The position numbers and the translations under genes are program-made. The notes under the pieces are model-generated. The model was not told the DNA's origin. It searched no databases and saw only the letters and a list, made by a program, of their open reading frames with translations. Positions 1-64,000 of a stretch of 64,000 nucleotides of DNA are shown piece after piece (position 1 is the first letter of the stretch; each line of letters opens with the position of its first letter). The stretch is from Lachnospiraceae bacterium (GTDB lineage: Bacteria; Bacillota; Clostridia; Lachnospirales; Bianqueaceae). The DNA is taken from assembly GCA_022794035.1 (NCBI GenBank), contig JAAWDX010000003.1, forward strand, positions 186,001 to 250,000, read 5' to 3'.

Positions 1-2
1 AG

Positions 3-557
3 CTGCAGAGCACCTATGATCTGCCGATTATGGGGGTGGTTGAGCCGGGAGCCAGAGCTGCCGCGAAGGCAACGCACAGCGGACGCGTCGGCGTGACCGG
101 TACAGAGGCGACCATCCGCTCCGGTGCCTATGAACGTCTTTTGCAGCTGGAGGACAAACAAACAGAGGTATATGCAAAGGCCTGTCCCTTATTTGTTCCC
201 TTAGTAGAAGAAGGATGGTTTGATGACAGCATAACCGCGCAGGTCATTACGCGCTATCTGGCTGAAATCAAAGAAAATCAGGTCGATACGCTGGTGCTGG
301 GCTGCACGCATTATCCGCTTCTAAGGACCCTCATTCAAAAGGAAATGGGCGAGAACGTCACACTTATCAATCCGTCCAGAGCCGTAGTCGAGGAGCTGAG
401 GGCATATCTGCAAGAAAACCAAATGCAAAGCAGCACCCAGCAGGGGCAGTACGAGTTTTATGTCAGCGACAGTACAGACAAATTTCAGGCATTCGGCCGA
501 AAGGTGCTCGAAATCCCCAGCCTAACCGTACAGAAAGTCAATATTGAGAAATATTAA
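3..557 (+). CDS. murI: Glutamate racemase, 5'-truncated by window edge
   Basis: Interconverts L- and D-glutamate, supplying D-Glu for peptidoglycan precursor synthesis in the cytosol. The frame is open from base 3, so the true start lies before the window; about 184 C-terminal residues are visible. The motif GVVEPGARAA near the left edge and LGCTHYPLL (about nt 297-323), which carries the second catalytic cysteine, are family signatures. The N-terminal catalytic cysteine is off-window. It is followed after 3 bp by a DUF1934 gene, so the two are probably co-transcribed. It fits the wall-synthesis theme of the far end of the window although it is 44 kb from the dcw cluster. Confidence 0.95.
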   Translation: MQSTYDLPIMGVVEPGARAAAKATHSGRVGVTGTEATIRSGAYERLLQLEDKQTEVYAKACPLFVPLVEEGWFDDSITAQVITRYLAEIKENQVDTLVLGCTHYPLLRTLIQKEMGENVTLINPSRAVVEELRAYLQENQMQSSTQQGQYEFYVSDSTDKFQAFGRKVLEIPSLTVQKVNIEKY

Positions 558-560
558 GCC

Positions 561-986
561 ATGGAAAAAGAAATCAAAATACAAATGATCAGTCGTTTTC
601 AAAACGAGGCGGCGCCGCTGCAGCGCGAGCTAAAGGCTCGTTACCGCCTTGCAGAGCGCGAAGCAAAGCTGATCTATAAGCAGCAGCTGGATCCGCAGCA
701 GGAGCAGTACACGCCCGAAATCCTCACAGTAGTGATCACGCCGGGGGGAAGAGCGCAGAGGGTGCAGATGAAGCGCCCCGGTACACGCCTTCAGCTAAGC
801 TTTCAGCAAGGCATTGCCTGTACAGCCATCTATGATACGCCGGCCGGAGCCATAGAAGCAGAGCTGCATACGCAGCAACTGGACGGCTGTTTTCTGGCGG
901 GCGAGATTGATCTGCGCCTGCAGTATGAGCTTAAGCTGGGCAGCGAGTCTATGGGCGTAACGATATTGGAAATCAGAAGCATATAA
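561..986 (+). CDS. DUF1934 (YwiB-like) beta-barrel domain protein
   Basis: A 141-residue cytosolic protein with no signal peptide. The layout fits the DUF1934 family: charged N-terminus, a central 'TPAGAIEAELHT' segment and a C-terminal 'GEIDLRLQYELKL' strand ending in 'VTILEI'. Family members are small calycin-like barrels of unknown function, often beside murI or argS in Firmicutes. The ATG lies 3 bp after murI, with no strong ribosome site of its own, suggesting translational coupling. A strong hairpin terminator follows directly. No function is proposed. Confidence 0.75.
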   Translation: MEKEIKIQMISRFQNEAAPLQRELKARYRLAEREAKLIYKQQLDPQQEQYTPEILTVVITPGGRAQRVQMKRPGTRLQLSFQQGIACTAIYDTPAGAIEAELHTQQLDGCFLAGEIDLRLQYELKLGSESMGVTILEIRSI

Positions 987-988
987 AA

Positions 989-1016
989 AAGGAAGCCGAT
1001 CGGCTTCCTTTTATTT
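989..1016. terminator. Bidirectional intrinsic terminator
   Basis: Perfect GGAAGCCGATCGGCTTCC palindrome flanked by A-run and T-run, between convergent genes ending at 986 (+) and 1011 (-). It can serve both strands. Confidence 0.85.
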
Positions 1017-1478
1017 TTTGCTCTGCATATCGCTGACCTTATTCGCCAGCTTTTCACGCCATGTGAGCTTGCGTTCAAATTCAACTTTCTTTTCACCTTT
1101 TTTAGCTGTGTTAAAGCTCATGATATATCCGCCGGAGACCTCAAGTTTGACAATTTTTTTAACCGGCAAAGCCTCGAACACCTGCTTATCAGAAAACATT
1201 GTTAAAATCTGAGGTCCTACTTTGACCTTGACCAGCGGCACCTTTTGAAAACGCATGCGCTTAGGAACCTGTTCCATAACGGATTTTGGCATATTGGCCT
1301 GAGAAATTCTGATCTTTTTTTTGTCAATAATCAAAGCGGAAATGGTTTGTTTATTTTGCTCCACAATCTGCATAGAAGCAGCCTGCTTCTTTTGCATCTT
1401 CTTGCCCAGAAAGTAAAGACCGACGAGAACGAGTGCAATAATAATGATAACGGTAAAAAATATTCCAAGTGCGTCCAA
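1011..1478 (-). CDS. Conserved membrane-anchored protein, unknown function
   Basis: A 155-residue protein with one N-terminal transmembrane helix (about residues 5-24, 'IFFTVIIIIALVLVGLYFLG') and a basic stop-transfer 'KKMQKK', then a soluble lysine-rich domain. The topology suggests an N-out anchor with a cytosolic domain. I do not recognise the family; the layout resembles small conserved Lachnospiraceae proteins. An AGGAGG-like ribosome site (read from 'aggcctccttt') precedes the start. It is monocistronic, convergent with DUF1934 and divergent from cardiolipin synthase. Confidence 0.65.
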   Translation of the reverse strand: MDALGIFFTVIIIIALVLVGLYFLGKKMQKKQAASMQIVEQNKQTISALIIDKKKIRISQANMPKSVMEQVPKRMRFQKVPLVKVKVGPQILTMFSDKQVFEALPVKKIVKLEVSGGYIMSFNTAKKGEKKVEFERKLTWREKLANKVSDMQSKK

Positions 1479-1585
1479 GGGAATAGGCCTCCTTTAAATC
1501 AAATAAGCCAGAGTCATTATGCTGGCATTATATGCATATCAATCTTTAGTTTAGTCTATTTGTGAGGATTAGTCAATAATTTTTC

Positions 1586-1614
1586 TTGAAAAGTTCTTAA
1601 ATGTAGCATATACT
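1586..1614 (+). promoter_or_regulatory. Sigma-A promoter of cls
   Basis: TTGAAA at 1586-1591, 17-bp spacer, TATACT at 1609-1614, 30 bp before the cls ATG, with ribosome site AAGGAGGAG at about 1629-1637. Confidence 0.75.
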
Positions 1615-1643
1615 AAATCATATGCAATTAAGGAGGAGAAGGC

Positions 1644-3140
1644 ATGTGGGCAGGATTTGTTGATATTATTGCAGAAGTGAGTCGGTACATATTTTGGATC
1701 AATATGCTGCTTGGGCTGATTCTGGTATTTTTTGAGCGTAGAAATACCGGTACGCTATGGGCGTGGCTGCTATTGATGTTTTTTGTGCCGATAGCCGGCT
1801 TCCTTTTTTATTTATATTTCGGACAGGATCTTCGCAAAACAAAAATGTTTAAGGCTAAGCAAGTAGAAGATATGATTCAGATTGCGGAGCTGCAAAAGAA
1901 ACGAATCGATGATAAAACCAGAAATCCGCTGCCTCAGTATGAGCAGTATATGGATACAGCCAGGATGCTGCTGGACAGCGGGCAGGCCGTGATCAGCGAT
2001 AATAATTATGTAGACATCTTTACAGATGGAGAAGATAAATTTACCAGTCTGATGGCCGATCTGCGGCAGGCAAAGGAATATATCTATATTCAGTATTACA
2101 TTTTTCGCGGTGATGAGCTGGGAAAACAGATTATGGATATTCTGTGCCAAAAGGCGCAGGAAGGACTTGAAGTGCGCCTGCTTACCGACGGCATGGGCAG
2201 TATGGGAGAGAAAAAGGCCTTTTTTCAGCGGCTGCGCCAGGCTGGCGGCAGGGTGACTGTGTTTTATCCGCCCTTTGTACCATATATAAATTTTCGTATT
2301 AACTATCGCAACCATCGTAAGCTTGTGGTTATCGACGGAAATATTGGTTATGTCGGAGGGTTTAATGTCGGGGATGAATATCTAGGTAAAGGCAAGCTTG
2401 GGTATTGGCGGGATACGCATCTGCGGATCCAGGGCAGTGCCGTCGACGATATGGAGATGCGCTTTTTGCTGGACTGGAACTATGCCAGTCCCAGTAAGAT
2501 TCGTCGTGACCGCTTTTATGGGCGCGACCGCAGCGGCGAGGAGTATATTCCGGCGATTCGCAAAATCCCAGGGGCGCATCCTAAATTTAGCCATGTGGTC
2601 ATGCAGATCGTATCAAGCGGACCTGACTCGGCCTGGCAGAATATTCGCAATGGATATTTAAAGCTGATTACAGAGGCGGAAAAGAAAATTTATATTGAAA
2701 CACCCTATCTGGTGCTGGATGATGTGCTTTTAGAAAATCTGCGGATAGCAGCGCTATCCGGCCTCGATGTGCGTGTGATCATTCCCAATAAGGCAGATCA
2801 TATGATGCTCGATGGCGCCAATATGTCGTATGTGGGCGATCTTTTGGAGGCCGGAGCGCGCTGCTATACCTATCAGAATGGATTCATCCACAGCAAGAGC
2901 ATTATCGTGGATGATGTGCTCTGCTCCGTGGGAACGGCTAATATGGATATTCGCAGCTTTAAGCTGGATTTTGAGGTGAATGCCTTTATCTATAATCCAG
3001 AGCTGACAGCAGAGCTGACAAGATGCTTCATGAAGGATCTGGAGCTCAGTCAGGAGATTACAGTAGAGGCCTATAAAAGGCGTTCTCTTTGGATGCGCTT
3101 TAAGGAATCGGTTATGCGTCTTGTTTCACCGCTCCTATAA
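1644..3140 (+). CDS. cls: Cardiolipin synthase (phospholipase D family)
   Basis: Membrane enzyme that condenses two phosphatidylglycerol molecules to cardiolipin and glycerol. At 498 residues it matches bacterial ClsA length. Two N-terminal hydrophobic helices (about residues 10-65, the PLDc_N region) are followed by two PLD domains with intact HKD motifs: HRKLVVIDGN from residue 224 and HSKSIIVDD from residue 416, the latter followed by 'GTANMD'. A good sigma-A promoter and AAGGAGG ribosome site precede it. It appears monocistronic. Confidence 0.95.
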   Translation: MWAGFVDIIAEVSRYIFWINMLLGLILVFFERRNTGTLWAWLLLMFFVPIAGFLFYLYFGQDLRKTKMFKAKQVEDMIQIAELQKKRIDDKTRNPLPQYEQYMDTARMLLDSGQAVISDNNYVDIFTDGEDKFTSLMADLRQAKEYIYIQYYIFRGDELGKQIMDILCQKAQEGLEVRLLTDGMGSMGEKKAFFQRLRQAGGRVTVFYPPFVPYINFRINYRNHRKLVVIDGNIGYVGGFNVGDEYLGKGKLGYWRDTHLRIQGSAVDDMEMRFLLDWNYASPSKIRRDRFYGRDRSGEEYIPAIRKIPGAHPKFSHVVMQIVSSGPDSAWQNIRNGYLKLITEAEKKIYIETPYLVLDDVLLENLRIAALSGLDVRVIIPNKADHMMLDGANMSYVGDLLEAGARCYTYQNGFIHSKSIIVDDVLCSVGTANMDIRSFKLDFEVNAFIYNPELTAELTRCFMKDLELSQEITVEAYKRRSLWMRFKESVMRLVSPLL

Positions 3141-3151
3141 TGCAGTGCCAT

Positions 3152-3280
3152 TCATTTGACATATTTAGCAAGACAGAAAATGATCAGCATAAGCAGAAGC
3201 ATGACAACGAAAATTCCCAGCATTCCCTTGCCCATAATGGAAAGGGATGTTAAAAATGTGGATAAAATTTCTGAATTCAT
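3152..3280 (-). CDS. OadG-like small membrane subunit, 42 residues
   Basis: A short gene read directly from the minus strand. It starts at ATG 3280 behind AAAGGAGC (spacing about 6) and ends at TGA 3152-3154. The peptide begins MNSEILSTFL, has a 'MGKGMLGIFVVM' helix start and one hydrophobic span (about residues 20-37), and ends 'AKYVK'. This is the topology of the small gamma (OadG) subunits of sodium-translocating decarboxylases, cut to the membrane anchor; the 'GMLGIFVVM' pattern matches 'G.G.V..vL'. It lies 16 bp downstream of the beta-subunit gene in the same operon, which supports a two-subunit complex. Assignment to the 'OadG-related small transporter subunit' type is an inference. Confidence 0.75.
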   Translation of the reverse strand: MNSEILSTFLTSLSIMGKGMLGIFVVMLLLMLIIFCLAKYVK

Positions 3281-3296
3281 GATGATGCTCCTTTCA

Positions 3297-4433
3297 TTAT
3301 AATAAATTAGATACGAGGCCTAGGATGATGCCTCCGGCAACAACAGAACCGATCTGCCCCGCCACATTTGCGCCCACGGCGTGCATCAGCAAATGGTTGG
3401 TGGGGTCTTCTTTTAATCCCATCTTTTGAATCACGCGTGCGGACATGGGAAAGGCCGAGATGCCGGCGGCGCCGACCATGGGATTGATTTTGTTTTTACT
3501 GAATAGGTTCAAAAATTTGGCAAAGAATACGCCGCCGATTGTATCAAAGATAAAAGCCAAAAGACCGATCCCCATGATCATGAGTGTTTGCGGCGTGATG
3601 AAATCGGCTGCTTTCATGCTGAAGGAAATGGTGATGCCCAGCAGCAGCGTAATTAAATGAGAGAGCTCCTTCTGTGCCGCTTCCGAAAGATTTTTAAGCA
3701 CGCCGCATTCGCGGATTAGATTGCCAAACATTAAAAAGCCAACGAGTGAAACAGAGCTGGGGGCAATCAGGCCGGCGATAAAGGTGACAATAATAGGGAA
3801 AAAGATGCGCGCCTTTCGCGAGACGGCGCTCGGTTGATAGGGCATTCGGATGCGGCGTTCTTTCTGCGTAGTCACGAGTTTGATTGCAAAGGGCTGGATG
3901 ATGGGGACGAGAGCCATATACGAGTAGGCGGCTACTGCGATAGCGCCGATGTATTTAGACTGAAAGATCTGTGAGACCAAAATCGAGGTAGGTCCGTCAG
4001 CAGCGCCGATGATGCCGATAGAAGCAGCGTCGCGCAGGTCAAAGCCTAAAAGCACAGCAAGGGAAAGGGCAAAAAAGATACCAAATTGCGCCGCAGCGCC
4101 AAAAAGCAGCATTTTTGGATTAGATAGCAAGGGACCAAAATCAATCATAGCGCCAATGCCAATAAAGAGGAGAAGGGGCATGGCTTCAGAGGCTTCGATG
4201 CCAATGTGAAAAAGCCATTCAATAATACCGCTGATTTCACCAATGCCGGCAAGCGTTTGATTGATTGCACCGGAAAAAGGCAGATTTACTAAAATGGCGC
4301 CAAAGCCCATGGGCAGGAGCAGGGCAGGCTCGAAATCCTTTTGAATCGCTAGGTAGATGAGCAAAATGCCAAGTAAATACATGACTACCTGCTGCCAGGT
4401 AATGGCCATCAGGCCTGAGATTAGAAATTCCAT
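3297..4433 (-). CDS. Sodium-translocating decarboxylase beta subunit (OadB/GcdB family)
   Basis: A 378-residue polytopic membrane protein. In classical complexes the beta subunit decarboxylates carboxybiotin and pumps two Na+. Family marks include 'PLLLFIGIGAMIDFGPLLSNP', 'GIIGAADGPTSILVSQ' with the DGPT loop and conserved Asp, and 'GAAGISAFPMSARVIQ'. Length and repeats match OadB/GcdB. What is missing is notable: no carboxyltransferase alpha subunit, biotin carrier or acyl-CoA carboxylase gene is nearby, only a 42-residue OadG-like peptide. Ribosome site is TGGAGG. Upstream is a candidate yybP-ykoY riboswitch with a terminator, which would place it under Mn2+ control rather than carbon control. 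Substrate here is open. Confidence 0.9.
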   Translation of the reverse strand: MEFLISGLMAITWQQVVMYLLGILLIYLAIQKDFEPALLLPMGFGAILVNLPFSGAINQTLAGIGEISGIIEWLFHIGIEASEAMPLLLFIGIGAMIDFGPLLSNPKMLLFGAAAQFGIFFALSLAVLLGFDLRDAASIGIIGAADGPTSILVSQIFQSKYIGAIAVAAYSYMALVPIIQPFAIKLVTTQKERRIRMPYQPSAVSRKARIFFPIIVTFIAGLIAPSSVSLVGFLMFGNLIRECGVLKNLSEAAQKELSHLITLLLGITISFSMKAADFITPQTLMIMGIGLLAFIFDTIGGVFFAKFLNLFSKNKINPMVGAAGISAFPMSARVIQKMGLKEDPTNHLLMHAVGANVAGQIGSVVAGGIILGLVSNLL

Positions 4434-4463
4434 AATGTTTCCTCCATTTTAATTCGGGAGAAC

Positions 4464-4586
4464 GTAAAAAGACCTGTATCCTACCCGAGTAGGATACAGG
4501 TCTTGTCAGTTACAATTATACCAGCCGTTGGTCAGCTTGCTGTTGGCATAATTCCGCGGGTGCGGCGACTACTCCCCCGTAATGCT
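4464..4586 (-). promoter_or_regulatory. Candidate yybP-ykoY (Mn2+) riboswitch with overlapping terminator
   Basis: Read on the minus strand. GGGGAGTAG (4569-4577) and CAAGACC flank a possible P1 stem, TACGGG (4576-4581) with CCTGTA. An inner P1.1 of GTC/GAC is possible. CCGC/GCGG forms a short P2, and AATTATGCC pairs with GGTATAATT as a 9-bp stem. These are the family's hallmark sequences in the right order. The 3' P1 strand is also the first strand of a 16-bp terminator (4469-4504, T-run to 4464). Aptamer and terminator thus exclude each other, which matches the known ON-switch logic: Mn2+ bound, gene expressed. The usual P4 arm is not obvious. Confidence 0.72.
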
Positions 4587-4592
4587 GGGCTT

Positions 4593-4621
4593 AGTGTATC
4601 ATATGCATCGTCGATAGTCAA
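4593..4621 (-). promoter_or_regulatory. Sigma-A promoter of the riboswitch-oadB transcript
   Basis: On the minus strand TTGACT (4616-4621), 17-bp spacer, TACACT (4593-4598). Predicted start near 4586, just before the aptamer. Confidence 0.6.
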
Positions 4622-4671
4622 GGATAAAAAAGGTTTGGATTTGGTTTGGGTTTAATTCTCATGCCGGGGTG

Positions 4672-4770
4672 GCTGCATGACGACTGCCTGCGTTGTGTGT
4701 GGATGTATGACGATTGGCTGCCTGTGTCGTGTGTGGACGTATGTCGATTGGTTGCGTGCGCCATGTGTGG
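4672..4770. repeat. Imperfect tandem repeat, three units of about 30-34 bp
   Basis: Three degenerate units begin ATGACGACTG, ATGACGATTG and ATGTCGATTG, and each ends in GTGTGTGG-like sequence. No coding potential is convincing here. It lies in a gene-free stretch (4622-5173). Confidence 0.6.
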
Positions 4771-4955
4771 CTGAAATTGAAAATATAGCTGAAGGTTTTC
4801 TGCTATTTTGATTTTTTCCACCATATGTGGTGGAATTTCTTCAGCCACATTACTTTTCAGAGACGGTTCATGACGGAGAAAGTTCCACCATTGTTATCGT
4901 TTTCTGCCATGAATAGCTGAATTTTTTCAGCTAATTTCAATTTTTCCACCACGCA
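4770..4955. repeat. Mosaic inverted repeat, copy 1
   Basis: Palindromic words alternate: TCCACCATATGTGGTGGAA, TAGCTGAA...TTCAGCTA and 'ATTTTTCCACCAC'. The same words recur near 7.5, 24.6, 35.4 and 43.4 kb. No gene is supported in this stretch. Confidence 0.6.
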
Positions 4956-4979
4956 CGGCTCAACCTATGATACAATAAA

Positions 4980-5136
4980 GGCGGCAAAGCAAATTTGGCT
5001 AGTCAAATCCCTGAGTCGCCTTATAAATTTGTCGCAAGTGACAAACTCCGATGTTATCACAGTATACAAATGATCTTTTAGATCATTTGTATTAAGAGTG
5101 ACTTTTGCTAATCTTATGCGATCGCAAGAATCCATA
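4980..5136 (+). repeat. Structured intergenic element, copy A
   Basis: Outer arms GGCGGC (4980-4985) and GTCGCC (5015-5020), core TCAAATCCCTGAG, and hairpin TTTGTC/GACAAA (5028-5045), then GATCGCAAGAATCC near 5123-5136. It aligns with the copies at 38358 and 38448. An additional perfect 10-bp hairpin ACAAATGATC/GATCATTTGT (5066-5090) is present only here. The element sits just upstream of the GNAT gene. Confidence 0.65.
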
Positions 5137-5173
5137 TGGTAAAATAAAAACTTGAAATGGGGGTGCTGATCCA

Positions 5174-5704
5174 GTGCAGATGAATATTGAGCTTGTAAAA
5201 TTAACGAGTGAGTATAAAGAACAGCTTATAGATATGCTGACAGAATGGAAAAATGATATCCTTATCAATCATACGGATAAGTCTCCGGGCAGGTTATGGG
5301 CCAATGATTTTCATGATTTTGATCATTATCTTAAAAACCTAGAGATCAAAGAGGATACCCCCGGTGGACTAGTTCCGGATACAACATTATTTTGTCTTGA
5401 TAAAGACAGGAATATTTTCGTAGGAGCTGTCAATATCCGGCACTATCTCAATGAGGCATTATTAAAAAATGGCGGTCATATAGGCGATGGAATTAGACCC
5501 AGTGAAAGAAGAAAGGGCTATGCAACGGCCATGATCACTTTGGCGCTAGAGGAATGTAAAAAGCTTGGCATTGATAAGGTGCTCATGTGCTGTGACAAAG
5601 ACAATATTGGTTCGGCGAAATCAATCATAAATAATGGCGGTGTATTGGAAAATGAGATCGAAGAGGACGGGCATATCGAGCAGCGGTATTGGATTCAGCT
5701 GTAG
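5174..5704 (+). CDS. GNAT family N-acetyltransferase
   Basis: A 176-residue cytosolic acetyltransferase. The acetyl-CoA-binding motif A is seen as 'GDGIRPSERRKGYATAMI' (about residues 108-125), followed by 'VLMCCDKDNIGSAKSIINNGG', typical of RimI/'predicted acetyltransferase' relatives. The N-terminal part ('MLTEWKND', 'FHDFDHYLKN') matches GNATs annotated in clostridia as resistance-like; substrate is unknown. The GTG start is 9 bp after GGGGGTG; an ATG at 5180 is an alternative. The gene stands alone after a structured repeat and before a PHP gene 42 bp downstream. Confidence 0.85.
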   Translation: MQMNIELVKLTSEYKEQLIDMLTEWKNDILINHTDKSPGRLWANDFHDFDHYLKNLEIKEDTPGGLVPDTTLFCLDKDRNIFVGAVNIRHYLNEALLKNGGHIGDGIRPSERRKGYATAMITLALEECKKLGIDKVLMCCDKDNIGSAKSIINNGGVLENEIEEDGHIEQRYWIQL

Positions 5705-5746
5705 GATAGAACCCATTACCAGACGGAGGGGGAAAGGAGAAGAAAC

Positions 5747-6607
5747 ATGAAGCAGTATGCGGATCTGCATGTACATACCCATATGTCAGACGGAAGCGAT
5801 TCGGTAGAAGAGGTGCTCAGACAAGCGAGCGATAACAACGTCTCCTTTTTATCCATTACCGATCATAATACCTTAGACGCGTATAAAAAAAATATAAATA
5901 AAGAGGCTGAAAAGCGAGGAATTCAGCTGCTTCCCGGAGTGGAGCTAGACGTGATTCATAAGCAAAAGCAGTACCATTTACTGGCGTATGGCATTGACAT
6001 TCACAATGCTGCACTGCAGGAAGCCTGCACATATAATTGCAAGGTACAGGAGCAATATAATTTTTCTTTGCTTCAATGCATGATACAGGATGGCTTAGCA
6101 CTTTCGGAATCAGAGTATCAGCAATATATGATTCCGTCAGGACGAGGCGGATGGAAGCTGCTCAACTATCTGCTCGATGCTGGGGTGACTCACAGCCTGC
6201 TGGAAGGAACGAAATATTATCGGCAATATGGATTTGATTCCAATCATATTGCATTTATCAGCCTCGAGGAAGCAATCGGCATTGTAAAAGGGGCATCCGG
6301 GATTCCGGTGCTGGCGCATCCGGCCGAGCAAATCCCTTATAGCGCATATGATCAAGATCATGATTCGTTTTGGACGGCACTAGAGGAGCTGCTGCAAACC
6401 CAAATTGAAGGAATAGAATGCATTCATCCGCTTCATGGGTTTGAGCTTCAAGAAGAGCTGATAGCGCTATGTAAGGAGAGAGGGTTATTCATTTCCGGAG
6501 GAACAGATTATCATGGCCGGTTTTTTAATAAACAAAAACAGAGGATTGGCGGACAGTTCATTTCAGCAGATATTGTTAAAAGCCTAATTATGGAGAAAGT
6601 GCAGTGA
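5747..6607 (+). CDS. PHP domain phosphoesterase
   Basis: A 286-residue metal-dependent phosphoesterase. Metal-binding motifs are clear: 'DLHVHTHMSDGS' near the N-terminus, 'SITDHNTLDA', 'LPGVELDV', 'VLAHPAEQI' and C-terminal 'GGTDYHG'. This is the YciV/RNase AM-like arrangement that acts on 3',5'-nucleoside bisphosphates or short RNA 5' ends; the exact substrate is inferred. A GGAGAAG ribosome site precedes the ATG. The TGA stop overlaps the GTG start of the next gene, implying translational coupling with the NusG-II gene. Confidence 0.85.
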   Translation: MKQYADLHVHTHMSDGSDSVEEVLRQASDNNVSFLSITDHNTLDAYKKNINKEAEKRGIQLLPGVELDVIHKQKQYHLLAYGIDIHNAALQEACTYNCKVQEQYNFSLLQCMIQDGLALSESEYQQYMIPSGRGGWKLLNYLLDAGVTHSLLEGTKYYRQYGFDSNHIAFISLEEAIGIVKGASGIPVLAHPAEQIPYSAYDQDHDSFWTALEELLQTQIEGIECIHPLHGFELQEELIALCKERGLFISGGTDYHGRFFNKQKQRIGGQFISADIVKSLIMEKVQ

Positions 6608-6987
6608 AGCAGTCAAGATGGAAAAAAGCCGACTGGATTTTGCTCGGGAGCCTGTTAGCCGCAGGGCTGTTAGGAGGATTGCTGCTATTTTTGACCAGTA
6701 AAACCGGTCAAAGAGTGCAGGTTCGGGTAGGCGGCGAGATTCAGGCTGTGTACCGGCTGGAAGAAGAGGGGCGCTACCGCATAGAGGGCGCTGAAGGCGG
6801 AAGCAATATCCTAGTCATTCAAGACGGGAAGGCATGGGTTGAAGAAGCATCCTGCCCGGATGGACTATGCATGCATATGGGAAAAATCATGCAGCAGGGG
6901 CAGTCCATCGTATGTCTGCCAAATCAGGTGATTATAGAAATCACAGAAGCCGGAGCAGAGCAAAAGGTTGACGGCGTGGTTCGATAA
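6604..6987 (+). CDS. NusG domain II-containing membrane-anchored protein
   Basis: A 127-residue protein with one N-terminal transmembrane helix (about residues 10-30) and an extracytoplasmic beta domain. 'VRVGGEIQAVYRLEEEGRYRIEG' and 'CPDGLCMHMGKI...SIVCLPNQVIIEI' match the NusG_II family (PF07009). The two cysteines in 'CPDGLC' and one in 'VCLP' are conserved in this family. In Clostridia this gene typically precedes a Gx-transporter gene, sometimes with FMN-binding/ApbE proteins, as here with a 12-bp gap. The GTG start overlaps the previous stop. Confidence 0.85.
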   Translation: MKQSRWKKADWILLGSLLAAGLLGGLLLFLTSKTGQRVQVRVGGEIQAVYRLEEEGRYRIEGAEGGSNILVIQDGKAWVEEASCPDGLCMHMGKIMQQGQSIVCLPNQVIIEITEAGAEQKVDGVVR

Positions 6988-6999
6988 GAGGAAAATGAT

Positions 7000-7497
7000 A
7001 TGAAACAGACACAGAGAATTGCGCAGTACGGAATCCTGATTGCCCTCGCAATGATTTTAAGCTATGTCGAAGCGCAGATTCCAGCATTTTTCGCTGTGCC
7101 CGGGATGAAGCTGGGGCTTACCAACATCGTAGTGCTGCTGGCGCTTTATCAGCTGGGAATCAAGAGCGCTTTGCTGATCAATGGAATACGGATTCTTTTA
7201 GTTGCGCTTCTATTTGGAAACGGCATGAGTCTGGCGTATAGCCTTGCCGGAGGCCTCTTGAGCGGCCTGATCATGATCCTGCTAAAAAAAACAGAGCGTT
7301 TTCACATGATCACCGTGAGCATAGCAGGCGGCATTTCGCACAATGTCGGACAGATTTTAGCCGCAATGGCGCTGCTGCAAACGAAATCGCTCGCATGGTA
7401 TCTGATTTTTCTTTGGTTTGCAGGTCTTGTAAGCGGCAGCCTAATTGGAATTATAGGAGAAGAGCTGTGTAAACGAATCCATTTGGGTAAGAGATGA
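7000..7497 (+). CDS. Gx transporter family protein (heptaprenyl diphosphate synthase component I family)
   Basis: A 165-residue integral membrane protein with about five hydrophobic helices, starting 'IAQYGILIALAMILSYVEAQIP' and containing 'PGMKLGLTNIVVLLALYQLG', signatures of Pfam HepPP_syn_1. The family name comes from one lactococcal assignment; the fold resembles an ECF-type S component, and a transport role is more likely than catalysis. It forms a unit with the NusG-II gene. A repeat and bidirectional terminator follow. Confidence 0.85.
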   Translation: MKQTQRIAQYGILIALAMILSYVEAQIPAFFAVPGMKLGLTNIVVLLALYQLGIKSALLINGIRILLVALLFGNGMSLAYSLAGGLLSGLIMILLKKTERFHMITVSIAGGISHNVGQILAAMALLQTKSLAWYLIFLWFAGLVSGSLIGIIGEELCKRIHLGKR

Positions 7498-7504
7498 ATT
7501 ATCC

Positions 7505-7565
7505 TATTTTTCCACCGCCGCGGGCGGAAATGGACGATATAGCTGATTTTCCACTATTGCCGTAG
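7505..7565. repeat. Mosaic inverted repeat, copy 2
   Basis: CCGCCGCGGGCGG followed by AAATGGACGATATAGCTGA. The latter word reappears in reverse complement near 35430-35455. Confidence 0.6.
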
Positions 7566-7612
7566 CTCCCGTAGGATGGCAGAGGGATATCCATTAGCAA
7601 GCATCCTGAAAT

Positions 7613-7645
7613 AAAAAAGTGACGGAAAAATTCCGCCACTTTTTT
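7613..7645. terminator. Bidirectional terminator built from repeat words
   Basis: AAAAAAGTGACGGAA pairs with TTCCGCCACTTTTTT with one mismatch or wobble. It lies between convergent genes ending at 7497 and 7705. Confidence 0.8.
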
Positions 7646-7704
7646 GAATTTTACCAGTTCTGGCAAAAGCCGAGAAGGCCGCAGATCATACGAAATGCCT
7701 TTCC

Positions 7705-9105
7705 TTATTTTGCTGCGGGGTGCACCTTAGAGGCAGTCAGCAGTCCCGCTTCCAGCTGAATCGAAATGAGCTTGCGAATCGGAACGACCTCATAAGACAG
7801 CTTTTCCTCTGCCAGAGCAGCCTGTTCGTTTAGCTTAGCCTCAAACAGGGAAAAAGCTTTGGTGAGGGCCTCTTTTTTGGCAGGATTGACTTCCCCTGTT
7901 TCTTCCATATGTGCCAGCTCGCTTTCATGAGCGCGGGTATACAAAGCCAGTGTCAGGCAGGAGAAGAAGGGCTGGAGATCAATATTGGAAAATTTCTCAG
8001 CCACAGTGGCCGGTTTTTGATATTCAGGATTTTCACTCAGCATCTTGCGGGTAGCAGAATCATCATCAATACTGTTAAAGCCCTCAACAGCAAATTTGAA
8101 AGGATTAGCAGGATCGATATAGCTCCAGGAATTCACTAGCGTCTCTTGGGCAAAGGCCTTCATGGCCTTGCGATAATCGAGCGCATAGAGATTGGCATCG
8201 CGGCGGCTGATGTCAGAAGCAGACAGGTCGCAGATGGCCGGATTAAAGAAGTACGGCAGCTCTGTGAGCAGGGTAAAGGCGCCGCAGGCGGCCTTGCCAT
8301 AATCAGCGCTGCAGGTGCCGCAGCCGCACATTTCCTCAGGATGCTCAGCACCATAGGATTCATAATAATCATAGGTATCCCCCATGCTGATGTTGCGATA
8401 TACAGCCGGGCTAAAGCGCTGAATATAGGGAGCCTCCGGCTCGCCTAAATCGATGGGCATACCATGCTTAGCGGCCACTGCGCGCAGCGCATCATAAAAA
8501 TTCTCGTCAAAAGCTTCCGTTAAATACCAGTACACACCGCCAAAAGCAGAATTATGCAGAGAGTATAAGAAGGAGGGATGTAGCTGATCAATCAGCTCTT
8601 GCACAGCCTTGGTCTCCGGAATGCTGTCATGGAAATGCAAATTTTTGTAGTCGATCGGGAAAGTCCAGTCCACTTGCGCCGTGGGCGCGGGACGGAAAAA
8701 GTGACGTACATAATTTTTGAGGCTGAACGGCCCCTTGAACCAAGGCTCGTTGAGCTGGGTGCCGTCTACATCCCAGGACTTGATGATATACCATGTATAG
8801 TCCAGCGCCTCGCGCAGCTCGGCATCCTCCGCCAAAATGGCAGAAAAGGCCTCCAGCATCATGGCACCGATGGGTTCATTGGGATGCGGACAGCCGTAGC
8901 AAATCGCATTCTGTGAGCCGTTTCCGATCTTGAGACAGTACAGAGGATGTCCGGCGCGGCTCTTGGTCAGTTCAAAGATCTCGACCACATCCGGATGCGC
9001 CTCAGCCAGCCGATGGCTGCTGGCATCCATTTCATCTACGGTCATAAAGGTCTGATAATCAGGCACCTTTGCGATCACACGATCGATCAGTTGTTGTGAA
9101 ATCAT
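7705..9105 (-). CDS. M14 family zinc carboxypeptidase-like protein
   Basis: A 466-residue protein without a signal peptide. The M14 zinc ligands are H74 and E77 in 'GCPHPNEPIG' and a later His in 'YSLHNSAFGG' (about residue 184). The catalytic Glu is probably in 'LLTELPYFF'. Family enzymes cleave C-terminal or peptidoglycan-type peptide bonds. No export signal is seen, so a cytosolic or unusual substrate is likely. Its start overlaps the stop of the response-regulator gene by 4 bp, so it is the last gene of a kinase-regulator-peptidase operon; a link to peptide antibiotic detoxification is only speculation. Confidence 0.85.
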   Translation of the reverse strand: MISQQLIDRVIAKVPDYQTFMTVDEMDASSHRLAEAHPDVVEIFELTKSRAGHPLYCLKIGNGSQNAICYGCPHPNEPIGAMMLEAFSAILAEDAELREALDYTWYIIKSWDVDGTQLNEPWFKGPFSLKNYVRHFFRPAPTAQVDWTFPIDYKNLHFHDSIPETKAVQELIDQLHPSFLYSLHNSAFGGVYWYLTEAFDENFYDALRAVAAKHGMPIDLGEPEAPYIQRFSPAVYRNISMGDTYDYYESYGAEHPEEMCGCGTCSADYGKAACGAFTLLTELPYFFNPAICDLSASDISRRDANLYALDYRKAMKAFAQETLVNSWSYIDPANPFKFAVEGFNSIDDDSATRKMLSENPEYQKPATVAEKFSNIDLQPFFSCLTLALYTRAHESELAHMEETGEVNPAKKEALTKAFSLFEAKLNEQAALAEEKLSYEVVPIRKLISIQLEAGLLTASKVHPAAK

Positions 9106-9731
9106 GATTTCATATCCTTTCTTGCTAGGTTTTGATAATAATAAACGACAAGCTGTGTACGGTCGCGCACACCAAGCTTATCCAATATTATACTAATATA
9201 ATTGCGCACAGTCCCTTCGCTCAGGTACAGTGCCTGCGCAATTTCCCGGTTGTTGCGCCCCTGTGCCACCTCATGCAGCACCTGCATCTCCCGCAGGCTC
9301 AAAGGCGGATCCGAGGGAACCGGCGGTGCCAGATGAGAAAGCTTCTGCGCAATTTGACCGCCGAACACGCTCTGCCCATTCATCACTGCCCGCAGTGCAG
9401 GCGCGATAGATTCTGTTTCTTGCTTGATCAGATATCCTTTGGCGCCAATGCGCAGCGCTTCGCGCAGATATTCATCATCAGAAAAGGTCGTCAAAAACAG
9501 AATCCGTGCTGCCGGATCCTCCTGCAAAATCGCTTCTGCGGCGGCAAGGCCGCCAAGCGGCTGCATCTGAATATCCATCAGCAGTATATCAGGTTTTTGA
9601 GTATGATACAAGTCGATCGCTTCATTTCCATCGGCGCCGGTAGCGGCTACGGTAATGTCCTCCTGAGCAGATAGAATGGTTTGCAGCGACAGGCAGACAA
9701 AGGGATCATCGTCAACGATAACAAGCTTCAT
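9102..9731 (-). CDS. NarL/LuxR-family response regulator
   Basis: A 209-residue two-component regulator. The receiver domain (residues 1-120) has the acidic pair 'VDDDPF', phospho-Asp in 'PDILLMDIQM', Thr in 'LFLTTFSDD' and Lys in 'KGYLIKQ'. The C-terminal LuxR-type helix-turn-helix reads 'LSLREMQVLHEVAQGRNNREIAQALYLSEGTVRNYIS' in pieces. It acts as a DNA-binding activator, probably of the divergent ABC exporter through a palindrome at 10909-10922. It is encoded between the kinase and the M14 peptidase. Confidence 0.95.
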   Translation of the reverse strand: MKLVIVDDDPFVCLSLQTILSAQEDITVAATGADGNEAIDLYHTQKPDILLMDIQMQPLGGLAAAEAILQEDPAARILFLTTFSDDEYLREALRIGAKGYLIKQETESIAPALRAVMNGQSVFGGQIAQKLSHLAPPVPSDPPLSLREMQVLHEVAQGRNNREIAQALYLSEGTVRNYISIILDKLGVRDRTQLVVYYYQNLARKDMKS

Positions 9732-9758
9732 AAAAACCTCCTTGAATCAATGAAAATA

Positions 9759-10478
9759 TTAGATAGTCTTTTTGGGAATGGATATAAACAGGCGAAATCC
9801 CTGGTTGGTTGTGATATGAAGAATTCCCTGCAGTGCATCTACGCGCTCCTGAATGCTATAGAGCCCCATGCCCTTTGAAGAAGAGGAAGAAGCAGTAGTG
9901 CCATTATCCTCGATAATCAGCTGATACAATGAGGGGTGCTCGATGACAGAAATATAGGCGTGGGATGCATTGCTGTGGCGCGCGATATTGGAAAGGGCTT
10001 CTTTGATAATGGATAAGAAGCAGTGATGCAGCGCCGGGTTTTGCACAGAGGCTTCATAGCGAAGCGTGACGGGACAAAAGGTGAAAGCATCGATAAGCGC
10101 CTGGATGGCAAGAGAAAGCGAAAGGGATTGGTCGTGCAAGTCATGTACGCTGGAGCGGATGTTGTCCATGGCGGAAGCAAGCGTAGTGCTGACCGCTTCC
10201 AGCGGCTCCTTCATTTGAGGAGAGGTGACCTCCAGCGCACGAATCTGCAGCAGCGAGCGGGTTAACAGGTGTCCGACATGATCATGGATTTCTCTGGCAA
10301 TTCGGTTGCGCTCACCAAGCGTAGCGAGCTGCACCTGATAGGCCTGCGTTTCAGAAAGAAGCTGGTTTTTCTGCTTCAGCAGACGGGCCTGCTGCCGGCT
10401 GTCATCTTGAAACATATAGAAGCGGCGCGATTGATCCTCGAGCCGGCAGGCAGAAGAGCCAGCAGACAAAACAGACAA
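9759..10478 (-). CDS. Sensor histidine kinase, catalytic part (split by frameshift)
   Basis: This reading frame holds the complete cytosolic kinase of the HisKA_3/NarX-like class: phosphoacceptor 'ERNRIAREIHDHVGHLL', N-box 'IIKEALSNIARHSNA', and G-boxes 'IEDNGT' and 'GMGLYSIQERVDAL'. It would phosphorylate the regulator encoded next. The start listed is a TTG at 10478 without a ribosome site. Upstream in another frame lies the matching membrane domain (10376-10819), and the frames fit as one protein if a single base were inserted near 10445-10455. I read this as one kinase gene broken by a one-base deletion, or a sequencing error. Confidence 0.8.
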   Translation of the reverse strand: MSVLSAGSSACRLEDQSRRFYMFQDDSRQQARLLKQKNQLLSETQAYQVQLATLGERNRIAREIHDHVGHLLTRSLLQIRALEVTSPQMKEPLEAVSTTLASAMDNIRSSVHDLHDQSLSLSLAIQALIDAFTFCPVTLRYEASVQNPALHHCFLSIIKEALSNIARHSNASHAYISVIEHPSLYQLIIEDNGTTASSSSSKGMGLYSIQERVDALQGILHITTNQGFRLFISIPKKTI

Positions 10479-10819
10479 AGAAGGACAAAGGTATGCGGTA
10501 CGGAAAGTGTGAATAGAGTGGGAAGAACCCAGGTGACATATAGAAACTTTTGCGGATTTTTATAGGTTAGGTGGAGCAGCAGATAGACGCTCATGGGGAG
10601 AAATAAAAGAAAATCCGGCCAGAGCAGGCAGACGATTTGATAAAAAAGACAAAAAAGGCAAAGCTTTTTGCGGGCAATCATCTGGCCAGCATACAGGCAA
10701 AGTGCGGTGAAGGAAAGGGAAAAAAGAAGGGCGAGCAGATACGAGGTGCTGATAAAGGCTGGCAGGGAGGTAGCGGCGCACAGCAGCCACAGCACGACAG
10801 GGAAGAGTAAATATTTCAT
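10376..10819 (-). CDS. Membrane sensor domain of the split histidine kinase
   Basis: The first 115 residues or so form about five transmembrane helices ('LLALLFSLSFTALCLYAG', 'LCLFCLFYQIVCLLW', 'TFVLLCLFCLLALLP'), the usual input domain of intramembrane-sensing kinases of NarL systems. The last 35 residues after 'LLALLPAGS' are out-of-frame readthrough of the kinase linker and probably not native. A GGAGGGCG ribosome site precedes the ATG. Together with 9759-10478 it makes one kinase of about 350 residues. Confidence 0.6.
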   Translation of the reverse strand: MKYLLFPVVLWLLCAATSLPAFISTSYLLALLFSLSFTALCLYAGQMIARKKLCLFCLFYQIVCLLWPDFLLFLPMSVYLLLHLTYKNPQKFLYVTWVLPTLFTLSVPHTFVLLCLFCLLALLPAGSRINRAASICFKMTAGSRPVC

Positions 10820-10908
10820 AAGCGCCCTCCTTTTCTAATGATTTTAATATTATAAAACAGCCTAAAGAACTCGTCAAGCAAAACAGGGAGGCCTGTACGG
10901 CTTCGAAT

Positions 10909-10922
10909 ATGACAAATGTCAT
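10909..10922. promoter_or_regulatory. Candidate response-regulator operator
   Basis: Perfect 14-bp palindrome ATGACAAATGTCAT in the divergent intergenic region. TGACA-N2-TGTCA dyads are typical of NarL-family regulators. A -10-like TATCAT with extended TGG lies at 10968-10973, toward the exporter, without a good -35, as expected for an activated promoter. Confidence 0.5.
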
Positions 10923-11054
10923 ACTGGAAGGTGACTGCGTTCACTTTTCCCGCTGTGCGGGATATGGTATCATAAGTGCAGTTAGATATGTTTGGCGAAT
11001 CAGGCACGTGGGAGGAAATAATGCTATTTGTGCCGTTTCGGAATGGAGGGTAAC

Positions 11055-11981
11055 ATGATTGAAGTGAAAAATCTGGTGAAGCGATACGGCGATCTGCTGG
11101 CGCTGGACCATTTTAATTTATCGGTGCAGGATGGCGAGATTTTTGGCCTGCTTGGGCCTAATGGCAGCGGCAAATCAACAGCGATTAACTGCATGTTGGG
11201 GCTGCTTCGCTATGAACAGGGCGAGGTGCGTCTGTTTGGCGAGCCGATGACACCGACGAGCTATGAAAGCAAGCGCAAGATCGGCGTGGTGATGCAGAAT
11301 GTGGCAGTTTTTGAGGAGCTGAGCGTGCAGGAAAATATCGAATATTTTTGCAGTCTGTATGTGAAGGACCGTCAGCGCTGCAAGCAGCTGGCGCAGGAGG
11401 CCATGGAATTTGTGGGTATTGAGGAGTTTTATAAAATGCGGCCTAAAAAACTGAGCGGAGGGCTGCTGCGACGGCTGAATATCGCCTGCGGAATTGCCCA
11501 TAAGCCCAGTCTGATTTTTATGGATGAGCCGACAGTTGCGGTGGATCCGCAGAGCCGCAATAACATACTGGAGGGGATCCAGCGGCTTTGCCGCGAGGGC
11601 GCGACGGTAGTCTATACGACGCATTATATGGAAGAGGCGGAGCAGCTTTGTTCGCGCATTATGATTATGGATAAAGGACGCGAGGTAGCTACCGGCACAA
11701 AGGAAGAGCTGAAGGCGATGATCCGCGCCGGGGAGAAGATTAAGCTGGAGATATATGCCCTGCCGGTGCCGGTTCTGGAGCAGATCCGCCGGCTGCCGGA
11801 GGTAAAATCAGCCGCCTATCAGGAGGGAGAACTGACAATGGAAAGCAGCAGCGCCCATGTGCTCGTGAGCGTGCTGGATCTGCTGCGGCAGGCCGGTCTT
11901 GTACCAGGGCGGATCTTTTCGGAGCCGCCGACGCTGAACGATGTATTTTTGGAAATGACCGGTAAACAGCTGAGAGATTAG
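11055..11981 (+). CDS. ABC-2 exporter ATPase (LnrL/NatA-like)
   Basis: A 308-residue ATP-binding subunit. Walker A 'GPNGSGKST', Q-loop 'VMQNVAVFEEL', Walker B 'LIFMDEPTVAVDP', H-loop 'YTTHYMEEAE'. The signature reads LSGGLLRRL rather than LSGGQ, as in many DrrA/NatA-type exporters. I chose ATG 11055 because GGAGGG lies 5 bp before it; an upstream ATG at 11028 lacks a site. With two following permeases and the divergent NarL-type two-component genes, the set matches linearmycin-resistance LnrJK-LnrLMN in gene order and sizes. Likely role: export of, or protection from, membrane-active compounds. Confidence 0.9.
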   Translation: MIEVKNLVKRYGDLLALDHFNLSVQDGEIFGLLGPNGSGKSTAINCMLGLLRYEQGEVRLFGEPMTPTSYESKRKIGVVMQNVAVFEELSVQENIEYFCSLYVKDRQRCKQLAQEAMEFVGIEEFYKMRPKKLSGGLLRRLNIACGIAHKPSLIFMDEPTVAVDPQSRNNILEGIQRLCREGATVVYTTHYMEEAEQLCSRIMIMDKGREVATGTKEELKAMIRAGEKIKLEIYALPVPVLEQIRRLPEVKSAAYQEGELTMESSSAHVLVSVLDLLRQAGLVPGRIFSEPPTLNDVFLEMTGKQLRD

Positions 11982-11995
11982 GAGAGGGAGAAGCG

Positions 11996-13132
11996 ATGAC
12001 ATTTGGTAAAATGATGCAGCACAGCATAAAAATATCGCTGCGCAACCGGGAAGTATTAACGTGGACGCTGATTTTTCCGCTTTTGATGTCTACTTTGTTT
12101 TATTTTGCCTTTAGCTCTCTGGATGAAGCCAATCAGCTGGAGGCAGTTCCGGTGGCCATTGTGGAAAATGCAGAGTACCGAAATAGCAGTCTGGAGCAAA
12201 TGCTGCGGGAGATTTCAGAAGGAGAGGAACCGCTGCTCGCTCTGCAAAGCTGTGAATCGGCGGAGGAAGCGGCGGGCCGTCTGGAGGAGGGCGAGATAGC
12301 CGGCTATATTGATTTGGAGGACCAAACGCCGAGGCTCACTGTGAAGGAAGAGGGAATGAATCAGACTATCCTGCGGCAGGTGCTCACGCAATATCAGCAG
12401 ATGTGGCACAGCATAAGCGGGCTTACGCCTCAGCAGGCCGCTGCCGTGATGGAGGCGCAGCAGGGAGAGCAAGAGTCCATGCTGGAAAGGGTCAGCTTAA
12501 CGCATAACCCTCCTTCGGATATGGTGGGATATTTTTACAGCCTCTTGGCGATGGTTTGTTTATTTGGCATGTATCAGGGCATTATCAGCGTATATAATCT
12601 GCAGGCCAATCAGTCGGCTCTGGGAATTCGTCGGTGCATTGCGCCAGAGTCCTATATTAAAGTTATGCTGGCTGAAATCCTGAGCGGCTCCCTGCTGCAT
12701 ATTCTAGTGGTCTGGATTGCGCTTGCCTACATGGTGCTAGTGCTTAAAATCAATTTTGGCGGCCGGGTTTTGCTGGCAATGGCCGGATGCGCGGCCGGCA
12801 GCCTGACGGGAGTCAGTTTAGGCGTCTTTGTAGGCTCCTTTCCAAAGATGAATGTACAGATGAAAATCGGAGCCTCCACAGTGGTATCACTGTTTCTGTG
12901 CTTTTGCTCCGGCATGATGGTAGGGGGCATCAACTACTGGATTCAGGAATATATTCCAATATTTGCATGGCTCAATCCAGCCATGCGGCTCGTGGATGCG
13001 ATGCACAGCCTGTACTATTTTGATACCATAGAGCCGTTCCTGCTTAACACGGCCATTCTGCTCCTTTTTTCTGTAGTCTTTTTCGCATTGTCAGCGCTTC
13101 GCCTGCGGAGGTACCAATATGAAAGTGTTTAA
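11996..13132 (+). CDS. ABC-2 type permease, first (LnrM-like)
   Basis: A 378-residue permease. One N-terminal helix ('WTLIFPLLMSTLFYFAF'), a large extracytoplasmic domain of about 140 residues, then five or six helices in the C-terminal half, the standard ABC2_membrane_3 layout. Pairs with the next permease as a heterodimer. Ribosome site GGAGAGGGAGAAG precedes ATG 11996. Overlaps the next gene by 14 bp, indicating coupled translation. Confidence 0.9.
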   Translation: MTFGKMMQHSIKISLRNREVLTWTLIFPLLMSTLFYFAFSSLDEANQLEAVPVAIVENAEYRNSSLEQMLREISEGEEPLLALQSCESAEEAAGRLEEGEIAGYIDLEDQTPRLTVKEEGMNQTILRQVLTQYQQMWHSISGLTPQQAAAVMEAQQGEQESMLERVSLTHNPPSDMVGYFYSLLAMVCLFGMYQGIISVYNLQANQSALGIRRCIAPESYIKVMLAEILSGSLLHILVVWIALAYMVLVLKINFGGRVLLAMAGCAAGSLTGVSLGVFVGSFPKMNVQMKIGASTVVSLFLCFCSGMMVGGINYWIQEYIPIFAWLNPAMRLVDAMHSLYYFDTIEPFLLNTAILLLFSVVFFALSALRLRRYQYESV

Positions 13133-14276
13133 AACTTGTTTATTGATCGCCCGGCGCTGTCTGGGCATCCTGATTGCATTCTGCGGAATTTTCATCTCAA
13201 TCAGCGTGTTCAGCAGCAAAATGCAGGGTGAAACCATGGAAAAAATATTTCAGGGCGAAGCCGTGCCGTATAGCATTATCAACCGAGATCAGGACTCCGC
13301 TGTGGTGCAGGGACTGCAGACATATCTGAGCACTCAGGCCGAGCAAATCGAGATCGAAGATGAGGTGCTCAGCCTGCAGGACGCACTGTTTTATGCAGAG
13401 GTCGACTATATCATCATCGTGCCACAGGGCTTCAGCGATGCCTTCCCGGAGAAAAAGCTGGAGATTGTCAGCCGGCCGGACGCGATGGAAACCTATCTGA
13501 TGGATCAGCTGCTGGATAATTATTTCATGCATCTAAAGCTGCAGCTGCAAATCACGGCAGAGCCGGAAGAGGCTGTCGCAAATGCCTTAGAGAGCCTGAG
13601 CCAGAGCGCCCAAGTAGAGAAGCAGCAGTTCGGCAATCAGCAGGAGACGACGGAGGGCTATCAGGTGTATTTCCGTATGGTCGGATATGCGCTGATCGTA
13701 TTGGTCTTTCAGTTTATCAGCTCGGTACAGCTGGTTTTTGGCCGCCGCGAAATCCGCATGCGCCACGACAGCGCACCGATCAGCAAGCGCAGAATGCTCT
13801 GCGAGATTGGGGCATACGGTGTGTTAGTCAGCTTTGCCATCAGTCTTATTCTGATGGGAATTGGCTATGGGATGAATGCAGCCTATTTCAATGCCGGAGG
13901 CTTTCAAAAAATCGGCTTGGTGTATCTGAATGAACTGGCCTTTATGCTAGTTGCGATTGCGCTCTCCGTGCTGTGCAGCCAGTTCACGCGCAATCAGACG
14001 GTGCAAAGCGTCATCAGCAACTTTGTAGCGCTCTCGCTCAGCTTTCTGGGTGGTCTTTTTGTACCAATGGAGCTGCTCAGCGAGTCATTGCAGAACATAG
14101 GGCGGCTCATGCCTACGTATTGGTATGTGCATACCTTCGATCAGATTAACCAGCTGGGGCATTATACTGCGGCTTCGCTGCAGCCGGTTTGGCAGGGAAT
14201 GCTGCTGCAGATGGCCTATGCTGTCGCCTTTTTCTGTGTGACACTGGCAGTGGTGAAATATAAAAGGATGGAGTAA
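13119..14276 (+). CDS. ABC-2 type permease, second (LnrN-like)
   Basis: A 385-residue permease with the same architecture as its upstream partner: N-terminal helix 'CLGILIAFCGIFISISVF', extracytoplasmic domain with 'IINRDQDSAVVQGLQTYL', then C-terminal helices including 'LSFLGGLFVPMELL', a frequent ABC-2 motif. Start overlaps the partner's end. A strong terminator follows directly. Confidence 0.9.
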   Translation: MKVFKTCLLIARRCLGILIAFCGIFISISVFSSKMQGETMEKIFQGEAVPYSIINRDQDSAVVQGLQTYLSTQAEQIEIEDEVLSLQDALFYAEVDYIIIVPQGFSDAFPEKKLEIVSRPDAMETYLMDQLLDNYFMHLKLQLQITAEPEEAVANALESLSQSAQVEKQQFGNQQETTEGYQVYFRMVGYALIVLVFQFISSVQLVFGRREIRMRHDSAPISKRRMLCEIGAYGVLVSFAISLILMGIGYGMNAAYFNAGGFQKIGLVYLNELAFMLVAIALSVLCSQFTRNQTVQSVISNFVALSLSFLGGLFVPMELLSESLQNIGRLMPTYWYVHTFDQINQLGHYTAASLQPVWQGMLLQMAYAVAFFCVTLAVVKYKRME

Positions 14277-14290
14277 AACCATCCTTTTTT
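14263..14290 (+). terminator. Intrinsic terminator after the exporter operon
   Basis: AAAGGATGG pairs with CCATCCTTT across a 7-base loop, followed by T-run. The left arm overlaps the last codons of the permease. The reverse strand may also end DUF1848 here. Confidence 0.8.
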
Positions 14291-14294
14291 TTAT

Positions 14295-15173
14295 TTATAT
14301 ATGCTCGCCGGGCTTAAGCTGCCCGAGTAAAAAGGGACTGTCAGGATCGCACTGCGAGAGATTGCGGTCAATAGAAGCCTTGCTGTAATTGGCATAGCAG
14401 TAGTGGCATCCATTTAAACAGGTATTATAGGCGCCGATATCGACGCTCTTGCTGCAGCCGCAGTGAGGGCGCTGACCGGCGTCTTTTTGCGCCCGCGGCG
14501 CAGTGTGCGTAATACGGCTGATGCGCTGCAGATCGATGCAGCTGCCGCGTTCGATCCCATAGGAAGACAAATCCATGGCTTCGCTGCAGGCGCGGATGCG
14601 CAGATGATAAGAAGCGGCGATCTGACCAAGCTGCGGAGCGAGAAGGCGGATCTCCTCGGGAGCGGCCTCATGCAGGCCGCTTTTTTGCAGGCGCTTATAC
14701 AGATCGAAAAAGCTGATCACGACTTCGTCGGTATAGGGGCTTAGGGCCCGGCAGTATCTTTCAAATGCATTTAGATGAAACGGCATATCGTAGCGCGATG
14801 TGAGAATGATGGGATCATAGCGCCAGACAAGGCGCTGGCGCCCGATACGGCTGCCAAGGGCAGCAACCTGTTCCAGCAGCTCTTCCTTGGGAGGGAGTCC
14901 GGGCTCCAGATCAGCACCATAAGGGGTGAGTGTATGCTGAAAATAATACGCATAGCCCATGGCTTCGATTTCATCTAAATAGGGAAGAAAAGGAGCCGCG
15001 TTTTTGGTCCAGAATACGATGCAGTCAACCGACTGCGGCGAGAGGCATACGCGCTGGATCTGGCGGAGATTCATGGGATTGCGCGTGAGCGCATAGCCGG
15101 CATGCAGTCGATTCATCAGCCACCTACCGTGGTAGCTGGGAATGTCGGTGCGGCGGGAAGCGGATATGATCAT
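14295..15173 (-). CDS. DUF1848 domain protein (radical-SAM-like)
   Basis: A 292-residue protein. 'MIISASRRTDIPSY' at the N-terminus and 'ARNPMNL'-type 'TRNPMN' are DUF1848 hallmarks. The C-terminal 'NTCLNGCHYCYANYS' gives a Cys-x3-Cys-x2-Cys Fe-S-type cluster at the unusual C-terminal position known for this family. The biochemical function is not known. The gene is transcribed toward the exporter; upstream, 20 bp away, is the S24 repressor gene, possibly in the same transcript. Confidence 0.85.
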   Translation of the reverse strand: MIISASRRTDIPSYHGRWLMNRLHAGYALTRNPMNLRQIQRVCLSPQSVDCIVFWTKNAAPFLPYLDEIEAMGYAYYFQHTLTPYGADLEPGLPPKEELLEQVAALGSRIGRQRLVWRYDPIILTSRYDMPFHLNAFERYCRALSPYTDEVVISFFDLYKRLQKSGLHEAAPEEIRLLAPQLGQIAASYHLRIRACSEAMDLSSYGIERGSCIDLQRISRITHTAPRAQKDAGQRPHCGCSKSVDIGAYNTCLNGCHYCYANYSKASIDRNLSQCDPDSPFLLGQLKPGEHI

Positions 15174-15193
15174 AAAAAGCTCCTTTGCATAGA

Positions 15194-15847
15194 TTAGATG
15201 ATATCGCTCTGAAAGGCGATGGCCTTTCCTAATATGCGGATTTCGCTGAGTTCTCCTCCTACATATAAAAAGGGCTCATAGGCAGGATTCTCCGGCATCA
15301 GCACCAGCTTTTTCTGTTCAGGATAATAATAAAAGCGTTTGAGGGTGATCTCCTCTTCAATGATCACGGCGGCAATCTCGCCGTTTTCAACCATATCCTG
15401 CTTGTGGATGAAAACAAGGTCCCCATCCTTGATGCGGGCGCCGATCATGCTGTCGCCGCGGGCGCGCAGCGCAAAATCAGCATGGATGTTGGCGCCGGCT
15501 TGGACGTAGTTTTCATATTCTTCATTCATGATGATGGGAGAGCCGCAGGCGATGTCGCCCAGAATTGGGATTCTCTGAACCTCAATCGGCAATATATCGG
15601 GATGCTGCCATAAGGCGGCTTCTGAATGAGACGAGGAAGCCTGATCCGGCCAGCCAAGTAAAAAGCTGGTGCTGACGCCAGTGGCTTCTGCAATTTTTTG
15701 AATGCGTTCTAAAGGAACTTTGGCGGTTTCGCCGGTGGCATAGCGCTGCAGAGCAGACTTGGGAATCTGCGTAAGCTGCGCTAAGGCAGCATAGGAAAGC
15801 TCTGCGCGTTCGATGGCGGTTTTGATGCGGTCTGCTAATTCGGTCAT
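15194..15847 (-). CDS. CI/LexA-like repressor (HTH_XRE + S24 peptidase)
   Basis: A 217-residue phage-type repressor. N-terminal HTH (residues 5-60: 'LSYAALAQLTQIPKSALQRY'), linker, then S24 domain with catalytic Ser in 'GDSMIGARI' and Lys in 'EITLKRFYY'. The self-cleavage site is expected at 'DIACGSP' (Ala-Cys/Gly region), so RecA-stimulated inactivation is plausible. Two-fold operators GTCCC-N6-GGGAC type lie in the divergent region (15900-15998) and overlap both its own promoter and the rightward promoter. This arrangement is a lysogeny switch; most of the phage behind it is now degraded. Confidence 0.9.
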   Translation of the reverse strand: MTELADRIKTAIERAELSYAALAQLTQIPKSALQRYATGETAKVPLERIQKIAEATGVSTSFLLGWPDQASSSHSEAALWQHPDILPIEVQRIPILGDIACGSPIIMNEEYENYVQAGANIHADFALRARGDSMIGARIKDGDLVFIHKQDMVENGEIAAVIIEEEITLKRFYYYPEQKKLVLMPENPAYEPFLYVGGELSEIRILGKAIAFQSDII

Positions 15848-15885
15848 AGGAAGTCTCCAATTCTAAGTTTAATTCTGATAAGGCT

Positions 15886-15914
15886 ATTATAGTACATTTG
15901 TCCCGGAAATGCAA
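15886..15914 (-). promoter_or_regulatory. Promoter of the S24 repressor gene
   Basis: Minus strand TTGCAT (15909-15914), 17-bp spacer, TATAAT (15886-15891). A GTCCC half-site lies inside the spacer (15900-15904), suggesting autoregulation. Confidence 0.7.
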
Positions 15915-15930
15915 CCATAAAATAAAAAAT

Positions 15931-15947
15931 AATCCCAAAAATGGGTT
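15931..15947. promoter_or_regulatory. Candidate repressor operator overlapping the -35
   Basis: AATCCCAAAAATGGGTT dyad, overlapping TTGACA of the rightward promoter. Confidence 0.55.
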
Positions 15948-15974
15948 GACAAAGATTGGAAAAATTGATATGAT
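15946..15974 (+). promoter_or_regulatory. Rightward early promoter of the phage-like island
   Basis: Consensus TTGACA (15946-15951), 17-bp spacer, TATGAT (15969-15974). Flanked on both sides by repressor operators. Confidence 0.8.
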
Positions 15975-15978
15975 AAAT

Positions 15979-15998
15979 CCGTCCCTGATTTGGGACGG
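15979..15998. promoter_or_regulatory. Repressor operator, perfect dyad
   Basis: CCGTCCC-tgattt-GGGACGG, 7-bp arms, placed at the expected transcription start of the rightward promoter. Confidence 0.7.
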
Positions 15999-16043
15999 TG
16001 AATTTATATATGCATATATACAATAGATAAAGGAGGAAGAGAA

Positions 16044-16220
16044 ATGGATATTTGGCAGCAGAGAATTATCGAAGAGGTCAAGACCTACCGCAAAGGGGCA
16101 AGAGCAGAGCAATTTACGCTCACCAGCTTAAAAAGGGTGGAACGCGAGCTGGAGCGGATTTATAAAGGCAGTCAGGATCCCAATCTTGCACAGGAGCCGG
16201 CGGCGAAGCTATCAAGGTGA
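16044..16220 (+). CDS. Small phage-like early protein, 58 residues
   Basis: First ORF behind the operator-controlled promoter, with an excellent AAGGAGG site 7 bp before ATG. It begins MDIWQQRIIEE and is helical and basic ('KRVERELERIY'). I do not recognise the family. Position right after the switch suggests an early regulator or excision/antirepressor-type gene, but nothing in the sequence proves it. Confidence 0.55.
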   Translation: MDIWQQRIIEEVKTYRKGARAEQFTLTSLKRVERELERIYKGSQDPNLAQEPAAKLSR

Positions 16221-16318
16221 CAGGAAATCTGCATGGCATCGGCAACTTTGTAGACAGTGAATTTAACACAGCTACCAAGGTCTTTACCGAGGCAGGCAAA
16301 ACAACTCCTGCAGAGTAA
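16217..16318 (+). CDS. Short ORF, 33 residues, possibly a gene remnant
   Basis: GTG start overlaps the previous stop. It begins MTGNLHGIGNF and ends at TAA 16318. There is no clear ribosome site; the coding-like composition suggests the 3' end of a larger deleted gene. Function unknown. Confidence 0.3.
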   Translation: MTGNLHGIGNFVDSEFNTATKVFTEAGKTTPAE

Positions 16319-16331
16319 GGAGAACAGGTAG

Positions 16332-16486
16332 ATGAAAATTAACGAAATCGAGTTGCAGGCGGATCTATATGACATCGCGGTCTGGGCCGCCGCACTGGAA
16401 AAGCAAAAGGAGCAGCCGACCGGCAGCGGCTAAATGCTTTGGAAAAGGCACTGATGGGAGATGGCAATGTGCAGGGGCTCATTTAA
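16332..16486 (+). pseudogene. Small frameshifted phage-like gene
   Basis: Starts ATG 16332 after AAGGAGAAC, begins MKINEIELQADLYD and stops at 16433 after 33 residues. The next frame continues coding-like sequence ('RLNALEKALMGDGN') to TAA 16486. A single indel near 16405-16425 would join them to about 51 residues. A terminator follows immediately. Confidence 0.5.
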
Positions 16487-16488
16487 AA

Positions 16489-16535
16489 GGAAAAGACGCC
16501 ATATCAAGCAAATGTTTGCAAGGGGCGTCTTTTAA
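16489..16535 (+). terminator. Intrinsic terminator closing the early operon
   Basis: AAAAGACGCC pairs with GGCGTCTTTT, with an inner GCAAATGTTTGC helix. T-run follows. Confidence 0.8.
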
Positions 16536-16645
16536 TATGTAATCATATATGAATTTGCCTAAATATAATAAAGGCCTGTAGAAAGATCAGTTCTGATTTT
16601 AGGGGTTTATTTTTTCAAAATATTGGAAGAAGTTGTGGTCCTATT

Positions 16646-17155
16646 CTATAGCCTGTCTTTAGGAATGCCATAGGAAAGTTTAATAGAGTAAGAAGAAATA
16701 TGCGCGGATAGAATGACATCATTTCCAAGATCAAAATAAGTATCGGAGGTTGGGTCATATAAAGAAAAGTTGTTTTGCAAAAGAGAGTAAATATTTGCAA
16801 TTTCAGCTTCAGAAAGAGAAGAAGTATCGCAGTATAAACTACAGAATACTAATTTACCATCAAGGAAAGTAAGCAAAACTTCATATGTTGCTTTAAAAAG
16901 GGAAAATTCTTTTGAGAAATAAGCTATAGAAGGATTTTCAGAAGAATCCTCAAGCACATATTCATTAAGATCGAAATTAGTTTGAGGTTGCCCCAGTATT
17001 AAAGTCATTTGATTAGACAGTTCGATAATAGATTCCCTCAAAGAGGAATTCTCCAGTTTAGAAAAAAGAGTGGGAAAGGGATCTTTGGCTTTGCTGCAGG
17101 AACTTATTGTAAGAATAAGCAAAACAGTTAAAAATAGAGTAAATATTTTTTTCAT
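16646..17155 (-). CDS. Family-A small lipoprotein (unknown function)
   Basis: About 169 residues from ATG 17155, which is followed by AAAAAAA and the signal 'MKKIFTLFLTVLL'; lipobox ISSC. Mature part starts with the family-A mark 'DPFPTLFSKLENSSLRESIIELSNQ', quoted in pieces, and ends 'LSYGIP'. It is a paralogue of proteins at 17948, 19309 and the first domain of 19859. Exported and lipid-anchored. An in-frame ATG at 17206 exists, but the lipoprotein signal argues for 17155. I do not recognise a Pfam family. AT-rich compared with the flanking genome. Confidence 0.75.
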   Translation of the reverse strand: MKKIFTLFLTVLLILTISSCSKAKDPFPTLFSKLENSSLRESIIELSNQMTLILGQPQTNFDLNEYVLEDSSENPSIAYFSKEFSLFKATYEVLLTFLDGKLVFCSLYCDTSSLSEAEIANIYSLLQNNFSLYDPTSDTYFDLGNDVILSAHISSYSIKLSYGIPKDRL

Positions 17156-17252
17156 CAATATAGTCCTTTCTAATAGTTTTTTATAGTTTATCAAAACGTA
17201 AATCATAAAGCAATATTTATCGTGATTTTGAAATTTGATAAATATATTTTCC

Positions 17253-17280
17253 TTGAATATCAGACCGATGCTGATATAAT
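17253..17280 (+). promoter_or_regulatory. Promoter of the plus-strand lipoprotein gene
   Basis: TTGAAT (17253-17258), 16-bp spacer, TATAAT (17275-17280). Confidence 0.6.
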
Positions 17281-17358
17281 TGAAAAAGAGAAGAAGGAAA
17301 TAGTATGGCCGTTGCTGTTTAGTCGAATAAAAGGATACGATGGATAAGGAGTATAAAA

Positions 17359-17868
17359 ATGAAAAGAGTTAATGGTTTTCTATTTATTGTCTTTGTAATG
17401 CTCTTACTTTCCGGGTGTAGTGCAAAGAAGATCGAAAAGGTGGCTTCAAGCGAGCATCTTGGATATACGATCGAGAGTATTAAAAATGATTTTTCGTTAG
17501 ATGATTTTGAGCTTGCAGGAGAATCGAAGACAGGAAATGAAATTGTGTTTAGCAATCCGCAGGGACACATAATTCGTTTTGCCAGCTATGCAGAGGAAAG
17601 TCCATATACTGACTTTATCTTGATCGCCTCACCTAATAGGGAAGATCTCTTTTCGTATTTAGAAAAAATGAACAAGTTCATGGAGATATATGAAAAAGAG
17701 GATGGAGAGCAGATTAAGGATCTATGCAATACGCAGGATAAGGACTTGGATCAACTGTCGGGCCGCAGACAGGTAATTGGAGATATCAGCTATCGATTTA
17801 ATATGGTAGCGGGAGCAAAGAATACATATTCTTTGCAATTAGCAAGACCGAGAGATAATTCCAAGTGA
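17359..17868 (+). CDS. Family-B small lipoprotein (unknown function)
   Basis: 169 residues with signal peptide 'FLFIVFVMLLLSGC' (lipobox LSGC). The mature part has 'EHLGYTIESIKNDF', 'ANPNREDLFSYLE'-like 'SPNREDLFSYLEKMN' and 'DLCNTQD', shared with the gene at 18484 ('EHFGYTLDHIKKEL', 'TSEDLFSYLEQ', 'ALCNTD'). It is the only plus-strand member of the cluster. Ribosome site AAGGAG at about 17346-17351. A terminator shared with the next convergent gene follows. Confidence 0.75.
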   Translation: MKRVNGFLFIVFVMLLLSGCSAKKIEKVASSEHLGYTIESIKNDFSLDDFELAGESKTGNEIVFSNPQGHIIRFASYAEESPYTDFILIASPNREDLFSYLEKMNKFMEIYEKEDGEQIKDLCNTQDKDLDQLSGRRQVIGDISYRFNMVAGAKNTYSLQLARPRDNSK

Positions 17869-17871
17869 TAT

Positions 17872-17918
17872 AAAAAGATAGGAGCAAGGACGGGTTTTGT
17901 CTTTGCTTCTATCTTTTT
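17872..17918. terminator. Bidirectional terminator between convergent lipoprotein genes
   Basis: AAAAAGATAGGAGCAAGGAC pairs with GTCTTTGCTTCTATCTTTTT, using G-U pairs; A- and T-runs on both sides. Confidence 0.8.
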
Positions 17919-17947
17919 GGAGAGGATATTTCTCTTTAAGTGAAGTT

Positions 17948-18448
17948 TTAACTTTGATTTGCTAAAGGAATACCATAAGAAAGCTGTGTCAGTATATCCG
18001 GTAATGCCCAAAATACGAGAACTGTTTCATTTCCAATATCGAAGAAAGTGCTATCTTTATATAAGGAGAAATGAGCTGTAAGAATTGATTGAAGGGAAGA
18101 GATTTCAGCTTCTGTCAGCGGAGAGTCGAAATCGATATCTAAGTACGTTAGCTGATTGTCAGTGAAAGAAAGAGTTAGTTTACAAGGGTGGTTAAAAACA
18201 GTTATTTCTTTTTTATAATAGGTGAAATCAGGATCGGAGGAATCATCTTTTAAATATTCGTCAAGCTGAAAATCAGCGGCAGGCCGTTTAATTATAGAGG
18301 ATATTTGCTCAGAAAAATCAACGATGGATTCCTCTAAAGAAGCCGTCTCCATTTTAGAAAGAAGGGAAAGAACGGGATCCTTCTGTCCGCATCCCGTTAT
18401 AGATAAGGTAAGTAAAAAAATGAGCAGGCAAGAAAAAAGTCGTTTCAT
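17948..18448 (-). CDS. Family-A small lipoprotein
   Basis: 166 residues, signal 'LLIFLLTLSITGC' with lipobox ITGC. Mature start 'GQKDPVLSLLSKMETASLEES', then 'IVDFSEQISS', and C-terminus 'LSYGIP', the same family as 16646. Start codon is followed by AAACGA, so it has no long A-tract and is intact. Ribosome site is AAAGGAG. Function unknown; tandem paralogues suggest repeated local duplication. Confidence 0.75.
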   Translation of the reverse strand: MKRLFSCLLIFLLTLSITGCGQKDPVLSLLSKMETASLEESIVDFSEQISSIIKRPAADFQLDEYLKDDSSDPDFTYYKKEITVFNHPCKLTLSFTDNQLTYLDIDFDSPLTEAEISSLQSILTAHFSLYKDSTFFDIGNETVLVFWALPDILTQLSYGIPLANQS

Positions 18449-18483
18449 AATCGGTACTCCTTTAAAGTGATGAAATATAAAGA

Positions 18484-18990
18484 TTAGGCGAATATACGGA
18501 GCCTATAAATGTATTTATTTAGATTATCATTAAACAGATAAAGAAATTCATATTTTGCATGATTTACATCTTCCGTGCCAAAAAGAGTAGGAAGTGAGGC
18601 AGAGATAGGGGCACCATGGATGTCAGTATTACATAGAGCCAAAAGCTGCTTCGAATCGCTTTCTGAGTATAGATCCAAGACTTGGTTGGCTTGTTCCAAA
18701 TAAGAAAATAAATCTTCTGAAGTAGCAGCATCGATGACGATATAATCGATATATTCATATTTTTCAGGATGAGAAGTAAAAAAGCAAAATGCATCGCCAT
18801 TTTCGTTGCTATATATTAACTGTTCGGGGAAATTGCTCTGAAAATCAAAGGAATCAATTTTTAATTCTTTTTTTATATGATCTAAGGTATATCCGAAGTG
18901 TTCATTGGACTCTACTTTTTTATCCTTGCATCCGATAAGGGAAACCAAGGAGAATAATAATATGACAGTGAGCAGTAAGGTTTTTTTCAT
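18484..18990 (-). CDS. Family-B small lipoprotein
   Basis: 168 residues; signal 'LLLTVILLFSLVSLIGC'. Mature part aligned with 17359 through 'EHFGYTLDHIKKELKIDSF', 'IDYIVIDAATSEDLFSYLEQ' and 'ALCNTD'. The start codon is followed by seven A's, which keeps the frame; the broken paralogue at 21558 has six. Ribosome site AGGAGG. It lies 35 bp upstream of the family-A gene, so the two may be co-transcribed as an A+B pair. Confidence 0.75.
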   Translation of the reverse strand: MKKTLLLTVILLFSLVSLIGCKDKKVESNEHFGYTLDHIKKELKIDSFDFQSNFPEQLIYSNENGDAFCFFTSHPEKYEYIDYIVIDAATSEDLFSYLEQANQVLDLYSESDSKQLLALCNTDIHGAPISASLPTLFGTEDVNHAKYEFLYLFNDNLNKYIYRLRIFA

Positions 18991-19028
18991 GGAATAGAAG
19001 CCTCCTATTAAATTAGTAAAAGGTATGA

Positions 19029-19187
19029 TTATCGTTTATCGAAAGGAATTCCATAAAGGATATGATCCTGAGAAAAGAAAGCAAGAGTTTCATCATCAAT
19101 TTGATAACCAGTATCATAACTTGGAAATTTAGAATCTAAATTTGCAGTAAGAGAGGCAAGCTCGTCTTCAGTCAAAGGTGTTTGAAA
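19029..19187 (-). pseudogene. Family-A lipoprotein 3' remnant
   Basis: Minus-strand frame reads 'PLTEDELASLTANLDSKF' and ends 'ILYGIPFDKR', then TAA (19029-19031). This corresponds to the last 50 residues of family A ('PLTEAEISSLQSILTAHF', 'LSYGIP'). No start, signal peptide or N-terminal half remains upstream, where AT-rich sequence begins. Confidence 0.7.
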
Positions 19188-19258
19188 ATATATTTATATT
19201 ATAGTTATCAAATTAATAAAAAGCAATACTTATAATTTTGCTAATTAACGTTAAATAG

Positions 19259-19292
19259 AAAGGGATTTTTGGCCATGATCAAAAATCCCTTT
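19259..19292 (-). terminator. Terminator-like hairpin after the 19309 gene
   Basis: AAAGGGATTTTTG pairs perfectly with CAAAAATCCCTTT across an 8-base loop. The T-run is weak. Confidence 0.55.
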
Positions 19293-19308
19293 GAATCGGA
19301 ATAAGGTT

Positions 19309-19802
19309 TTATTCTTTAGGAGGAACAATCGTATAATGAAAAGAGCAATGAGAGTAACCGTCTAGAAAAAGTAAAACCATATCATCCTGAATACGATATA
19401 CCATTCCATCAGGTTTAAGTTTTGAATCTAAAATTGTACGAATGGGTTCCGTTTCTTCAGACGTAAAAGAACCGGATAGAAAGATAGATAAACTAGAAAA
19501 TTCATTATTCTTGAGCATCAATAGAATTCTAGTATTTGGGTGGCCAAAAACAGTTAAATAAGTTTCATAAGATTCAAAAGAGTCATCAGGCTCTGAAACA
19601 TTTGCATATTTTTCAATATCGAAATCATCAATAGTTTTTCCCCTTAAGGAATAGGCTTTTTTAGAAAAATCTACAATGGCTTCTTCAACAGGGACATTCT
19701 CTACTTTAGAAAAACGTGATAATACAGGATCACCCTTTTCAATGCAAGCAGTCATAGATAGGGTAAGCATGAATGCTAGTAAGAGAGAGATGATTTTTTC
19801 AT
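19309..19802 (-). pseudogene. Family-A lipoprotein with frameshift at the start-codon A-tract
   Basis: The native start is ATG 19802 behind AAAGGAGCG. It is followed by six A's, and reading on gives a stop after eight codons. With seven A's the frame would be 'MKKIISLLLAFMLTLSMTAC', a normal lipoprotein signal joined to the open frame below. From an internal ATG at 19770 the frame is open for 153 residues ('EKGDPVLSRFSKVENVPVEE', 'IVDFSKKAY'). The gene is thus off in this sequence, or makes an unexported form. Either phase variation, decay or a sequencing error in the A-run. Confidence 0.7.
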
Positions 19803-19858
19803 AATAAACGCTCCTTTTTCAATCAAAAAATTTAAAAGCAAGTTAAAACACTCATTTT

Positions 19859-21379
19859 TTATTCAACGAATATAAATGTTGAATCTCTTACATAAAGATA
19901 TTCGCCTTCATTTAAGGTACAATATATCTCCTTTTTATCTTTATCATCATCATAAACCGGCTTTGATGAAGAAAGAATATTAAGGCCATTGGGATCAGAA
20001 GAAATAGCGTAGAATATGCGAGCACGGGGAAGCGGAGAAATTTTATACTTTCCGGCAGGAATATCACGGCCGACTAGATATTGTCCACCATTGTAGCTGC
20101 CGTCAGAGGAAGGAGAAGGAAGGGGGGCATCTTCTGCTAGAATCATTTGAAGATCAGCACCAGTGAAATGAAAATAGTCTCCATCCGATAAAAGAAGATA
20201 TCTAAAAATATATAGGGAACCATCAGCAAATACAGTTTGAGAGGTATTGTCAAGAGATAACTGCCAACGAGTCAAACGACCAGAAGTTGCTCGGACATAG
20301 TATAGTCCGGCAGGGATATCGACACCTATTTGATAAGTTCCAGGTTCATAGGTAGTAAATGGTTTTTCTATCAGAAAAAACTTTCCATGGCTAATATCAA
20401 GAAATTGTCCATCAGAAACCGTGAGATATACATCATTATCAAGACTGCCGTGTTTCGGATGACTAGCGTAATCCAAGGTATAAGGATTAGAGGATAAATA
20501 ATAAAAGGAGTGTTCGTTAGGAGCTATACAGGAAAGCCGGTATTTTCCAGCCGGAATATCACGACCTACCAAATATTGTCCCTCACCATAGCTGCCGTCA
20601 GAAGCGGGCATGGGAATAGGAGCCTGATCAGCTGGTAATAAAAGACCATCACTAACGTAAAGGAATTCGCCCTCAGAGACAAGAATATATGCAAAACTAT
20701 CTACAGAGTCACTACGATTATAGGATGAACGAAAAGGATCGTTTGTTGTACTCCAATATGCCGGGAGGTCAGAAGAAGCTTTAATATAATATAATCCGGC
20801 AGGGATATCACTTCCAACTAATAAGACTTCTTGAGTAAGATAATTTATTCCATCAGATGATATATAAGATGGGCAAAGATATATAAAACCGTATTGAGAA
20901 TTTGCCTTTCCGTAAAATGTGAAAATAACATCTTCATTAATTTTAAAGACATTATCCTCAGAATCAAATAATTCAGTCTCTTGTGAAAAATGCTGTTCAA
21001 TGTGGGACTGAATCGTAGAAATTTGATCTTGTGAAAGAAAATTATTTTCTGTAGATGCTATCTGAATTTCACATAGCTCATTATTACTAAAAGATAGGGT
21101 TAGCTCATATGTTTGGCCCCAAAGTTCAATATCTTTATAGAAAAAAGTATTAGACGAACCAGTAGTATATTCATTTTCTGAACAGTCATCAAGAACAAAG
21201 GTGCTACGGGAATTGCCTAATGCACCGGCTATTTGTTTGGAAAAGTCAATGATAGTATCTTCTAAATCGGAATTTTGGATTTCGGAAAAAAGGGAAGGGA
21301 GTGGATCCTCTTTTTTGTGACAAGAGATAAGTATAAAGAGAAATAAAAATAGTATGATAAAAGTGTAAAATTTTTTCAT
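19859..21379 (-). CDS. Family-A lipoprotein fused to four DIPAG repeats
   Basis: 506 residues. Signal 'FIILFLFLFILISC' with Cys20 lipidation; residues 21-175 are a family-A domain ('EDPLPSLFSEIQNSDLEDT'). Then follow four repeats of about 80-85 residues with the core '[LI].VG.DIPAG.Y', at DIPAG positions 191, 274, 354 and 439, each ending in 'dG.fl.v..g'. Repeats 2 and 4 share 'GQYLVGRDIPAGKY'; 1 and 3 share 'DIPAGLYY'. Such motifs occur in many Firmicute surface proteins and form beta-rich modules. A surface-exposed binding or shielding role is inferred. Only six A's follow ATG, but here this is in frame. Confidence 0.8.
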   Translation of the reverse strand: MKKFYTFIILFLFLFILISCHKKEDPLPSLFSEIQNSDLEDTIIDFSKQIAGALGNSRSTFVLDDCSENEYTTGSSNTFFYKDIELWGQTYELTLSFSNNELCEIQIASTENNFLSQDQISTIQSHIEQHFSQETELFDSEDNVFKINEDVIFTFYGKANSQYGFIYLCPSYISSDGINYLTQEVLLVGSDIPAGLYYIKASSDLPAYWSTTNDPFRSSYNRSDSVDSFAYILVSEGEFLYVSDGLLLPADQAPIPMPASDGSYGEGQYLVGRDIPAGKYRLSCIAPNEHSFYYLSSNPYTLDYASHPKHGSLDNDVYLTVSDGQFLDISHGKFFLIEKPFTTYEPGTYQIGVDIPAGLYYVRATSGRLTRWQLSLDNTSQTVFADGSLYIFRYLLLSDGDYFHFTGADLQMILAEDAPLPSPSSDGSYNGGQYLVGRDIPAGKYKISPLPRARIFYAISSDPNGLNILSSSKPVYDDDKDKKEIYCTLNEGEYLYVRDSTFIFVE

Positions 21380-21458
21380 GAGAGTCCTCTTAATGCTTTT
21401 GTATAGTATATATCATAACAGATTTGAGAATAGAAAGCAAGAAACCAACAATTAAATA

Positions 21459-21483
21459 CGGAGACTGCAGCGCAATCTCCGTA
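21459..21483 (-). terminator. Short hairpin downstream of the family-B remnant
   Basis: CGGAGA pairs with TCTCCG. No strong T-run, so termination is uncertain. Confidence 0.3.
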
Positions 21484-21557
21484 TCTGTTAATGACTAATA
21501 AGGTGATTTTCTGAATACGATATGATTTTCATCAGATAAATAAAAATAATTTTATCT

Positions 21558-21874
21558 TTATTTAGATTTATTGAAGACTAATTCAAATACACAGTCGAGT
21601 TTAGCGAAAGAAACATGAGACCCATCTGATAATTCTATGACAGCAATTTCACCGGAGTCTATCAGTGCCATGATATCAGCGACCTCTTGAGAATTGGCAG
21701 TAATATCAAAAAGTCAAAATACTGCTTAATTGTTTCCTGCGAAACAGAGGTCATGTCGATATGATCAATATAGGTGTCATTTTTTAATTTGCTAAAGAAG
21801 AATAGTTCTTTGCCATTCGATGAGAGAAACCAAGGAGAACAATAATGTGGACATAAGCAGTAAGGTTTTTTCAT
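21558..21874 (-). pseudogene. Family-B lipoprotein, shifted and internally deleted
   Basis: DNA after ATG 21874 is nearly identical to the start of the 18484 gene, but six A's replace seven, so the signal peptide is out of frame. The mature N-terminal half is deleted: 'SNGKELFFFSKLKND' follows directly on the signal region. Another shift near 21712 separates the last part ('LIDSGEIAVIELSDG', 'FELVFNKSK', TAA 21558). At least three lesions show this copy is dead. Confidence 0.7.
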
Positions 21875-22152
21875 GAGATACAACTCCTTAATATAAAGTG
21901 TAGGTTTAAAAGAAACTATGAATAATTAGTGATAGTACTATTATAAGGGTTTGTAAGATAGAAAGCAGTAGAAAAGTAAAAATCTTTAATTGTGGTCAGA
22001 TGCTGTAATTTGCATGATTTATGCACGGAACATGAAATAATTATATGTTATTATTTTATTATTGCTAAAGAGATATCAACAGAAATTAGCGTACTATTTA
22101 TCTAGAACGGAACAAGTAAAATCAAAGCTTTATTAAAAGAAAGGATGATAAA

Positions 22153-23505
22153 ATGGGAGATAGTACTAATATTGAATTACATATAGATAGTTTAGGGTTA
22201 GAGAAAGGGTTTCAAAATGTAATTAGGCAATTAACAGGGAGACGGACAGAGGAAATAAGAAAAGTATTAAAACAGCCATTTGAAGTAATCACTGGTGAAA
22301 TAACAAAGGAAATCAAAGATACAATGCTGCGGGTGGTGCCCAATTTGGATCTGTTGGGCTAGCGATAGGAGGAATCGGACTTGCCATTGAAGGAGTTGTT
22401 GGCGTAATTAATATTCTGGATCAAGCTGTCGCAGACCATACACAGGAGTGGCTAAAGCAATTTGGGGTATTATCGGATGCGCAGCAGGAAAGTATTACAA
22501 AGGCAACGGAGTGGAATAATCAATGGAAAGAAATTAAAAGTCATAGTAATACAGAAGCCACGGGAGTGTTAGGTGAATATCAACATACAGAGGGTTTGCT
22601 CGACAAGTTACAAAAGATTACACAGGAAAACGGCCGGATAAAAAAAGGGTATGAAGAGAGAGCGGAGATAATTACAAATACATTAAGCCATTCACTTGGT
22701 ATAGAGATTGTGGATGGACAGATCGTAAAATATGGCGAATTAAAGCAATCGTTGGAAGAATTGATCCAGAAGAAAAAATTAGAAACGCTCTTGAGAGTAT
22801 ATGAGGAGGAGTACACAGAAAGCCTTAAGAATCAAATTGCAGCCAAAGAGGAACTGGCAAAAAACCAAGGGACATTGGGGCAATTCCAAGAGGAATATAA
22901 TGCGGTTCTGAGGGATAAAGTGGCGTGGTCTAAACAAGATTATTTATCCCAAGAGCAGAGAGAGGCGTTAAACGCGAAGTACAGTGGTGGAATTACCGAT
23001 CTTTTGGCAGCGGAGCAGGCCTTATCTGAAAAGATACAAGTGCAGCGAGGGGTTGTAGAGGAAAGAAAAGCAACTCTGGAAAGTATGAATACCACCGTGG
23101 GTAATTATGAGTATGCTTTATCGGCTGCAGCCAGCGGCGGCGTTGAAGAAATGGATAAGGCGATACTAGCTATGACAGGTCAGCTGCAGCTTGCGGAAGC
23201 TTCAAATCAGTATATTTTAGAGCAGCAGATGGAAGATTTTAACAATGCTTATCAGGAAGCCGCAAATTCAGTAGAGAATGGCAGCATGGAAATAACGCAA
23301 GCGGATTAGCCGGAAGTGTTGCAGAAGAGCTTGGTCGGGCTTTGGATATCCATTCTCCCTCTAAAGTAACGATAACGATGAAGCTGGGCAAATACACATC
23401 AGAAGGCTTGGCAGTCGGCATTGAAAAAGGAGAAGAAAAGGCAATCAGAGCCTCAGAAAGTTTGGCAGAAGAAGGCTTGGAAGAAATGAAAGCAAGGAGG
23501 CTCAG
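22153..23505 (+). pseudogene. Degraded phage tail tape-measure-like gene
   Basis: ATG 22153 after AAAGGATG opens a 69-codon frame ('MGDSTNIELHIDSLGLEKGF'). It shifts near 22325 into 'NAAGGAQFGSVGLAIGG' and a long coiled-coil frame (to 23309), then shifts again near 23280 into 'SVAEELGRALDIHSPSK' and 'GKYTSEGLAVGIEKG'. The '[AL]DIHSPS.v....G.y...GLA.Gi' block is the C-terminal mark of tape-measure proteins. The total length is far below a normal tape measure, so large parts are deleted. No capsid, portal or terminase genes are present in the window. Confidence 0.7.
22566..23309 (+). CDS. Longest open piece of the tape-measure remnant
   Basis: 247 codons from GTG 22566; the same frame is open upstream to about 22330, so the start is arbitrary. 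It is rich in Glu, Gln and Lys with heptad-like spacing ('LEELIQKKKLETLLRVYEEE', 'QIAAKEELAKNQ') and 'GNYEYALSAAASGG', which resembles the alpha-helical body of tape-measure proteins. No ribosome site. It ends where the frame is lost near 23300. Expression as a functional protein is unlikely. Confidence 0.45.
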   Translation: MLGEYQHTEGLLDKLQKITQENGRIKKGYEERAEIITNTLSHSLGIEIVDGQIVKYGELKQSLEELIQKKKLETLLRVYEEEYTESLKNQIAAKEELAKNQGTLGQFQEEYNAVLRDKVAWSKQDYLSQEQREALNAKYSGGITDLLAAEQALSEKIQVQRGVVEERKATLESMNTTVGNYEYALSAAASGGVEEMDKAILAMTGQLQLAEASNQYILEQQMEDFNNAYQEAANSVENGSMEITQAD

Positions 23506-23704
23506 TATATGCCGATGGTCTCTGCACTGGTCGCCCAAATCTCAGTCGCCGTATCCGCGCAGACCTCCGGGCGCGCCGCCTGCCACATGGCGCTTGGCAG
23601 TGCGATCGGCAAGGGCGGTGAAAGCATATCAGCAGCAGAGGGGGCTTGCGCCGGATGGCATAGTAGGGGAGAAAACATGGACGTGTCTGCTGGGAGCGGG
23701 ATGA
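23506..23704 (+). pseudogene. Phage lysin 3' remnant (peptidoglycan-binding tail)
   Basis: The frame ends 'VKAYQQQRGLAPDGIVGEKT', then 'WTCLLGAG' and TGA 23704. This is the end of a PG_binding_1 domain (pattern 'v..fQ...gl..DGivG..Tw..L'), as found at the C-terminus of endolysins or cortex hydrolases. It is joined out of context to the tape-measure tail, pointing to a deletion between tail and lysis genes. Confidence 0.6.
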
Positions 23705-23728
23705 TCGTTTGCCGCGTTGGGGCAACAT

Positions 23729-23767
23729 AAAACCGCTGCCCCTTTGTAGCGAAAGGGCAGCGGTTTT
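23729..23767. terminator. Strong bidirectional terminator
   Basis: AAAACCGCTGCCC pairs perfectly with GGGCAGCGGTTTT around a 13-base loop. It closes the phage remnant and the opposing zinc-ribbon gene. Confidence 0.85.
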
Positions 23768-23780
23768 GAAAATAGTTGTT

Positions 23781-24146
23781 TTATTTGGGAGCGCCGCATT
23801 CAAGACAGGTTTTGCGAGAGCTGGGATTCTCTGTATGACAGGATTTGCATTGCCAATAGCCTGGTCTGGCGGATGGGATAAGGACGCTTTTATTTTCGTT
23901 TTGCGGCTGCTCGGCAGCTGCCGGTTCTTGATTCTTTAATAAAATTGCCTGATTCCCAAGAATCATTTCCTGATTATCCAGAATCTGGCCAATGGCGAAG
24001 AGAACGGCGCTGGATATGGCTATGGAGCTGAAGCTGCCAAGAAAGAGTGTGAAGGAAAACTCATTTGCAATCTTGGCACTTGCGATGGAGCCAATAAAGC
24101 CTAAGATACAAAGGATAGCAGCGGTAATTTTTAAAATTTTAGACAT
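23781..24146 (-). CDS. Two-helix membrane protein with C-terminal zinc ribbon
   Basis: 121 residues. Two transmembrane helices (about 5-24 and 33-54), a Gln/Asn-rich 'ILDNQEMILGNQAILLKNQ' segment, and a Cys4 finger 'WQCKSCHTENPSSRKTCLEC' that resembles the RanBP2-type ribbon ('W.C..C...N......C..C'). The finger would be cytosolic if the N-terminus is inside. Function unknown. Ribosome site is GAGAGG. It stands at the edge of the island between the phage remnant and tRNA-Gly. Confidence 0.7.
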   Translation of the reverse strand: MSKILKITAAILCILGFIGSIASAKIANEFSFTLFLGSFSSIAISSAVLFAIGQILDNQEMILGNQAILLKNQEPAAAEQPQNENKSVLIPSARPGYWQCKSCHTENPSSRKTCLECGAPK

Positions 24147-24413
24147 GATATATAGTCCTCTCTTTATATTTTATAAATTTAGCTTTACAATGCGATCCTC
24201 CTTTATCTGTAAAGGAGCAGCTAGTTTCTTTACAGTTTTTAAATTTATTCTACATCATCTTTAAAAGAATGATGGATGAAACGAGGCTGGGTTGATTCTA
24301 CAAATTAAATGATGGGGATTTTTGATGGGGATTTTAAATTCCATCAAAAAAATAATGAAAAATAAAATCTCTGAAAGCCGCTTAAATAAAAGGTTTCAGA
24401 GATTATTTTTCAG
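24147..24413. other. Gene-free stretch beside tRNA-Gly
   Basis: AT-rich sequence without a supported gene. It is the likeliest location for an old attachment junction, since the 3' end of tRNA-Gly points here, but I find no duplicate of the tRNA 3' end near 14-16 kb. Confidence 0.4.
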
Positions 24414-24485
24414 AGCGCGAAACGAGATTCGAACTCGCGACCCTCGCCTTGGCAAGGCGATGCTCTACCACTGAGCCATTCGCGC
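24414..24485 (-). tRNA. tRNA-Gly(GCC)
   Basis: Minus strand: acceptor GCGCGAA/TTCGCGC, D-arm GGCTCAGTGGTAGAGC, anticodon loop TTGCCAA (anticodon GCC), T-loop GTTCGAATC. Discriminator T; the CCA end is not encoded. Confidence 0.95.
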
Positions 24486-24589
24486 ATATATGAAATTCTT
24501 TCAACGACGATTATTATATAATAGCTTCTTAGTACTGTCAAGTCTTAATTTGAAAATCTTGGATAAGAGGGGGTGAGCCAGAGATAGGG

Positions 24590-24800
24590 GATTTTAGAAA
24601 ATGGCGTAAAAATTTCTACCAGAACATGGAGCTGGACACTGTATGGCGGAAAAAATTCCGCCATACAGTGAGGGAGGCATCCGCGCGGATGGTAAAATTC
24701 AGCTATTCTATTAGTTATCAGCCAGATATGGAGGAAAAATTTCAGCTAAATCAGAGATTTTCCCCAAGGCTGGCGGAAGCCGTACCTAGTACATCTGCAT
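24590..24800. repeat. Mosaic inverted repeat, copy 3
   Basis: Contains a perfect 15-bp hairpin CACTGTATGGCGGAA/TTCCGCCATACAGTG (24637-24670) and words AAATTCAGCTA and TTTCAGCTAAA. The 90-codon open frame across it follows repeat sequence and is not supported as a gene. Confidence 0.65.
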
Positions 24801-24842
24801 CGTATTCCGTATCTAGTACATCTGCATCGTACCCCGTACCTG
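24782..24842. repeat. Short direct repeat, two copies
   Basis: CTAGTACATCTGCATCGTA occurs twice, 27 bp apart, flanked by CGTACC/CCGTA variants. Confidence 0.7.
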
Positions 24843-24905
24843 TGCACCTATCCCGCCCACGCCCCGGCACCACACCTGCGTACATCTGTCCTAATTGACC
24901 TCGCC

Positions 24906-25766
24906 TTAGCGCTCGCGGATGATCTGCTGGATTAAGTCTTGACTGATAAAGGGGGCAATAGGTGCAACTGCAGAAAGCCCCTGATTCAGCAATACTTTTT
25001 TCGCAATCGAATCAAGAGTTCGCTGAGAGAGAAATGGAGCAATGGAGGCAACATGGTCTATCCCATTTTTTTCATACTCCTGCTGCGCAATGGCATCGAT
25101 ATAGCCTGAGCTCATAAAGGGGGCGACAGAGGAGAGCGTGCTAATTCCATCTCTCTCATAGGTTTTTTGAGCCAGCTCGTCGATTACATTCTGGGAGAGA
25201 AAGGGAGCGATAGGCGCAACATGATCTATCCCATTCTTTTCATATTCTTGCTGCGCAATGGCATCGATGCGGCCTGAACTTATAAAAGGCGCAACGGAGG
25301 AAAGCGCACAGATACCGTGCTTTTCATAAGCCGCCTGAGCCAGACCATCCATTGTTTCTTCATCAAGATAAGGAAGAAGAGAGGAAAGTTCTGATAAATC
25401 TCCCGAAAACTCTATGGGGGGATCCGTGTGTTCAAAGGCCGTTTTAAATTGATCCGGCTTTAGAACGGGAGCGGCTGTTTCCAGTTCTTGGGGAGAAATT
25501 TGAGCATTTTCCAGATACGCATCGCCTTCCTCAGAAAGTAAGCCGTTTACAAGAGAAGAGGATTCTCCCAGCAGTTCATCAATTGAGACCGAGAGTAAGC
25601 GAGCGACGTCGGGAAGCTTGGCAATATCCGGCATGGAGATGCCTCGCTCCCAATTGCTCACTGCCTGAAAGCTGACGCCAAGCTGGTCAGCAAGCTCAAG
25701 CTGCGTCATATTGCGCGCTTTGCGCGCTGAGGAAATGATTTTGGCTGTGTGCTGCATGTTAAACAT
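24906..25766 (-). CDS. XRE-family regulator with tandem 28-residue repeats
   Basis: 286 residues from ATG 25766 (AAAGGATCG site), shorter than the longest open frame. An HTH_3 domain occupies about residues 5-60 ('MTQLELADQLGVSFQAVSNW'). The C-terminal half is five repeats of 28 residues, '[IL]D.[IL]AQ..YE..GI..[VL]..[IV]APF.S', in an ABAB order: units 2 and 4 are almost identical, as are 1 and 3. The corresponding DNA is also nearly repeated with period 168 bp (for example 25043-25100 and 25211-25268), showing recent duplication. Repeats may form an alpha-solenoid binding surface. Target unknown; it lies divergent to the DUF885 gene. Confidence 0.85.
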   Translation of the reverse strand: MFNMQHTAKIISSARKARNMTQLELADQLGVSFQAVSNWERGISMPDIAKLPDVARLLSVSIDELLGESSSLVNGLLSEEGDAYLENAQISPQELETAAPVLKPDQFKTAFEHTDPPIEFSGDLSELSSLLPYLDEETMDGLAQAAYEKHGICALSSVAPFISSGRIDAIAQQEYEKNGIDHVAPIAPFLSQNVIDELAQKTYERDGISTLSSVAPFMSSGYIDAIAQQEYEKNGIDHVASIAPFLSQRTLDSIAKKVLLNQGLSAVAPIAPFISQDLIQQIIRER

Positions 25767-25939
25767 AAAATCGATCCTTTCTTTGAAATGAAATGTTGTA
25801 GATCCGAATCTGCAGATAGCATAGCACAGATGCGGCGTAAAAGCGATCAAGTGCTTGTTGAGTCGGGGTCAAGTGACAGTTGATTTTGAAAAAATATCAT
25901 GCTATCATAAACGGGTATCAATGTAAAATGGAGGTTACT

Positions 25940-27688
25940 ATGAAAATAAAGCAAAAATGTACGGCAGTGCTGCTTGGGTTGTGCCTGGTCCTTTCGGGGG
26001 CGCTGCTCAGCGGCTGCTCTCCGGAAAAGGAGCAGCAGGCGTTTGATGCGTTTCTGCAGGAGATGTTTGCAGACGAGGTGACAAGCGACACGATCACATT
26101 GCATTACACGCTGGCTGATCCGGAAAAACAGGGGATTACGCCGCCCGAGGTGACGTATGGCGAGGTGGACTTTTCGGAGGAAGGGCTGGCAGAGGCCAAA
26201 AAAGAATTGGAGGACAGTCTGAAGGAGCTGGAGGGCTTTCGCTATCGCCAGCTGACGGATGAGCAGAAGCTAAATTATGATGTGGTCCACGAGCTGATGC
26301 AGACGGAGCTGGCCTTCTATGACCATCCGTTTCTGTATGAGCCATTTGCCTATACCAGCGGCGTGCAGGCCAACCTGCCGATTACGCTTTCGGAATACAA
26401 GCTTTACAATCAGCAGGATGTGGAGGATTATCTGCAGCTGATCGAGCAGATGCCCGCCTATTTTCAGAGCTACTTGGATTTTGAACGGGTCAAATCCGAA
26501 AAGGGTCTTTTCATGGCAAAGGGCTGTGCAGAGGAGGTCATTCGCCAGTGCTCCGACTTTATCGCTACGCCGGAGGAAAACCTGCTGATCGAAACGTTTA
26601 ATGACAGGGTTGCTCAGGTGCCCGGCCTTTCACAGCAGCAGATCGAGGCCTATCAAAAGATGAATTATGACGCAGTACTGTCATATGTCATTCCCACTTA
26701 TGAGGAAGTGATCCGCGTTTTTAAGGAGCTGCAGGGTACCGGTAAAAATGAGCTGGGCCTGAGCCATCTGGAGGGCGGCAAGGAATATTATGAGTATCTT
26801 CTGAAAAGCAACGTGGGCACCAGCAAGACGCCGGAAGAGGTGATTGCGCTGCTGGAGAGCGCCATGGAGGAACGGCTCGGCGAGCTGTATGCGTTTTTCA
26901 TGGAACATCAGGATGTGTATTATGCGTATATAGAAAAGGAAGATATCTATGGCGATCTCGATCCGAAGGAAGCCATCCAGCATTTTCAAGAGGTCTTTTC
27001 CGACCGGTTCCCGGAGATTCCGCCGATCGAATTCAAAGTGAGTCCGGTGCATAAATCATTAGAAGCCAGTGTCAGTCCAGCATTTTATATGACGCCTGCG
27101 ATGGATGATTATCATAATAACTCCATTTACATCAATGGCGGGACGGAGAGCATGGGTTCTCTCTGGGCCACATTTGCACACGAAGGGATCCCCGGCCATA
27201 TGTATCAGTTCGTCTATTTCCTTTCTCAGGAGCCAGAGCCGATCCGGGCGCTGCTGTCCTTTAGCGGTTATCAGGAGGGCTGGGCCACCTATGTGGAGAT
27301 GATGAGCTACGACTATTATGATTTTGAGGATCCGGGCTTTGCCACGCTCGAGAGAATCAACGGCGAGCTCAATCTGCTCGTATCTGCGCGGTTAGAGATC
27401 GGCATCAACTACGAAGGCTGGACGCTCGAGGAGACGCAGACCTATCTGAGCGACAATGGCTACGATGCCTCTGCCGCCGAGGGCGTCATGGAATATGTGA
27501 TTGCCGAGCCCGCCAACTACCAGATGTACTGCACTGGCTGGCTGGAGTTTGAAGAGCTTCGCGGCTATGCTGAGACGGCGCTGCAGGAGCGGTTCGACGA
27601 ATCAGAGTTTCACAAGATCATTTTAGAAGCAGGCCCCTGCCAGTTCGATGTGCTAAAGAGCGTAGTAGAAAATTACGTAAAAGGCTGA
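25940..27688 (+). CDS. DUF885 family lipoprotein, predicted metallopeptidase
   Basis: 582 residues from ATG 25940 (GGAGG 7 bp before). Signal 'AVLLGLCLVLSGALLSGC' with lipobox LSGC, so it is extracytoplasmic and lipid-anchored. The DUF885 zinc-binding motif is 'FAHEGIPGHMYQ' with downstream Glu in 'SGYQEGWATYVEMM', as in family members thought to be M32-like peptidases. Length is standard for DUF885. Monocistronic, closed by a strong terminator. It may scavenge peptides; substrate not determinable. Confidence 0.9.
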   Translation: MKIKQKCTAVLLGLCLVLSGALLSGCSPEKEQQAFDAFLQEMFADEVTSDTITLHYTLADPEKQGITPPEVTYGEVDFSEEGLAEAKKELEDSLKELEGFRYRQLTDEQKLNYDVVHELMQTELAFYDHPFLYEPFAYTSGVQANLPITLSEYKLYNQQDVEDYLQLIEQMPAYFQSYLDFERVKSEKGLFMAKGCAEEVIRQCSDFIATPEENLLIETFNDRVAQVPGLSQQQIEAYQKMNYDAVLSYVIPTYEEVIRVFKELQGTGKNELGLSHLEGGKEYYEYLLKSNVGTSKTPEEVIALLESAMEERLGELYAFFMEHQDVYYAYIEKEDIYGDLDPKEAIQHFQEVFSDRFPEIPPIEFKVSPVHKSLEASVSPAFYMTPAMDDYHNNSIYINGGTESMGSLWATFAHEGIPGHMYQFVYFLSQEPEPIRALLSFSGYQEGWATYVEMMSYDYYDFEDPGFATLERINGELNLLVSARLEIGINYEGWTLEETQTYLSDNGYDASAAEGVMEYVIAEPANYQMYCTGWLEFEELRGYAETALQERFDESEFHKIILEAGPCQFDVLKSVVENYVKG

Positions 27689-27732
27689 GTGCAGAGCGAA
27701 AGCGCAGAGCGCTAAAATTTCATGAATATAGT

Positions 27733-27775
27733 AAAACAGCTTCCTTTCAGGATGACGGAAAGGAAGCTGTTTTTA
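27733..27775. terminator. Bidirectional terminator
   Basis: AAAACAGCTTCCTTT pairs with AAAGGAAGCTGTTTTT around GATGACGG; between convergent genes at 27688 and 27773. Confidence 0.85.
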
Positions 27776-28207
27776 TGCAGGCGGCGCGCTGTATAGATAA
27801 ATAAACCAATAGGAGCCGCCGCTTTCCTGATAAAGCCCTGCCTGCTGAAGGGCATTTAAACTGCTGTCATCAAGCGGTATGACCGAAAGAGTGACTTCGT
27901 CATTTTCCCGCGCAGGCGGGTAGACGCGGTCCTGATAAAGCTGCTCGATCTGTTCTTTGCTCCAGTCGCTTTGCAGGATGATGGTGGCGCTGACGGCACG
28001 GGCAACTTGATCCTCGGAAGCGGAGCTGGAGATAAAGCGCGCACCCTCCGGCATCTCGTGCTCAAAGAGCGGGGCGGCAAAGGCACCGGCAAAGCGTTCG
28101 GATTTTTTGTTGGCGATTGTCTCCGGCAGTACAAAGAGGAGACAGAGAATGACGATGGCAAATAGAGAGCCAAAAATGTAAGGGAATTTCCCCTTGGGTA
28201 GCTGCAT
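27773..28207 (-). CDS. Membrane-anchored hypothetical protein
   Basis: 144 residues: short basic N-terminus, one transmembrane helix (about 9-28, 'YIFGSLFAIVILCLLFVLP'), then an extracytoplasmic domain with 'WSKEQIEQLYQDRVYPP' and 'SYWFIYLYSAPP'. Family not recognised. Good AAAGGAGC ribosome site. It lies directly upstream of no other gene and downstream of tRNA-Ser on the same strand. Confidence 0.65.
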   Translation of the reverse strand: MQLPKGKFPYIFGSLFAIVILCLLFVLPETIANKKSERFAGAFAAPLFEHEMPEGARFISSSASEDQVARAVSATIILQSDWSKEQIEQLYQDRVYPPARENDEVTLSVIPLDDSSLNALQQAGLYQESGGSYWFIYLYSAPPA

Positions 28208-28282
28208 ATGTTGCTCCTTTCGATAAATTTAGGTAAACAAAAAGCCGCCCCGCAATCGTAATGAAAACGAAACGACCTTGAG

Positions 28283-28371
28283 CGGAGAAGAAGAGATTTG
28301 AACTCTTGCGCCGCTATTAACGACCTACTCCCTTTCCAGGGGAGCCCCTTCAGCCACTTGGGTACTTCTCC
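28283..28371 (-). tRNA. tRNA-Ser(GGA)
   Basis: Minus strand: acceptor GGAGAAG/CTTCTCC, anticodon arm CTCCCCTGGAAAGGGAG with anticodon GGA, long variable arm, T-loop GTTCAAATC. Discriminator G. Confidence 0.93.
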
Positions 28372-28423
28372 ATAAAATGTAAGCACTGGCAAGGCGCCTA
28401 CGAAAACAAATATAACGATAAAG

Positions 28424-28509
28424 CGGAAAGGGTGGGATTCGAACCCACGGCCCCTTGCGGAGACACTGGATTTCGAGACCAGCTCCTTCGACCACTCGGA
28501 CACCTCTCC
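28424..28509 (-). tRNA. tRNA-Ser(CGA)
   Basis: Minus strand: acceptor GGAGAGG/CCTTTCC (one G-U), anticodon loop CTCGAAA (anticodon CGA), long variable arm, T-loop GTTCGAATC. It lies in tandem with tRNA-Ser(GGA), 52 bp upstream. Confidence 0.93.
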
Positions 28510-28673
28510 AACAGCGTCATCCACAAACGCGAATTTCATTATATCTGAAAAGAATAGGCCTGTCAAGTTGTTTTTGAAAAATTCTTAAGATTGGTACGCA
28601 GGGTTTGCTTTTCTCATGCAAACTTGCTATAATAAGCACAATTATTGCATATTTCGGCACAAGGAGGCAAAGG

Positions 28674-29303
28674 ATGGAACAGGTACATGTGATGCAGCAT
28701 CCGCTGATTCAGCACAAGATCGGCGTGCTTAGGCGTAAGGAAACGACATCAAAGGATTTTAGGCAGCTGGTGGGAGAGATCGCTATGCTGATGTGCTATG
28801 AAGCGACGCGCTTTTTGCCGCTGACGGATGTGGCGATCGAAACGCCCATCTGTAAAACAACGGTTAAAGAAATCAAAGGAAAGAAAATGGCAGTCGTACC
28901 CATTCTGCGGGCCGGGCTGGGCATGGTGGATGGGCTCCTGACGATCGTTCCCGGTGCAAAGGTAGGACATATCGGGCTGTATCGTGACCCGGAGACGGCG
29001 CTGCCGATCGAATATTACTGCAAGCTGCCAGCTGATTGCAGCGAGCGCGAGGTATTTGTGGTGGATCCGATGCTGGCCACCGGCGGTTCAGCGGCTGCTG
29101 CGATTACGATGCTTAAGGAAAGAGGCATTGAGCACATTCACTTTCTGTGCATTATCGCTGCGCCCGAGGGCGTGGAAAAGCTGACGCAGGAGCATCCGGA
29201 TGTGGATATCTATATCGGCGCGCTCGATGAAAAGCTGAATGATCATAAATACATTGTGCCCGGTCTTGGTGATGCAGGCGACCGCATCTTTGGCACAAAA
29301 TAA
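28674..29303 (+). CDS. upp: Uracil phosphoribosyltransferase
   Basis: 209 residues; converts uracil and PRPP to UMP in pyrimidine salvage. I use ATG 28674, 7 bp after AAGGAGG, because family proteins begin near '[13 protein letters not shown]'. The PRPP loop is '[14 protein letters not shown]', and the uracil-binding C-terminus '[16 protein letters not shown]' is complete. Co-directional with ispD 37 bp downstream. Confidence 0.96.
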
Positions 29304-29340
29304 GAAAAGTAAGAATAGAAAGTAAGGATATAAAGAGAGA

Positions 29341-30063
29341 ATGGAAAAAATATGGGCGGTTGTGCCGGCGGCCGGCATTGGCAAACGCATGGGGATGGCA
29401 GTGAAAAAGCAGTTCATTCGCCTGAAAGGAAAGGAAATTCTGATCCGCACGCTGCAGACGCTGGCCGAGGTGCCGGAGATTGAAGGGATTTTGCTGATGG
29501 TCAGCCGGGATGATCTGGATCTCTGTCAGCACTTGATTCATGATCATCATATTGAAAAGGTAAAGGATATTCTGCCGGGCGGCAGCACAAGGCAGGAGTC
29601 TGTGCTAAAAGGACTCAGCGCAATTCCAAAGGATTGCACGATGGCTGTCATTCACGATGGAGCGCGGCCGCTGGTCACGCGCCAGCAGATCAAGGAGACG
29701 ATTGAGGCAGCCCGAAAGCATGGCGGCGCGCTGCTTGCTGTGCCGGTCAAGGATACGATTAAAGTGGCCAACAAAAAGGGGTTTGCCGTGCAAACGCCGC
29801 CACGGAGCAATCTGTGGAGTGCGCAGACGCCGCAGGCGTTTCGCTATCCAGACATTTTAAATGCACATCGCCATGCGATGGTGATGGGTGATTATGCCTG
29901 TACTGATGACAGCCAAATTGTAGAAAAGTACCTGGATCTGCCGGTGAAGATCGTACAGGGCTCCTATGAAAATATTAAGATCACAACGCCGGAGGACATC
30001 AGCATCGGCGAACGGATTTTAGAAGCGCGCGCAGCGCAAAATGACGGAGGGGCAAAGGCATGA
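29341..30063 (+). CDS. ispD: 2-C-methyl-D-erythritol 4-phosphate cytidylyltransferase
   Basis: 240 residues; third step of the non-mevalonate isoprenoid pathway (MEP + CTP to CDP-ME). Signature 'VPAAGIGKRMGMAVKKQF' (nucleotide-binding loop with Arg and Lys), 'VIHDGARPLV' and 'LWSAQTPQAFRY' are all present, and 'TDDSQIVE' carries the metal-binding Asp. It overlaps the next gene by 4 bp. Confidence 0.96.
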   Translation: MEKIWAVVPAAGIGKRMGMAVKKQFIRLKGKEILIRTLQTLAEVPEIEGILLMVSRDDLDLCQHLIHDHHIEKVKDILPGGSTRQESVLKGLSAIPKDCTMAVIHDGARPLVTRQQIKETIEAARKHGGALLAVPVKDTIKVANKKGFAVQTPPRSNLWSAQTPQAFRYPDILNAHRHAMVMGDYACTDDSQIVEKYLDLPVKIVQGSYENIKITTPEDISIGERILEARAAQNDGGAKA

Positions 30064-31232
30064 CCAGAAAGCTGTATGACGAGGATTCGCATATTCAGAG
30101 CTTTGAAGCGAAGGTTCTTTCTTGTCTGCCGGCGGAAACCGGCTATAAGGTAGTGCTGGATCAGACAGCCTTTTTTGCGGAAGGCGGCGGCCAGCCGGCT
30201 GACCGGGGGATTTTGGATGGACAGACGGTGCACGATGTGCAGGAGGAAGAAGGAGAGGTCTATCATTATATAGAAAATCCCATTGTATGCGGCTCGGTAG
30301 TAAAAGGACAGATTGACTGGGCTTTTCGTTATGATTATATGCAGCAGCATTCCGGAGAGCATATTTTGTCTGGACTGGCCTATGCATGGAAGGGTGTTCA
30401 TAATGTAGGTTTTCATATGAATGAGGCTGTGACAACGATAGATTTTGACGGCGTTTTCAGTGCAGAAGAGCTGGAAGAATTAGAACGGCGTGCCAATCAG
30501 GCGATTTATGAAAACCTGCCGATTACAGTGAGCTATCCCGGGCCAGAGGAGCTTGCCCGGATGGAATACCGCAGCAAAAAGAAACTGACGGGCGCTGTAC
30601 GCATTGTGAAGGTGGCAGATGCGGATTGCTGCGCGTGCTGCGCGCCGCATGTGCGCCGTACCGGAGAAATTGGCCAGATTAAGATTGCCTCAGCCGAGAG
30701 CTATAAGGGAGGCGTGCGCCTGACGATCCTGTGCGGGCAGAGGGCCCTAGTGGATTATGGCGTTAAAAGCCGGCTTTTGAAGGAGCTCGGAGCGGCGCTT
30801 TCGGTGAAGGCGGAGGAGATTGGGAAAGCGGTAGAAAAACAAAATGGCGAAATGGATCGCCTGAAGGAGCAGGTGGCGGCGCTTTCGCAGGAGCTGATCG
30901 AGTGCCGTTTGCAGCAGCCTTTGGAGCAGTCATCGGTCTGTCTGATTGAGAAAAACATGGATGCTGTGGCCGCGCGCAGCTTGGTGAATCAGCTGGCGGC
31001 GAGATTGCCGGGGTATGGCGCTGTGCTGCTGCCAAAGAAAGGGAGCGAGGAGACATATCAATATCTGATCGGCAGCACCAAGAAGGATGTGCGCCCTCTG
31101 GCTAAGGAGCTTGCGCAGCGCTTTGGCGCGAAAGGCGGCGGCAGTGCGCAGATGGTGCAGGGCACGGTTACGGGACGAGCGGAAGCGATTGCAGCTTTTC
31201 TGTGTGAGGCGCACGAGCAGGAGCAGGCTTAG
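30060..31232 (+). CDS. AlaX-type alanyl-tRNA editing protein with DHHA1 domain
   Basis: 390 residues. Free-standing trans-editing factor that hydrolyses Ser-tRNA(Ala) or Gly-tRNA(Ala). The editing site is 'AFFAEGGGQPADRG', zinc ligands lie in 'QQHSGEHILSGL' and 'CCACCAPHVRRTGEIGQI', and the C-terminal DHHA1 domain ends with 'FGAKGGGSAQMVQGTV'. A coiled-coil linker lies near residues 245-275. The ATG overlaps the ispD stop (ATGA). It ends 65 bp inside the convergent DUF4130 gene, an unusual antisense overlap. Confidence 0.92.
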   Translation: MTRKLYDEDSHIQSFEAKVLSCLPAETGYKVVLDQTAFFAEGGGQPADRGILDGQTVHDVQEEEGEVYHYIENPIVCGSVVKGQIDWAFRYDYMQQHSGEHILSGLAYAWKGVHNVGFHMNEAVTTIDFDGVFSAEELEELERRANQAIYENLPITVSYPGPEELARMEYRSKKKLTGAVRIVKVADADCCACCAPHVRRTGEIGQIKIASAESYKGGVRLTILCGQRALVDYGVKSRLLKELGAALSVKAEEIGKAVEKQNGEMDRLKEQVAALSQELIECRLQQPLEQSSVCLIEKNMDAVAARSLVNQLAARLPGYGAVLLPKKGSEETYQYLIGSTKKDVRPLAKELAQRFGAKGGGSAQMVQGTVTGRAEAIAAFLCEAHEQEQA

Positions 31233-32001
31233 CCTCGTAGCGGGCGATGCCGGCGGCGCCAAATTCGGTCATGTATTTCCAGTAGCGCTTCGGCATATGA
31301 TTCATACGACATTTCGGGTTATACCGGGCTTTAATGGCAACCGTATCATAATAGGTCTGCCAAAGAGCCCGGTATTTTTGTTCGGCAGGTGTGGGCGCTT
31401 CGAGAAACAGCTCCTGCAGGGGCATGATCTGCGGATGACCAGGTTGGTAAAAGAGCGCCATGGCATGCGTTTCATCATAGATGAGAAAGGATTCGTGCCT
31501 AAAGCGGTCGCAGAAATGGCTCTGCAGCAGCGGCAGTACAAAATTGTTGGGGTGAATGACGGTGACCAGAAACGAATGGTAGTCAGAAAAGCGGATAAAC
31601 TGCTTGAAAAAATGAGTTTCATTATGAAGCGTCTGCACAGCCTTGGAGAGAACATGCACCGTGTTATCAGTCAGCATATTCAGAACGGCCGGTCCGCGCT
31701 GAAAAGCGAGATGAAGGAAGCGGAGCATATAAAGCTCCTTGCCTGAAAGACAGGTGAGAAAGGCGAACTGGAAAAAGGCCGCCACATCCGGCCCAAGCTT
31801 TTGCGGCAGTGCGCGGGCGACCCGCGCTGCATAAGCCTCATTGGTAGCAATGCGGTGCAGCGGCGTCAGCGAAAGCTGCGCATCTCCTTCTATTTGAATG
31901 TCGACAGGGATTTCTTTGTGCAGAAAGCTTTCAAATACACAGGACAGAAGCCCCTCATAGCTGCCGTCATAGGTGTAAATCAGATTTGGATAATGGATCA
32001 T
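31168..32001 (-). CDS. TIGR03915/DUF4130 family DNA metabolism protein
   Basis: 277 residues from ATG 32001 (AAGGAGGG site); the longer open frame upstream is within the radical SAM gene. 'YTYDGSYEGLLSCVFESF' at the N-terminus and 'ARYNPKCRMNHMPKRYWKYM' at the end are hallmarks of TIGR03915. This family is nearly always paired with the TIGR03916 radical SAM protein, as here with a 4-bp overlap. The role in DNA modification or repair is predicted, not shown. Its 3' end overlaps alaX by 65 bp. Confidence 0.88.
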   Translation of the reverse strand: MIHYPNLIYTYDGSYEGLLSCVFESFLHKEIPVDIQIEGDAQLSLTPLHRIATNEAYAARVARALPQKLGPDVAAFFQFAFLTCLSGKELYMLRFLHLAFQRGPAVLNMLTDNTVHVLSKAVQTLHNETHFFKQFIRFSDYHSFLVTVIHPNNFVLPLLQSHFCDRFRHESFLIYDETHAMALFYQPGHPQIMPLQELFLEAPTPAEQKYRALWQTYYDTVAIKARYNPKCRMNHMPKRYWKYMTEFGAAGIARYEAKPAPARAPHTEKLQSLPLVP

Positions 32002-33311
32002 AAAGCAATGCCCTCCTTGACCAGACTGTGCAGCTCCTGCGCTGAGGGGGCAAATAGAGAAAGCTGCTCGGGCTGCTGCTGCAAAAAGGCATTCATGTGT
32101 TCCACGCCTTGCGTGCTTAGCAGAGAGCGGATGACAGTGTCCTGCTTTAAAGACAGATGTCCGATAGTTTGTCCGCTGCACAAAATAAAGTATTGCGCCC
32201 GCTTGAGGACAACGCCGATTTTTTTAAGTCCTGAAAAATCGATGGGAGCAAGCCGCCGTGCGGCAACAATCCGTTTGGCACTGCGCGGACCGATGCCTGG
32301 CACGCGCAGGAGCGATTCATAGGGTGCGCGATTGATCTCGACTGGAAAATACTGCGGATGTTGCAGTGCCCAGTTGCATTTGGGATCGACTAATGGATTG
32401 AAGCTGGGATGCGCTTCATCGAGCAGTTCATCAGCCTGAAAATGATAAAAGCGCAGCAGCCAGTCGGCCTGATAGAGGCGGTGCTCACGTAGCAAGGGCG
32501 GTTTTGTCGTCAGCGCAGGGAGCAGCGGATTTTCTACCACGGGAGTATAAGCGGAGAAAAAGACGCGCTTGAGCTGATATTTTTGGTATAGACCCTCGGT
32601 TAGCTTTAAAATCTGAAAGTCCGTCTCGGGTGAGGCACCGATGATCATCTGGGTGCTCTGACCGGCTGGGGCGAAATGAGGCGCATGCTGATAGCGGATG
32701 AGATCGGTACGATTGGCCTGATGGGTATCACGGATTAAAGCCATTGGCTTTAAAATGGAAGTTTTAGACTTGTCGGGCGCTAATTGACGCAGGCTTTCCT
32801 GAGAGGGAAGCTCGATATTGCAGCTCATACGGTCGGCCAGAAGGCCGAGCTGGGTGATCAGCTTGGGATCCGCGCCGGGGATTGCCTTGGCATGGATATA
32901 GCCGTTAAAATGATATTCATGGCGTAAGATAGAAAGAGCAGAAATCATGCGTTCGCAGGTATAATTAGGGTCTTTAAGAACACCGGAGCTTAAAAAGAGG
33001 CCCTCGATGTAATTACGCCGGTAGAAGGCGATCGTAAGCTCTGCGAGCTCACGAGGAGTGAAGGCCGTGCGCCTGGTATCGTTGGAGCGCCGGTTGACGC
33101 AGTATTTGCAGTCATAAACGCAGTAATTGGTCATGAGTACCTTGAGTAGGGAAATACAGCGGCCGTCGGCAGAAAAGGAATGACAGATGCCGCAACTGGC
33201 AGCACTGCCAATGCCGCCGGCTGAATTGGAGCGGTCAACACCACTGGAGGTGCAGGCCACATCGTATTTGGCTGCATCGGTAAGAATTTGAAGCTTTTGC
33301 ATGATATCCAT
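31998..33311 (-). CDS. Putative DNA modification/repair radical SAM protein (TIGR03916)
   Basis: 437 residues from ATG 33311 (GAGGAT site). The radical SAM cluster is 'CVYDCKYCVNR' (Cys-x3-Cys-x2-Cys). The C-terminal part has a helix-hairpin-helix DNA-binding motif 'LLRVPGIGPRSAKRIVAARR' followed by a further segment. Probably acts on DNA with its DUF4130 partner. The promoter region carries two copies of a GAAYATTTATTCT word resembling SOS-type operators, so DNA-damage control is plausible. Confidence 0.9.
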   Translation of the reverse strand: MDIMQKLQILTDAAKYDVACTSSGVDRSNSAGGIGSAASCGICHSFSADGRCISLLKVLMTNYCVYDCKYCVNRRSNDTRRTAFTPRELAELTIAFYRRNYIEGLFLSSGVLKDPNYTCERMISALSILRHEYHFNGYIHAKAIPGADPKLITQLGLLADRMSCNIELPSQESLRQLAPDKSKTSILKPMALIRDTHQANRTDLIRYQHAPHFAPAGQSTQMIIGASPETDFQILKLTEGLYQKYQLKRVFFSAYTPVVENPLLPALTTKPPLLREHRLYQADWLLRFYHFQADELLDEAHPSFNPLVDPKCNWALQHPQYFPVEINRAPYESLLRVPGIGPRSAKRIVAARRLAPIDFSGLKKIGVVLKRAQYFILCSGQTIGHLSLKQDTVIRSLLSTQGVEHMNAFLQQQPEQLSLFAPSAQELHSLVKEGIAL

Positions 33312-33342
33312 GGGAAGTATCCTCGGCTTGTTCGTTCTAATA

Positions 33343-33394
33343 AGAATAAATATTCGTATATTTGTATCATACAAGAGAATAAATGTTCTGTCAA
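33343..33394 (-). promoter_or_regulatory. Promoter and repeated operator of the radical SAM operon
   Basis: Minus strand TTGACA (33389-33394), 17-bp spacer, TATGAT (33366-33371). The word AGAACATTTATTCT lies in the spacer (33376-33389), and CGAATATTTATTCT lies at the start site (33343-33356). Both resemble GAAC-N4-GTTC LexA boxes with one or two changes. Confidence 0.6.
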
Positions 33395-33629
33395 GAGGAA
33401 AGGGATGATTTTTTATTTTTTGCGGGCGAGTTAGTTTTGTGGGCGTTATGATGCGCCTATTTTATGCTTTTAGCGGGCATAAACCGTTAAATAGCGCGAC
33501 AGGCCATCTTCGCAAAGGGCATACGCCATCTCAGGGGACGGACTTAAGGAAAAAAAGCTGATTATAAACGGCTTGTTCAATCCAATAATGAAGTTCTTGA
33601 ATTATTTTTGAGAATTTTAAAAAAATTCT
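33395..33629. other. Gene-free stretch
   Basis: No supported gene. Contains only an AT-rich approach to the cspA promoter. Confidence 0.4.
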
Positions 33630-33658
33630 TGACACGTATTCTTTTGTATGATATGGTG
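33630..33658 (+). promoter_or_regulatory. Promoter of cspA
   Basis: TTGACA (33630-33635), 17-bp spacer, TATGGT (33653-33658). It predicts a leader of about 145 nt, typical of cold-shock genes. Confidence 0.7.
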
Positions 33659-33686
33659 TGCATGTGTCAGGTAACATCTTTGTGCT

Positions 33687-33748
33687 CACATATTTTTGTA
33701 AGTCATTTGATGCAGACAGATGATTTACAAAAGTATGTGATTTTTTTC
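33687..33748 (+). terminator. Terminator-like hairpin inside the cspA leader
   Basis: Arms at 33687-33709 and 33717-33739 pair over 23 bp with only G-U wobbles, followed by ATTTTTTT. It lies between the promoter and the ribosome site, so it can act as an attenuator. Confidence 0.6.
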
Positions 33749-33811
33749 TCATACCAGGGGAAGCAAGCATAAATGCGCCTTCACCCAATTAAAAAATAGG
33801 AGGTACCTATC

Positions 33812-34027
33812 ATGAATCAGGGTACAGTAAAGTGGTTTAATCCGGAGAAAGGCTTTGGCTTTATTGCCAACAACGATGGCGGCGATGACGTATTCGTTCA
33901 TTTTTCCGCAATTCAGGCAGAAGGCTTCAAGACCTTAAACGAGGGGCAGAAGGTTACTTTCGATATCGAAGTAGATCCTAAGAACCCTGCAAAGATGCGC
34001 GCAGCAAACGTAGTAGCAGTTGACTAA
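33812..34027 (+). CDS. Cold-shock protein (CspA family)
   Basis: 71 residues, single cold-shock domain. RNP1 'KGFGFI' and RNP2 'VFVHFSAI' are intact; it ends 'AANVVAVD'. Binds single-stranded nucleic acid and acts as an RNA chaperone and antiterminator. Perfect TAGGAGG ribosome site. A long leader with a terminator-like hairpin precedes it, which suggests control by temperature or by its own product. Confidence 0.95.
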
Positions 34028-34135
34028 TTGCAGTCCTTTGCTTTTCATATAAGACCGATTTCGTCCTACTGACCGTCAGGTACGTATAGACCAGCATCGG
34101 GTGCTTATCATGAAGCGCCTCTTTACAAAAAATGG

Positions 34136-34182
34136 AATCATCATACAAACCCTTGTGCAGGGATTGTATGATGATTTTTTAT
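34136..34182 (+). terminator. Intrinsic terminator of cspA
   Basis: AATCATCATACAA pairs with TTGTATGATGATT, followed by TTTTTT. Confidence 0.85.
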
Positions 34183-34213
34183 ATATGATCAGCAGATAGA
34201 GAAGAAGGAGCAA

Positions 34214-35248
34214 ATGAGAAAAATAAAATTTTTAGTCCTATATATTTTTGCATGTTTAATACTTGTAAGCTGCCAACCGAATGCAGCCGGAGCTCCCCTT
34301 CAGCAGACCACTTATTTTGAGCTGCTGGGCATAGAGCCAGAAGCCATAGAGGAGGCGTGGTTAATCTATCAGCCAACCGGGGTGCAGCCAGAGGCAGAAA
34401 AGAAGGAGCTTGTCTGCTACGGCCGCGAGGATAGGGAGCTGGAGGAGCTGCTCGCTCTTTTGCAGCAGGTTGAGCTGACGCTTCAGGAGCAGCTGGACTG
34501 GCAGATATTGCAGCCGCGCTATATATTGGGCAATACGCAGCTGGTGCTGTATGCGGAGGGCGAGCGCTACTGTCTGCCAGTGCTGGATGTGTTTGAAAAA
34601 TCCATTGAAAAGCCGCATCCGATCAGCTGGGCCGTGTGGCAGGAGAGCGCCGTCTATAGGGTCAACATAGAAAAGCTTTGGGAGCAGAAGCTCTATTTAG
34701 GGCTTGCTTTATATCTAGACCGGCTGGCAGAGCCATTTTTAACTGAGAAAGAGGCCGTACGGATTGAGGTTCCCTCTTATTATGGGGATAGAATTAATGC
34801 GGCTTCCTGGAATTTCGACTGTAGGTTTGACACGATGTTTGAAAAATCGAAATGGATTTTTCATGGTCAGATTCTGGAGGCGGATCTTTATGAAGGATAT
34901 CAGGTCCAGGTGCTGGAGAGCTATAAAGGAAACTGGGAAGAGGGGTACTGCTTTGGCTATCAGGACGGCACGGGAATGGACTTTGAGCTAAACCGGTATG
35001 AGGCGCTGGTCAATGAGAGTGACCGGGCGCTGCGGCCCGGCCATGAATATATCTTTTTTATGAGGCAGTACCCTAATGCCGAGAAGCTTGTGCCGCCGGA
35101 GGGTATAGAGCCGGTTTGCTTAACAGACCGGCAGTGCGGCGTTTGTGAAATTATCGACGGTAGGGTTTGGCCCATTTTCAATGCCAAGCCCGGTACATCA
35201 TGGTTTACCGGACAGACGATAGAGGAAATCAGGCAGATGTGCCAGTGA
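34214..35248 (+). CDS. Hypothetical lipoprotein
   Basis: 344 residues, signal 'FLVLYIFACLILVSC' with lipobox LVSC. The mature protein starts 'QPNAAGAPLQQTTYFELLGI'. No family recognised. A C-terminal segment 'GQILEADLYEGYQVQVLESY', then 'RPGHEYIFFMRQYP', resembles small beta domains that carry OB-like strands in other exported Firmicute proteins. Ribosome site AAGGAG. Stands alone. Confidence 0.7.
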   Translation: MRKIKFLVLYIFACLILVSCQPNAAGAPLQQTTYFELLGIEPEAIEEAWLIYQPTGVQPEAEKKELVCYGREDRELEELLALLQQVELTLQEQLDWQILQPRYILGNTQLVLYAEGERYCLPVLDVFEKSIEKPHPISWAVWQESAVYRVNIEKLWEQKLYLGLALYLDRLAEPFLTEKEAVRIEVPSYYGDRINAASWNFDCRFDTMFEKSKWIFHGQILEADLYEGYQVQVLESYKGNWEEGYCFGYQDGTGMDFELNRYEALVNESDRALRPGHEYIFFMRQYPNAEKLVPPEGIEPVCLTDRQCGVCEIIDGRVWPIFNAKPGTSWFTGQTIEEIRQMCQ

Positions 35249-35275
35249 AAGGCAAATCCTGTTTCTGCCAAGGTT

Positions 35276-35530
35276 GGCAAAATTTAAAAAATGGCGGAAG
35301 AATTTCTCCCGTCCATAAAGAATTAGAAAGGCGTGGCGGAGAAGTTTCCGCCATGCTTTGTTTCAAGAGGCTTGCTAACGGGTAAATTTCCACCATTGCA
35401 TTGAAGTTCCGCCATACACAGCTGAAAAAATTCAGCTATATCGTCCATTTCCGCCAGTGGCGGCGGAAGTCGGAGGGCACAGACTGATGGGCGGCGGAAG
35501 ACAAGGGCACAGACTGATGGCGGTGGACGC
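35276..35530. repeat. Mosaic inverted repeat, copy 4
   Basis: TGGCGGAgaagttTCCGCCA, AGCTGAAAAAATTCAGCT and TATATCGTCCATTTCCGCC. The last is the reverse complement of copy 2. At 35457-35525 a GGGCACAGACTGATGG + CGGCGGAAG unit is tandemly repeated. Open frames across it are not supported. Confidence 0.65.
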
Positions 35531-35587
35531 CGAAGGGGACGGTCCAGCGGCGGCTGAAAGCAGCAGTGCACCAGTGTACAAAAAATC

Positions 35588-35630
35588 AAGAATGGGTATC
35601 CGCCGTGGATGGACGGATACCCATTCTTTT
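35588..35630. terminator. Bidirectional terminator
   Basis: AAGAATGGGTATCCG pairs with CGGATACCCATTCTT, followed by TT; ends the minus-strand ABC operon. Confidence 0.85.
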
Positions 35631-36438
35631 ATGAGGCAAAATGACGCGAAATGCGGCTCCCGATCTGCGCCAGCCCCTGATACAGCAGTACGGCCATCAG
35701 GCAGAGCAGCACGATAGAAAGCAACACCCAGTCCATCTTAAAGATTTGGCTGCCATAGATGATCAGATATCCTAGTCCGGCCTTCGCGGACAGGAATTCG
35801 CCAATGATCACGCCGATAAGGCTCAGGCCTATGTTGACCTTGAGCACATTCATGATGGTGGGGATGTTGGCTGGCAGCAGGATGGTGGTCAGCGCCTGCT
35901 TTTTGCTGCCGCCGAGGGCGTAAATTAGACGCACTTTATCATCCTCCGTTTCCTGAAAGCCAGAGAGCACGGTCAGAATCGTGACGACGATGGTCAGCAG
36001 AATAGAGGTGATGACCGTGGTGCGGATGGTGTTGCCGAACCAGACGATGAGGATGGGAGCCAGTGCGGATTTGGGCAGGCTGTTTAGCGCTACCCAATAG
36101 GGCTCCGTGGCCTCATAGACGGAGGGAAACCACCACAGCAGCATGGCCAGCAGAATGCCGATGGCTGTGCTGATGAAAAAGCTGATCAGTGTTTCTCCGA
36201 GTGTGAGCCCCATATGATATAGAAGGCGTTGGTGCAGGAGCAGATCAGCGGTGGTTTTTACCAGCGACGAGGGGGAGGAAAAGATGAAGGAATCGATCCA
36301 GCCGAGCTGAGAAGCAAGCTCCCAAAACCCTAGAAAGAGCAGCAGAATGAGAATTCTGGCGCATAGAATCCGGCGTTTGTGACCGGAAAGGTGGGCAAGA
36401 TAGGCCTGCTGAGTTGCAGAAGGCTTGTCGTTAGGCAT
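35629..36438 (-). CDS. ABC importer permease (SsuC/TauC/ThiX-like)
   Basis: 269 residues, about six transmembrane helices of the BPD_transp_1 fold. The EAA loop is 'ALGGSKKQALTTILLPANIP' with 'GLSLIGVIIGEFLSAKAGLG' after it. Third gene of a binding protein-ATPase-permease operon; start overlaps the ATPase gene by 8 bp. Substrate class: nitrate/sulfonate/pyrimidine precursors of thiamine; not resolved. Confidence 0.92.
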   Translation of the reverse strand: MPNDKPSATQQAYLAHLSGHKRRILCARILILLLFLGFWELASQLGWIDSFIFSSPSSLVKTTADLLLHQRLLYHMGLTLGETLISFFISTAIGILLAMLLWWFPSVYEATEPYWVALNSLPKSALAPILIVWFGNTIRTTVITSILLTIVVTILTVLSGFQETEDDKVRLIYALGGSKKQALTTILLPANIPTIMNVLKVNIGLSLIGVIIGEFLSAKAGLGYLIIYGSQIFKMDWVLLSIVLLCLMAVLLYQGLAQIGSRISRHFAS

Positions 36439-37177
36439 GCTGCATCACCTCCCAGATAGTTTGAAAATATTCCTGAAATGCCGGCAGACTGCGCACGCCC
36501 AGCGGCGTGCGATCCGGCCCGAAGTCGATGGGGATATCGCGCAGGATTTTGGCCGGCCGGCTGGATAAAATGATGACCCGGTCTCCCAGACTGATGGCCT
36601 CGGAGATATCATGGGTGACAAGGATGGAGGTCTTGGAGGAGGCCCGCAGGATTTTCCAGATTTCATCGCTGACGGTGAGCCTGGTTTGATAATCAAGGGC
36701 CGAATACGGCTCATCCAGCAGCAGCAGCTCGGGCTTCAACGCGAGTGTGCGCACCAGCGCGGCTCGCTGCCGCATGCCTCCTGAGAGCTGGGAAGGCTTG
36801 TGAGAAAGAAAGCTGCCAAGACCATAGGAGTCTAGCAGTTCCTTGACATAGGCCTTCGTTTCGGGATTTAGCGCTTTGCGCACTTCAAGACCTAAGCAGG
36901 CGTTTTGCAGCACGCTGCGCCATTCTAAAAGAAGGTCGTGCTGAAACATATAGCCGACGGCGGTGCGGGGAATGTGAAATTCGATGGAGCCGCCGGATGG
37001 CTCCTCGAGACCGGCTATGGCGGAGAGCAGCGTGGATTTGCCGCAGCCGGAGGGCCCGAGGATGCTGATGAATTCGCCTTGATGCAGTGTGAGATTGATG
37101 TCTTCGAGGGCGGTGGTTTCGCCGCTTGGCTGATGATAGGAGAGGGAGAGTTGTTTGATTTCTAAGATTGGCTTCAT
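36431..37177 (-). CDS. ABC importer ATPase (SsuB/TauB-like)
   Basis: 248 residues from ATG 37177, behind AAGGAG; a longer open frame upstream overlaps the binding-protein gene's end and is not used. Walker A 'GPSGCGKST', signature 'LSGGMRQRA', Walker B 'LLLLDEPYSALD', H-loop 'VTHDISEA'. Energises uptake with the neighbouring permease. Confidence 0.92.
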   Translation of the reverse strand: MKPILEIKQLSLSYHQPSGETTALEDINLTLHQGEFISILGPSGCGKSTLLSAIAGLEEPSGGSIEFHIPRTAVGYMFQHDLLLEWRSVLQNACLGLEVRKALNPETKAYVKELLDSYGLGSFLSHKPSQLSGGMRQRAALVRTLALKPELLLLDEPYSALDYQTRLTVSDEIWKILRASSKTSILVTHDISEAISLGDRVIILSSRPAKILRDIPIDFGPDRTPLGVRSLPAFQEYFQTIWEVMQHA

Positions 37178-37202
37178 GTCGTCTCCTTCTGCGCGCACAG
37201 CG

Positions 37203-38204
37203 TTACTCGGCTTTGACTTTGTTTGCGAAGTCGGTGATGACGATGGCTTCGTATGCGATGCGCTGGTCGAGGGTGCCGGAAAATTCGAGAATATCTTCAA
37301 TGAGGTCTAAGGATTCGGGCTTCATCAGCGGATGCTCAGCCCAGGTGTCCTGCGACCGGTAGCGTTCAATGATGGCGGTGAGGGCATCCAGATCCGTCTC
37401 GGAAAACTGGGGCTGGATCACTTTGGCAATTTCGGCGCTGGTGTGCTGCTGGCACCACAGGAGGCCTTTGTAGGTGGCATTGGTGAAGGCCTGAACGATT
37501 TCAGGTTTTTCTTCTATTATAGAAGAAGTTGTCATATAGACGGTATAGGGTACATACCCTGAATCAACACCGAGAGAAGCGACGACATGCCCCTGACCGG
37601 CGAGCTCGAGCGTGCTGGCGCCGGGCTCGAATTCGGTAGTGTAGTCACCGGTGCCGGCTGTGAATGCGCTGGCGGTTGCGGAAAGGTCGAGATTGGTGAT
37701 GATGTTGACATCGGTGCCGGCTTCGATTCCGTTTTGATGCAGGATATATTCAAGGACCATTTCAGGCATGCCGCCCTGACGGCCGCCGATGATGGTTTTG
37801 CCGCGCACCTGCTCCCAGGTGAAATCGGGGTCGGCTTCATGACCTACCAGGAAGTTGCCGGCGCGCTGTGTAAGCTGGGCAAATACCTTCGGTACGTCGG
37901 CCCGGCCCTCAGCATGGATATACAGCCCGGCTTCGGTGCCGCAGAGTGCGATGTCGGCGTTGCCGGAAAGGAGAGCGGTCATAGATTTGTCGGCGCCATT
38001 TCCGATGTCGACGGTGAGATCAAGACCCTCCTCCTCATAAAAACCAAGCTCGATGGCGACGTATTGCGGCGCATAGAAAACGGAATGAACCACTTCGTTC
38101 AGAGTTACGGGGGTAAGCTCTTTTTTGTCATCGGACTGTTTGCAGCCGGCAAGGGCACATAGGCACAGTGCGGCTATGAGCATGAGTGCAAATAATTTTT
38201 TCAT
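37203..38204 (-). CDS. ABC substrate-binding lipoprotein (NMT1/ThiY-like)
   Basis: 333 residues. Signal 'ALMLIAALCLCALAGC' with lipobox LAGC. NMT1/SsuA fold: 'HSVFYAPQYVAIELGFYEEEGL', 'SGNADIALCGTEA', and 'GKTIIGGRQGGMPEM'. This is typical of the family for aromatic sulfonates, riboflavin or thiamine-pyrimidine precursors. No TPP, FMN or other known riboswitch is seen upstream, so the ligand remains open. It is the first gene of the operon. Confidence 0.9.
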   Translation of the reverse strand: MKKLFALMLIAALCLCALAGCKQSDDKKELTPVTLNEVVHSVFYAPQYVAIELGFYEEEGLDLTVDIGNGADKSMTALLSGNADIALCGTEAGLYIHAEGRADVPKVFAQLTQRAGNFLVGHEADPDFTWEQVRGKTIIGGRQGGMPEMVLEYILHQNGIEAGTDVNIITNLDLSATASAFTAGTGDYTTEFEPGASTLELAGQGHVVASLGVDSGYVPYTVYMTTSSIIEEKPEIVQAFTNATYKGLLWCQQHTSAEIAKVIQPQFSETDLDALTAIIERYRSQDTWAEHPLMKPESLDLIEDILEFSGTLDQRIAYEAIVITDFANKVKAE

Positions 38205-38327
38205 GGATCGTAAATATCTCCTATTTAGATTTGTTGTTAGTGTATGCAGGAGAGGGCGAATGGTGCCAGCGGAGTAAAAATGAGCAGGACGCGTATCGTA
38301 TTGAAAAAGAAATTTGCCGGGGAATGC

Positions 38328-38355
38328 TTGTCACGGTACAAAGTTATGGTATAAT
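38328..38355 (+). promoter_or_regulatory. Sigma-A-like promoter entering the repeat block
   Basis: TTGTCA (38328-38333), 16-bp spacer, TATAAT (38350-38355) with an extended ATGG. Another ATGGTATAAT lies just after copy B2, near 38528-38537. Confidence 0.6.
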
Positions 38356-38357
38356 AA

Positions 38358-38433
38358 GCGCAGCAAGAAATATTTCGGCTATTCAAATGCTTGTGCTACG
38401 CTCCAAGTTTGCCCTCGGCAAACTTGCGATATT
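38358..38433 (+). repeat. Structured intergenic element, copy B1
   Basis: Arms GCGCAGC (38358-38364) and GCTACGC (38395-38401), core TTTCGGCTATTCAA, hairpin CAAGTTTGCC/GGCAAACTTG (38404-38426), then GATATT. Confidence 0.65.
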
Positions 38434-38447
38434 GGTGGCATAACATA

Positions 38448-38578
38448 GGCGGCAAGGCGATTTCGGATATTCAAGTCCCTGAGCCGCCATATGAGTTTGC
38501 TGCAAAGCAGCAAACTCTGATATCGCCATGGTATAATGCAGACACAGAACGACCGCAAGAATCCCGCAGGGATTTCTT
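38448..38578 (+). repeat. Structured intergenic element, copy B2
   Basis: Arms GGCGGC (38448-38453) and GCCGCC (38483-38488), core TTCGGATATTCAAGTCCCTG, 11-bp hairpin GAGTTTGCTGC/GCAGCAAACTC (38493-38517), GATATCG, then CGCAAGAATCC as in copy A, and a final AATCCC/GGGATT hairpin. Confidence 0.7.
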
Positions 38579-38621
38579 GTTGAATCTTTGATTTTGTAAA
38601 TTAAAATTGGGAGGAACCAAT

Positions 38622-39095
38622 ATGAAGGATTATAAAGAATATGTAGACAAGATCATCCAGAGCGCGAAGGAGCTTGCTGAAACCGTCAGTGACAAAACGA
38701 AGCAGACAGCGTCCACAGCGAAAATTGAGCTGGATATCAAAAAGGCAGAGCGAGAACTTGAAAAAGCGTATAAAGCGCTGGGGCGCATCATGTATCAGAT
38801 CGAGATCGGCAGCCTCAGGCGCGACGAGCAAATCATCAAGGTAGCCTGCGCGCAGGTAAAGCAGCAGGAGGAGCAGATTGCCCAGCTTGAAAAAGAAAAG
38901 GAAACTATCAAGAAACAATATGCCGACGGCCCGATCGATGTAGAGGGACAGGAGGTCACGCCAGAAGAAAGCGCGCCGCAGCCCAAGCCGCAAAAAAATC
39001 AGGACGGTTATTTTGTGCTCAAATTCTGTCCGTATTGCAAAGTCGGCAACCATCCCGATGCAACCAAATGCGTCAGCTGCGGTCATGACATTTAA
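38622..39095 (+). CDS. Coiled-coil protein with C-terminal zinc ribbon
   Basis: 157 residues from ATG 38622 (GGGAGG site); a start 15 bp earlier falls in the ribosome site. Residues 1-110 are strongly helical, with heptad pattern ('KAERELEKAYKALGR', 'QQEEQIAQLEKEKETIKKQ'); a proline-rich linker and a Cys4 ribbon 'FCPYCKVGNHPDATKCVSCG' follow. Cytosolic. Function unknown. The next gene overlaps by 11 bp. A structured repeat lies upstream. Confidence 0.75.
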   Translation: MKDYKEYVDKIIQSAKELAETVSDKTKQTASTAKIELDIKKAERELEKAYKALGRIMYQIEIGSLRRDEQIIKVACAQVKQQEEQIAQLEKEKETIKKQYADGPIDVEGQEVTPEESAPQPKPQKNQDGYFVLKFCPYCKVGNHPDATKCVSCGHDI

Positions 39096-39327
39096 AGAAG
39101 AAGGCTATTGGATCTGTCGTCATCCGCTGCATCCGTCCGTTATGGAAATTTTAGAAGCCGCTGAGCTCAAAAAATTTCAGCAGATCGAGGGCGGATATGT
39201 TTTATTAGCCCAAGTCGATACGTATGAGGCAGCGCTTGAGCGGGTACAATCTATTTTAATGGAGGTCTACCATCGCGATCCCGCCATGCAAAACATTAAA
39301 ACACAGATCGAACAGCTGTACCAGTAA
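39085..39327 (+). CDS. Small conserved hypothetical protein
   Basis: 80 residues from ATG 39085 inside the end of the previous gene (11-bp overlap), so it is translationally coupled. It begins MTFKEEGYWICRHPLHP; remaining part is mixed alpha/beta. No family recognised. The position between the zinc-ribbon gene and DUF2953 suggests a shared operon running to 43.2 kb. Confidence 0.6.
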   Translation: MTFKEEGYWICRHPLHPSVMEILEAAELKKFQQIEGGYVLLAQVDTYEAALERVQSILMEVYHRDPAMQNIKTQIEQLYQ

Positions 39328-39361
39328 AACGGAAGCAGCTGGCAGAGAAAAGGAGAAGAAC

Positions 39362-40318
39362 ATGGGCGTCATATTCGCCATCCTGTGGGGCATCCTCAAA
39401 TGGGCCCTCTTGCTCCTCTTAGGGCTGCTCATTCTCATTTTGCTCATAGCCGCCGTCTTCATTTTCGTGCCCATTCGCTACCGCATCCAAGGAGAAAAAA
39501 GCAGCGAGCGCCTGCAGGGCAGCTTGCGGCTCACCTGGCTGCTGCATCTTCTATCGCTGCGCGTGCAGTATCAGGAGCATGAGCTTGTATGGGAGTGCCG
39601 GCTGGGCCCTAAGATTCTGGCTGCATCCTATCCGCTGCCGCAGAAAAAGAAAAAGCGCAGGCCGCTTAAACAGCCGCCGCAGGCGGAAAAAACGACGGAG
39701 CCCGCAGCAGAGGAGCCATCGTCCGCACCGCCAGTCATTCCTCATGAGGAGGAGCAGCCAAGGCCCCGGACGAGCGAGATGTTCTCAGAAGCACCAAAGC
39801 CGCTTCCGGCCGTGCCGGAGGAAAAGCCGAGGCAGTCTAAATGGCACAAAATAAAGTCGGCAGTGCGCCGGTTTTGGCAGAAGCTCATCCATCCCTTTCA
39901 GCAGGCTTATCATAAGCTGCAAAGGTGGAGGGAGAGCTGGCACAGCATAAAGGAAAAATGGGAAGGGTATCCGCAGAAGGCGGAAACGGCCCGCGCGGTG
40001 AAGGAGCTGGCGCTGGGGCTGCTGAGGCCGGTGCTGCCCAGAGCGTATCAGCTGGAGCTGCTGTTTGGCTTTGACGATCCGGCTACGACCGGCAAGGTGC
40101 TGGGGTATTATTATATGCTGGACCCGCTGCTTTTTCCGGAGAGGAAGCGGCGCAGGGAGATTGTGGTGGAGGCTGATTTTCAGGAGGCGGTGCTGGAAGG
40201 TAAGGGCTGGTGCCGCGGCCGGTTTTGTGTAGGCAGTTTTTTAAAGCCGCTGATTAAGGCGCTGATGAATGCGCATATTCGCCGGCTGATTCGCTATATA
40301 AGAGCTTATCAATCATAA
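39362..40318 (+). CDS. DUF2953 domain protein (YtfI-like)
   Basis: 318 residues. One N-terminal transmembrane helix (about residues 12-38, 'ALLLLLGLLILILLIAAVFIF'), then 'VPIRYRI' and a DUF2953 beta domain, a Pro/Glu-rich linker (about 100-165), and a C-terminal domain with 'FGFDDPATTGKVLGYYY', typical for the family. In Bacillus the ytfI-ytfJ pair is linked with spores, and the same order occurs here. Ribosome site AAGGAGAAG. Confidence 0.85.
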   Translation: MGVIFAILWGILKWALLLLLGLLILILLIAAVFIFVPIRYRIQGEKSSERLQGSLRLTWLLHLLSLRVQYQEHELVWECRLGPKILAASYPLPQKKKKRRPLKQPPQAEKTTEPAAEEPSSAPPVIPHEEEQPRPRTSEMFSEAPKPLPAVPEEKPRQSKWHKIKSAVRRFWQKLIHPFQQAYHKLQRWRESWHSIKEKWEGYPQKAETARAVKELALGLLRPVLPRAYQLELLFGFDDPATTGKVLGYYYMLDPLLFPERKRRREIVVEADFQEAVLEGKGWCRGRFCVGSFLKPLIKALMNAHIRRLIRYIRAYQS

Positions 40319-40329
40319 GGAGATCAATT

Positions 40330-40719
40330 ATGGGAAATGCAAAAGAGGCGTTAAAGGAATTACTAAGTGAAATGGAAGGGTTTGTATCGACCAAGACAGT
40401 GGTAGGAGAGGCCATCCATATGGAAGATACGATTATTTTGCCGCTGGTGGACGTGAGCTTGGGCGCGGGCGCGGGTGCCCGGGAGAAGGAGAAGTCGGGC
40501 GGCCTTGGCGGCGGCGTTACAGCGAAGCTTTCGCCCAGCGCCGTGCTGGTGATCAAAAACGGACAGACGCGGCTGGTCAACATCAAGCAGCAGGACACCA
40601 TCACCAAGGTGCTGGATATGGTGCCCGATCTGATCGACAAATTTAAAGGCACGCATAAGGAAGAGGATGCTGCGATTGCAAAGGCAGTCGAGGAAGCGCA
40701 GGAGAAAGAGCAGCTGTAA
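40330..40719 (+). CDS. gerW: GerW/YtfJ family spore protein
   Basis: 129 residues. 'VGEAIHMEDTIILPLVDVSLGAGAG', 'GGLGGGVTAKLSPSAVLVI' in pieces and the C-terminal 'VPDLIDKFK' are characteristic of sporulation protein YtfJ (GerW), required for normal germination in Bacillus. Directly after DUF2953 (11 bp). The stop shares a base with the next ATG (TAATG), giving coupled translation with an amidohydrolase. Confidence 0.92.
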   Translation: MGNAKEALKELLSEMEGFVSTKTVVGEAIHMEDTIILPLVDVSLGAGAGAREKEKSGGLGGGVTAKLSPSAVLVIKNGQTRLVNIKQQDTITKVLDMVPDLIDKFKGTHKEEDAAIAKAVEEAQEKEQL

Positions 40720-42314
40720 TGATTCGCAAAATCGTAAACGGCAGGATTTATGACGGAAGCGGGACGGAGCCGTTTCTGGGCAGTATCGAGCTGGAGGCCG
40801 GCCGGATCGTGCGCGTGCGCGCTGGCGCGGAGAAGGCAGAAGGCCCAGAGATTATTGATGCGCATGGGATGGCTGTCACGCCGGGCTTTGTGGATATTCA
40901 CCGGCACCACGATATTGCTGCGCTTTATGATGATCACTTTGGAGAGCTCGAGCTGGCGCAGGGCATCACAACGGCGATCGCCGGCAACTGCGGCCTGTCG
41001 CCCTTTCCCAATCATCCGCAGCGCTGCCTGCAGCAGTTTGCCTATATCGAGCCATGTCTGGGCAAAATGCCATCGGACACCAAGCTGCATTTGTTTTCGG
41101 ATTATATGGAAGCGCTGGCAAAAAAGCAGCTGCCGCTCAACGTGGGCGCTCTGGTCGGAGCCGGGGCATGCGCGGCGGCGGCCATGGGCTATGAGGCGCG
41201 CGGCTTTACACCCGCAGAGCGGGAAGAGGCTATAGCCTATGTCAGGGATGCGATGCAGAGCGGAGCGCTGGGCATGTCATTTGGCATCATGTATACGCCA
41301 GAATGTTATCTTGCAGAGGAAGATATGGTCGCGATGGCCAGAGAGTGCGCGCGGCAGGGCGGCATGGTGAGCTGTCATATCCGCGGAGAAGGAAACGGAC
41401 TGGTTGACTCGGTAAGAGAGATTTTGACGATCTGTAAAAAGGCAGAGGCGCCGCTCAATATCAGCCATTTTAAAGCGACGGGGATCGCCAACTGGGGACG
41501 GAATATTGGGCAGGCGATTGAAGAGATTGAAAAAGCCCGCAGTGCAGGACAGCGCGTGACCGTGGACGTATATCCCTATACGGGCGGCGCGACGACAGCG
41601 CTGTCGCTAATTCCGCCTTGTGTGACAGAAGGAAGGCCTCTTTCTTATTTAGGTACGCCGGAGGGAGCCGCGAGGCTGCGGCAGGAGATTGAACGCGAAC
41701 AGCCAGGATGGGATAATATGGTCAAGAGCATCGGCTGGGAGCGAACGATCATTGGCAGCGTGACAAAAGAGAAAAATAGGCGCTACTGCGGAAAAAGCGT
41801 GGCCGCTATCATGCAGGAGCTGGCACTGGAGGACCCGTGCGAGTGGCTGGGACAGCTAATCGCAGAGGAAGAGGGCAAGGTGGGCTGCATCATCATGAGC
41901 ATGAGTCAGGAGGATGTGGATACGGTTATGAGGCTTCCGTATGCGGCAATCATTTCTGACAGCCTGTACGGCGGCGGTGATAACCCTCATCCGCGGCTTT
42001 ACGGATCGTTCCCGAGGGTGTTGCGCGAATATGTAAGGGAGCGGGGCATTTTAAGCATGCAGGAGGCTGTGCGCAAGATGACGGCTATGCCGGCGGAGCG
42101 CGCAGGGATCTTGGACCGCGGCTATATACGGGCAGGGTATATGGCGGATATCAACATTTTTGATCCGGAAAAAATAAGAGATTTGGCGACCTTCACAGAG
42201 CCGAAGCAGCTTTCAGAGGGAATCGCTTATACATTGATCGGCGGCGAGCAGACAGGAGCAGGCGCTCGGGGAAGACTCATCAAGAAAGGCAAGGGATTAT
42301 GGAATCAGTTTTGA
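40719..42314 (+). CDS. N-acyl-D-amino-acid deacylase family amidohydrolase
   Basis: 531 residues. Amidohydrolase-fold enzyme of the D-aminoacylase/dihydroorotase-like type. N-terminal strand 'KIVNGRIYDGSGTEPFLGS', metal site 'FVDIHRHHD', family motif 'AGNCGLSPFP', later His in 'SCHIRGEGNGL' and 'NISHFKATG', and Asp in 'ISDSLYGGG'. It hydrolyses N-acyl-D-amino acids or related amides in the cytosol. It overlaps the next gene by 16 bp. Confidence 0.9.
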   Translation: MIRKIVNGRIYDGSGTEPFLGSIELEAGRIVRVRAGAEKAEGPEIIDAHGMAVTPGFVDIHRHHDIAALYDDHFGELELAQGITTAIAGNCGLSPFPNHPQRCLQQFAYIEPCLGKMPSDTKLHLFSDYMEALAKKQLPLNVGALVGAGACAAAAMGYEARGFTPAEREEAIAYVRDAMQSGALGMSFGIMYTPECYLAEEDMVAMARECARQGGMVSCHIRGEGNGLVDSVREILTICKKAEAPLNISHFKATGIANWGRNIGQAIEEIEKARSAGQRVTVDVYPYTGGATTALSLIPPCVTEGRPLSYLGTPEGAARLRQEIEREQPGWDNMVKSIGWERTIIGSVTKEKNRRYCGKSVAAIMQELALEDPCEWLGQLIAEEEGKVGCIIMSMSQEDVDTVMRLPYAAIISDSLYGGGDNPHPRLYGSFPRVLREYVRERGILSMQEAVRKMTAMPAERAGILDRGYIRAGYMADINIFDPEKIRDLATFTEPKQLSEGIAYTLIGGEQTGAGARGRLIKKGKGLWNQF

Positions 42315-43243
42315 TTTATGTGTTATTTGTAGCAGGTCTGATCTTAATTATTAAAGGCGGAGATATCTTTGTAGATGCCTCTGTGTGGATTGCAGAGGCA
42401 TTTAAAGTGCCTAAATTTGTCATCGGGGCAACGGTGGTCAGTATTGCTACGACCCTGCCGGAGCTTTTGGTATCTCTGATGGCGGCCTCTCAAGGAAAGG
42501 TGGATGTAGCGGTCGGCAACGCCGTAGGATCCGTAACGGCCAACATCGGACTCATTTTGGGAGTCGGACTCTTGTTCTCTCCCTTTGCAATGCCGAAAAA
42601 GCATTTTACCTTGAAGGGTCTCCTCATGGTGGCATCCATTGCTCTTTTGTTTGTATTATGTCTTGGCGGCGCCATGCCCATGGGTTTGGGGATGCTGCTT
42701 TTCATACCGCTGATTCTGGCCACATGGGATAGTCTAAGAGCCGGCAAGAATGAAAAAGAGGAAGCGGCGCAGCCGGTTGCGACCGACAAATGGACCATTG
42801 GAGCCAATATAGCTAAGTTCGTAATCGGTACAGCCGGCATTGTAGCCGGCGCCAATCTGCTGATCGACAACGGCAGCCTGATTGCTGAGCAGTGGGGCGT
42901 GCCGGAAGGCGTGATCGCCGTAATCTTCATTGCCATCGGGACCTCGCTTCCCGAGCTGATTACCATGATCACCGCGATCCGCAAGAAACAGACCTCATTA
43001 TCGCTGGGCAATATCATCGGAGCCAATATCATTGATATCACCCTCATTCTTCCCGTCTGTTCCTTAGTATCCGGCAGTGCGCTGCCGCTCAGCGCCCGGT
43101 CGCTCTCGATGGACTTCCCCATTTGCCTGGGGCTCGCGCTCATTGCCATTATTCCTTCCATATTTACAGGGAAATTTCAAAGATGGCAGGGCGGCGTATT
43201 AGTAGTCAGCTATTTGGCATATGCAGTTGTGACATTCATGTAA
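42299..43243 (+). CDS. CaCA-family calcium/sodium antiporter (YrbG-like)
   Basis: 314 residues, ten predicted helices in two inverted repeats. The alpha-repeat motifs are 'GATVVSIATTLPELLVSLMA' in the first half and 'IAIGTSLPELITMITA' in the second, both with the ion-binding Glu. Exchanges cytosolic Ca2+ for Na+ or H+. Its ATG is within the deacylase gene's end. Confidence 0.93.
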   Translation: MESVLIYVLFVAGLILIIKGGDIFVDASVWIAEAFKVPKFVIGATVVSIATTLPELLVSLMAASQGKVDVAVGNAVGSVTANIGLILGVGLLFSPFAMPKKHFTLKGLLMVASIALLFVLCLGGAMPMGLGMLLFIPLILATWDSLRAGKNEKEEAAQPVATDKWTIGANIAKFVIGTAGIVAGANLLIDNGSLIAEQWGVPEGVIAVIFIAIGTSLPELITMITAIRKKQTSLSLGNIIGANIIDITLILPVCSLVSGSALPLSARSLSMDFPICLGLALIAIIPSIFTGKFQRWQGGVLVVSYLAYAVVTFM

Positions 43244-43309
43244 TCGGATAACCGCAGTTCGGTTGCTTCATCGCTTGCGCCATTTTTCATCGCGTCCGCT
43301 GTTTCCGCT

Positions 43310-43495
43310 GTTTCCGCCGCCACTGGCGGAACTGGGCGAAATAGCTGAACTTTTTCCGCCGTGTCTGGTGGAACTTTTATAAATAGCGTAAGATTCACAG
43401 TCAGCAAGACTCTTAAAATAGAAAATAGCGTAAAAAATTCCGCCATGCAAATTTGAAACCTTATGCATGGCGGAAATTTTTACGCTATTTTTTGA
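43310..43495. repeat. Mosaic inverted repeat, copy 5, with giant hairpin
   Basis: A 28-bp stem, arms 43422-43449 and 43464-43492, combines AAAATAGCGTAAAAA with TTCCGCCATGCA. The left part, GCCGCCACTGGCGGAA then AAATAGCTGAA, aligns with the reverse complement of copy 4. It can terminate both convergent transcripts (43243 + and 43544 -). Confidence 0.7.
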
Positions 43496-43543
43496 TTTTT
43501 ACATTTGATGGCTCAACGCAGCAAAGCTCAAAGAGTTTTCTGC

Positions 43544-44302
43544 TTATTCCGCAATCAATTGCTTCATAGAATATAAGCCGGGAGCCTGCTGGATCAGAAA
43601 AGCGGCGGCATTCAGTGCACCGCTGCCGAAGATTTCACGGCTGAGCGCAGTATGCTTAATTTCAAAAAGCTCATCATGTCCGGCAAAAAGAACCGTGTGC
43701 TCTCCCACAATCGTACCGCCGCGCAGTGCGGTCATGCCGATTTCATGAGGGTCGCGTGCACTGCGCTTTTCGCAGCGGTCGGTGCTCATATAGTATTCAT
43801 TTCCCAGTGTATTGATCAGGACATGCCCGATTGAAAGTGCCGTACCGCTGGGAGCATCCAGCTTGCGATTGTGGTGGCGTTCATTGATTTCAATATCAAA
43901 ACCTGCAGGAGACAGGATCGCGGCAGCCTTTTGGCACAGCTCTGTCAGCAGGTTGATACCAAGGGACATGTTAGCAGAAAAGAAAATGGGAATCTCTTTA
44001 GCAGCAGCCTGAATTGCCTTTTGCTGCTCTTCGTTTAGCCCGGTGGTGCACAGCACTAAAGGCTTGCGAGCCTGCTTGCAGGCCTGCAGCAAAGAGGGAA
44101 CGGCAGCGGCAGTACTAAAATCAATGACACAATCGTAAGGATCTGTTATGTCATTTAAAGAAGAAAAAACGGGGTAGCCAAGATCATCAGCTGAATGAAT
44201 GTCAAGTCCGGCTACGATAGAAAACCGCGGATCCTCTTTTACAAGAGAGGTGATCACACGGCCCATATGGCCGGTACAGCCGTGAAGTACAATGCGAATC
44301 AT
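43544..44302 (-). CDS. dapB: 4-hydroxy-tetrahydrodipicolinate reductase
   Basis: 252 residues from ATG 44302 (GGAGG site, spacing 5); an upstream in-frame ATG at 44359 lies in the structured leader and is not used. NAD(P)H loop 'LHGCTGHMGR', active site 'ERHHNRKLDAPSGTA' and 'FDIEINERHH'. Reduces HTPA in the lysine/meso-DAP pathway, giving DAP for MurE in the cluster next door and for dipicolinate in spores. A promoter, a 20-residue upstream ORF and hairpins precede it. Confidence 0.95.
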   Translation of the reverse strand: MIRIVLHGCTGHMGRVITSLVKEDPRFSIVAGLDIHSADDLGYPVFSSLNDITDPYDCVIDFSTAAAVPSLLQACKQARKPLVLCTTGLNEEQQKAIQAAAKEIPIFFSANMSLGINLLTELCQKAAAILSPAGFDIEINERHHNRKLDAPSGTALSIGHVLINTLGNEYYMSTDRCEKRSARDPHEIGMTALRGGTIVGEHTVLFAGHDELFEIKHTALSREIFGSGALNAAAFLIQQAPGLYSMKQLIAE

Positions 44303-44318
44303 AAAAACCTCCAATTCT

Positions 44319-44421
44319 GGAGCGTAAGCGTTCCGATATATATCGAAGCGCTGCGACAAAGCGACGAGAAATTTGCGAAGGCGATTTCTCGTCTGCTCTC
44401 CATGCCTATTTGTGACGCTCC
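44319..44421 (-). promoter_or_regulatory. Structured dapB leader
   Basis: Minus strand: GGAGCGT (44415-44421, inside the upstream ORF) can pair with ACGCTCC (44319-44325). Alternatively GGAACGCTTACGCTCC (44319-44334) folds alone. Between them, GACGAGAAAT pairs with ATTTCTCGTC (44363-44393). The structures compete just before the dapB ribosome site. Confidence 0.55.
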
Positions 44422-44468
44422 GGCACCAATAGAGATATGAAAAATGAGTTATTAAACTTATTTTTCAT
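44406..44468 (-). CDS. Upstream leader peptide of dapB, 20 residues
   Basis: ATG 44468 is preceded by TGGAGGTAAT and predicted to lie about 23 nt from the transcription start. The peptide begins MKNKFNNSFF and ends VPERHK, stop TAG 44406-44408. The ORF contains three Lys codons, one as its last codon. It ends before the competing hairpins. Translation of it would cover GGAGCGT. I infer a regulatory leader; a coding role is not excluded. Confidence 0.55.
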   Translation of the reverse strand: MKNKFNNSFFISLLVPERHK

Positions 44469-44497
44469 ATTACCTCCATATATTGTGTTTGCAAAAA

Positions 44498-44526
44498 ATT
44501 ATATCACACTCTGTAGAATAGGTCAA
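44498..44526 (-). promoter_or_regulatory. Sigma-A promoter of dapB
   Basis: Minus strand TTGACC (44521-44526), 17-bp spacer, TATAAT (44498-44503). Confidence 0.8.
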
Positions 44527-44610
44527 ATTGTACGTTGCCAACAGTGCATTTTAAGCGCAAAAAAAGAAGCCGGATCCCTGTAAAAAATTTTTAGAAATTC
44601 TAAAAAAACC

Positions 44611-44639
44611 TTGTAAAGGGAGAAGGCATGTGTTAGAAT
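44611..44639 (+). promoter_or_regulatory. Promoter of the mraZ/dcw operon
   Basis: TTGTAA (44611-44616), 17-bp spacer, TAGAAT (44634-44639), just upstream of the MraZ-type repeats. Confidence 0.65.
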
Positions 44640-44649
44640 GGTAACCAAG

Positions 44650-44674
44650 TGGAAGGAAATGGAACGATTTGGAG
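44650..44674 (+). promoter_or_regulatory. Candidate MraZ operator
   Basis: Three 5-bp direct repeats TGGAA (44650), TGGAA (44660), TGGAG (44670), each with 5-bp spacer, exactly the period described for MraZ boxes (TGGGN in E. coli). A fourth TGGAG occurs at 44685. Confidence 0.65.
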
Positions 44675-44700
44675 CAAAAAGGAGTGGAGGTGAAGACGTA

Positions 44701-45150
44701 ATGTTCTTTGGTGAATATCGCCATAGTGTAGACGATAAAGGCCGCATTATCATGCCGGCAAAGTTTCGTGAACAGCTGGGCAATGTATTTTATATCACCA
44801 TCGATCTTTGGGGCAAAGAAGAAGAAAAATGCCTGTACGTCTACGCTGAAGAGGATTTTAAGGTGCTGTGTGATAAACTTCGTCAGATGGCAGCCAGCGA
44901 TTCCGAAACCCGTAAGCTCTATCGTAAATTCTATTCTCGCGTGCAGGATACTTCCGTTGATAAACAGGGACGCGTCATGCTTGCAACAGAATTGAGAGAA
45001 CATGCCGGTTTAGATAAAGATATCGTGCTGGCAGGCCAAGACGACCACATTGAAATTTGGAACCGCGAGAAATGGGAAGCGTATAATGAAGACGATGAGT
45101 TCTTTGAGTCGAACAAGCTGGCTGAAGGGTTGAAAGCTAGTGGGATCTAA
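44701..45150 (+). CDS. mraZ: Transcriptional regulator MraZ
   Basis: 149 residues from ATG 44701 (GGAGGTGA site); an upstream in-frame ATG at 44638 overlaps the promoter. Two AbrB-like repeats with 'DxKGR' motifs: 'HSVDDKGRIIMPAKFRE' and 'TSVDKQGRVMLATELRE'. It forms a ring that binds the repeats before its own gene and controls the dcw operon. Confidence 0.95.
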   Translation: MFFGEYRHSVDDKGRIIMPAKFREQLGNVFYITIDLWGKEEEKCLYVYAEEDFKVLCDKLRQMAASDSETRKLYRKFYSRVQDTSVDKQGRVMLATELREHAGLDKDIVLAGQDDHIEIWNREKWEAYNEDDEFFESNKLAEGLKASGI

Positions 45151-45169
45151 TTAAATCGAGGGTGAGAAC

Positions 45170-46105
45170 GTGGAATTCAAACATGTATCCGTCTTAAAGA
45201 ACGAATGTATCGAAGGGCTTCACATTCAGGCTTCCGGCACTTATGTTGATGGAACATTTGGCGGAGGCGGTCATGCTATGGAAATTATCAGCCGATTAAA
45301 CGGGAACGGCCGTTTCATAGGAATTGACCAAGATCAGGACGCAGTAGAAAATGGCCGCACCAGACTGGAACCATATAAAAATAAAGCGCAGCTGGTGCGG
45401 GATAATTTTTCTAACATAAGTCATATCATGAAAGACTTGCATATTGTGGCCATTGATGGTATACTACTAGATATTGGGGTATCTTCATATCAGCTGGACA
45501 CAGGAGAGCGCGGTTTCTCTTATATGCATAATGCCGAGCTGGATATGAGGATGGATCAACGAAATCCCATAACAGCCAGGCGCATAGTAGCAGAATATTC
45601 AGAGAGAGAGCTGGCCCGGATCATCAGGGAGTACGGAGAAGAACGATGGGCAAGCCGGATTGCACGATTTATCGTGCAAGAGAGAGAGACGGCGCCCATT
45701 GAAACAACCGGACAACTGGTGGAGGTCATTAAAAAAGCGGTGCCCAAGAGTGCCAGAAAAGACGGACCTCATCCGGCCAAGCGAACCTTTCAGGCACTGC
45801 GCATTGCAGTGAATAATGAGCTTGGGATTTTGGAACAGTCGATTCAGGATATGGTAGAGCTGTTAAGCCCCCAAGGGCGGCTTTGTATCATTACCTTTCA
45901 TTCATTAGAGGATCGAATTGTAAAGCAAACTTTTCATAAATTAGAACATCCGTGTACATGCCCTCCGGAATTTCCGGTATGTGTGTGCGGAAAAAAGCCG
46001 AGTATCCGGGTAATTACCCGAAAACCCATCATCCCTTCCGAGGAAGAGATGGCAGTTAATCCGCGGTCCCGCAGCGCCAAGCTGAGGATTGCAGAGAAAC
46101 TCTGA
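45170..46105 (+). CDS. rsmH: 16S rRNA (cytosine(1402)-N(4))-methyltransferase
   Basis: 311 residues, GTG start 45170 after GAGGGTGAG. SAM-binding motif '[15 protein letters not shown]', then 'IDQDQDAV', '[14 protein letters not shown]' and '[11 protein letters not shown]'. Methylates N4 of C1402 in the ribosomal P-site. Placement after mraZ is classical. Confidence 0.97.
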
Positions 46106-46142
46106 CAGGAGGGATGCGGAAGATACCAGGGAGGAAATAAAA

Positions 46143-46733
46143 ATGCCGAGACAAATGGCGCAGCAGGAGGCTCGTTTTTCTGCTGAAGATTTTTTTGAAG
46201 ATTACGAATCAGAATATAATCCGAAACAAATGCCGTATACGCAGGGCAGCTTAGCGGTAGAGGTGGAAGTACCGGAAAGAATACCGGACAGAAGACGTCT
46301 ACCCAAACAGCAGAAAAGCCAGAAACGGGTGCAGAAAACGGTTTCCAATACAAGACAGCGTGTTCGAAAGGCAATCGATATGGCACAGATCAAAAGTAAA
46401 TTTAACTTTTTCCTATGTGCTGGGCTGGTGTTAGCCGGTTGTATGGCAGTAGTCCTGATGTATGTACAGGTGTTTAATCAGGAGACGCAGATCGAGCAGC
46501 TCAAAGGACAGCTGACGGCGGCGAGAGATGCCAACGCAATCGCGCAGGAGACTGTAATAGAGCAGATGACGATGGCAGATTTATACAGCTATGCTACAGG
46601 AGAGCTGGGAATGGTAGAAGCCGACGGCAATACGACGATTCGTATAAAGGTCGAGAACCAGAGCTATACCACAAGCAGCTTGCCGATAGAAAATGCCAGT
46701 GAAAGCAAGGTGTCTTTTCACTGGTTTGGGTAA
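46143..46733 (+). CDS. ftsL: FtsL-like cell division protein
   Basis: 196 residues from ATG 46143 (GGAGGAAAT). Acidic then basic cytosolic N-terminal region of about 85 residues, one transmembrane helix (about 88-112, 'FFLCAGLVLAGCMAVVLMY') and a short periplasmic coiled coil ('NQETQIEQLKGQLTAARDAN') ending near the C-terminus. Topology and place between rsmH and the PBP gene identify it as FtsL, partner of DivIB and DivIC. Sequence conservation in this family is low. Confidence 0.75.
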   Translation: MPRQMAQQEARFSAEDFFEDYESEYNPKQMPYTQGSLAVEVEVPERIPDRRRLPKQQKSQKRVQKTVSNTRQRVRKAIDMAQIKSKFNFFLCAGLVLAGCMAVVLMYVQVFNQETQIEQLKGQLTAARDANAIAQETVIEQMTMADLYSYATGELGMVEADGNTTIRIKVENQSYTTSSLPIENASESKVSFHWFG

Positions 46734-46748
46734 GGGTCATAAAAAAGG

Positions 46749-46780
46749 GGCTGACAGGGCGCGCGAGCGCTTTGTCAGCC
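46749..46780 (+). other. Hairpin between ftsL and first PBP gene
   Basis: GGCTGACA pairs with TGTCAGCC around a GC-rich loop; no T-run, so a processing or partial attenuation site rather than a full terminator. Confidence 0.4.
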
Positions 46781-46822
46781 ATATCCATATATAATCAAAT
46801 ATAAAGTAAGGAAGGAATCTGT

Positions 46823-48814
46823 ATGGCAGCCAAAAGAAAAAAAAGAGCGCAGGGTTCAAGGGCAAGAGTGGGACGCCTGCTTTTTATTTTATGTTTAACC
46901 GTTAGCTTGCTGGGAGTTGTGTTTTTACGAGTTATCTATATTAAAAATGTGCATGGAGAGGAATATCAGCAGAGGGCGCAGCAGCAGCAGATTGAGTCAA
47001 CGGATGTGACGATTCCGGCGCTGCGCGGCAGCATTGTCGATCGCAACGGCAATGTGCTGGCAGAGAGCGCCAGAGTATATAATGTAATTTTGGACTGCCA
47101 GGTCCTGATTGAAGCAAAGGAGTCTCTGCAGATCAGCACGATTGAGCTTTTGATGAGTACGTTAAATCTGGATAAAGAAGAGGTCATTCGGCAGTACATG
47201 ACAGAAGCCTATAAAGAATACCGTTATCTAAAGCTGGACGAAGGAAAAGGAATTTCAGTTGCGCAGATGGAGGAGCTGCAAAAAGGAATTGATGACGGCA
47301 AAATCGTAGGCGTTTGGTTCGAAGAGGATGAGGACCGGCAATATATCAATAATTCGCTGGCAGCTCATGTAATCGGATTTAACGGGACATATGGCGTAGA
47401 GCAATATTATGATGAATATTTAAAGGGTGTAGCAGGAAGAAAAATGGTGGTGGCCAGCAATGGCAGCAGCTTTGTTGAAGAATATATTGCCGCTGAGAAC
47501 GGAAAAAATCTAACGCTTACGATTGATTCCAAGGTGCAGTATTATATGGAGCAGATTTTGCAGCAGGGCGTTTTGAGCACGAATGCCATGAAGGGCTGCG
47601 CCATTTGTATGAACCCTAAAACAGGGGAAATATACGGTATGGTGATTATGCCCACCTTCAATCTGAACAATAATGTAGAGCTCTTTGGACTCTCGGATAA
47701 ATACAAAGAAAAAAATCCGGATAAAAACGCGGCCGATTATTACAGCGCCGTATGGACAAACTATGCGATCAGCAGTACCTATGAGCCCGGATCGACCTTT
47801 AAGCCGATGTTTGCCAGTGCCGCTCTTAATGAAGCCGTGATTGGCGTGCAGGATACGATTGTTTGCAGCGGCCGGTATGAGGTATATGATGCGGAAGTGC
47901 AGTGCGCCGGCAGAGAAGCGCATGGCACAGAAACCGTGGCTGATATTATTCGGAATTCCTGTAATGTGGGCATGACCAAGGTCAGCGAAATGCTAAAAAC
48001 CAGTAAGTGGCTGCAATATCAGGAGGCATATGGATTCGCACAGAAAACAGGAATTGATCTCGTCGGCGAGGCCGGCGACTCGCTGGATCTGATTTATATC
48101 AGCGAGGAGCAGGCGGCGGCGCGAGGCAGCACAAATGATATGGGGCCCTTTGAAAAAGCGACAACGGCATTTGGACAGGGCTTTCGCATGACGCCGATTC
48201 AGCTGATCACGGCTTTCTCTTCTGTCATCAATGGAGGAGAGTATTTAAAGCCTTATGTGGTCAGTCAAGTAAGCGGAGAAAATGGCAATATTGTTGAGAT
48301 GCAGTCCAAAGAGGTGCTGCGGTATACGGTTTCAGAAGAGGTGTCCAAGGCCATGCGCCAATATATGTACGGCACGGTTAGCGCGGGTACAGGTATTGCA
48401 GCACAGGTGGCCGGATATGAAATCGGCGGTAAGACAGGTACCGCTGAAAAAATCAATGACGACGGCACCTATGAAGAAGATAAGTATGTGGTTTCCTTTA
48501 TCGGCTTTACGCCCGTAGAGGATCCGGAAGTAGTTTTGCTGGTCATTCTGGACGAGACCGATCGAAATACCAGTGCAGAGGCCGCTAATTTGGCGTCGCA
48601 GATGTTTGAAAAGATTTTGCCGGCGCTGGGGCTTTATCCGGACGCATCAGTCAATCAGCATGTGCCGTCTCCTAATGAAAATAATAGCGGAATTGATATC
48701 GGTGCATCCAGTTCCGTGCCGGAGCCGGATCCAGACAGTTCACAGGAACCTACTGCTCCGGAAGATTCCGATAATCCAAACAGCGAAGAAGGGACCGGCG
48801 GCGAGGGCGAATGA
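46823..48814 (+). CDS. Class B penicillin-binding protein (FtsI/PBP2B-like)
   Basis: 663 residues. N-terminal helix (about 18-40), dimerisation domain with 'LRGSIVDRNGNVLAESA', transpeptidase with SxxK 'STFK' in 'YEPGSTFKPM', SxN 'SCN' and 'GGKTGTAEK'. Crosslinks septal peptidoglycan together with FtsW. C-terminal acidic Ser/Pro/Glu-rich tail, no PASTA domain. ATG after AAGGAAGG. Confidence 0.92.
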   Translation: MAAKRKKRAQGSRARVGRLLFILCLTVSLLGVVFLRVIYIKNVHGEEYQQRAQQQQIESTDVTIPALRGSIVDRNGNVLAESARVYNVILDCQVLIEAKESLQISTIELLMSTLNLDKEEVIRQYMTEAYKEYRYLKLDEGKGISVAQMEELQKGIDDGKIVGVWFEEDEDRQYINNSLAAHVIGFNGTYGVEQYYDEYLKGVAGRKMVVASNGSSFVEEYIAAENGKNLTLTIDSKVQYYMEQILQQGVLSTNAMKGCAICMNPKTGEIYGMVIMPTFNLNNNVELFGLSDKYKEKNPDKNAADYYSAVWTNYAISSTYEPGSTFKPMFASAALNEAVIGVQDTIVCSGRYEVYDAEVQCAGREAHGTETVADIIRNSCNVGMTKVSEMLKTSKWLQYQEAYGFAQKTGIDLVGEAGDSLDLIYISEEQAAARGSTNDMGPFEKATTAFGQGFRMTPIQLITAFSSVINGGEYLKPYVVSQVSGENGNIVEMQSKEVLRYTVSEEVSKAMRQYMYGTVSAGTGIAAQVAGYEIGGKTGTAEKINDDGTYEEDKYVVSFIGFTPVEDPEVVLLVILDETDRNTSAEAANLASQMFEKILPALGLYPDASVNQHVPSPNENNSGIDIGASSSVPEPDPDSSQEPTAPEDSDNPNSEEGTGGEGE

Positions 48815-48892
48815 GCGGATCCTGATAAGCTGTCATAAGTAGCTTCTCTTATAGCATATCCTATCAATAAAAGGAAACAAGAGGAGCTGCTT

Positions 48893-50911
48893 TTGAATAG
48901 TCAATATGTAAATGGGGTTTATCGGACCCGTATGAGGATTTTGGCATGGATTTTATGCGCCTCATTGGCAGCGCTCACCATGCGGGTTGCGTATATTGAG
49001 CTTGTTCGCGGTGACTATCTGGAGGAGATGGCAGATGAGCTCCACAATCGCGAGCGCACGCTGGAGTCAAAGCGAGGAGATATTGTCGACCGAAATGGGA
49101 CAGTGCTGGCCACCAGCGGCTCCATTTGCAGAGTCAGCGTGGTGCATAACCAGATTCAGGATGCCGAGCATGTAGCGAAAAAGCTGGCTGAGATTCTGGG
49201 TCTGGAGTATGAAAAGGTATTAGAAAAGGTACAAAAAAGAGTAGCGCTGCAGATCATCAAAAATCAGGTCAGTGTGGAAGAAGCCAACCAGATCAGAGCG
49301 GAAAATCTGACAGGCGTAATTATCGATGAAAATTATGACAGATATTATCCTTATGGCAGCATGGCTGCCCAAACCATTGGATTTGTTGGCTCGGACAATC
49401 AAGGCGTGGTCGGATTAGAAGTCGCCTATGATCAGTACCTGCAAGGATTGGATGGCCGGATTCTCAGTCTAACTGATGCCAGGGGGATTACCCTGGAGGA
49501 CATTGGAGAGAAGCTGGAGGAGGGAGCCGAAGGGCATGTGCTGCAGACTACGCTGGATGTGAGACTGCAGCAGTATGCTGAGCAGCTGATTGAAAAGGCA
49601 GTTACGCAAAAAAATGCCAAAAAGGGTGCTTTGATTGCCATGAATCCGCAAAACGGCGAGATCTATGCCATGGCGCTGTATCCCAGTTATGATCTTAATG
49701 ATCCGTTCAGTATTCAGGATGAGGCACTGATAGAGCAATGGGAGAGTATGGAAGAAAGCCAGCAGATGGATGCGCTCAATCAGATGTGGCGGAATTGGTG
49801 TATCAATGATACGTATGAGCCCGGATCGACGTTTAAGATTGTAACGGCGTCGGCGGCGCTGGAGGAAGCAATCGTCGGCTTAGATGAAACCTTTCATTGC
49901 GGGGGAAGTCTGGTGGTAGCCGATAGAAAGATTCGCTGCCACAAGGCCGGAGGCCATGGAACCGTTACCTTTTTGCAGGGCATACAGGAATCCTGCAATC
50001 CCGTATTTATGACACTGGCTCTGCGATTGGGTTCCGATCGATTTTATGAATATCTGAAGATTTTTCAATTTGACCAGAAAACAGGAATTGACGTGCCGGG
50101 AGAGGCGAGCGGGATTATGCATAAGCCCGAAAACGTAGGGCCGGTAGAGCTGGCTACGATGGGCTTTGGGCAGTCGCTTACCATTACGCCCATTCAGCTT
50201 CTGCGGGCAGGTGCTGCCATTGTGAATGGAGGCGATCTGATTACGCCGCATTTTGGAAAAGCAATCTTAAATGAAAGCGGCGAGGTGCTGAAGGAGCTGA
50301 CCTATGAGACGGAGGAGCAGGCGATTTCGGCGCAGACTTCAGAAACGATGCGCCTTGCGCTGGAAACGGTTGTTTCAGAAGGCGGCGGCAAGAAGGCCTC
50401 GATCCCGGGCTATCGCATCGGGGGCAAGACGGCTACCAGTCAGAAGCTGCCTAGAAGTGCTCATCAATATATTTCGTCATTTTTGGGCTTTGCCCCGGTG
50501 GATAATCCACAGATTATGGTGCTTTGCCTGGTGGATGAGCCGCAGGGGATTTATTATGGCGGTACGGTGTGCGCGCCGATCGTGAAGGAGTTTTTGGAAA
50601 ATGCACTTCCTTACCTAGGCATAGAGGCGGATTACAGTCTGGTGGATGAAAATTCAGAGCCGGAGTGGGGCGAGGAACCGATTGGGCCGGTAGGGTATGT
50701 GCCGGCGCCGGATGTGATGGGGATGAGCTTTCAGGAGGCAAAGAAGGCTGCCGAGGAGCTGGAGCTGACGCTGGAGGCGCTTGGCAGCGGAGAGGTCGTT
50801 GCAGAGCAGTTTCCGCAGGCGGGCGAGGAGATCCGCAAGGGGACGAAGCTGATTGTATATTTGAAAGGAGAGAGCACGAATGACGATAGAAAAGCTGATG
50901 GAGAAGATTGA
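48893..50911 (+). CDS. Class B penicillin-binding protein with PASTA domain (SpoVD-like)
   Basis: 672 residues, TTG start after AGAGGAG. Same architecture as the previous gene: helix about 15-35, 'KRGDIVDRNGTVLA', SxxK 'STFK', SxN 'SCN'. The third motif reads KTA ('GGKTATSQ') instead of KTG. One C-terminal PASTA domain begins 'VPDVMGMSFQEAKK'. The PASTA domain and tandem location suggest the spore-cortex paralogue SpoVD, while the upstream gene serves division. It overlaps murE by 32 bp. Confidence 0.88.
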   Translation: MNSQYVNGVYRTRMRILAWILCASLAALTMRVAYIELVRGDYLEEMADELHNRERTLESKRGDIVDRNGTVLATSGSICRVSVVHNQIQDAEHVAKKLAEILGLEYEKVLEKVQKRVALQIIKNQVSVEEANQIRAENLTGVIIDENYDRYYPYGSMAAQTIGFVGSDNQGVVGLEVAYDQYLQGLDGRILSLTDARGITLEDIGEKLEEGAEGHVLQTTLDVRLQQYAEQLIEKAVTQKNAKKGALIAMNPQNGEIYAMALYPSYDLNDPFSIQDEALIEQWESMEESQQMDALNQMWRNWCINDTYEPGSTFKIVTASAALEEAIVGLDETFHCGGSLVVADRKIRCHKAGGHGTVTFLQGIQESCNPVFMTLALRLGSDRFYEYLKIFQFDQKTGIDVPGEASGIMHKPENVGPVELATMGFGQSLTITPIQLLRAGAAIVNGGDLITPHFGKAILNESGEVLKELTYETEEQAISAQTSETMRLALETVVSEGGGKKASIPGYRIGGKTATSQKLPRSAHQYISSFLGFAPVDNPQIMVLCLVDEPQGIYYGGTVCAPIVKEFLENALPYLGIEADYSLVDENSEPEWGEEPIGPVGYVPAPDVMGMSFQEAKKAAEELELTLEALGSGEVVAEQFPQAGEEIRKGTKLIVYLKGESTNDDRKADGED

Positions 50912-52340
50912 ATATCAGGTTTTGCAGGAGGGTGACATGCAGGCCGAGGTGACCTCGCTGGTGTATGATTCGCGCAAGGTGACCGAGGGAGCCTGCTTTG
51001 CCTGTGAGACAGGACTGGTGTTTGACGGAACGGATTTTCTGGAGGCAGCCAGAGCGCAGGGAGCGGTGCTGGCGATTATGGAAAAGAAGCCGGCGCAATA
51101 TCCGGAGGGGCTGACAATGCTGCTGGTTCCGAATATGATGAGGGCTACGGCGCTGATGGCGGCAAACTTTTATCCGCAGGCGCTGGAGGGCGCAGTGCTC
51201 ATTGGCATGACCGGAACAAACGGAAAAACGACGACCAGTACGCTGATGCATCATATTTTTATGGAGAATGGACTGGCATGCGGCTTGATCGGAACAAATG
51301 AGAATCGAATCGGACGGGAGGTCATACCCGCTGTGCATACCACGCCGTATCCATTTGATCTGTATGCGCTTTTTGAGAAAATGCATGAGGCCAAAATGGA
51401 GAGGGTTGTGATGGAGGTGTCTTCCCATGCGCTGGCGCAGTACCGTGTGGAGGGGGTGCGCTATCAGATTGGTATGTTTACGAATTTGTCACAGGATCAT
51501 TTAGATTATCATAAGACCATGGAGGCTTATCTGGCAGCAAAGTGCCGTTTGTTTGAGCAGTGCGATGTAGGACTTGTAAACGGAGATGATCCTGCTGCGA
51601 CGGTCATTTTGGAGACAGGAACCTGCCGCTTTGTGACATACGGGCTGCAGCCGCAGGATGAGTACCGAGCAGAAAATGTGCAGATGGATGAAACAGGGCT
51701 GCAGTACGATTGGTATTATGGAAAAGAAAAGCTAGGGCATATTCAGTATCCGGTTCCGGGAAAATTTAATGTATATAATACGCTGGCAGCGGCCAGTGCC
51801 TGTCACTTAACGGGGCTGACGCCAGAGGTGATCATACGGGCTTTGGCTACGCAGGAGGGCATTGTGAGCGGTCGTTTTCAGACCTTTCATGCGCAGGACG
51901 GCTTGACGGCCATTGTCGATTATGCACATACGCCCGACGGTTTGGCGAAGGTGTTGGAGACAGCGGCTGAGTTTGCAAAAGGAAGAATCATTACGGTGTT
52001 TGGCTGCGGGGGGGACAGAGATCCTAAAAAGCGCCCGGTGATGGGAGAGATTGCAGGAAAACTAAGTCAGTACTGCGTGATTACTTCAGATAATCCGCGG
52101 ACGGAGGACCCGGAGGCTATTATCGATCAGGTAGAAGAGGGAATGAAAAAAACAGAGTGCGCCTATGAGCGTCTTGCCGACCGGCGGGAGGCAATTGCCA
52201 GAGCGATTGCGCTGGCGAAGCCCGAGGATGTGGTGATGATTGCGGGCAAAGGACACGAGGACTATCAGATTATCGGCAGAGAAAAAATTCATCTGGATGA
52301 CAGAGAAGAAGTGAAAAAAGCTCTTGAAAGCCGTCAATAG
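50880..52340 (+). CDS. murE: UDP-MurNAc-tripeptide ligase (meso-DAP type)
   Basis: 486 residues, ATG inside the end of the PBP gene. Adds the third residue to UDP-MurNAc-L-Ala-D-Glu. ATP loop 'GMTGTNGKTTTSTL', and 'SDNPRTEDPEAI', whose DNPR motif marks meso-diaminopimelate specificity, agreeing with dapB nearby. Carbamoylated Lys region 'AKCRLF' is present. Confidence 0.96.
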   Translation: MTIEKLMEKIEYQVLQEGDMQAEVTSLVYDSRKVTEGACFACETGLVFDGTDFLEAARAQGAVLAIMEKKPAQYPEGLTMLLVPNMMRATALMAANFYPQALEGAVLIGMTGTNGKTTTSTLMHHIFMENGLACGLIGTNENRIGREVIPAVHTTPYPFDLYALFEKMHEAKMERVVMEVSSHALAQYRVEGVRYQIGMFTNLSQDHLDYHKTMEAYLAAKCRLFEQCDVGLVNGDDPAATVILETGTCRFVTYGLQPQDEYRAENVQMDETGLQYDWYYGKEKLGHIQYPVPGKFNVYNTLAAASACHLTGLTPEVIIRALATQEGIVSGRFQTFHAQDGLTAIVDYAHTPDGLAKVLETAAEFAKGRIITVFGCGGDRDPKKRPVMGEIAGKLSQYCVITSDNPRTEDPEAIIDQVEEGMKKTECAYERLADRREAIARAIALAKPEDVVMIAGKGHEDYQIIGREKIHLDDREEVKKALESRQ

Positions 52341-52361
52341 GGCGGAGCAAAGGAGGAAAGC

Positions 52362-53738
52362 ATGGAAAGAATCACCATCAAGCAGCTCATACAGGCAACG
52401 GGCGCTAAGCTGACGGGCAGCGATGAGGGCAGCATAGAGGAGATTGTACGGGATTCCCGTGAGGTCAGACAGGGGAGTCTGTTTGTGGCAATTGCCGGAG
52501 AGAATGTAGATGGGCACCAGTTTATTGCATCTGCATGGGAGCGGGGAGCAAAGGCTGTGCTTTCGCAGAAAAGCTGTGCGGTACCGGAGGGTTGCAGCCT
52601 GCTGCTTGTGCCGGATACGCTTCGGGCATTGGGGCAGATTGCTTCCTATTATAGAAGCTTATTTGAGCTGCCGCTGGTTGCGGTTACGGGAAGCGTGGGG
52701 AAAACATCCTGCAAGGATATGGTTGCCGCGGCGCTTTCCGGCGGCCGGCGTACGGTAAAGACAAAAGCCAATTTTAATAATCATATTGGTGTTCCGCTGA
52801 CGCTTTTTCAGCTGGATCATAGCACGCAGGCAGCGGTTGTTGAGATGGGCATGAACCATTTTGGAGAGATCGACTATGTGGCGCAGATGGCAAAGCCGAA
52901 TTATGGCATCATCACGAATATTGGCATGTCACATGTGGAAAATCTGGGCAGTCAGGAAGGGATCCTGCAGGCAAAGCTTGAGCTCCTGCCTCATATTCAA
53001 GGCCCGGGACCCGTCTTTTTAAATGGGGACGATCCTCTGTTATACGGCCTTAAAGGAAAGCTTGACAAAAAAGTTGAATATTTTGGCTATCAGGAGCACA
53101 ATCAGGCAAGGGTGCTTTCGGTAGAGCTTACCGAAAAGGCACATCTGAAGCTGCAGCTTGCCTATCGGGGGGAGCTGTATGATTTTGTTCTCCGCACAAT
53201 GGGGCGGCATATGGCTTATAATGCGCTGCCTGCCATTATGGCAGCCGTGCATATAGGGCTTTCTAAAGAAGAGATTCTGCAGGGACTTGCCGGCTATGTG
53301 CCGACGCCGCACCGGCTGGAGGCTATGACATCCTCACAATATCTTGTGATTGATGATACATATAATGCAAGTCCGGCTTCTATGTGCAGTGCGCTGGAGG
53401 CCATGGACAGCATTCCGTCAAGCCGGCGCCGGGTTGCAGTTTTGGGCGATATGTTTGAGCTTGGAGACTATGCAAAGGCAGGGCATGAAGAGGTGGGCCG
53501 ATATGTGGCCGGCCAGTCGAAGGCAGAGGTACTGATCTGCTGCGGAGAGACGTCCAGATGGATTTATGAAGCGGCGCAGGGCCGTAAGGAGCTGCATTGT
53601 TATTATTTTCCGAACGTACCGGAGATGGAAAAAAATCTTTTTACTATTCTGAAAAAAGATGATATAATACTGCTCAAGGCTTCACACGGAATGGGGTTTA
53701 CGGCCGTGTGCGAGAAGCTGCTGCAATATGAAGGATAA
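52362..53738 (+). CDS. murF: UDP-MurNAc-tripeptide-D-Ala-D-Ala ligase
   Basis: 458 residues. Completes the pentapeptide. ATP loop 'VTGSVGKTSCKD', 'KANFNNHIGVPLTLF' and 'DDTYNASPASM' are MurF signatures. ATG after AAGGAGG, 21 bp after murE. Confidence 0.96.
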   Translation: MERITIKQLIQATGAKLTGSDEGSIEEIVRDSREVRQGSLFVAIAGENVDGHQFIASAWERGAKAVLSQKSCAVPEGCSLLLVPDTLRALGQIASYYRSLFELPLVAVTGSVGKTSCKDMVAAALSGGRRTVKTKANFNNHIGVPLTLFQLDHSTQAAVVEMGMNHFGEIDYVAQMAKPNYGIITNIGMSHVENLGSQEGILQAKLELLPHIQGPGPVFLNGDDPLLYGLKGKLDKKVEYFGYQEHNQARVLSVELTEKAHLKLQLAYRGELYDFVLRTMGRHMAYNALPAIMAAVHIGLSKEEILQGLAGYVPTPHRLEAMTSSQYLVIDDTYNASPASMCSALEAMDSIPSSRRRVAVLGDMFELGDYAKAGHEEVGRYVAGQSKAEVLICCGETSRWIYEAAQGRKELHCYYFPNVPEMEKNLFTILKKDDIILLKASHGMGFTAVCEKLLQYEG

Positions 53739-53771
53739 TAACGGACGACTGATAAATGGAGGAACTCGAAA

Positions 53772-54728
53772 ATGACGATGGAAACGGCGATTTTTCCTGC
53801 GATGATTGCATTTGTGATGGAGCTGATCCTGTGCCCCGTCCTGATACCGCTGCTCAGCAGACTGAAATTTGGTCAATATATTCGGGAGGAAGGGCCGAAA
53901 TCCCATAAAAAAAAGGCGGGGACGCCCACTATGGGCGGCATTGCCATTATTCTCAGCATGATCATTGGCTGTGTATTTTTTGCCGGAAAATATCCGGCAG
54001 TCTGGCCCGTGCTGCTGGTGACAATTGCATTTGGCCTGATTGGTTTGGCCGATGATTTTATCAAAGTGGTGATGAAGCATAACGAAGGCCTAAAGCCGCT
54101 GCAGAAATTTATTCTGCAGATTTTAGTATCATCGGCTTTTGCTTTTTACTTGTATATCAATGATTTTTCGACTACGCTCACCTTCCATATTTTCGGCGAT
54201 GCGCAGCTAGAGCTCGGATGGCTGTTTTATCCCTTTGTCGTATTTGCTATGGTTGCGATGACAAACGGGAGTAACTTTACGGATGGTCTGGATGGTCTGG
54301 CGGCTAGCGTAACCGTGATTGTGGCTACCTTTTTTGCCATCACAGCATGGGGAAAAGGAAGCGATACAGTGCCGGCTGCTTCTGCCGCTGCAGGCAGCCT
54401 ATTAGGCTTCTTATTATTTAATACGTATCCTGCCAAGGTTTTCATGGGAGACACGGGTTCACTGGCGCTGGGCGGCTTTGTTACAGCCATTGCCTTTGTG
54501 CTGGAGATGCCCATGATCCTTTTAGTAGTAGGCTTTGTATATGTGGCCGAGGTGGTTTCGGTTATGCTGCAGGTGGGATATTTTAAGGCGACGCATGGGA
54601 AACGATTATTCCGTATGGCGCCGATCCATCATCATTTTGAGATGGGCGGGTGGCCGGAGACCAAGGTAGTCGCTGTATTTTCGATTGTCACGGCAATTCT
54701 TTGCCTGGCGGCTATGCTGCTCATATAA
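53772..54728 (+). CDS. mraY: Phospho-MurNAc-pentapeptide translocase
   Basis: 318 residues, ten helices. Transfers phospho-MurNAc-pentapeptide to undecaprenyl phosphate, giving lipid I. Motifs 'KAGTPTMGGIAI', 'GLADDFIKV', 'NGSNFTDGLDGLA' and 'RMAPIHHHFEMGG' are intact. Confidence 0.97.
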   Translation: MTMETAIFPAMIAFVMELILCPVLIPLLSRLKFGQYIREEGPKSHKKKAGTPTMGGIAIILSMIIGCVFFAGKYPAVWPVLLVTIAFGLIGLADDFIKVVMKHNEGLKPLQKFILQILVSSAFAFYLYINDFSTTLTFHIFGDAQLELGWLFYPFVVFAMVAMTNGSNFTDGLDGLAASVTVIVATFFAITAWGKGSDTVPAASAAAGSLLGFLLFNTYPAKVFMGDTGSLALGGFVTAIAFVLEMPMILLVVGFVYVAEVVSVMLQVGYFKATHGKRLFRMAPIHHHFEMGGWPETKVVAVFSIVTAILCLAAMLLI

Positions 54729-54756
54729 AAGATAGGAAAGCGAAGCGGAGGAAGGT

Positions 54757-56139
54757 ATGAATTTGGAAGAAAAGCAGGTAATGGTAGTCGGTCTCGCTAA
54801 AAGCGGAATTGAGGCAGCAAGGCTATGCCTGCGCCATGGCGCGTGCGTTACAGTATATGACGGAAAAGAAGCAGAAAGCCTGGAGCCACAGCTAAAGGAG
54901 CTGGAAAACGAGGAGCTTCACTATATTTTGGGTAGACAGCCGGAAGAAGAAGAGCTTTCTCGTATAGATTACATGGTGCTCAGTCCCGGAGTGCCCACGG
55001 ATCTGGCCTTTATTCAAAGAGCAAGAGAGCTGGGGGTAATTGTGTGCGGAGAAATTGAACTGGCCGCGCATTTTTGCCGTAATGAGATCATCGGTATTAC
55101 TGGCACAAACGGAAAGACCACGACCACCACATTAGTCGGGCAGATCATGCAGGCATACGCCCCTGGATCGCTGGTGGCTGGCAACATCGGCACGCCATTT
55201 TCTGCCATGGCAGAAAATGCAAAAGAAAAAACATATACCACCATTGAGCTCTCAAGCTTTCAGCTGGAAAGCATTTTGAAATTCCGTCCGCACGTAGCGG
55301 CTATTCTGAATTTTACACCGGACCATTTGGACCGGCACAAGACCTTTGAGAACTATGTAGCGGCGAAATGCCGTATTTATGAAAATCAAACGTCCGATGA
55401 TTTCTGCATTTTTAATTATGATGATCCGCTGTGCAGAGAGAGAGCCGAGCAGCTTTCAAAAAGAGAGAACGCGCCGACAGTTGCTTATTTTAGCCATCAA
55501 ACGCCGACGCAGGGCGGCATATGGGCAGAGGGCGATCAGATGGTGGCCGATATACAGGGCAGCAAGACTGTGCTGGCGGAATTTTCAAGGCTGCAGATAT
55601 TAGGAGCACATAATGAAGAAAATGCGATGGCGGCAGCGCTTTGCTGTTTGAAGGCCGGCGTCCCGGTACCCGTGATCACAGAAGGGCTCTATGCATTTAA
55701 GGGGGTAGCGCATCGGATTGAGCCCGTTGGCAGCGTTGCCGGTGTCCAGTATTATAATGATTCCAAGGCAACCAATCCGGACGCTGCGATAAAAGGGCTT
55801 CTGGCCATGCGCACGCCTCAAACGGTGCTGATTGGCGGCGGCTATGATAAAGGAACGCCTTATGACAGCTGGTGTCAGCTGTTTACGGGGCGCGTACGCC
55901 GTCTCATTTTAATTGGCGCGACCCGGCAGGATATATATGACTGCGCCGTGCGCTGCGGGTATCCGGCTGAGCAGATTGAAATGGCAGACAGCTTTCAGGA
56001 AGCGGTGCAAAAAGCGGCGCAGAGCGCCCAAGAAGGGGATAGTGTCCTGCTTTCCCCCGCATGTGCCAGCTGGGGAATGTTTAAAAACTATGAAGAGCGG
56101 GGAGACATTTTCCGTGAGTTGGTTCAAAATATGCAGTAA
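54757..56139 (+). CDS. murD: UDP-MurNAc-L-alanine--D-glutamate ligase
   Basis: 460 residues. 'VVGLAKSGIEAARL' at the N-terminus, ATP loop 'GITGTNGKTTTTTL', 'LNFTPDHLDRH' and 'YNDSKATNPDAA' identify MurD. It uses D-Glu made by MurI. ATG after GGAGG. Confidence 0.97.
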   Translation: MNLEEKQVMVVGLAKSGIEAARLCLRHGACVTVYDGKEAESLEPQLKELENEELHYILGRQPEEEELSRIDYMVLSPGVPTDLAFIQRARELGVIVCGEIELAAHFCRNEIIGITGTNGKTTTTTLVGQIMQAYAPGSLVAGNIGTPFSAMAENAKEKTYTTIELSSFQLESILKFRPHVAAILNFTPDHLDRHKTFENYVAAKCRIYENQTSDDFCIFNYDDPLCRERAEQLSKRENAPTVAYFSHQTPTQGGIWAEGDQMVADIQGSKTVLAEFSRLQILGAHNEENAMAAALCCLKAGVPVPVITEGLYAFKGVAHRIEPVGSVAGVQYYNDSKATNPDAAIKGLLAMRTPQTVLIGGGYDKGTPYDSWCQLFTGRVRRLILIGATRQDIYDCAVRCGYPAEQIEMADSFQEAVQKAAQSAQEGDSVLLSPACASWGMFKNYEERGDIFRELVQNMQ

Positions 56140-56157
56140 ATTCAGGAGGTGACAGAT

Positions 56158-57573
56158 TTGGCGAAGAAAACAAAAAGAAAACAAGCGACTAAAACCACCG
56201 CCAAAGCGCAGAGAAATACGCGGCCCTTACAGGCAGATGATTTTAATTCCGCGCCTTCAGCCAGAGATTATACTTTCACCTCTTTTTATGAAGAAGAGGA
56301 TTCTTATGCGCGGGCTGAGGCGGCCAGAAAGAAAAAAACGGCAGACCAACCTGTGAGAGGGAGACGCAGCGGCGTTTTAATTCAGGAGAAGAAAAAGGCC
56401 AAAAGCAAGGGCTTTGCGCTGCCAAAGCGTGAAGAGAGCGATTTTACTATCATTGCCTGCGTGGTCATGCTTTCCTTTATCGGTTTGATTATGGTCACTA
56501 GCTCTAGCTATTACTACGCCTATACGCAGATGGATGACAGCATGCATTTTTTCCGCCGTCAGTTTATCTGGCTGGGCGTAGGTGCTGTAGCTATGATTTT
56601 TGCCATCAAATTTCCGCTTTCAATTTTAAAGCGGTTTGCGAAGCTTAGCTACATTGCCAGCGTATTTTTTAGCTTTATTGTGCTGTTCATTGGTAATGAA
56701 GCTAATGGCTCCACTAGGTGGCTGGGCGTGGGCAGTCTGAGCTTTCAGCCGGCAGAGCTGGCCAAGATCGGTGTAGCGCTCTATATGGCGGTCTTAGTAG
56801 AAGAGCATCAAAAGGATATTACGCAGGCTAAGGTGTTTGGCAAGCTTTTTGCGATTCTTTGCGTGCCCACGGCGCTGGTTGCATATCAAAACCTATCCAG
56901 CGGTATTATCATTGCCTGTATCGGCGTCATTATTATGTTTGTGGGCGGCGCGAGATGGAAGCATTTTTTCTGCATTGTAGGACCAATGGCAGCGGTAGTT
57001 GTCTTAGTCGTTACACTGCCCATGATCATTCCGGTTGACAGCCTGCCAGGTCCCCTGCAGGGATTTATGAAAGAATTTTTATACCGGACAGAACGTGTTC
57101 AAGCATGGCTTGATCCATTTGCTTATGCGCAGGATTCAGGGTATCAGACCATCCAGTCATTGTATGCAGTGGCCTCGGGCGGCTTTTTTGGCCGCGGTCT
57201 TGGGCAGAGCATCCAAAAGCTTGGCTTCATCCCGGAAGCGCATAATGATATCATTTTTTCAATTATCTGTGAGGAGCTTGGACTGTTCGGCGCGGGGATT
57301 GTCATTGCTCTCTTTATGGTTTTTACTTGGCATGGTATTAAAATCAGCTTATTTGCGCCTAATAAGTTTACGGCTCTTCTTTCAGCCGGTATTGTCGGAC
57401 AGATTGCGATGCAGGCTATTTTAAATATTGCCGTAAATACGAATAGTATTCCGGCAACGGGAATTACCCTGCCGTTTATTAGCTACGGCGGATCCTCGAT
57501 GCTGTTTTTGATGATCAGCGTAGGAATTTTGCTGAATATTTCCGGATATACAAGAAGAGCCTCTGCCGCTTAA
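56158..57573 (+). CDS. ftsW: SEDS peptidoglycan polymerase FtsW/SpoVE
   Basis: 471 residues from TTG 56158, placed 5 bp after AGGAGGTGA; the GTG at 56149 is within that ribosome site. A long basic, disordered cytosolic N-terminus (about 95 residues, 'KKTKRKQATKTTAKAQRN') precedes ten helices. SEDS marks: 'GSTRWLGVGSLSFQPAELAK' and 'IPEAHNDIIFSIICEELG' and 'LPFISYGGSSM'. Lipid II glycosyltransferase of the septum; could equally be SpoVE. Confidence 0.92.
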   Translation: MAKKTKRKQATKTTAKAQRNTRPLQADDFNSAPSARDYTFTSFYEEEDSYARAEAARKKKTADQPVRGRRSGVLIQEKKKAKSKGFALPKREESDFTIIACVVMLSFIGLIMVTSSSYYYAYTQMDDSMHFFRRQFIWLGVGAVAMIFAIKFPLSILKRFAKLSYIASVFFSFIVLFIGNEANGSTRWLGVGSLSFQPAELAKIGVALYMAVLVEEHQKDITQAKVFGKLFAILCVPTALVAYQNLSSGIIIACIGVIIMFVGGARWKHFFCIVGPMAAVVVLVVTLPMIIPVDSLPGPLQGFMKEFLYRTERVQAWLDPFAYAQDSGYQTIQSLYAVASGGFFGRGLGQSIQKLGFIPEAHNDIIFSIICEELGLFGAGIVIALFMVFTWHGIKISLFAPNKFTALLSAGIVGQIAMQAILNIAVNTNSIPATGITLPFISYGGSSMLFLMISVGILLNISGYTRRASAA

Positions 57574-57663
57574 AAATTTGACCGTTTTGCTGTAAATATG
57601 GTACCATTATCGCTCCGCCGTAATATCATAAAGTAGAAAGAGTATTGACAGGCGGAGATGAAG

Positions 57664-58935
57664 ATGAAGTATATTGAGATAGAAGGCGGCCGTCCGCTGC
57701 AGGGTGAAATAGCGATACAAGGCTCTAAAAATGCCGCTCTTCCGATGATGGCGGCTGCCCTTTTAACCAATCAGCCCGTTTCGATCGGGCGCTGTCCTGA
57801 TATTGAGGATGTGCATGTCATGTGCGAGCTTTTGCAGCATATTGGGGCGCAGATTACATGGCGGGGGGATTCCGTACGGATTCAGATGCGGCAGATTCAA
57901 AACACGGTGCTGCCGGAGGCGCTCGTGCGAAAAATGCGTTCCTCTATTATGCTGTTGGGGCCGCTGTTAGCTAGAACGGGCAGAGCCGAGATGACATTTC
58001 CGGGCGGATGCGTCATTGGAAGCCGGCCGATTGATCTCCATCTCGCTGCCTTGCAGCAAAGAGGCTTTTTGATTGAAGAAAAGGCAGGATGCTTAATCGG
58101 CAGGAAAAGCTTAGAGCATGCCGCACAGGTGTGCCGGATTCATTTGCGGTTCCCCAGTGTGGGAGCAACGGAAAATATTTTGATGAACGCGGTGCTCGGC
58201 AGCGGTCAGACGATTTTATCAGGAGCGGCGGTGGAACCGGAGGTCACAGCACTGGCGATGATGCTGCGCCAGATGGGAGCGAGAATAGAAGGCATTGGCT
58301 CTCAGCAGCTTAGCATTCAGGCGGTGCCCTATCTTCATGGGATTCAAACCAGTGTAATGGCTGACCGCATTGTGGCAGGGACATATCTGCTGGCGGCTGC
58401 GGCTACCAAGGGAGATATCTGGCTGCATGGCGCGAGGGCACAGGATAATAGAGCGCTCCTGCATATTTTAGAAGAGATGGGCTGTGAAATAGAGGATCAT
58501 GAAAAGAGGGAATGGATCCATTTAAAGGCGCCGGCAGTTTTAAAGCCTGTTGATGTGAGGACAGATCCATATCCCGGGTTTGCAACAGATCTTCAGGCAA
58601 TGCTGATGATTGTGATGACCCAGACTGAGGGGATCAGCCATATTGAAGAAACGATTTTTGAAAATCGGTTTCGGCATGTGGAAGCGCTGCGCCGAATCGG
58701 CGCCAGGATTCAGGTGCATCAAATGACGGCGGCTATCCATGGAGCCACAAGGCTGCAACCCGGCGTTTTATGGGCCACCGATCTGCGGGCCGGTGCGGCA
58801 ATGGTGCTGGCGGGGCTTTGTGCGAGCGGCCATACGCAGATTCGGGAGCTTTCTCATATTGAACGGGGCTATGAGGATATTGTGAGAGATTTACAGAAGC
58901 TAGGCGCTGTTATATCAGTGAAAAGTGACGAATGA
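57664..58935 (+). CDS. murA: UDP-GlcNAc 1-carboxyvinyltransferase
   Basis: 423 residues from ATG 57664, spaced 7 bp from GGCGGAG; ATG 57658 directly abuts it. First committed step of precursor synthesis. 'GSKNAALPMMAAALL' at the N-terminus and the catalytic Cys in 'FPGGCVIGSRPID' (fosfomycin target) are present. It takes the place where murG often lies. Confidence 0.95.
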   Translation: MKYIEIEGGRPLQGEIAIQGSKNAALPMMAAALLTNQPVSIGRCPDIEDVHVMCELLQHIGAQITWRGDSVRIQMRQIQNTVLPEALVRKMRSSIMLLGPLLARTGRAEMTFPGGCVIGSRPIDLHLAALQQRGFLIEEKAGCLIGRKSLEHAAQVCRIHLRFPSVGATENILMNAVLGSGQTILSGAAVEPEVTALAMMLRQMGARIEGIGSQQLSIQAVPYLHGIQTSVMADRIVAGTYLLAAAATKGDIWLHGARAQDNRALLHILEEMGCEIEDHEKREWIHLKAPAVLKPVDVRTDPYPGFATDLQAMLMIVMTQTEGISHIEETIFENRFRHVEALRRIGARIQVHQMTAAIHGATRLQPGVLWATDLRAGAAMVLAGLCASGHTQIRELSHIERGYEDIVRDLQKLGAVISVKSDE

Positions 58936-58957
58936 AGAATAAAGAAAAGGGGAAACT

Positions 58958-59728
58958 ATGGCAAGAGTACTCAAAATACAAAATGGCTATCAGCCTCCGA
59001 GAAAAAGCAGAAAAAAGCTATGGCTTATTGCAGCAGCGCTGGTGCTGTTTGTTTTGCTAATTTTAAACAGCAGTATCTTTTCCCTTAAGCATGTAGAGAT
59101 TGAGGGAAATACGCGTGTTAGCGATGAGAAGATTTTGGAGGATCTGGAGCTGGAAATGGGTACGAATCTGTTTCGGTATATGCTGACTCATTTGAATGCA
59201 GAGCCGAAGGTGGATCCGAGACTGAGTGCTGTAGATATTTATTTTTCATGGCCTAATACGATCAGAATCAAGGTGGATGAAAGCATGACGATCGGATATG
59301 TATATTTTCAGGGGACATATCTTTGTATCGACCGAAAGGGGCATGTGGCTACGAGTACGTATACGCTGGATGAGGATCTTCCGATCATCAAAGGGATCGA
59401 AGTAGGCAGCTTTTCGCTGGGAGAGTCTTTGGATACGAAGGATACGCAGCGCTATGAGGCAGTTGTCAGCGTATGTGCCATCCTGCGTAAGCATGATCTG
59501 AATGTAGCAGTGTCCGAGGTCAATGTCAGAAATCTGGAAGATATCGTTTTATACACGGAGAAGCTAGAGATTCATCTCGGCGGTATGAAAGAAATGGAGC
59601 AAAAGATCGGCGTGATTGGCAGCATTTTAGAGAAGCCGGAAATTCCGGCGGGAATTTTGCATATAGAGGATCTGGATCAACAAGTATATATTGAACCGAA
59701 AGTGAGGCCCGGACAGACGCCGCAGTAG
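58958..59728 (+). CDS. divIB: Cell division protein DivIB/FtsQ
   Basis: 256 residues: basic cytosolic N-terminus, one helix (about 24-45, 'LWLIAAALVLFVLLILNSSIF'), then a POTRA domain ('SLKHVEIEGNTRVSDEKIL') and the FtsQ beta domain. Works with FtsL and DivIC at the septum. Ribosome site AAGGGGA. Confidence 0.92.
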   Translation: MARVLKIQNGYQPPRKSRKKLWLIAAALVLFVLLILNSSIFSLKHVEIEGNTRVSDEKILEDLELEMGTNLFRYMLTHLNAEPKVDPRLSAVDIYFSWPNTIRIKVDESMTIGYVYFQGTYLCIDRKGHVATSTYTLDEDLPIIKGIEVGSFSLGESLDTKDTQRYEAVVSVCAILRKHDLNVAVSEVNVRNLEDIVLYTEKLEIHLGGMKEMEQKIGVIGSILEKPEIPAGILHIEDLDQQVYIEPKVRPGQTPQ

Positions 59729-59802
59729 CCGGGCCTGACTGTTTACTTTATGACAAGAAAGCACGATTTTGAAAACATTATGTAAAAATCAGCAGAAAGC
59801 GC

Positions 59803-59831
59803 TTGATTTTTTAGATAAAAACGATTATGAT
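59803..59831 (+). promoter_or_regulatory. Promoter for ftsZ
   Basis: TTGATT (59803-59808), 17-bp spacer, TATGAT (59826-59831), 75 bp before the ftsZ ATG. Confidence 0.65.
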
Positions 59832-59905
59832 ATAGCTAATTATACTCCCGAATTGATGTATAGAAGAGCGTGCAGCGGGGGAGCAGCTGAGAAGGAGAAC
59901 AAGGA

Positions 59906-61132
59906 ATGTTGGAGTTTAATGATATGGCAAATGATCAGGCCAGTGCCAAAATAAAAGTTGTCGGCGTGGGCGGCGGCGGAAATAATGCTGTAGAGAGAAT
60001 GATTGAAGACGGATTGGAAGGCGCCGAATTTCTAATTATTAATACAGATAAGCAGGTACTGTCAAGAGGTAAGGCAGAGACCAAATTATTGATTGGCGAG
60101 AAGCTGACCAGAGGATTGGGAGCAGGAGCGAATCCTGAGATCGGTCAGAAGGCGGCAATGGAGAGCGAGGAAGCGATCCGCAAGGCAATTGAAGGCAGCG
60201 ATATGGTATTTGTAACTGCCGGTATGGGCGGCGGAACTGGTACAGGGGCTGCTCCTGTGGTTGCCGGGATTGCAAAGAAAATGGGGATCTTGACGGTTGG
60301 CGTTGTGACCAAGCCCTTCCGTTTTGAGGGAGCTAAAAAGATGCGCTCTGCACTGGGCGGTATCGAACAGCTCGGACAAAATGTGGATACGTTAATTACG
60401 ATTTCTAACGATCGTTTATTGGATGTGGCAGATAAGAAGACGACGATGATCGAGGCATTCCATATGGCAGACGAAGTACTTCGTCAAGGTGTACAGGGAA
60501 TTTCCGATTTGATTTACCGGCCGGGTCTGATCAATCTGGACTTTGCCGATGTGCGTACCATCATGCATGATAAGGGTCTGGCTCATATGGGAATTGGCCG
60601 TGCATCCGGAGAGGACAAGTCCAGAAAGGCGGCAGAGGCAGCTATTTCTTCACCGCTTCTTGATACCAGTATTGAGGGTGCAAAGGGCCTGTTAGTCAAT
60701 GTATGCGGCGGTCCTGATATGACTCTGTATGAATTCGATGCTGTTTCCGATATTATCAATGGATTAGCCGATCCGGAAGCGGAGATTATTGTGGGTACCT
60801 CTACAGATGAGTCGCTGGAGGATGAGATTATTGTGACAGTGATTGCGACAGATTTTGGTTCTCATAAAGACACTGGCGCTAAACCGGATGATGAAGAGCA
60901 TGCGGTAGAGATTACCTCCAACGAATTTAAACCGGCAAGACCGGAAGCCGCACAAGCTTCTTCTGATACGCAGTCCGGATACCAGCAGTCTTCCACTTAT
61001 CAATCAGGATATGCCTCTTCGTCCTATCAGGGGAACGAGAATCGTTCTTCAGCGCCTGAGCGTGATGCGGATAATGAAATGGATGTGCCGATTGATATTC
61101 CGGGATTTTTGCAAAGACGAAAGAAAAGATAA
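59906..61132 (+). CDS. ftsZ: Cell division GTPase FtsZ
   Basis: 408 residues. Tubulin-like GTPase building the Z ring. '[15 protein letters not shown]', tubulin signature '[10 protein letters not shown]', T7 loop '[11 protein letters not shown]', a Gln/Ser-rich linker (about 335-390) and the C-terminal partner-binding peptide '[13 protein letters not shown]'. AAGGAGAAC site, own promoter. The partner ftsA is not present. Confidence 0.98.
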
Positions 61133-61277
61133 CAATTTAAGAGAAGTGCAGCTTGTCAGATATACTCTGGCAGGCTGCTTTTTTGTTGTAAAAAAATAAA
61201 ACTCCATTTCCAATAAATGACAAATTAATTGATAGGCTTGTGTTATGATATTTTCAGCCGAGAGATGGAGGTGAAGC

Positions 61278-61997
61278 GTGTATATTGATCTATATTTTAT
61301 CAGCAATTGGATTTTAGACAGCTGGATCCTGCGGTGTGTGAGTAAAAACTATGGAGTACGGAGGATGCGGATATATCTGTCCGCAGGAGCCGGTGCCTTG
61401 GGAGCATGTTTGTGGAAATTAGGAAATTTTCCGGATATGCTTGGACCGGTAGTTGCGCTTCCTTTATCAGCTCTGATGTTGTTTTTTTGCATTGGCCGAA
61501 GACCTAAACAGCAGTGGCGGCAGGCTTTTTTTAAGCTATATATGTATAGCTTTTTTATGGCAGGACTCATTCCCATTGCGGGACAATATATTTCTTTGTG
61601 GATCGGATCTGTATTGGTAGCCTATATAGGGCTTAAAGCAGCTATTTATTTCATAGAGAAAAAACATAAGACAGAGATGAGCATTCAGATTGTGTATGGA
61701 GAAAAGGTGTACACGCTAAAAGCGCTGGTGGACAGCGGCAATCTGCTCAGGGAGCCGGTGAAAGGACAGCCTGTTGTTGTTGTTAAGGCATCTGTTTTTG
61801 AATCAGAGAAGCTGCAGGCCAGCTGGCCCATTCCCTATCATACAATCCAGGGAGAGGGGATCCTGTTTGGATTTTGGCCCAAAGAGATTCGGACGGCAGA
61901 GAGGCGTTATAAAGAAAATGAAGTGATGGTGGGAATATCTGAAAAGTGGGATGCTAAAGGATATGAAGCTTTGATTCCTGAAATTTTAGTAAAGTGA
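61278..61997 (+). CDS. spoIIGA: Sporulation pro-sigma-E processing protease SpoIIGA
   Basis: 239 residues, GTG start behind TGGAGGTGA. Five N-terminal transmembrane helices (about 1-125) and a C-terminal aspartic protease domain with '[12 protein letters not shown]', where Asp is catalytic. Forespore-septum enzyme that cleaves pro-sigma-E upon SpoIIR signal. Ten bp before sigE. Confidence 0.92.
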
Positions 61998-62007
61998 GGA
62001 AGGTAGA

Positions 62008-62724
62008 ATGTGGAAAAAAATATGGAGCTGGATGCAAAAGAAAATCGGTAAAAAGAAAGAGGGAGGCGTCTATTACATAGGAGGCAGCGAGGTTTTGCCG
62101 GCTCCCATGACGGCCGAAAAAGAAAAATACTGGTTATCGCATTTGAAAGAGGGAGATCCACTGGCCAAACAGGCTAAGGATATGCTGATTACTCATAATT
62201 TGCGGCTTGTCGTATATATTGCCAAGAAGTTTGAAAATACGGGAATTATGGTTGAGGATCTGATTTCAATTGGAACGATCGGGCTGATGAAGGGCGTTAA
62301 TACATTTAATCCGGAAAAGAACATTAAACTAGCGACCTATGCATCGCGCTGTATTGAAAATGAAATTCTGATGTATCTCCGGCGCAATCAAAAAACGCGC
62401 TCGGAGGTGTCGATTGATGAGCCGCTCAACATGGATGTCGACGGAAATGAGCTGCTTCTTTCGGATATATTGGGGACGGATAATGATGTGATTTCCAGAG
62501 GATTGGAAGATGAAATTGACCGTCAGCTGCTGCAGGAATCCATGAAGATTTTAGGCGGCCGGGAGAAAAAGATCGTACAGCTGCGGTTTGGACTCGGAAG
62601 TGACGGAGAAGAAAAAACGCAAAAAGAAGTAGCGGACATGATGGGAATCTCGCAGTCCTATATTTCCAGATTGGAAAAGAAGATTATGAAACGGCTATAT
62701 AAGGAAATGAAGCGATTGCTATAA
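62008..62724 (+). CDS. sigE: RNA polymerase sporulation sigma factor sigma-E
   Basis: 238 residues. A pro-sequence of about 28 residues ('[16 protein letters not shown]') precedes region 2 ('[13 protein letters not shown]', '[17 protein letters not shown]') and region 4 ('[20 protein letters not shown]'). First mother-cell sigma factor, made as an inactive precursor. It overlaps the convergent sigG by 6 bp. Confidence 0.96.
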
Positions 62725-63486
62725 ATATTTTCGCATTTGCTTTAAAGCATTTTTTTCGATGCGTGATACCTGCGCCTGGCTAATGCCGATTTCAGAAGAA
62801 ACCTCCATTTGCGTATGGCCCTGGAAGAAACGCAGATTTAGGATTTTTTGTTCACGGTCAGAGAGCTTTTTCATGGCTTCATTGATCGAGAGCTTTTGCA
62901 GCCACTGCTCGTGGCTGCTTTTTTCATCCTGAATTTGATCCATTACATATAAAGCGTCTCCATCTTCATGAAATACAGGCTCATACAAGGAAATAGGATC
63001 TTGAATGGCATCGAGCGCCAGAACAATGTCTTCTTTGGGAAGCTCCATTTCCTTGGCGATTTCCTCTAGCTTTGGTTCTTGTCCGTTTTTTCTGGTCAGC
63101 TCCTCTCTTACGCGCAGTGCGCGGTAGGCGGTGTCGCGCAGGGAGCGGCTTACACGAATGGAATTATAATCCCGTAAAAAGCGCCGCAGCTCTCCTAAGA
63201 TCATGGGCACGGCATAGGTGGAGAATTTGACCTGTTGCGATAAGTCAAAATTATCGGTAGCCTTGATCAGACCGATGCATCCCACCTGAAACAGGTCGTC
63301 GGCCTGCTCGCCGCGTCCAGTGAAGCGCTGGATGATGCTGAGTACCAGACGAAGGTTGCCCTCGATGAAGGTTTGTCTGGCCTGCTCATCTCCTTGTTTG
63401 ATCTTTTCAAACAGGGCAAGCTTTTCTTCATGCGTGAGCACAGGGAGCTTAGCGGTGTTCACACCGCAGATTTCTACTTTATTCAT
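62719..63486 (-). CDS. sigG: RNA polymerase sporulation sigma factor sigma-G
   Basis: 255 residues. The N-terminal '[16 protein letters not shown]' is the family hallmark. Region 2 '[13 protein letters not shown]' and '[18 protein letters not shown]', region 4 '[20 protein letters not shown]'. Late forespore sigma. In Bacillus and most clostridia sigG follows sigE on the same strand; here it is inverted and convergent. A candidate sigma-F/G promoter, GTATA-N15-GGCTATCCTT, is seen on the minus strand near 63540-63570, but weakly. Confidence 0.96.
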
Positions 63487-63585
63487 ATGATCATTCCTTT
63501 CTGTTTCTCTCGGAGAGTCCTCTTTGTTTTTTTAAAGGATAGCCAGCACAAAGATGGTTTATACAACAATAAAAAATTTATGAGC

Positions 63586-63612
63586 TTGACAATTATTTCA
63601 CCGTGCTATAAA
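63586..63612 (+). promoter_or_regulatory. Promoter of aspartokinase
   Basis: TTGACA (63586-63591) and TATAAA (63607-63612) with a 15-bp spacer. Downstream are TTTGTCGACAAA and CAAATG/CATTTG dyads. No lysine riboswitch. Confidence 0.5.
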
Positions 63613-63683
63613 CTGTAAGTTGACTATTTGTCGACAAATGCCGCTGTGCGCATTTGAGTTTATGATCAATTGAGGAGAACAGG

Positions 63684-64000
63684 ATGAAAAAGGCTGTTAA
63701 ATTTGGGGGGAGTTCGCTCGCAGATGCGGCGCAGTTCCAGAAATGTGCAGATATTATTAAGGCTGACCCGGCCCGCTTATATGTGGTTCCGTCTGCGCCT
63801 GGTAAAAGGCATGGAAATGACATAAAAGTGACCGACATGCTTTTTCATTGCTTTGCATTACAGAAAAAGGATCCTGAGCAAGCGATAGAATATTTTGCTC
63901 GGATTAAAGAAAGATATGATGAAATCATTCGGGAATTGGGGCTCGATTTTTCGCTGGCAGAAGAATATCAGACAATCGAAACCCAAATCAGAGAAGGCTT
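63684..64000 (+). CDS. Aspartokinase, 3'-truncated by window edge
   Basis: ATG 63684 after GAGGAGAAC; open to the window end, about 105 residues visible. The N-terminal 'KKAVKFGGSSLADAAQFQK' carries the aspartate-kinase signature KFGGSS, and 'VVPSAPGKRHGNDIKVTDML' follows. Phosphorylates aspartate at the head of lysine, DAP, threonine and methionine synthesis; links with dapB. C-terminal ACT domains lie outside. Confidence 0.9.
   Translation, partial: MKKAVKFGGSSLADAAQFQKCADIIKADPARLYVVPSAPGKRHGNDIKVTDMLFHCFALQKKDPEQAIEYFARIKERYDEIIRELGLDFSLAEEYQTIETQIREG

Follow-up and report, generated by a model that had tools for sequence, protein, structure and literature searches.

The window, i.e. the whole 64,000-nt stretch of DNA that was analysed, contains three copies of a two-hairpin element of approximately 100 bp, all on the + strand. 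Copy 1 lies upstream of a gene for a GNAT acetyltransferase, and copies 2 and 3 stand in tandem upstream of a gene for a protein of unknown function with weak similarity to zinc ribbons. An earlier, sequence-only reading had placed the copies at 4980, 38358, and 38448; all three are found there, and their inner hairpins and outer arms were recovered as inverted repeats. The span that it gave to the tandem pair, up to 38578, does hold two units of this kind (type I), but its end also takes in a different hairpin module (type II). The features are as follows:

4966 to 5062, + strand: copy 1, with -10 TACAAT (4971-4976), P1 arms (4980-4985/5015-5020), P2 (around 5028-5033/5040-5045), and a tail
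5174 to 5704, + strand: GNAT acetyltransferase gene downstream of copy 1
38328 to 38333, + strand: -35-like hexamer TTGTCA in unique DNA beyond the element, 16 bp upstream of TATAAT, assigned from sequence and from -35 enrichment at fixed spacing
38346 to 38357, + strand: extended -10 box ATGGTATAATAA, the 5' boundary of copy 2
38358 to 38401, + strand: copy 2 P1, type A, arms GCGCAGC/GCTACGC (38358-38364/38395-38401), from inverted repeat and model match (C3:224345-224438, which is 38345-38438 of the window)
38404 to 38426, + strand: copy 2 P2 CAAGTTTGCC/GGCAAACTTG, arms 38404-38413/38417-38426, from inverted repeat
38427 to 38447, + strand: copy 2 tail CGATATTGGTGGCATAACATA, with a degenerate -10-like sequence at its end
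38448 to 38488, + strand: copy 3 P1, type B, arms GGCGGC/GCCGCC (38448-38453/38483-38488), from inverted repeat
38493 to 38517, + strand: copy 3 P2 GAGTTTGCTGC/GCAGCAAACTC, arms 38493-38503/38507-38517, from inverted repeat
38528 to 38538, + strand: trailing extended -10 sequence ATGGTATAATG that closes the array, from repeat search
38554 to 38579, + strand: type II module hairpin CGCAAGAATCCC/GGGATTTCTTG, elsewhere in the genome also bounded by TATAATA
38622 to 39095, + strand: gene downstream of copies 2 and 3

The open reading frame of the last gene is listed from 38607, and the ATG at 38622 has a good ribosome site before it. Among the outer arms, one C-A mismatch occurs in GCGCAGC/GCTACGC and one G-T pair in GGCGGC/GTCGCC.

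As the sequence-only reading had proposed, a covariance model was built from aligned copies (12 in number) and used to search the genome and its relatives. Approximately 50 to 55 copies were found at about 36 places of the own 2.3-Mb genome, standing singly or in arrays of up to four units, and many of the matches outside the training set have E values of 1e-15 to 1e-24. The unit consists, in order, of an extended -10 box (TRTGNTATAATA), P1 (a 7-8 bp stem with a loop of 29-30 nt), three bases, P2 (a 7-12 bp stem, GAGTTTG...CAAACTC), and a tail of 14-25 nt, after which a further TATAATA often follows. The TATAAT-like box that had been noticed beside each copy is a constant part of the unit, and many units have TATAATA on both sides, an appearance that tandem duplication would share. 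Two main P1 types, GCGCAGC and AGGCGGC, coexist in the own genome, and perfectly paired arm variants occur within one genome (for instance TCGCGAC/GTCGCGA and AAGTGGC/GCCACTT), as do many variants of P2. In the 12-copy alignment, 97% of the cells are paired compared to 87% in shuffles, and seven pairs are changed on both sides. With relatives added, double-sided changes affect 15 of the 18 pairs, a level that none of 500 shuffles and no slid control came near, and both stems covary strongly. Therefore, further copies and covariation, the two points on which the sequence-only reading had staked itself, are both present.

The position of the arrays relative to genes is highly regular. A co-directional gene lies downstream in 53 of the 59 scorable arrays of G004 and G008, the two species of the sister genus g4 (P = 2e-10), and also in nearly all arrays of the own genome, for which orientation is taken from open reading frames called for this analysis; the gene upstream may have either orientation. 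Among first-in-array copies, whose flank is unique DNA, a TTGACA-like -35 hexamer is enriched 17 bp before the TATAAT of the element (z = 7.0 for 52 g4 copies and 3.5 for 28 own copies). Because this enrichment occurs in unique flanking DNA and at a fixed spacing, the -35/-10 pairs of the arrays look like real sigma-A promoters. Standard spacing predicts that transcription starts inside the 5' arm of P1, and thus most of this arm would be absent from RNA made from the array's own promoter. The genes downstream in the own genome are a mixed group (queA, HSP90, trxA, nagB, UGPase, MATE, PBP, and others), and thioredoxin is the only one common to the own genome and g4. The lists of downstream genes from these two sources contain no coherent set, and the idea of a shared regulon was dropped because the genes are unrelated. 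At one site (L091, G000:C1:54950), the element lies between the promoter and the FMN-type riboswitch leader of an ECF transporter gene, and a sister species has the same leader without the element.

The same architecture occurs in four genera of the bacterial family, and in G017, G018, G002, G006, and G015 it is built from other sequences. No convincing copy was found among 276 genomes of other families in the order (weak model matches in G036, G077, and G154 were read and rejected), and searches of plasmid, phage, and IMG/VR sequences gave no match. In g4, a partial second unit trails many copies. The P2 stem of the G004 and G008 copies additionally has a conserved C-T mismatch (46 cells, alignment A5), which recalls the conserved irregularity of Escherichia coli REPs. 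Anchoring differs in the genus g5, where it involves stop codons: in five cases from G017 and G018, P1 starts 0-4 nt after the TAA stop of the upstream gene (L062, L066, L284-L286), and in four others, one of them in G006, the upstream frame ends at a TGA within the element (L277, L281, L282, L291). Therefore, -10 anchoring belongs to g1, the genus of the own genome, and to g4.

Empty sites, whose comparison had been suggested as a check on mobility, were found. At rhaB, an isomerase gene, and tadA, the alignment of G004 with G008 is clean as far as the -10 region and resumes in the leader and gene; what lies between is the element, present in G008 only. Promoters without the element, read by eye, also occur in G001, the other genome of the own genus, at trx, queA, a divIVA-like gene, and the ECF gene with the FMN riboswitch. 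The window locus of G001, likewise read by eye, has the -10 box followed directly by the type II module, and the window has two type I units between the two; this filled/empty pair and those at PPK2 and PBP gave poor automatic alignments, were read by eye, and were kept out of the evidence. Judging from the orthologous promoters without the element, it comes and goes directly behind the -10 box, and insertion, not deletion alone, may explain the empty sites. The mobile palindromic element that had been offered as one reading of the three copies is thus well supported, given the high copy number, tandem expansion, presence and absence at orthologous promoters, diverse downstream genes, and genome-specific stems. 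At least 11 downstream-gene matches are common to G004 and G008, the flanking DNA is conserved as well in ten of these, and further shared sites were seen. Since sites common to these two congeners exceed the random-insertion expectation, part of the copy set is old and retained, and many copies belong to this part.

Growth of the arrays is local: loops are 0.90 identical between tandem neighbours but 0.56 identical elsewhere within a genome, and neighbours often share a -10 variant as well as their locus-specific loops. Ordinary promoter DNA that duplicates in tandem and slips during replication, without any transposition, would produce this pattern, and such slippage is valid as the source of array growth. 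However, local duplication cannot place one P1-P2 architecture at about 36 unrelated promoters of one genome and in four genera, which contradicts slippage as the full account and makes it highly improbable in that role. The other suggestion of the sequence-only reading, a cis-regulatory RNA (a riboswitch or protein-binding leader) in which many genes are controlled through P1 and P2 folded in the mRNA, would fit the strong covariation, the stable predicted RNA fold, and the constant position in the leader in sense orientation. Selection on an RNA strand should nevertheless favour G-T over A-C pairs, and no such excess is seen: the element stems contain 28 G-T and 29 A-C among 1,995 pairs, counts that depend on structure-fitted alignments, whereas tRNA stems of the same genome contain 33 G-T and no A-C among 582. 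Because the tRNA program may leave A-C pairs undrawn, the G-T rate is the safer contrast, and at 1.4% in the element versus 5.7% in tRNAs it is fourfold lower. The palindromes therefore seem to be kept at the DNA level, which favours a DNA palindrome over a regulatory RNA. Additionally, there is no regulon, almost no targets are common between genera, tandem copies grow locally, and the predicted start site cuts P1. Rfam gave no match at gathering scores and only chance-level weak matches at permissive thresholds, and no reading of the P1 loop as a K-turn, T-loop, CsrA site, or pseudoknot, inspected by eye, held across genera. A regulatory RNA is accordingly considered quite unlikely.

The stems also change in concert. 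P1 arms are 0.92 identical within genomes but 0.71 identical at orthologous sites between genomes, no higher than for random loci of the two genomes, and the dominant arm is GCGCAGC in G008 (25 of 37) and GCGTGGC in G004 (17 of 23). Such genome-specific arms point to a putative co-evolving trans factor, and a trans-acting reader of the P1 arms would be their simplest cause. One such factor could be a DNA-binding repressor, with the P1 and P2 inverted repeats as its double-stranded sites at a promoter operator; a drifting binding motif, the position over the start site, and the lack of G-T bias would all agree with this. It is very unlikely, however, as one protein motif leaves the several perfectly paired arm sequences of a single genome unexplained and the downstream genes are unrelated. 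The genome-specific hairpins also resemble REP/RAYT co-evolution, and a REP/REPIN-type system could be moved by the RAYT-like protein of the family. This single-copy Y1/HUH protein is encoded between ftsY and oadG in the genomes whose neighbourhood was read, is present in 16 of 19 family genomes, among them all 10 of good quality, and matches NCBIfam REP_Tyr_transpos below the cut-off. The protein has an intact HUH motif and an intact catalytic Tyr in G000, G001, G002, and G018, but both are lost in G004 and G008, and yet stems and sites changed after these two species split. It is therefore not the mover there, and RAYT mobilisation was rejected as a general answer; in G008 no other Y1 transposase was found at E<=0.001. 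Furthermore, the gene has no element immediately next to it in G000, G001, G018, or G009 (in G004 and G008, an element stands before pyrE, at a distance of 1.2-1.3 kb), and the GTAG tag is missing. Mobilisation by this protein is thus unlikely, although it may keep a binding role. The protein is vertically inherited with repeated loss of catalytic residues (L144, L145, L146, L212, L213, and others), and in G002, G006, and G010 its open frame is about 680 aa long, so that the protein is probably fused to another domain there.

Instead, the element is probably a non-autonomous REP/MITE-like palindromic repeat, restricted to one Clostridia family as searched, which in g1 and g4 lies in sense orientation behind the -10 box of existing sigma-A promoters. 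This rests on the observed number of copies and their architecture, on covariation, on orientation and anchoring to -10/-35 sequences, on orthologous promoters with and without the element, on arrays that grow locally in tandem, and on genome-specific stems. In g1 and g4, such a repeat would enter, or be kept, directly behind the -10 box in sense orientation; from this position, it would leave the gene its own -35 and -10 and add a hairpin-rich leader. The stems may be read as DNA hairpins, either single-stranded or cruciform, by a putative trans-acting enzyme or protein whose specificity would drift together with them. For the gene, the probable consequence is a slight adjustment of initiation or of leader stability, and not a regulatory response common to the downstream genes. 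In a bolder version, which is improbable, expression signals would guide insertion, with the sigma-A -10 box as the signal in g1 and g4 and stop codons in g5, and the hairpin reader would be a domesticated RAYT-like HUH protein, its catalysis lost in g4. If true, a former transposase would now be a hairpin-binding regulator at dozens of promoters.

The element is best filed as a new family of promoter-anchored REP/MITE-like palindromic repeats. Its habit of anchoring to the -10 box is unusual, because small palindromic repeats normally avoid promoters and are usually tolerated near gene ends. Mycobacterial MIRUs are similarly oriented tandem units (about 50-100 bp) fixed to an expression signal, in their case stop/start codons, but the main anchor of the present element is a promoter -10 box and its unit is a double palindrome. 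MITEs are defined by terminal inverted repeats, which are absent here, as the unit ends (AGCGCAGC... and ...GTCATGG) are not mutually inverted. The element nonetheless resembles the Correia elements of Neisseria and other MITEs, which are small and non-autonomous and can contribute promoter parts (PMC3049150). Like pneumococcal BOX, RUP, and SPRITE, it is a modular hairpin repeat of about 100 bp in a Gram-positive genome, with no functional class of targets (PMC3049150). However, BOX and RUP occur more often than expected between convergent genes (PMC3049150), whereas the present repeat nearly always precedes a co-directional gene and is fixed to a -10 box, a comparison that for BOX concerns genomic context only. 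With REP/REPIN/BIME and RAYT (TnpAREP) systems it shares short high-copy palindromes, tandem or mosaic clusters, genome-specific stems, and a RAYT-like gene in the genome, and some g5 copies lie against a stop codon or provide it, a trait also of GTAG REPs (PMC3733652). In contrast to these systems, it has a two-hairpin unit of about 100 bp, its RAYT-like gene is not flanked, and there is no conserved GTAG/CGTC tag, CGTC being found in the tail of G000 copies only and not in g4. REPs are also found mainly near 3' ends, between unidirectional or convergent genes, and often contain G-T pairs (PMC3733652), unlike the present element, which lies at promoters and in which such pairs are rare. The dozens of unrelated promoters, including those of housekeeping genes, offer natural with/without pairs for the effect of a start-site hairpin on transcription, and stems that change in concert across one genome are a tractable case that should point to the reader protein.

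Other hairpin modules accompany the type I units. The type II module (ACAGGACGACCGCAAGAATCCC...GGGATTTCTTG, with a second hairpin AAGTTCAGYGARGAAYGAGCYGAACTT) was seen at about 25 places of the own genome (including L082-L098) and also in G001. It may precede or follow type I, is often bounded by TRTGRTATAATA, and sits between TATAATA sequences. Additionally, some arrays of the own genome (L031, L036) are followed by other hairpin modules (AAAATGATCTTTAGATCATTTTT and AAGATTGCC...GGCAATCTT), which are possible terminators or further repeat modules.
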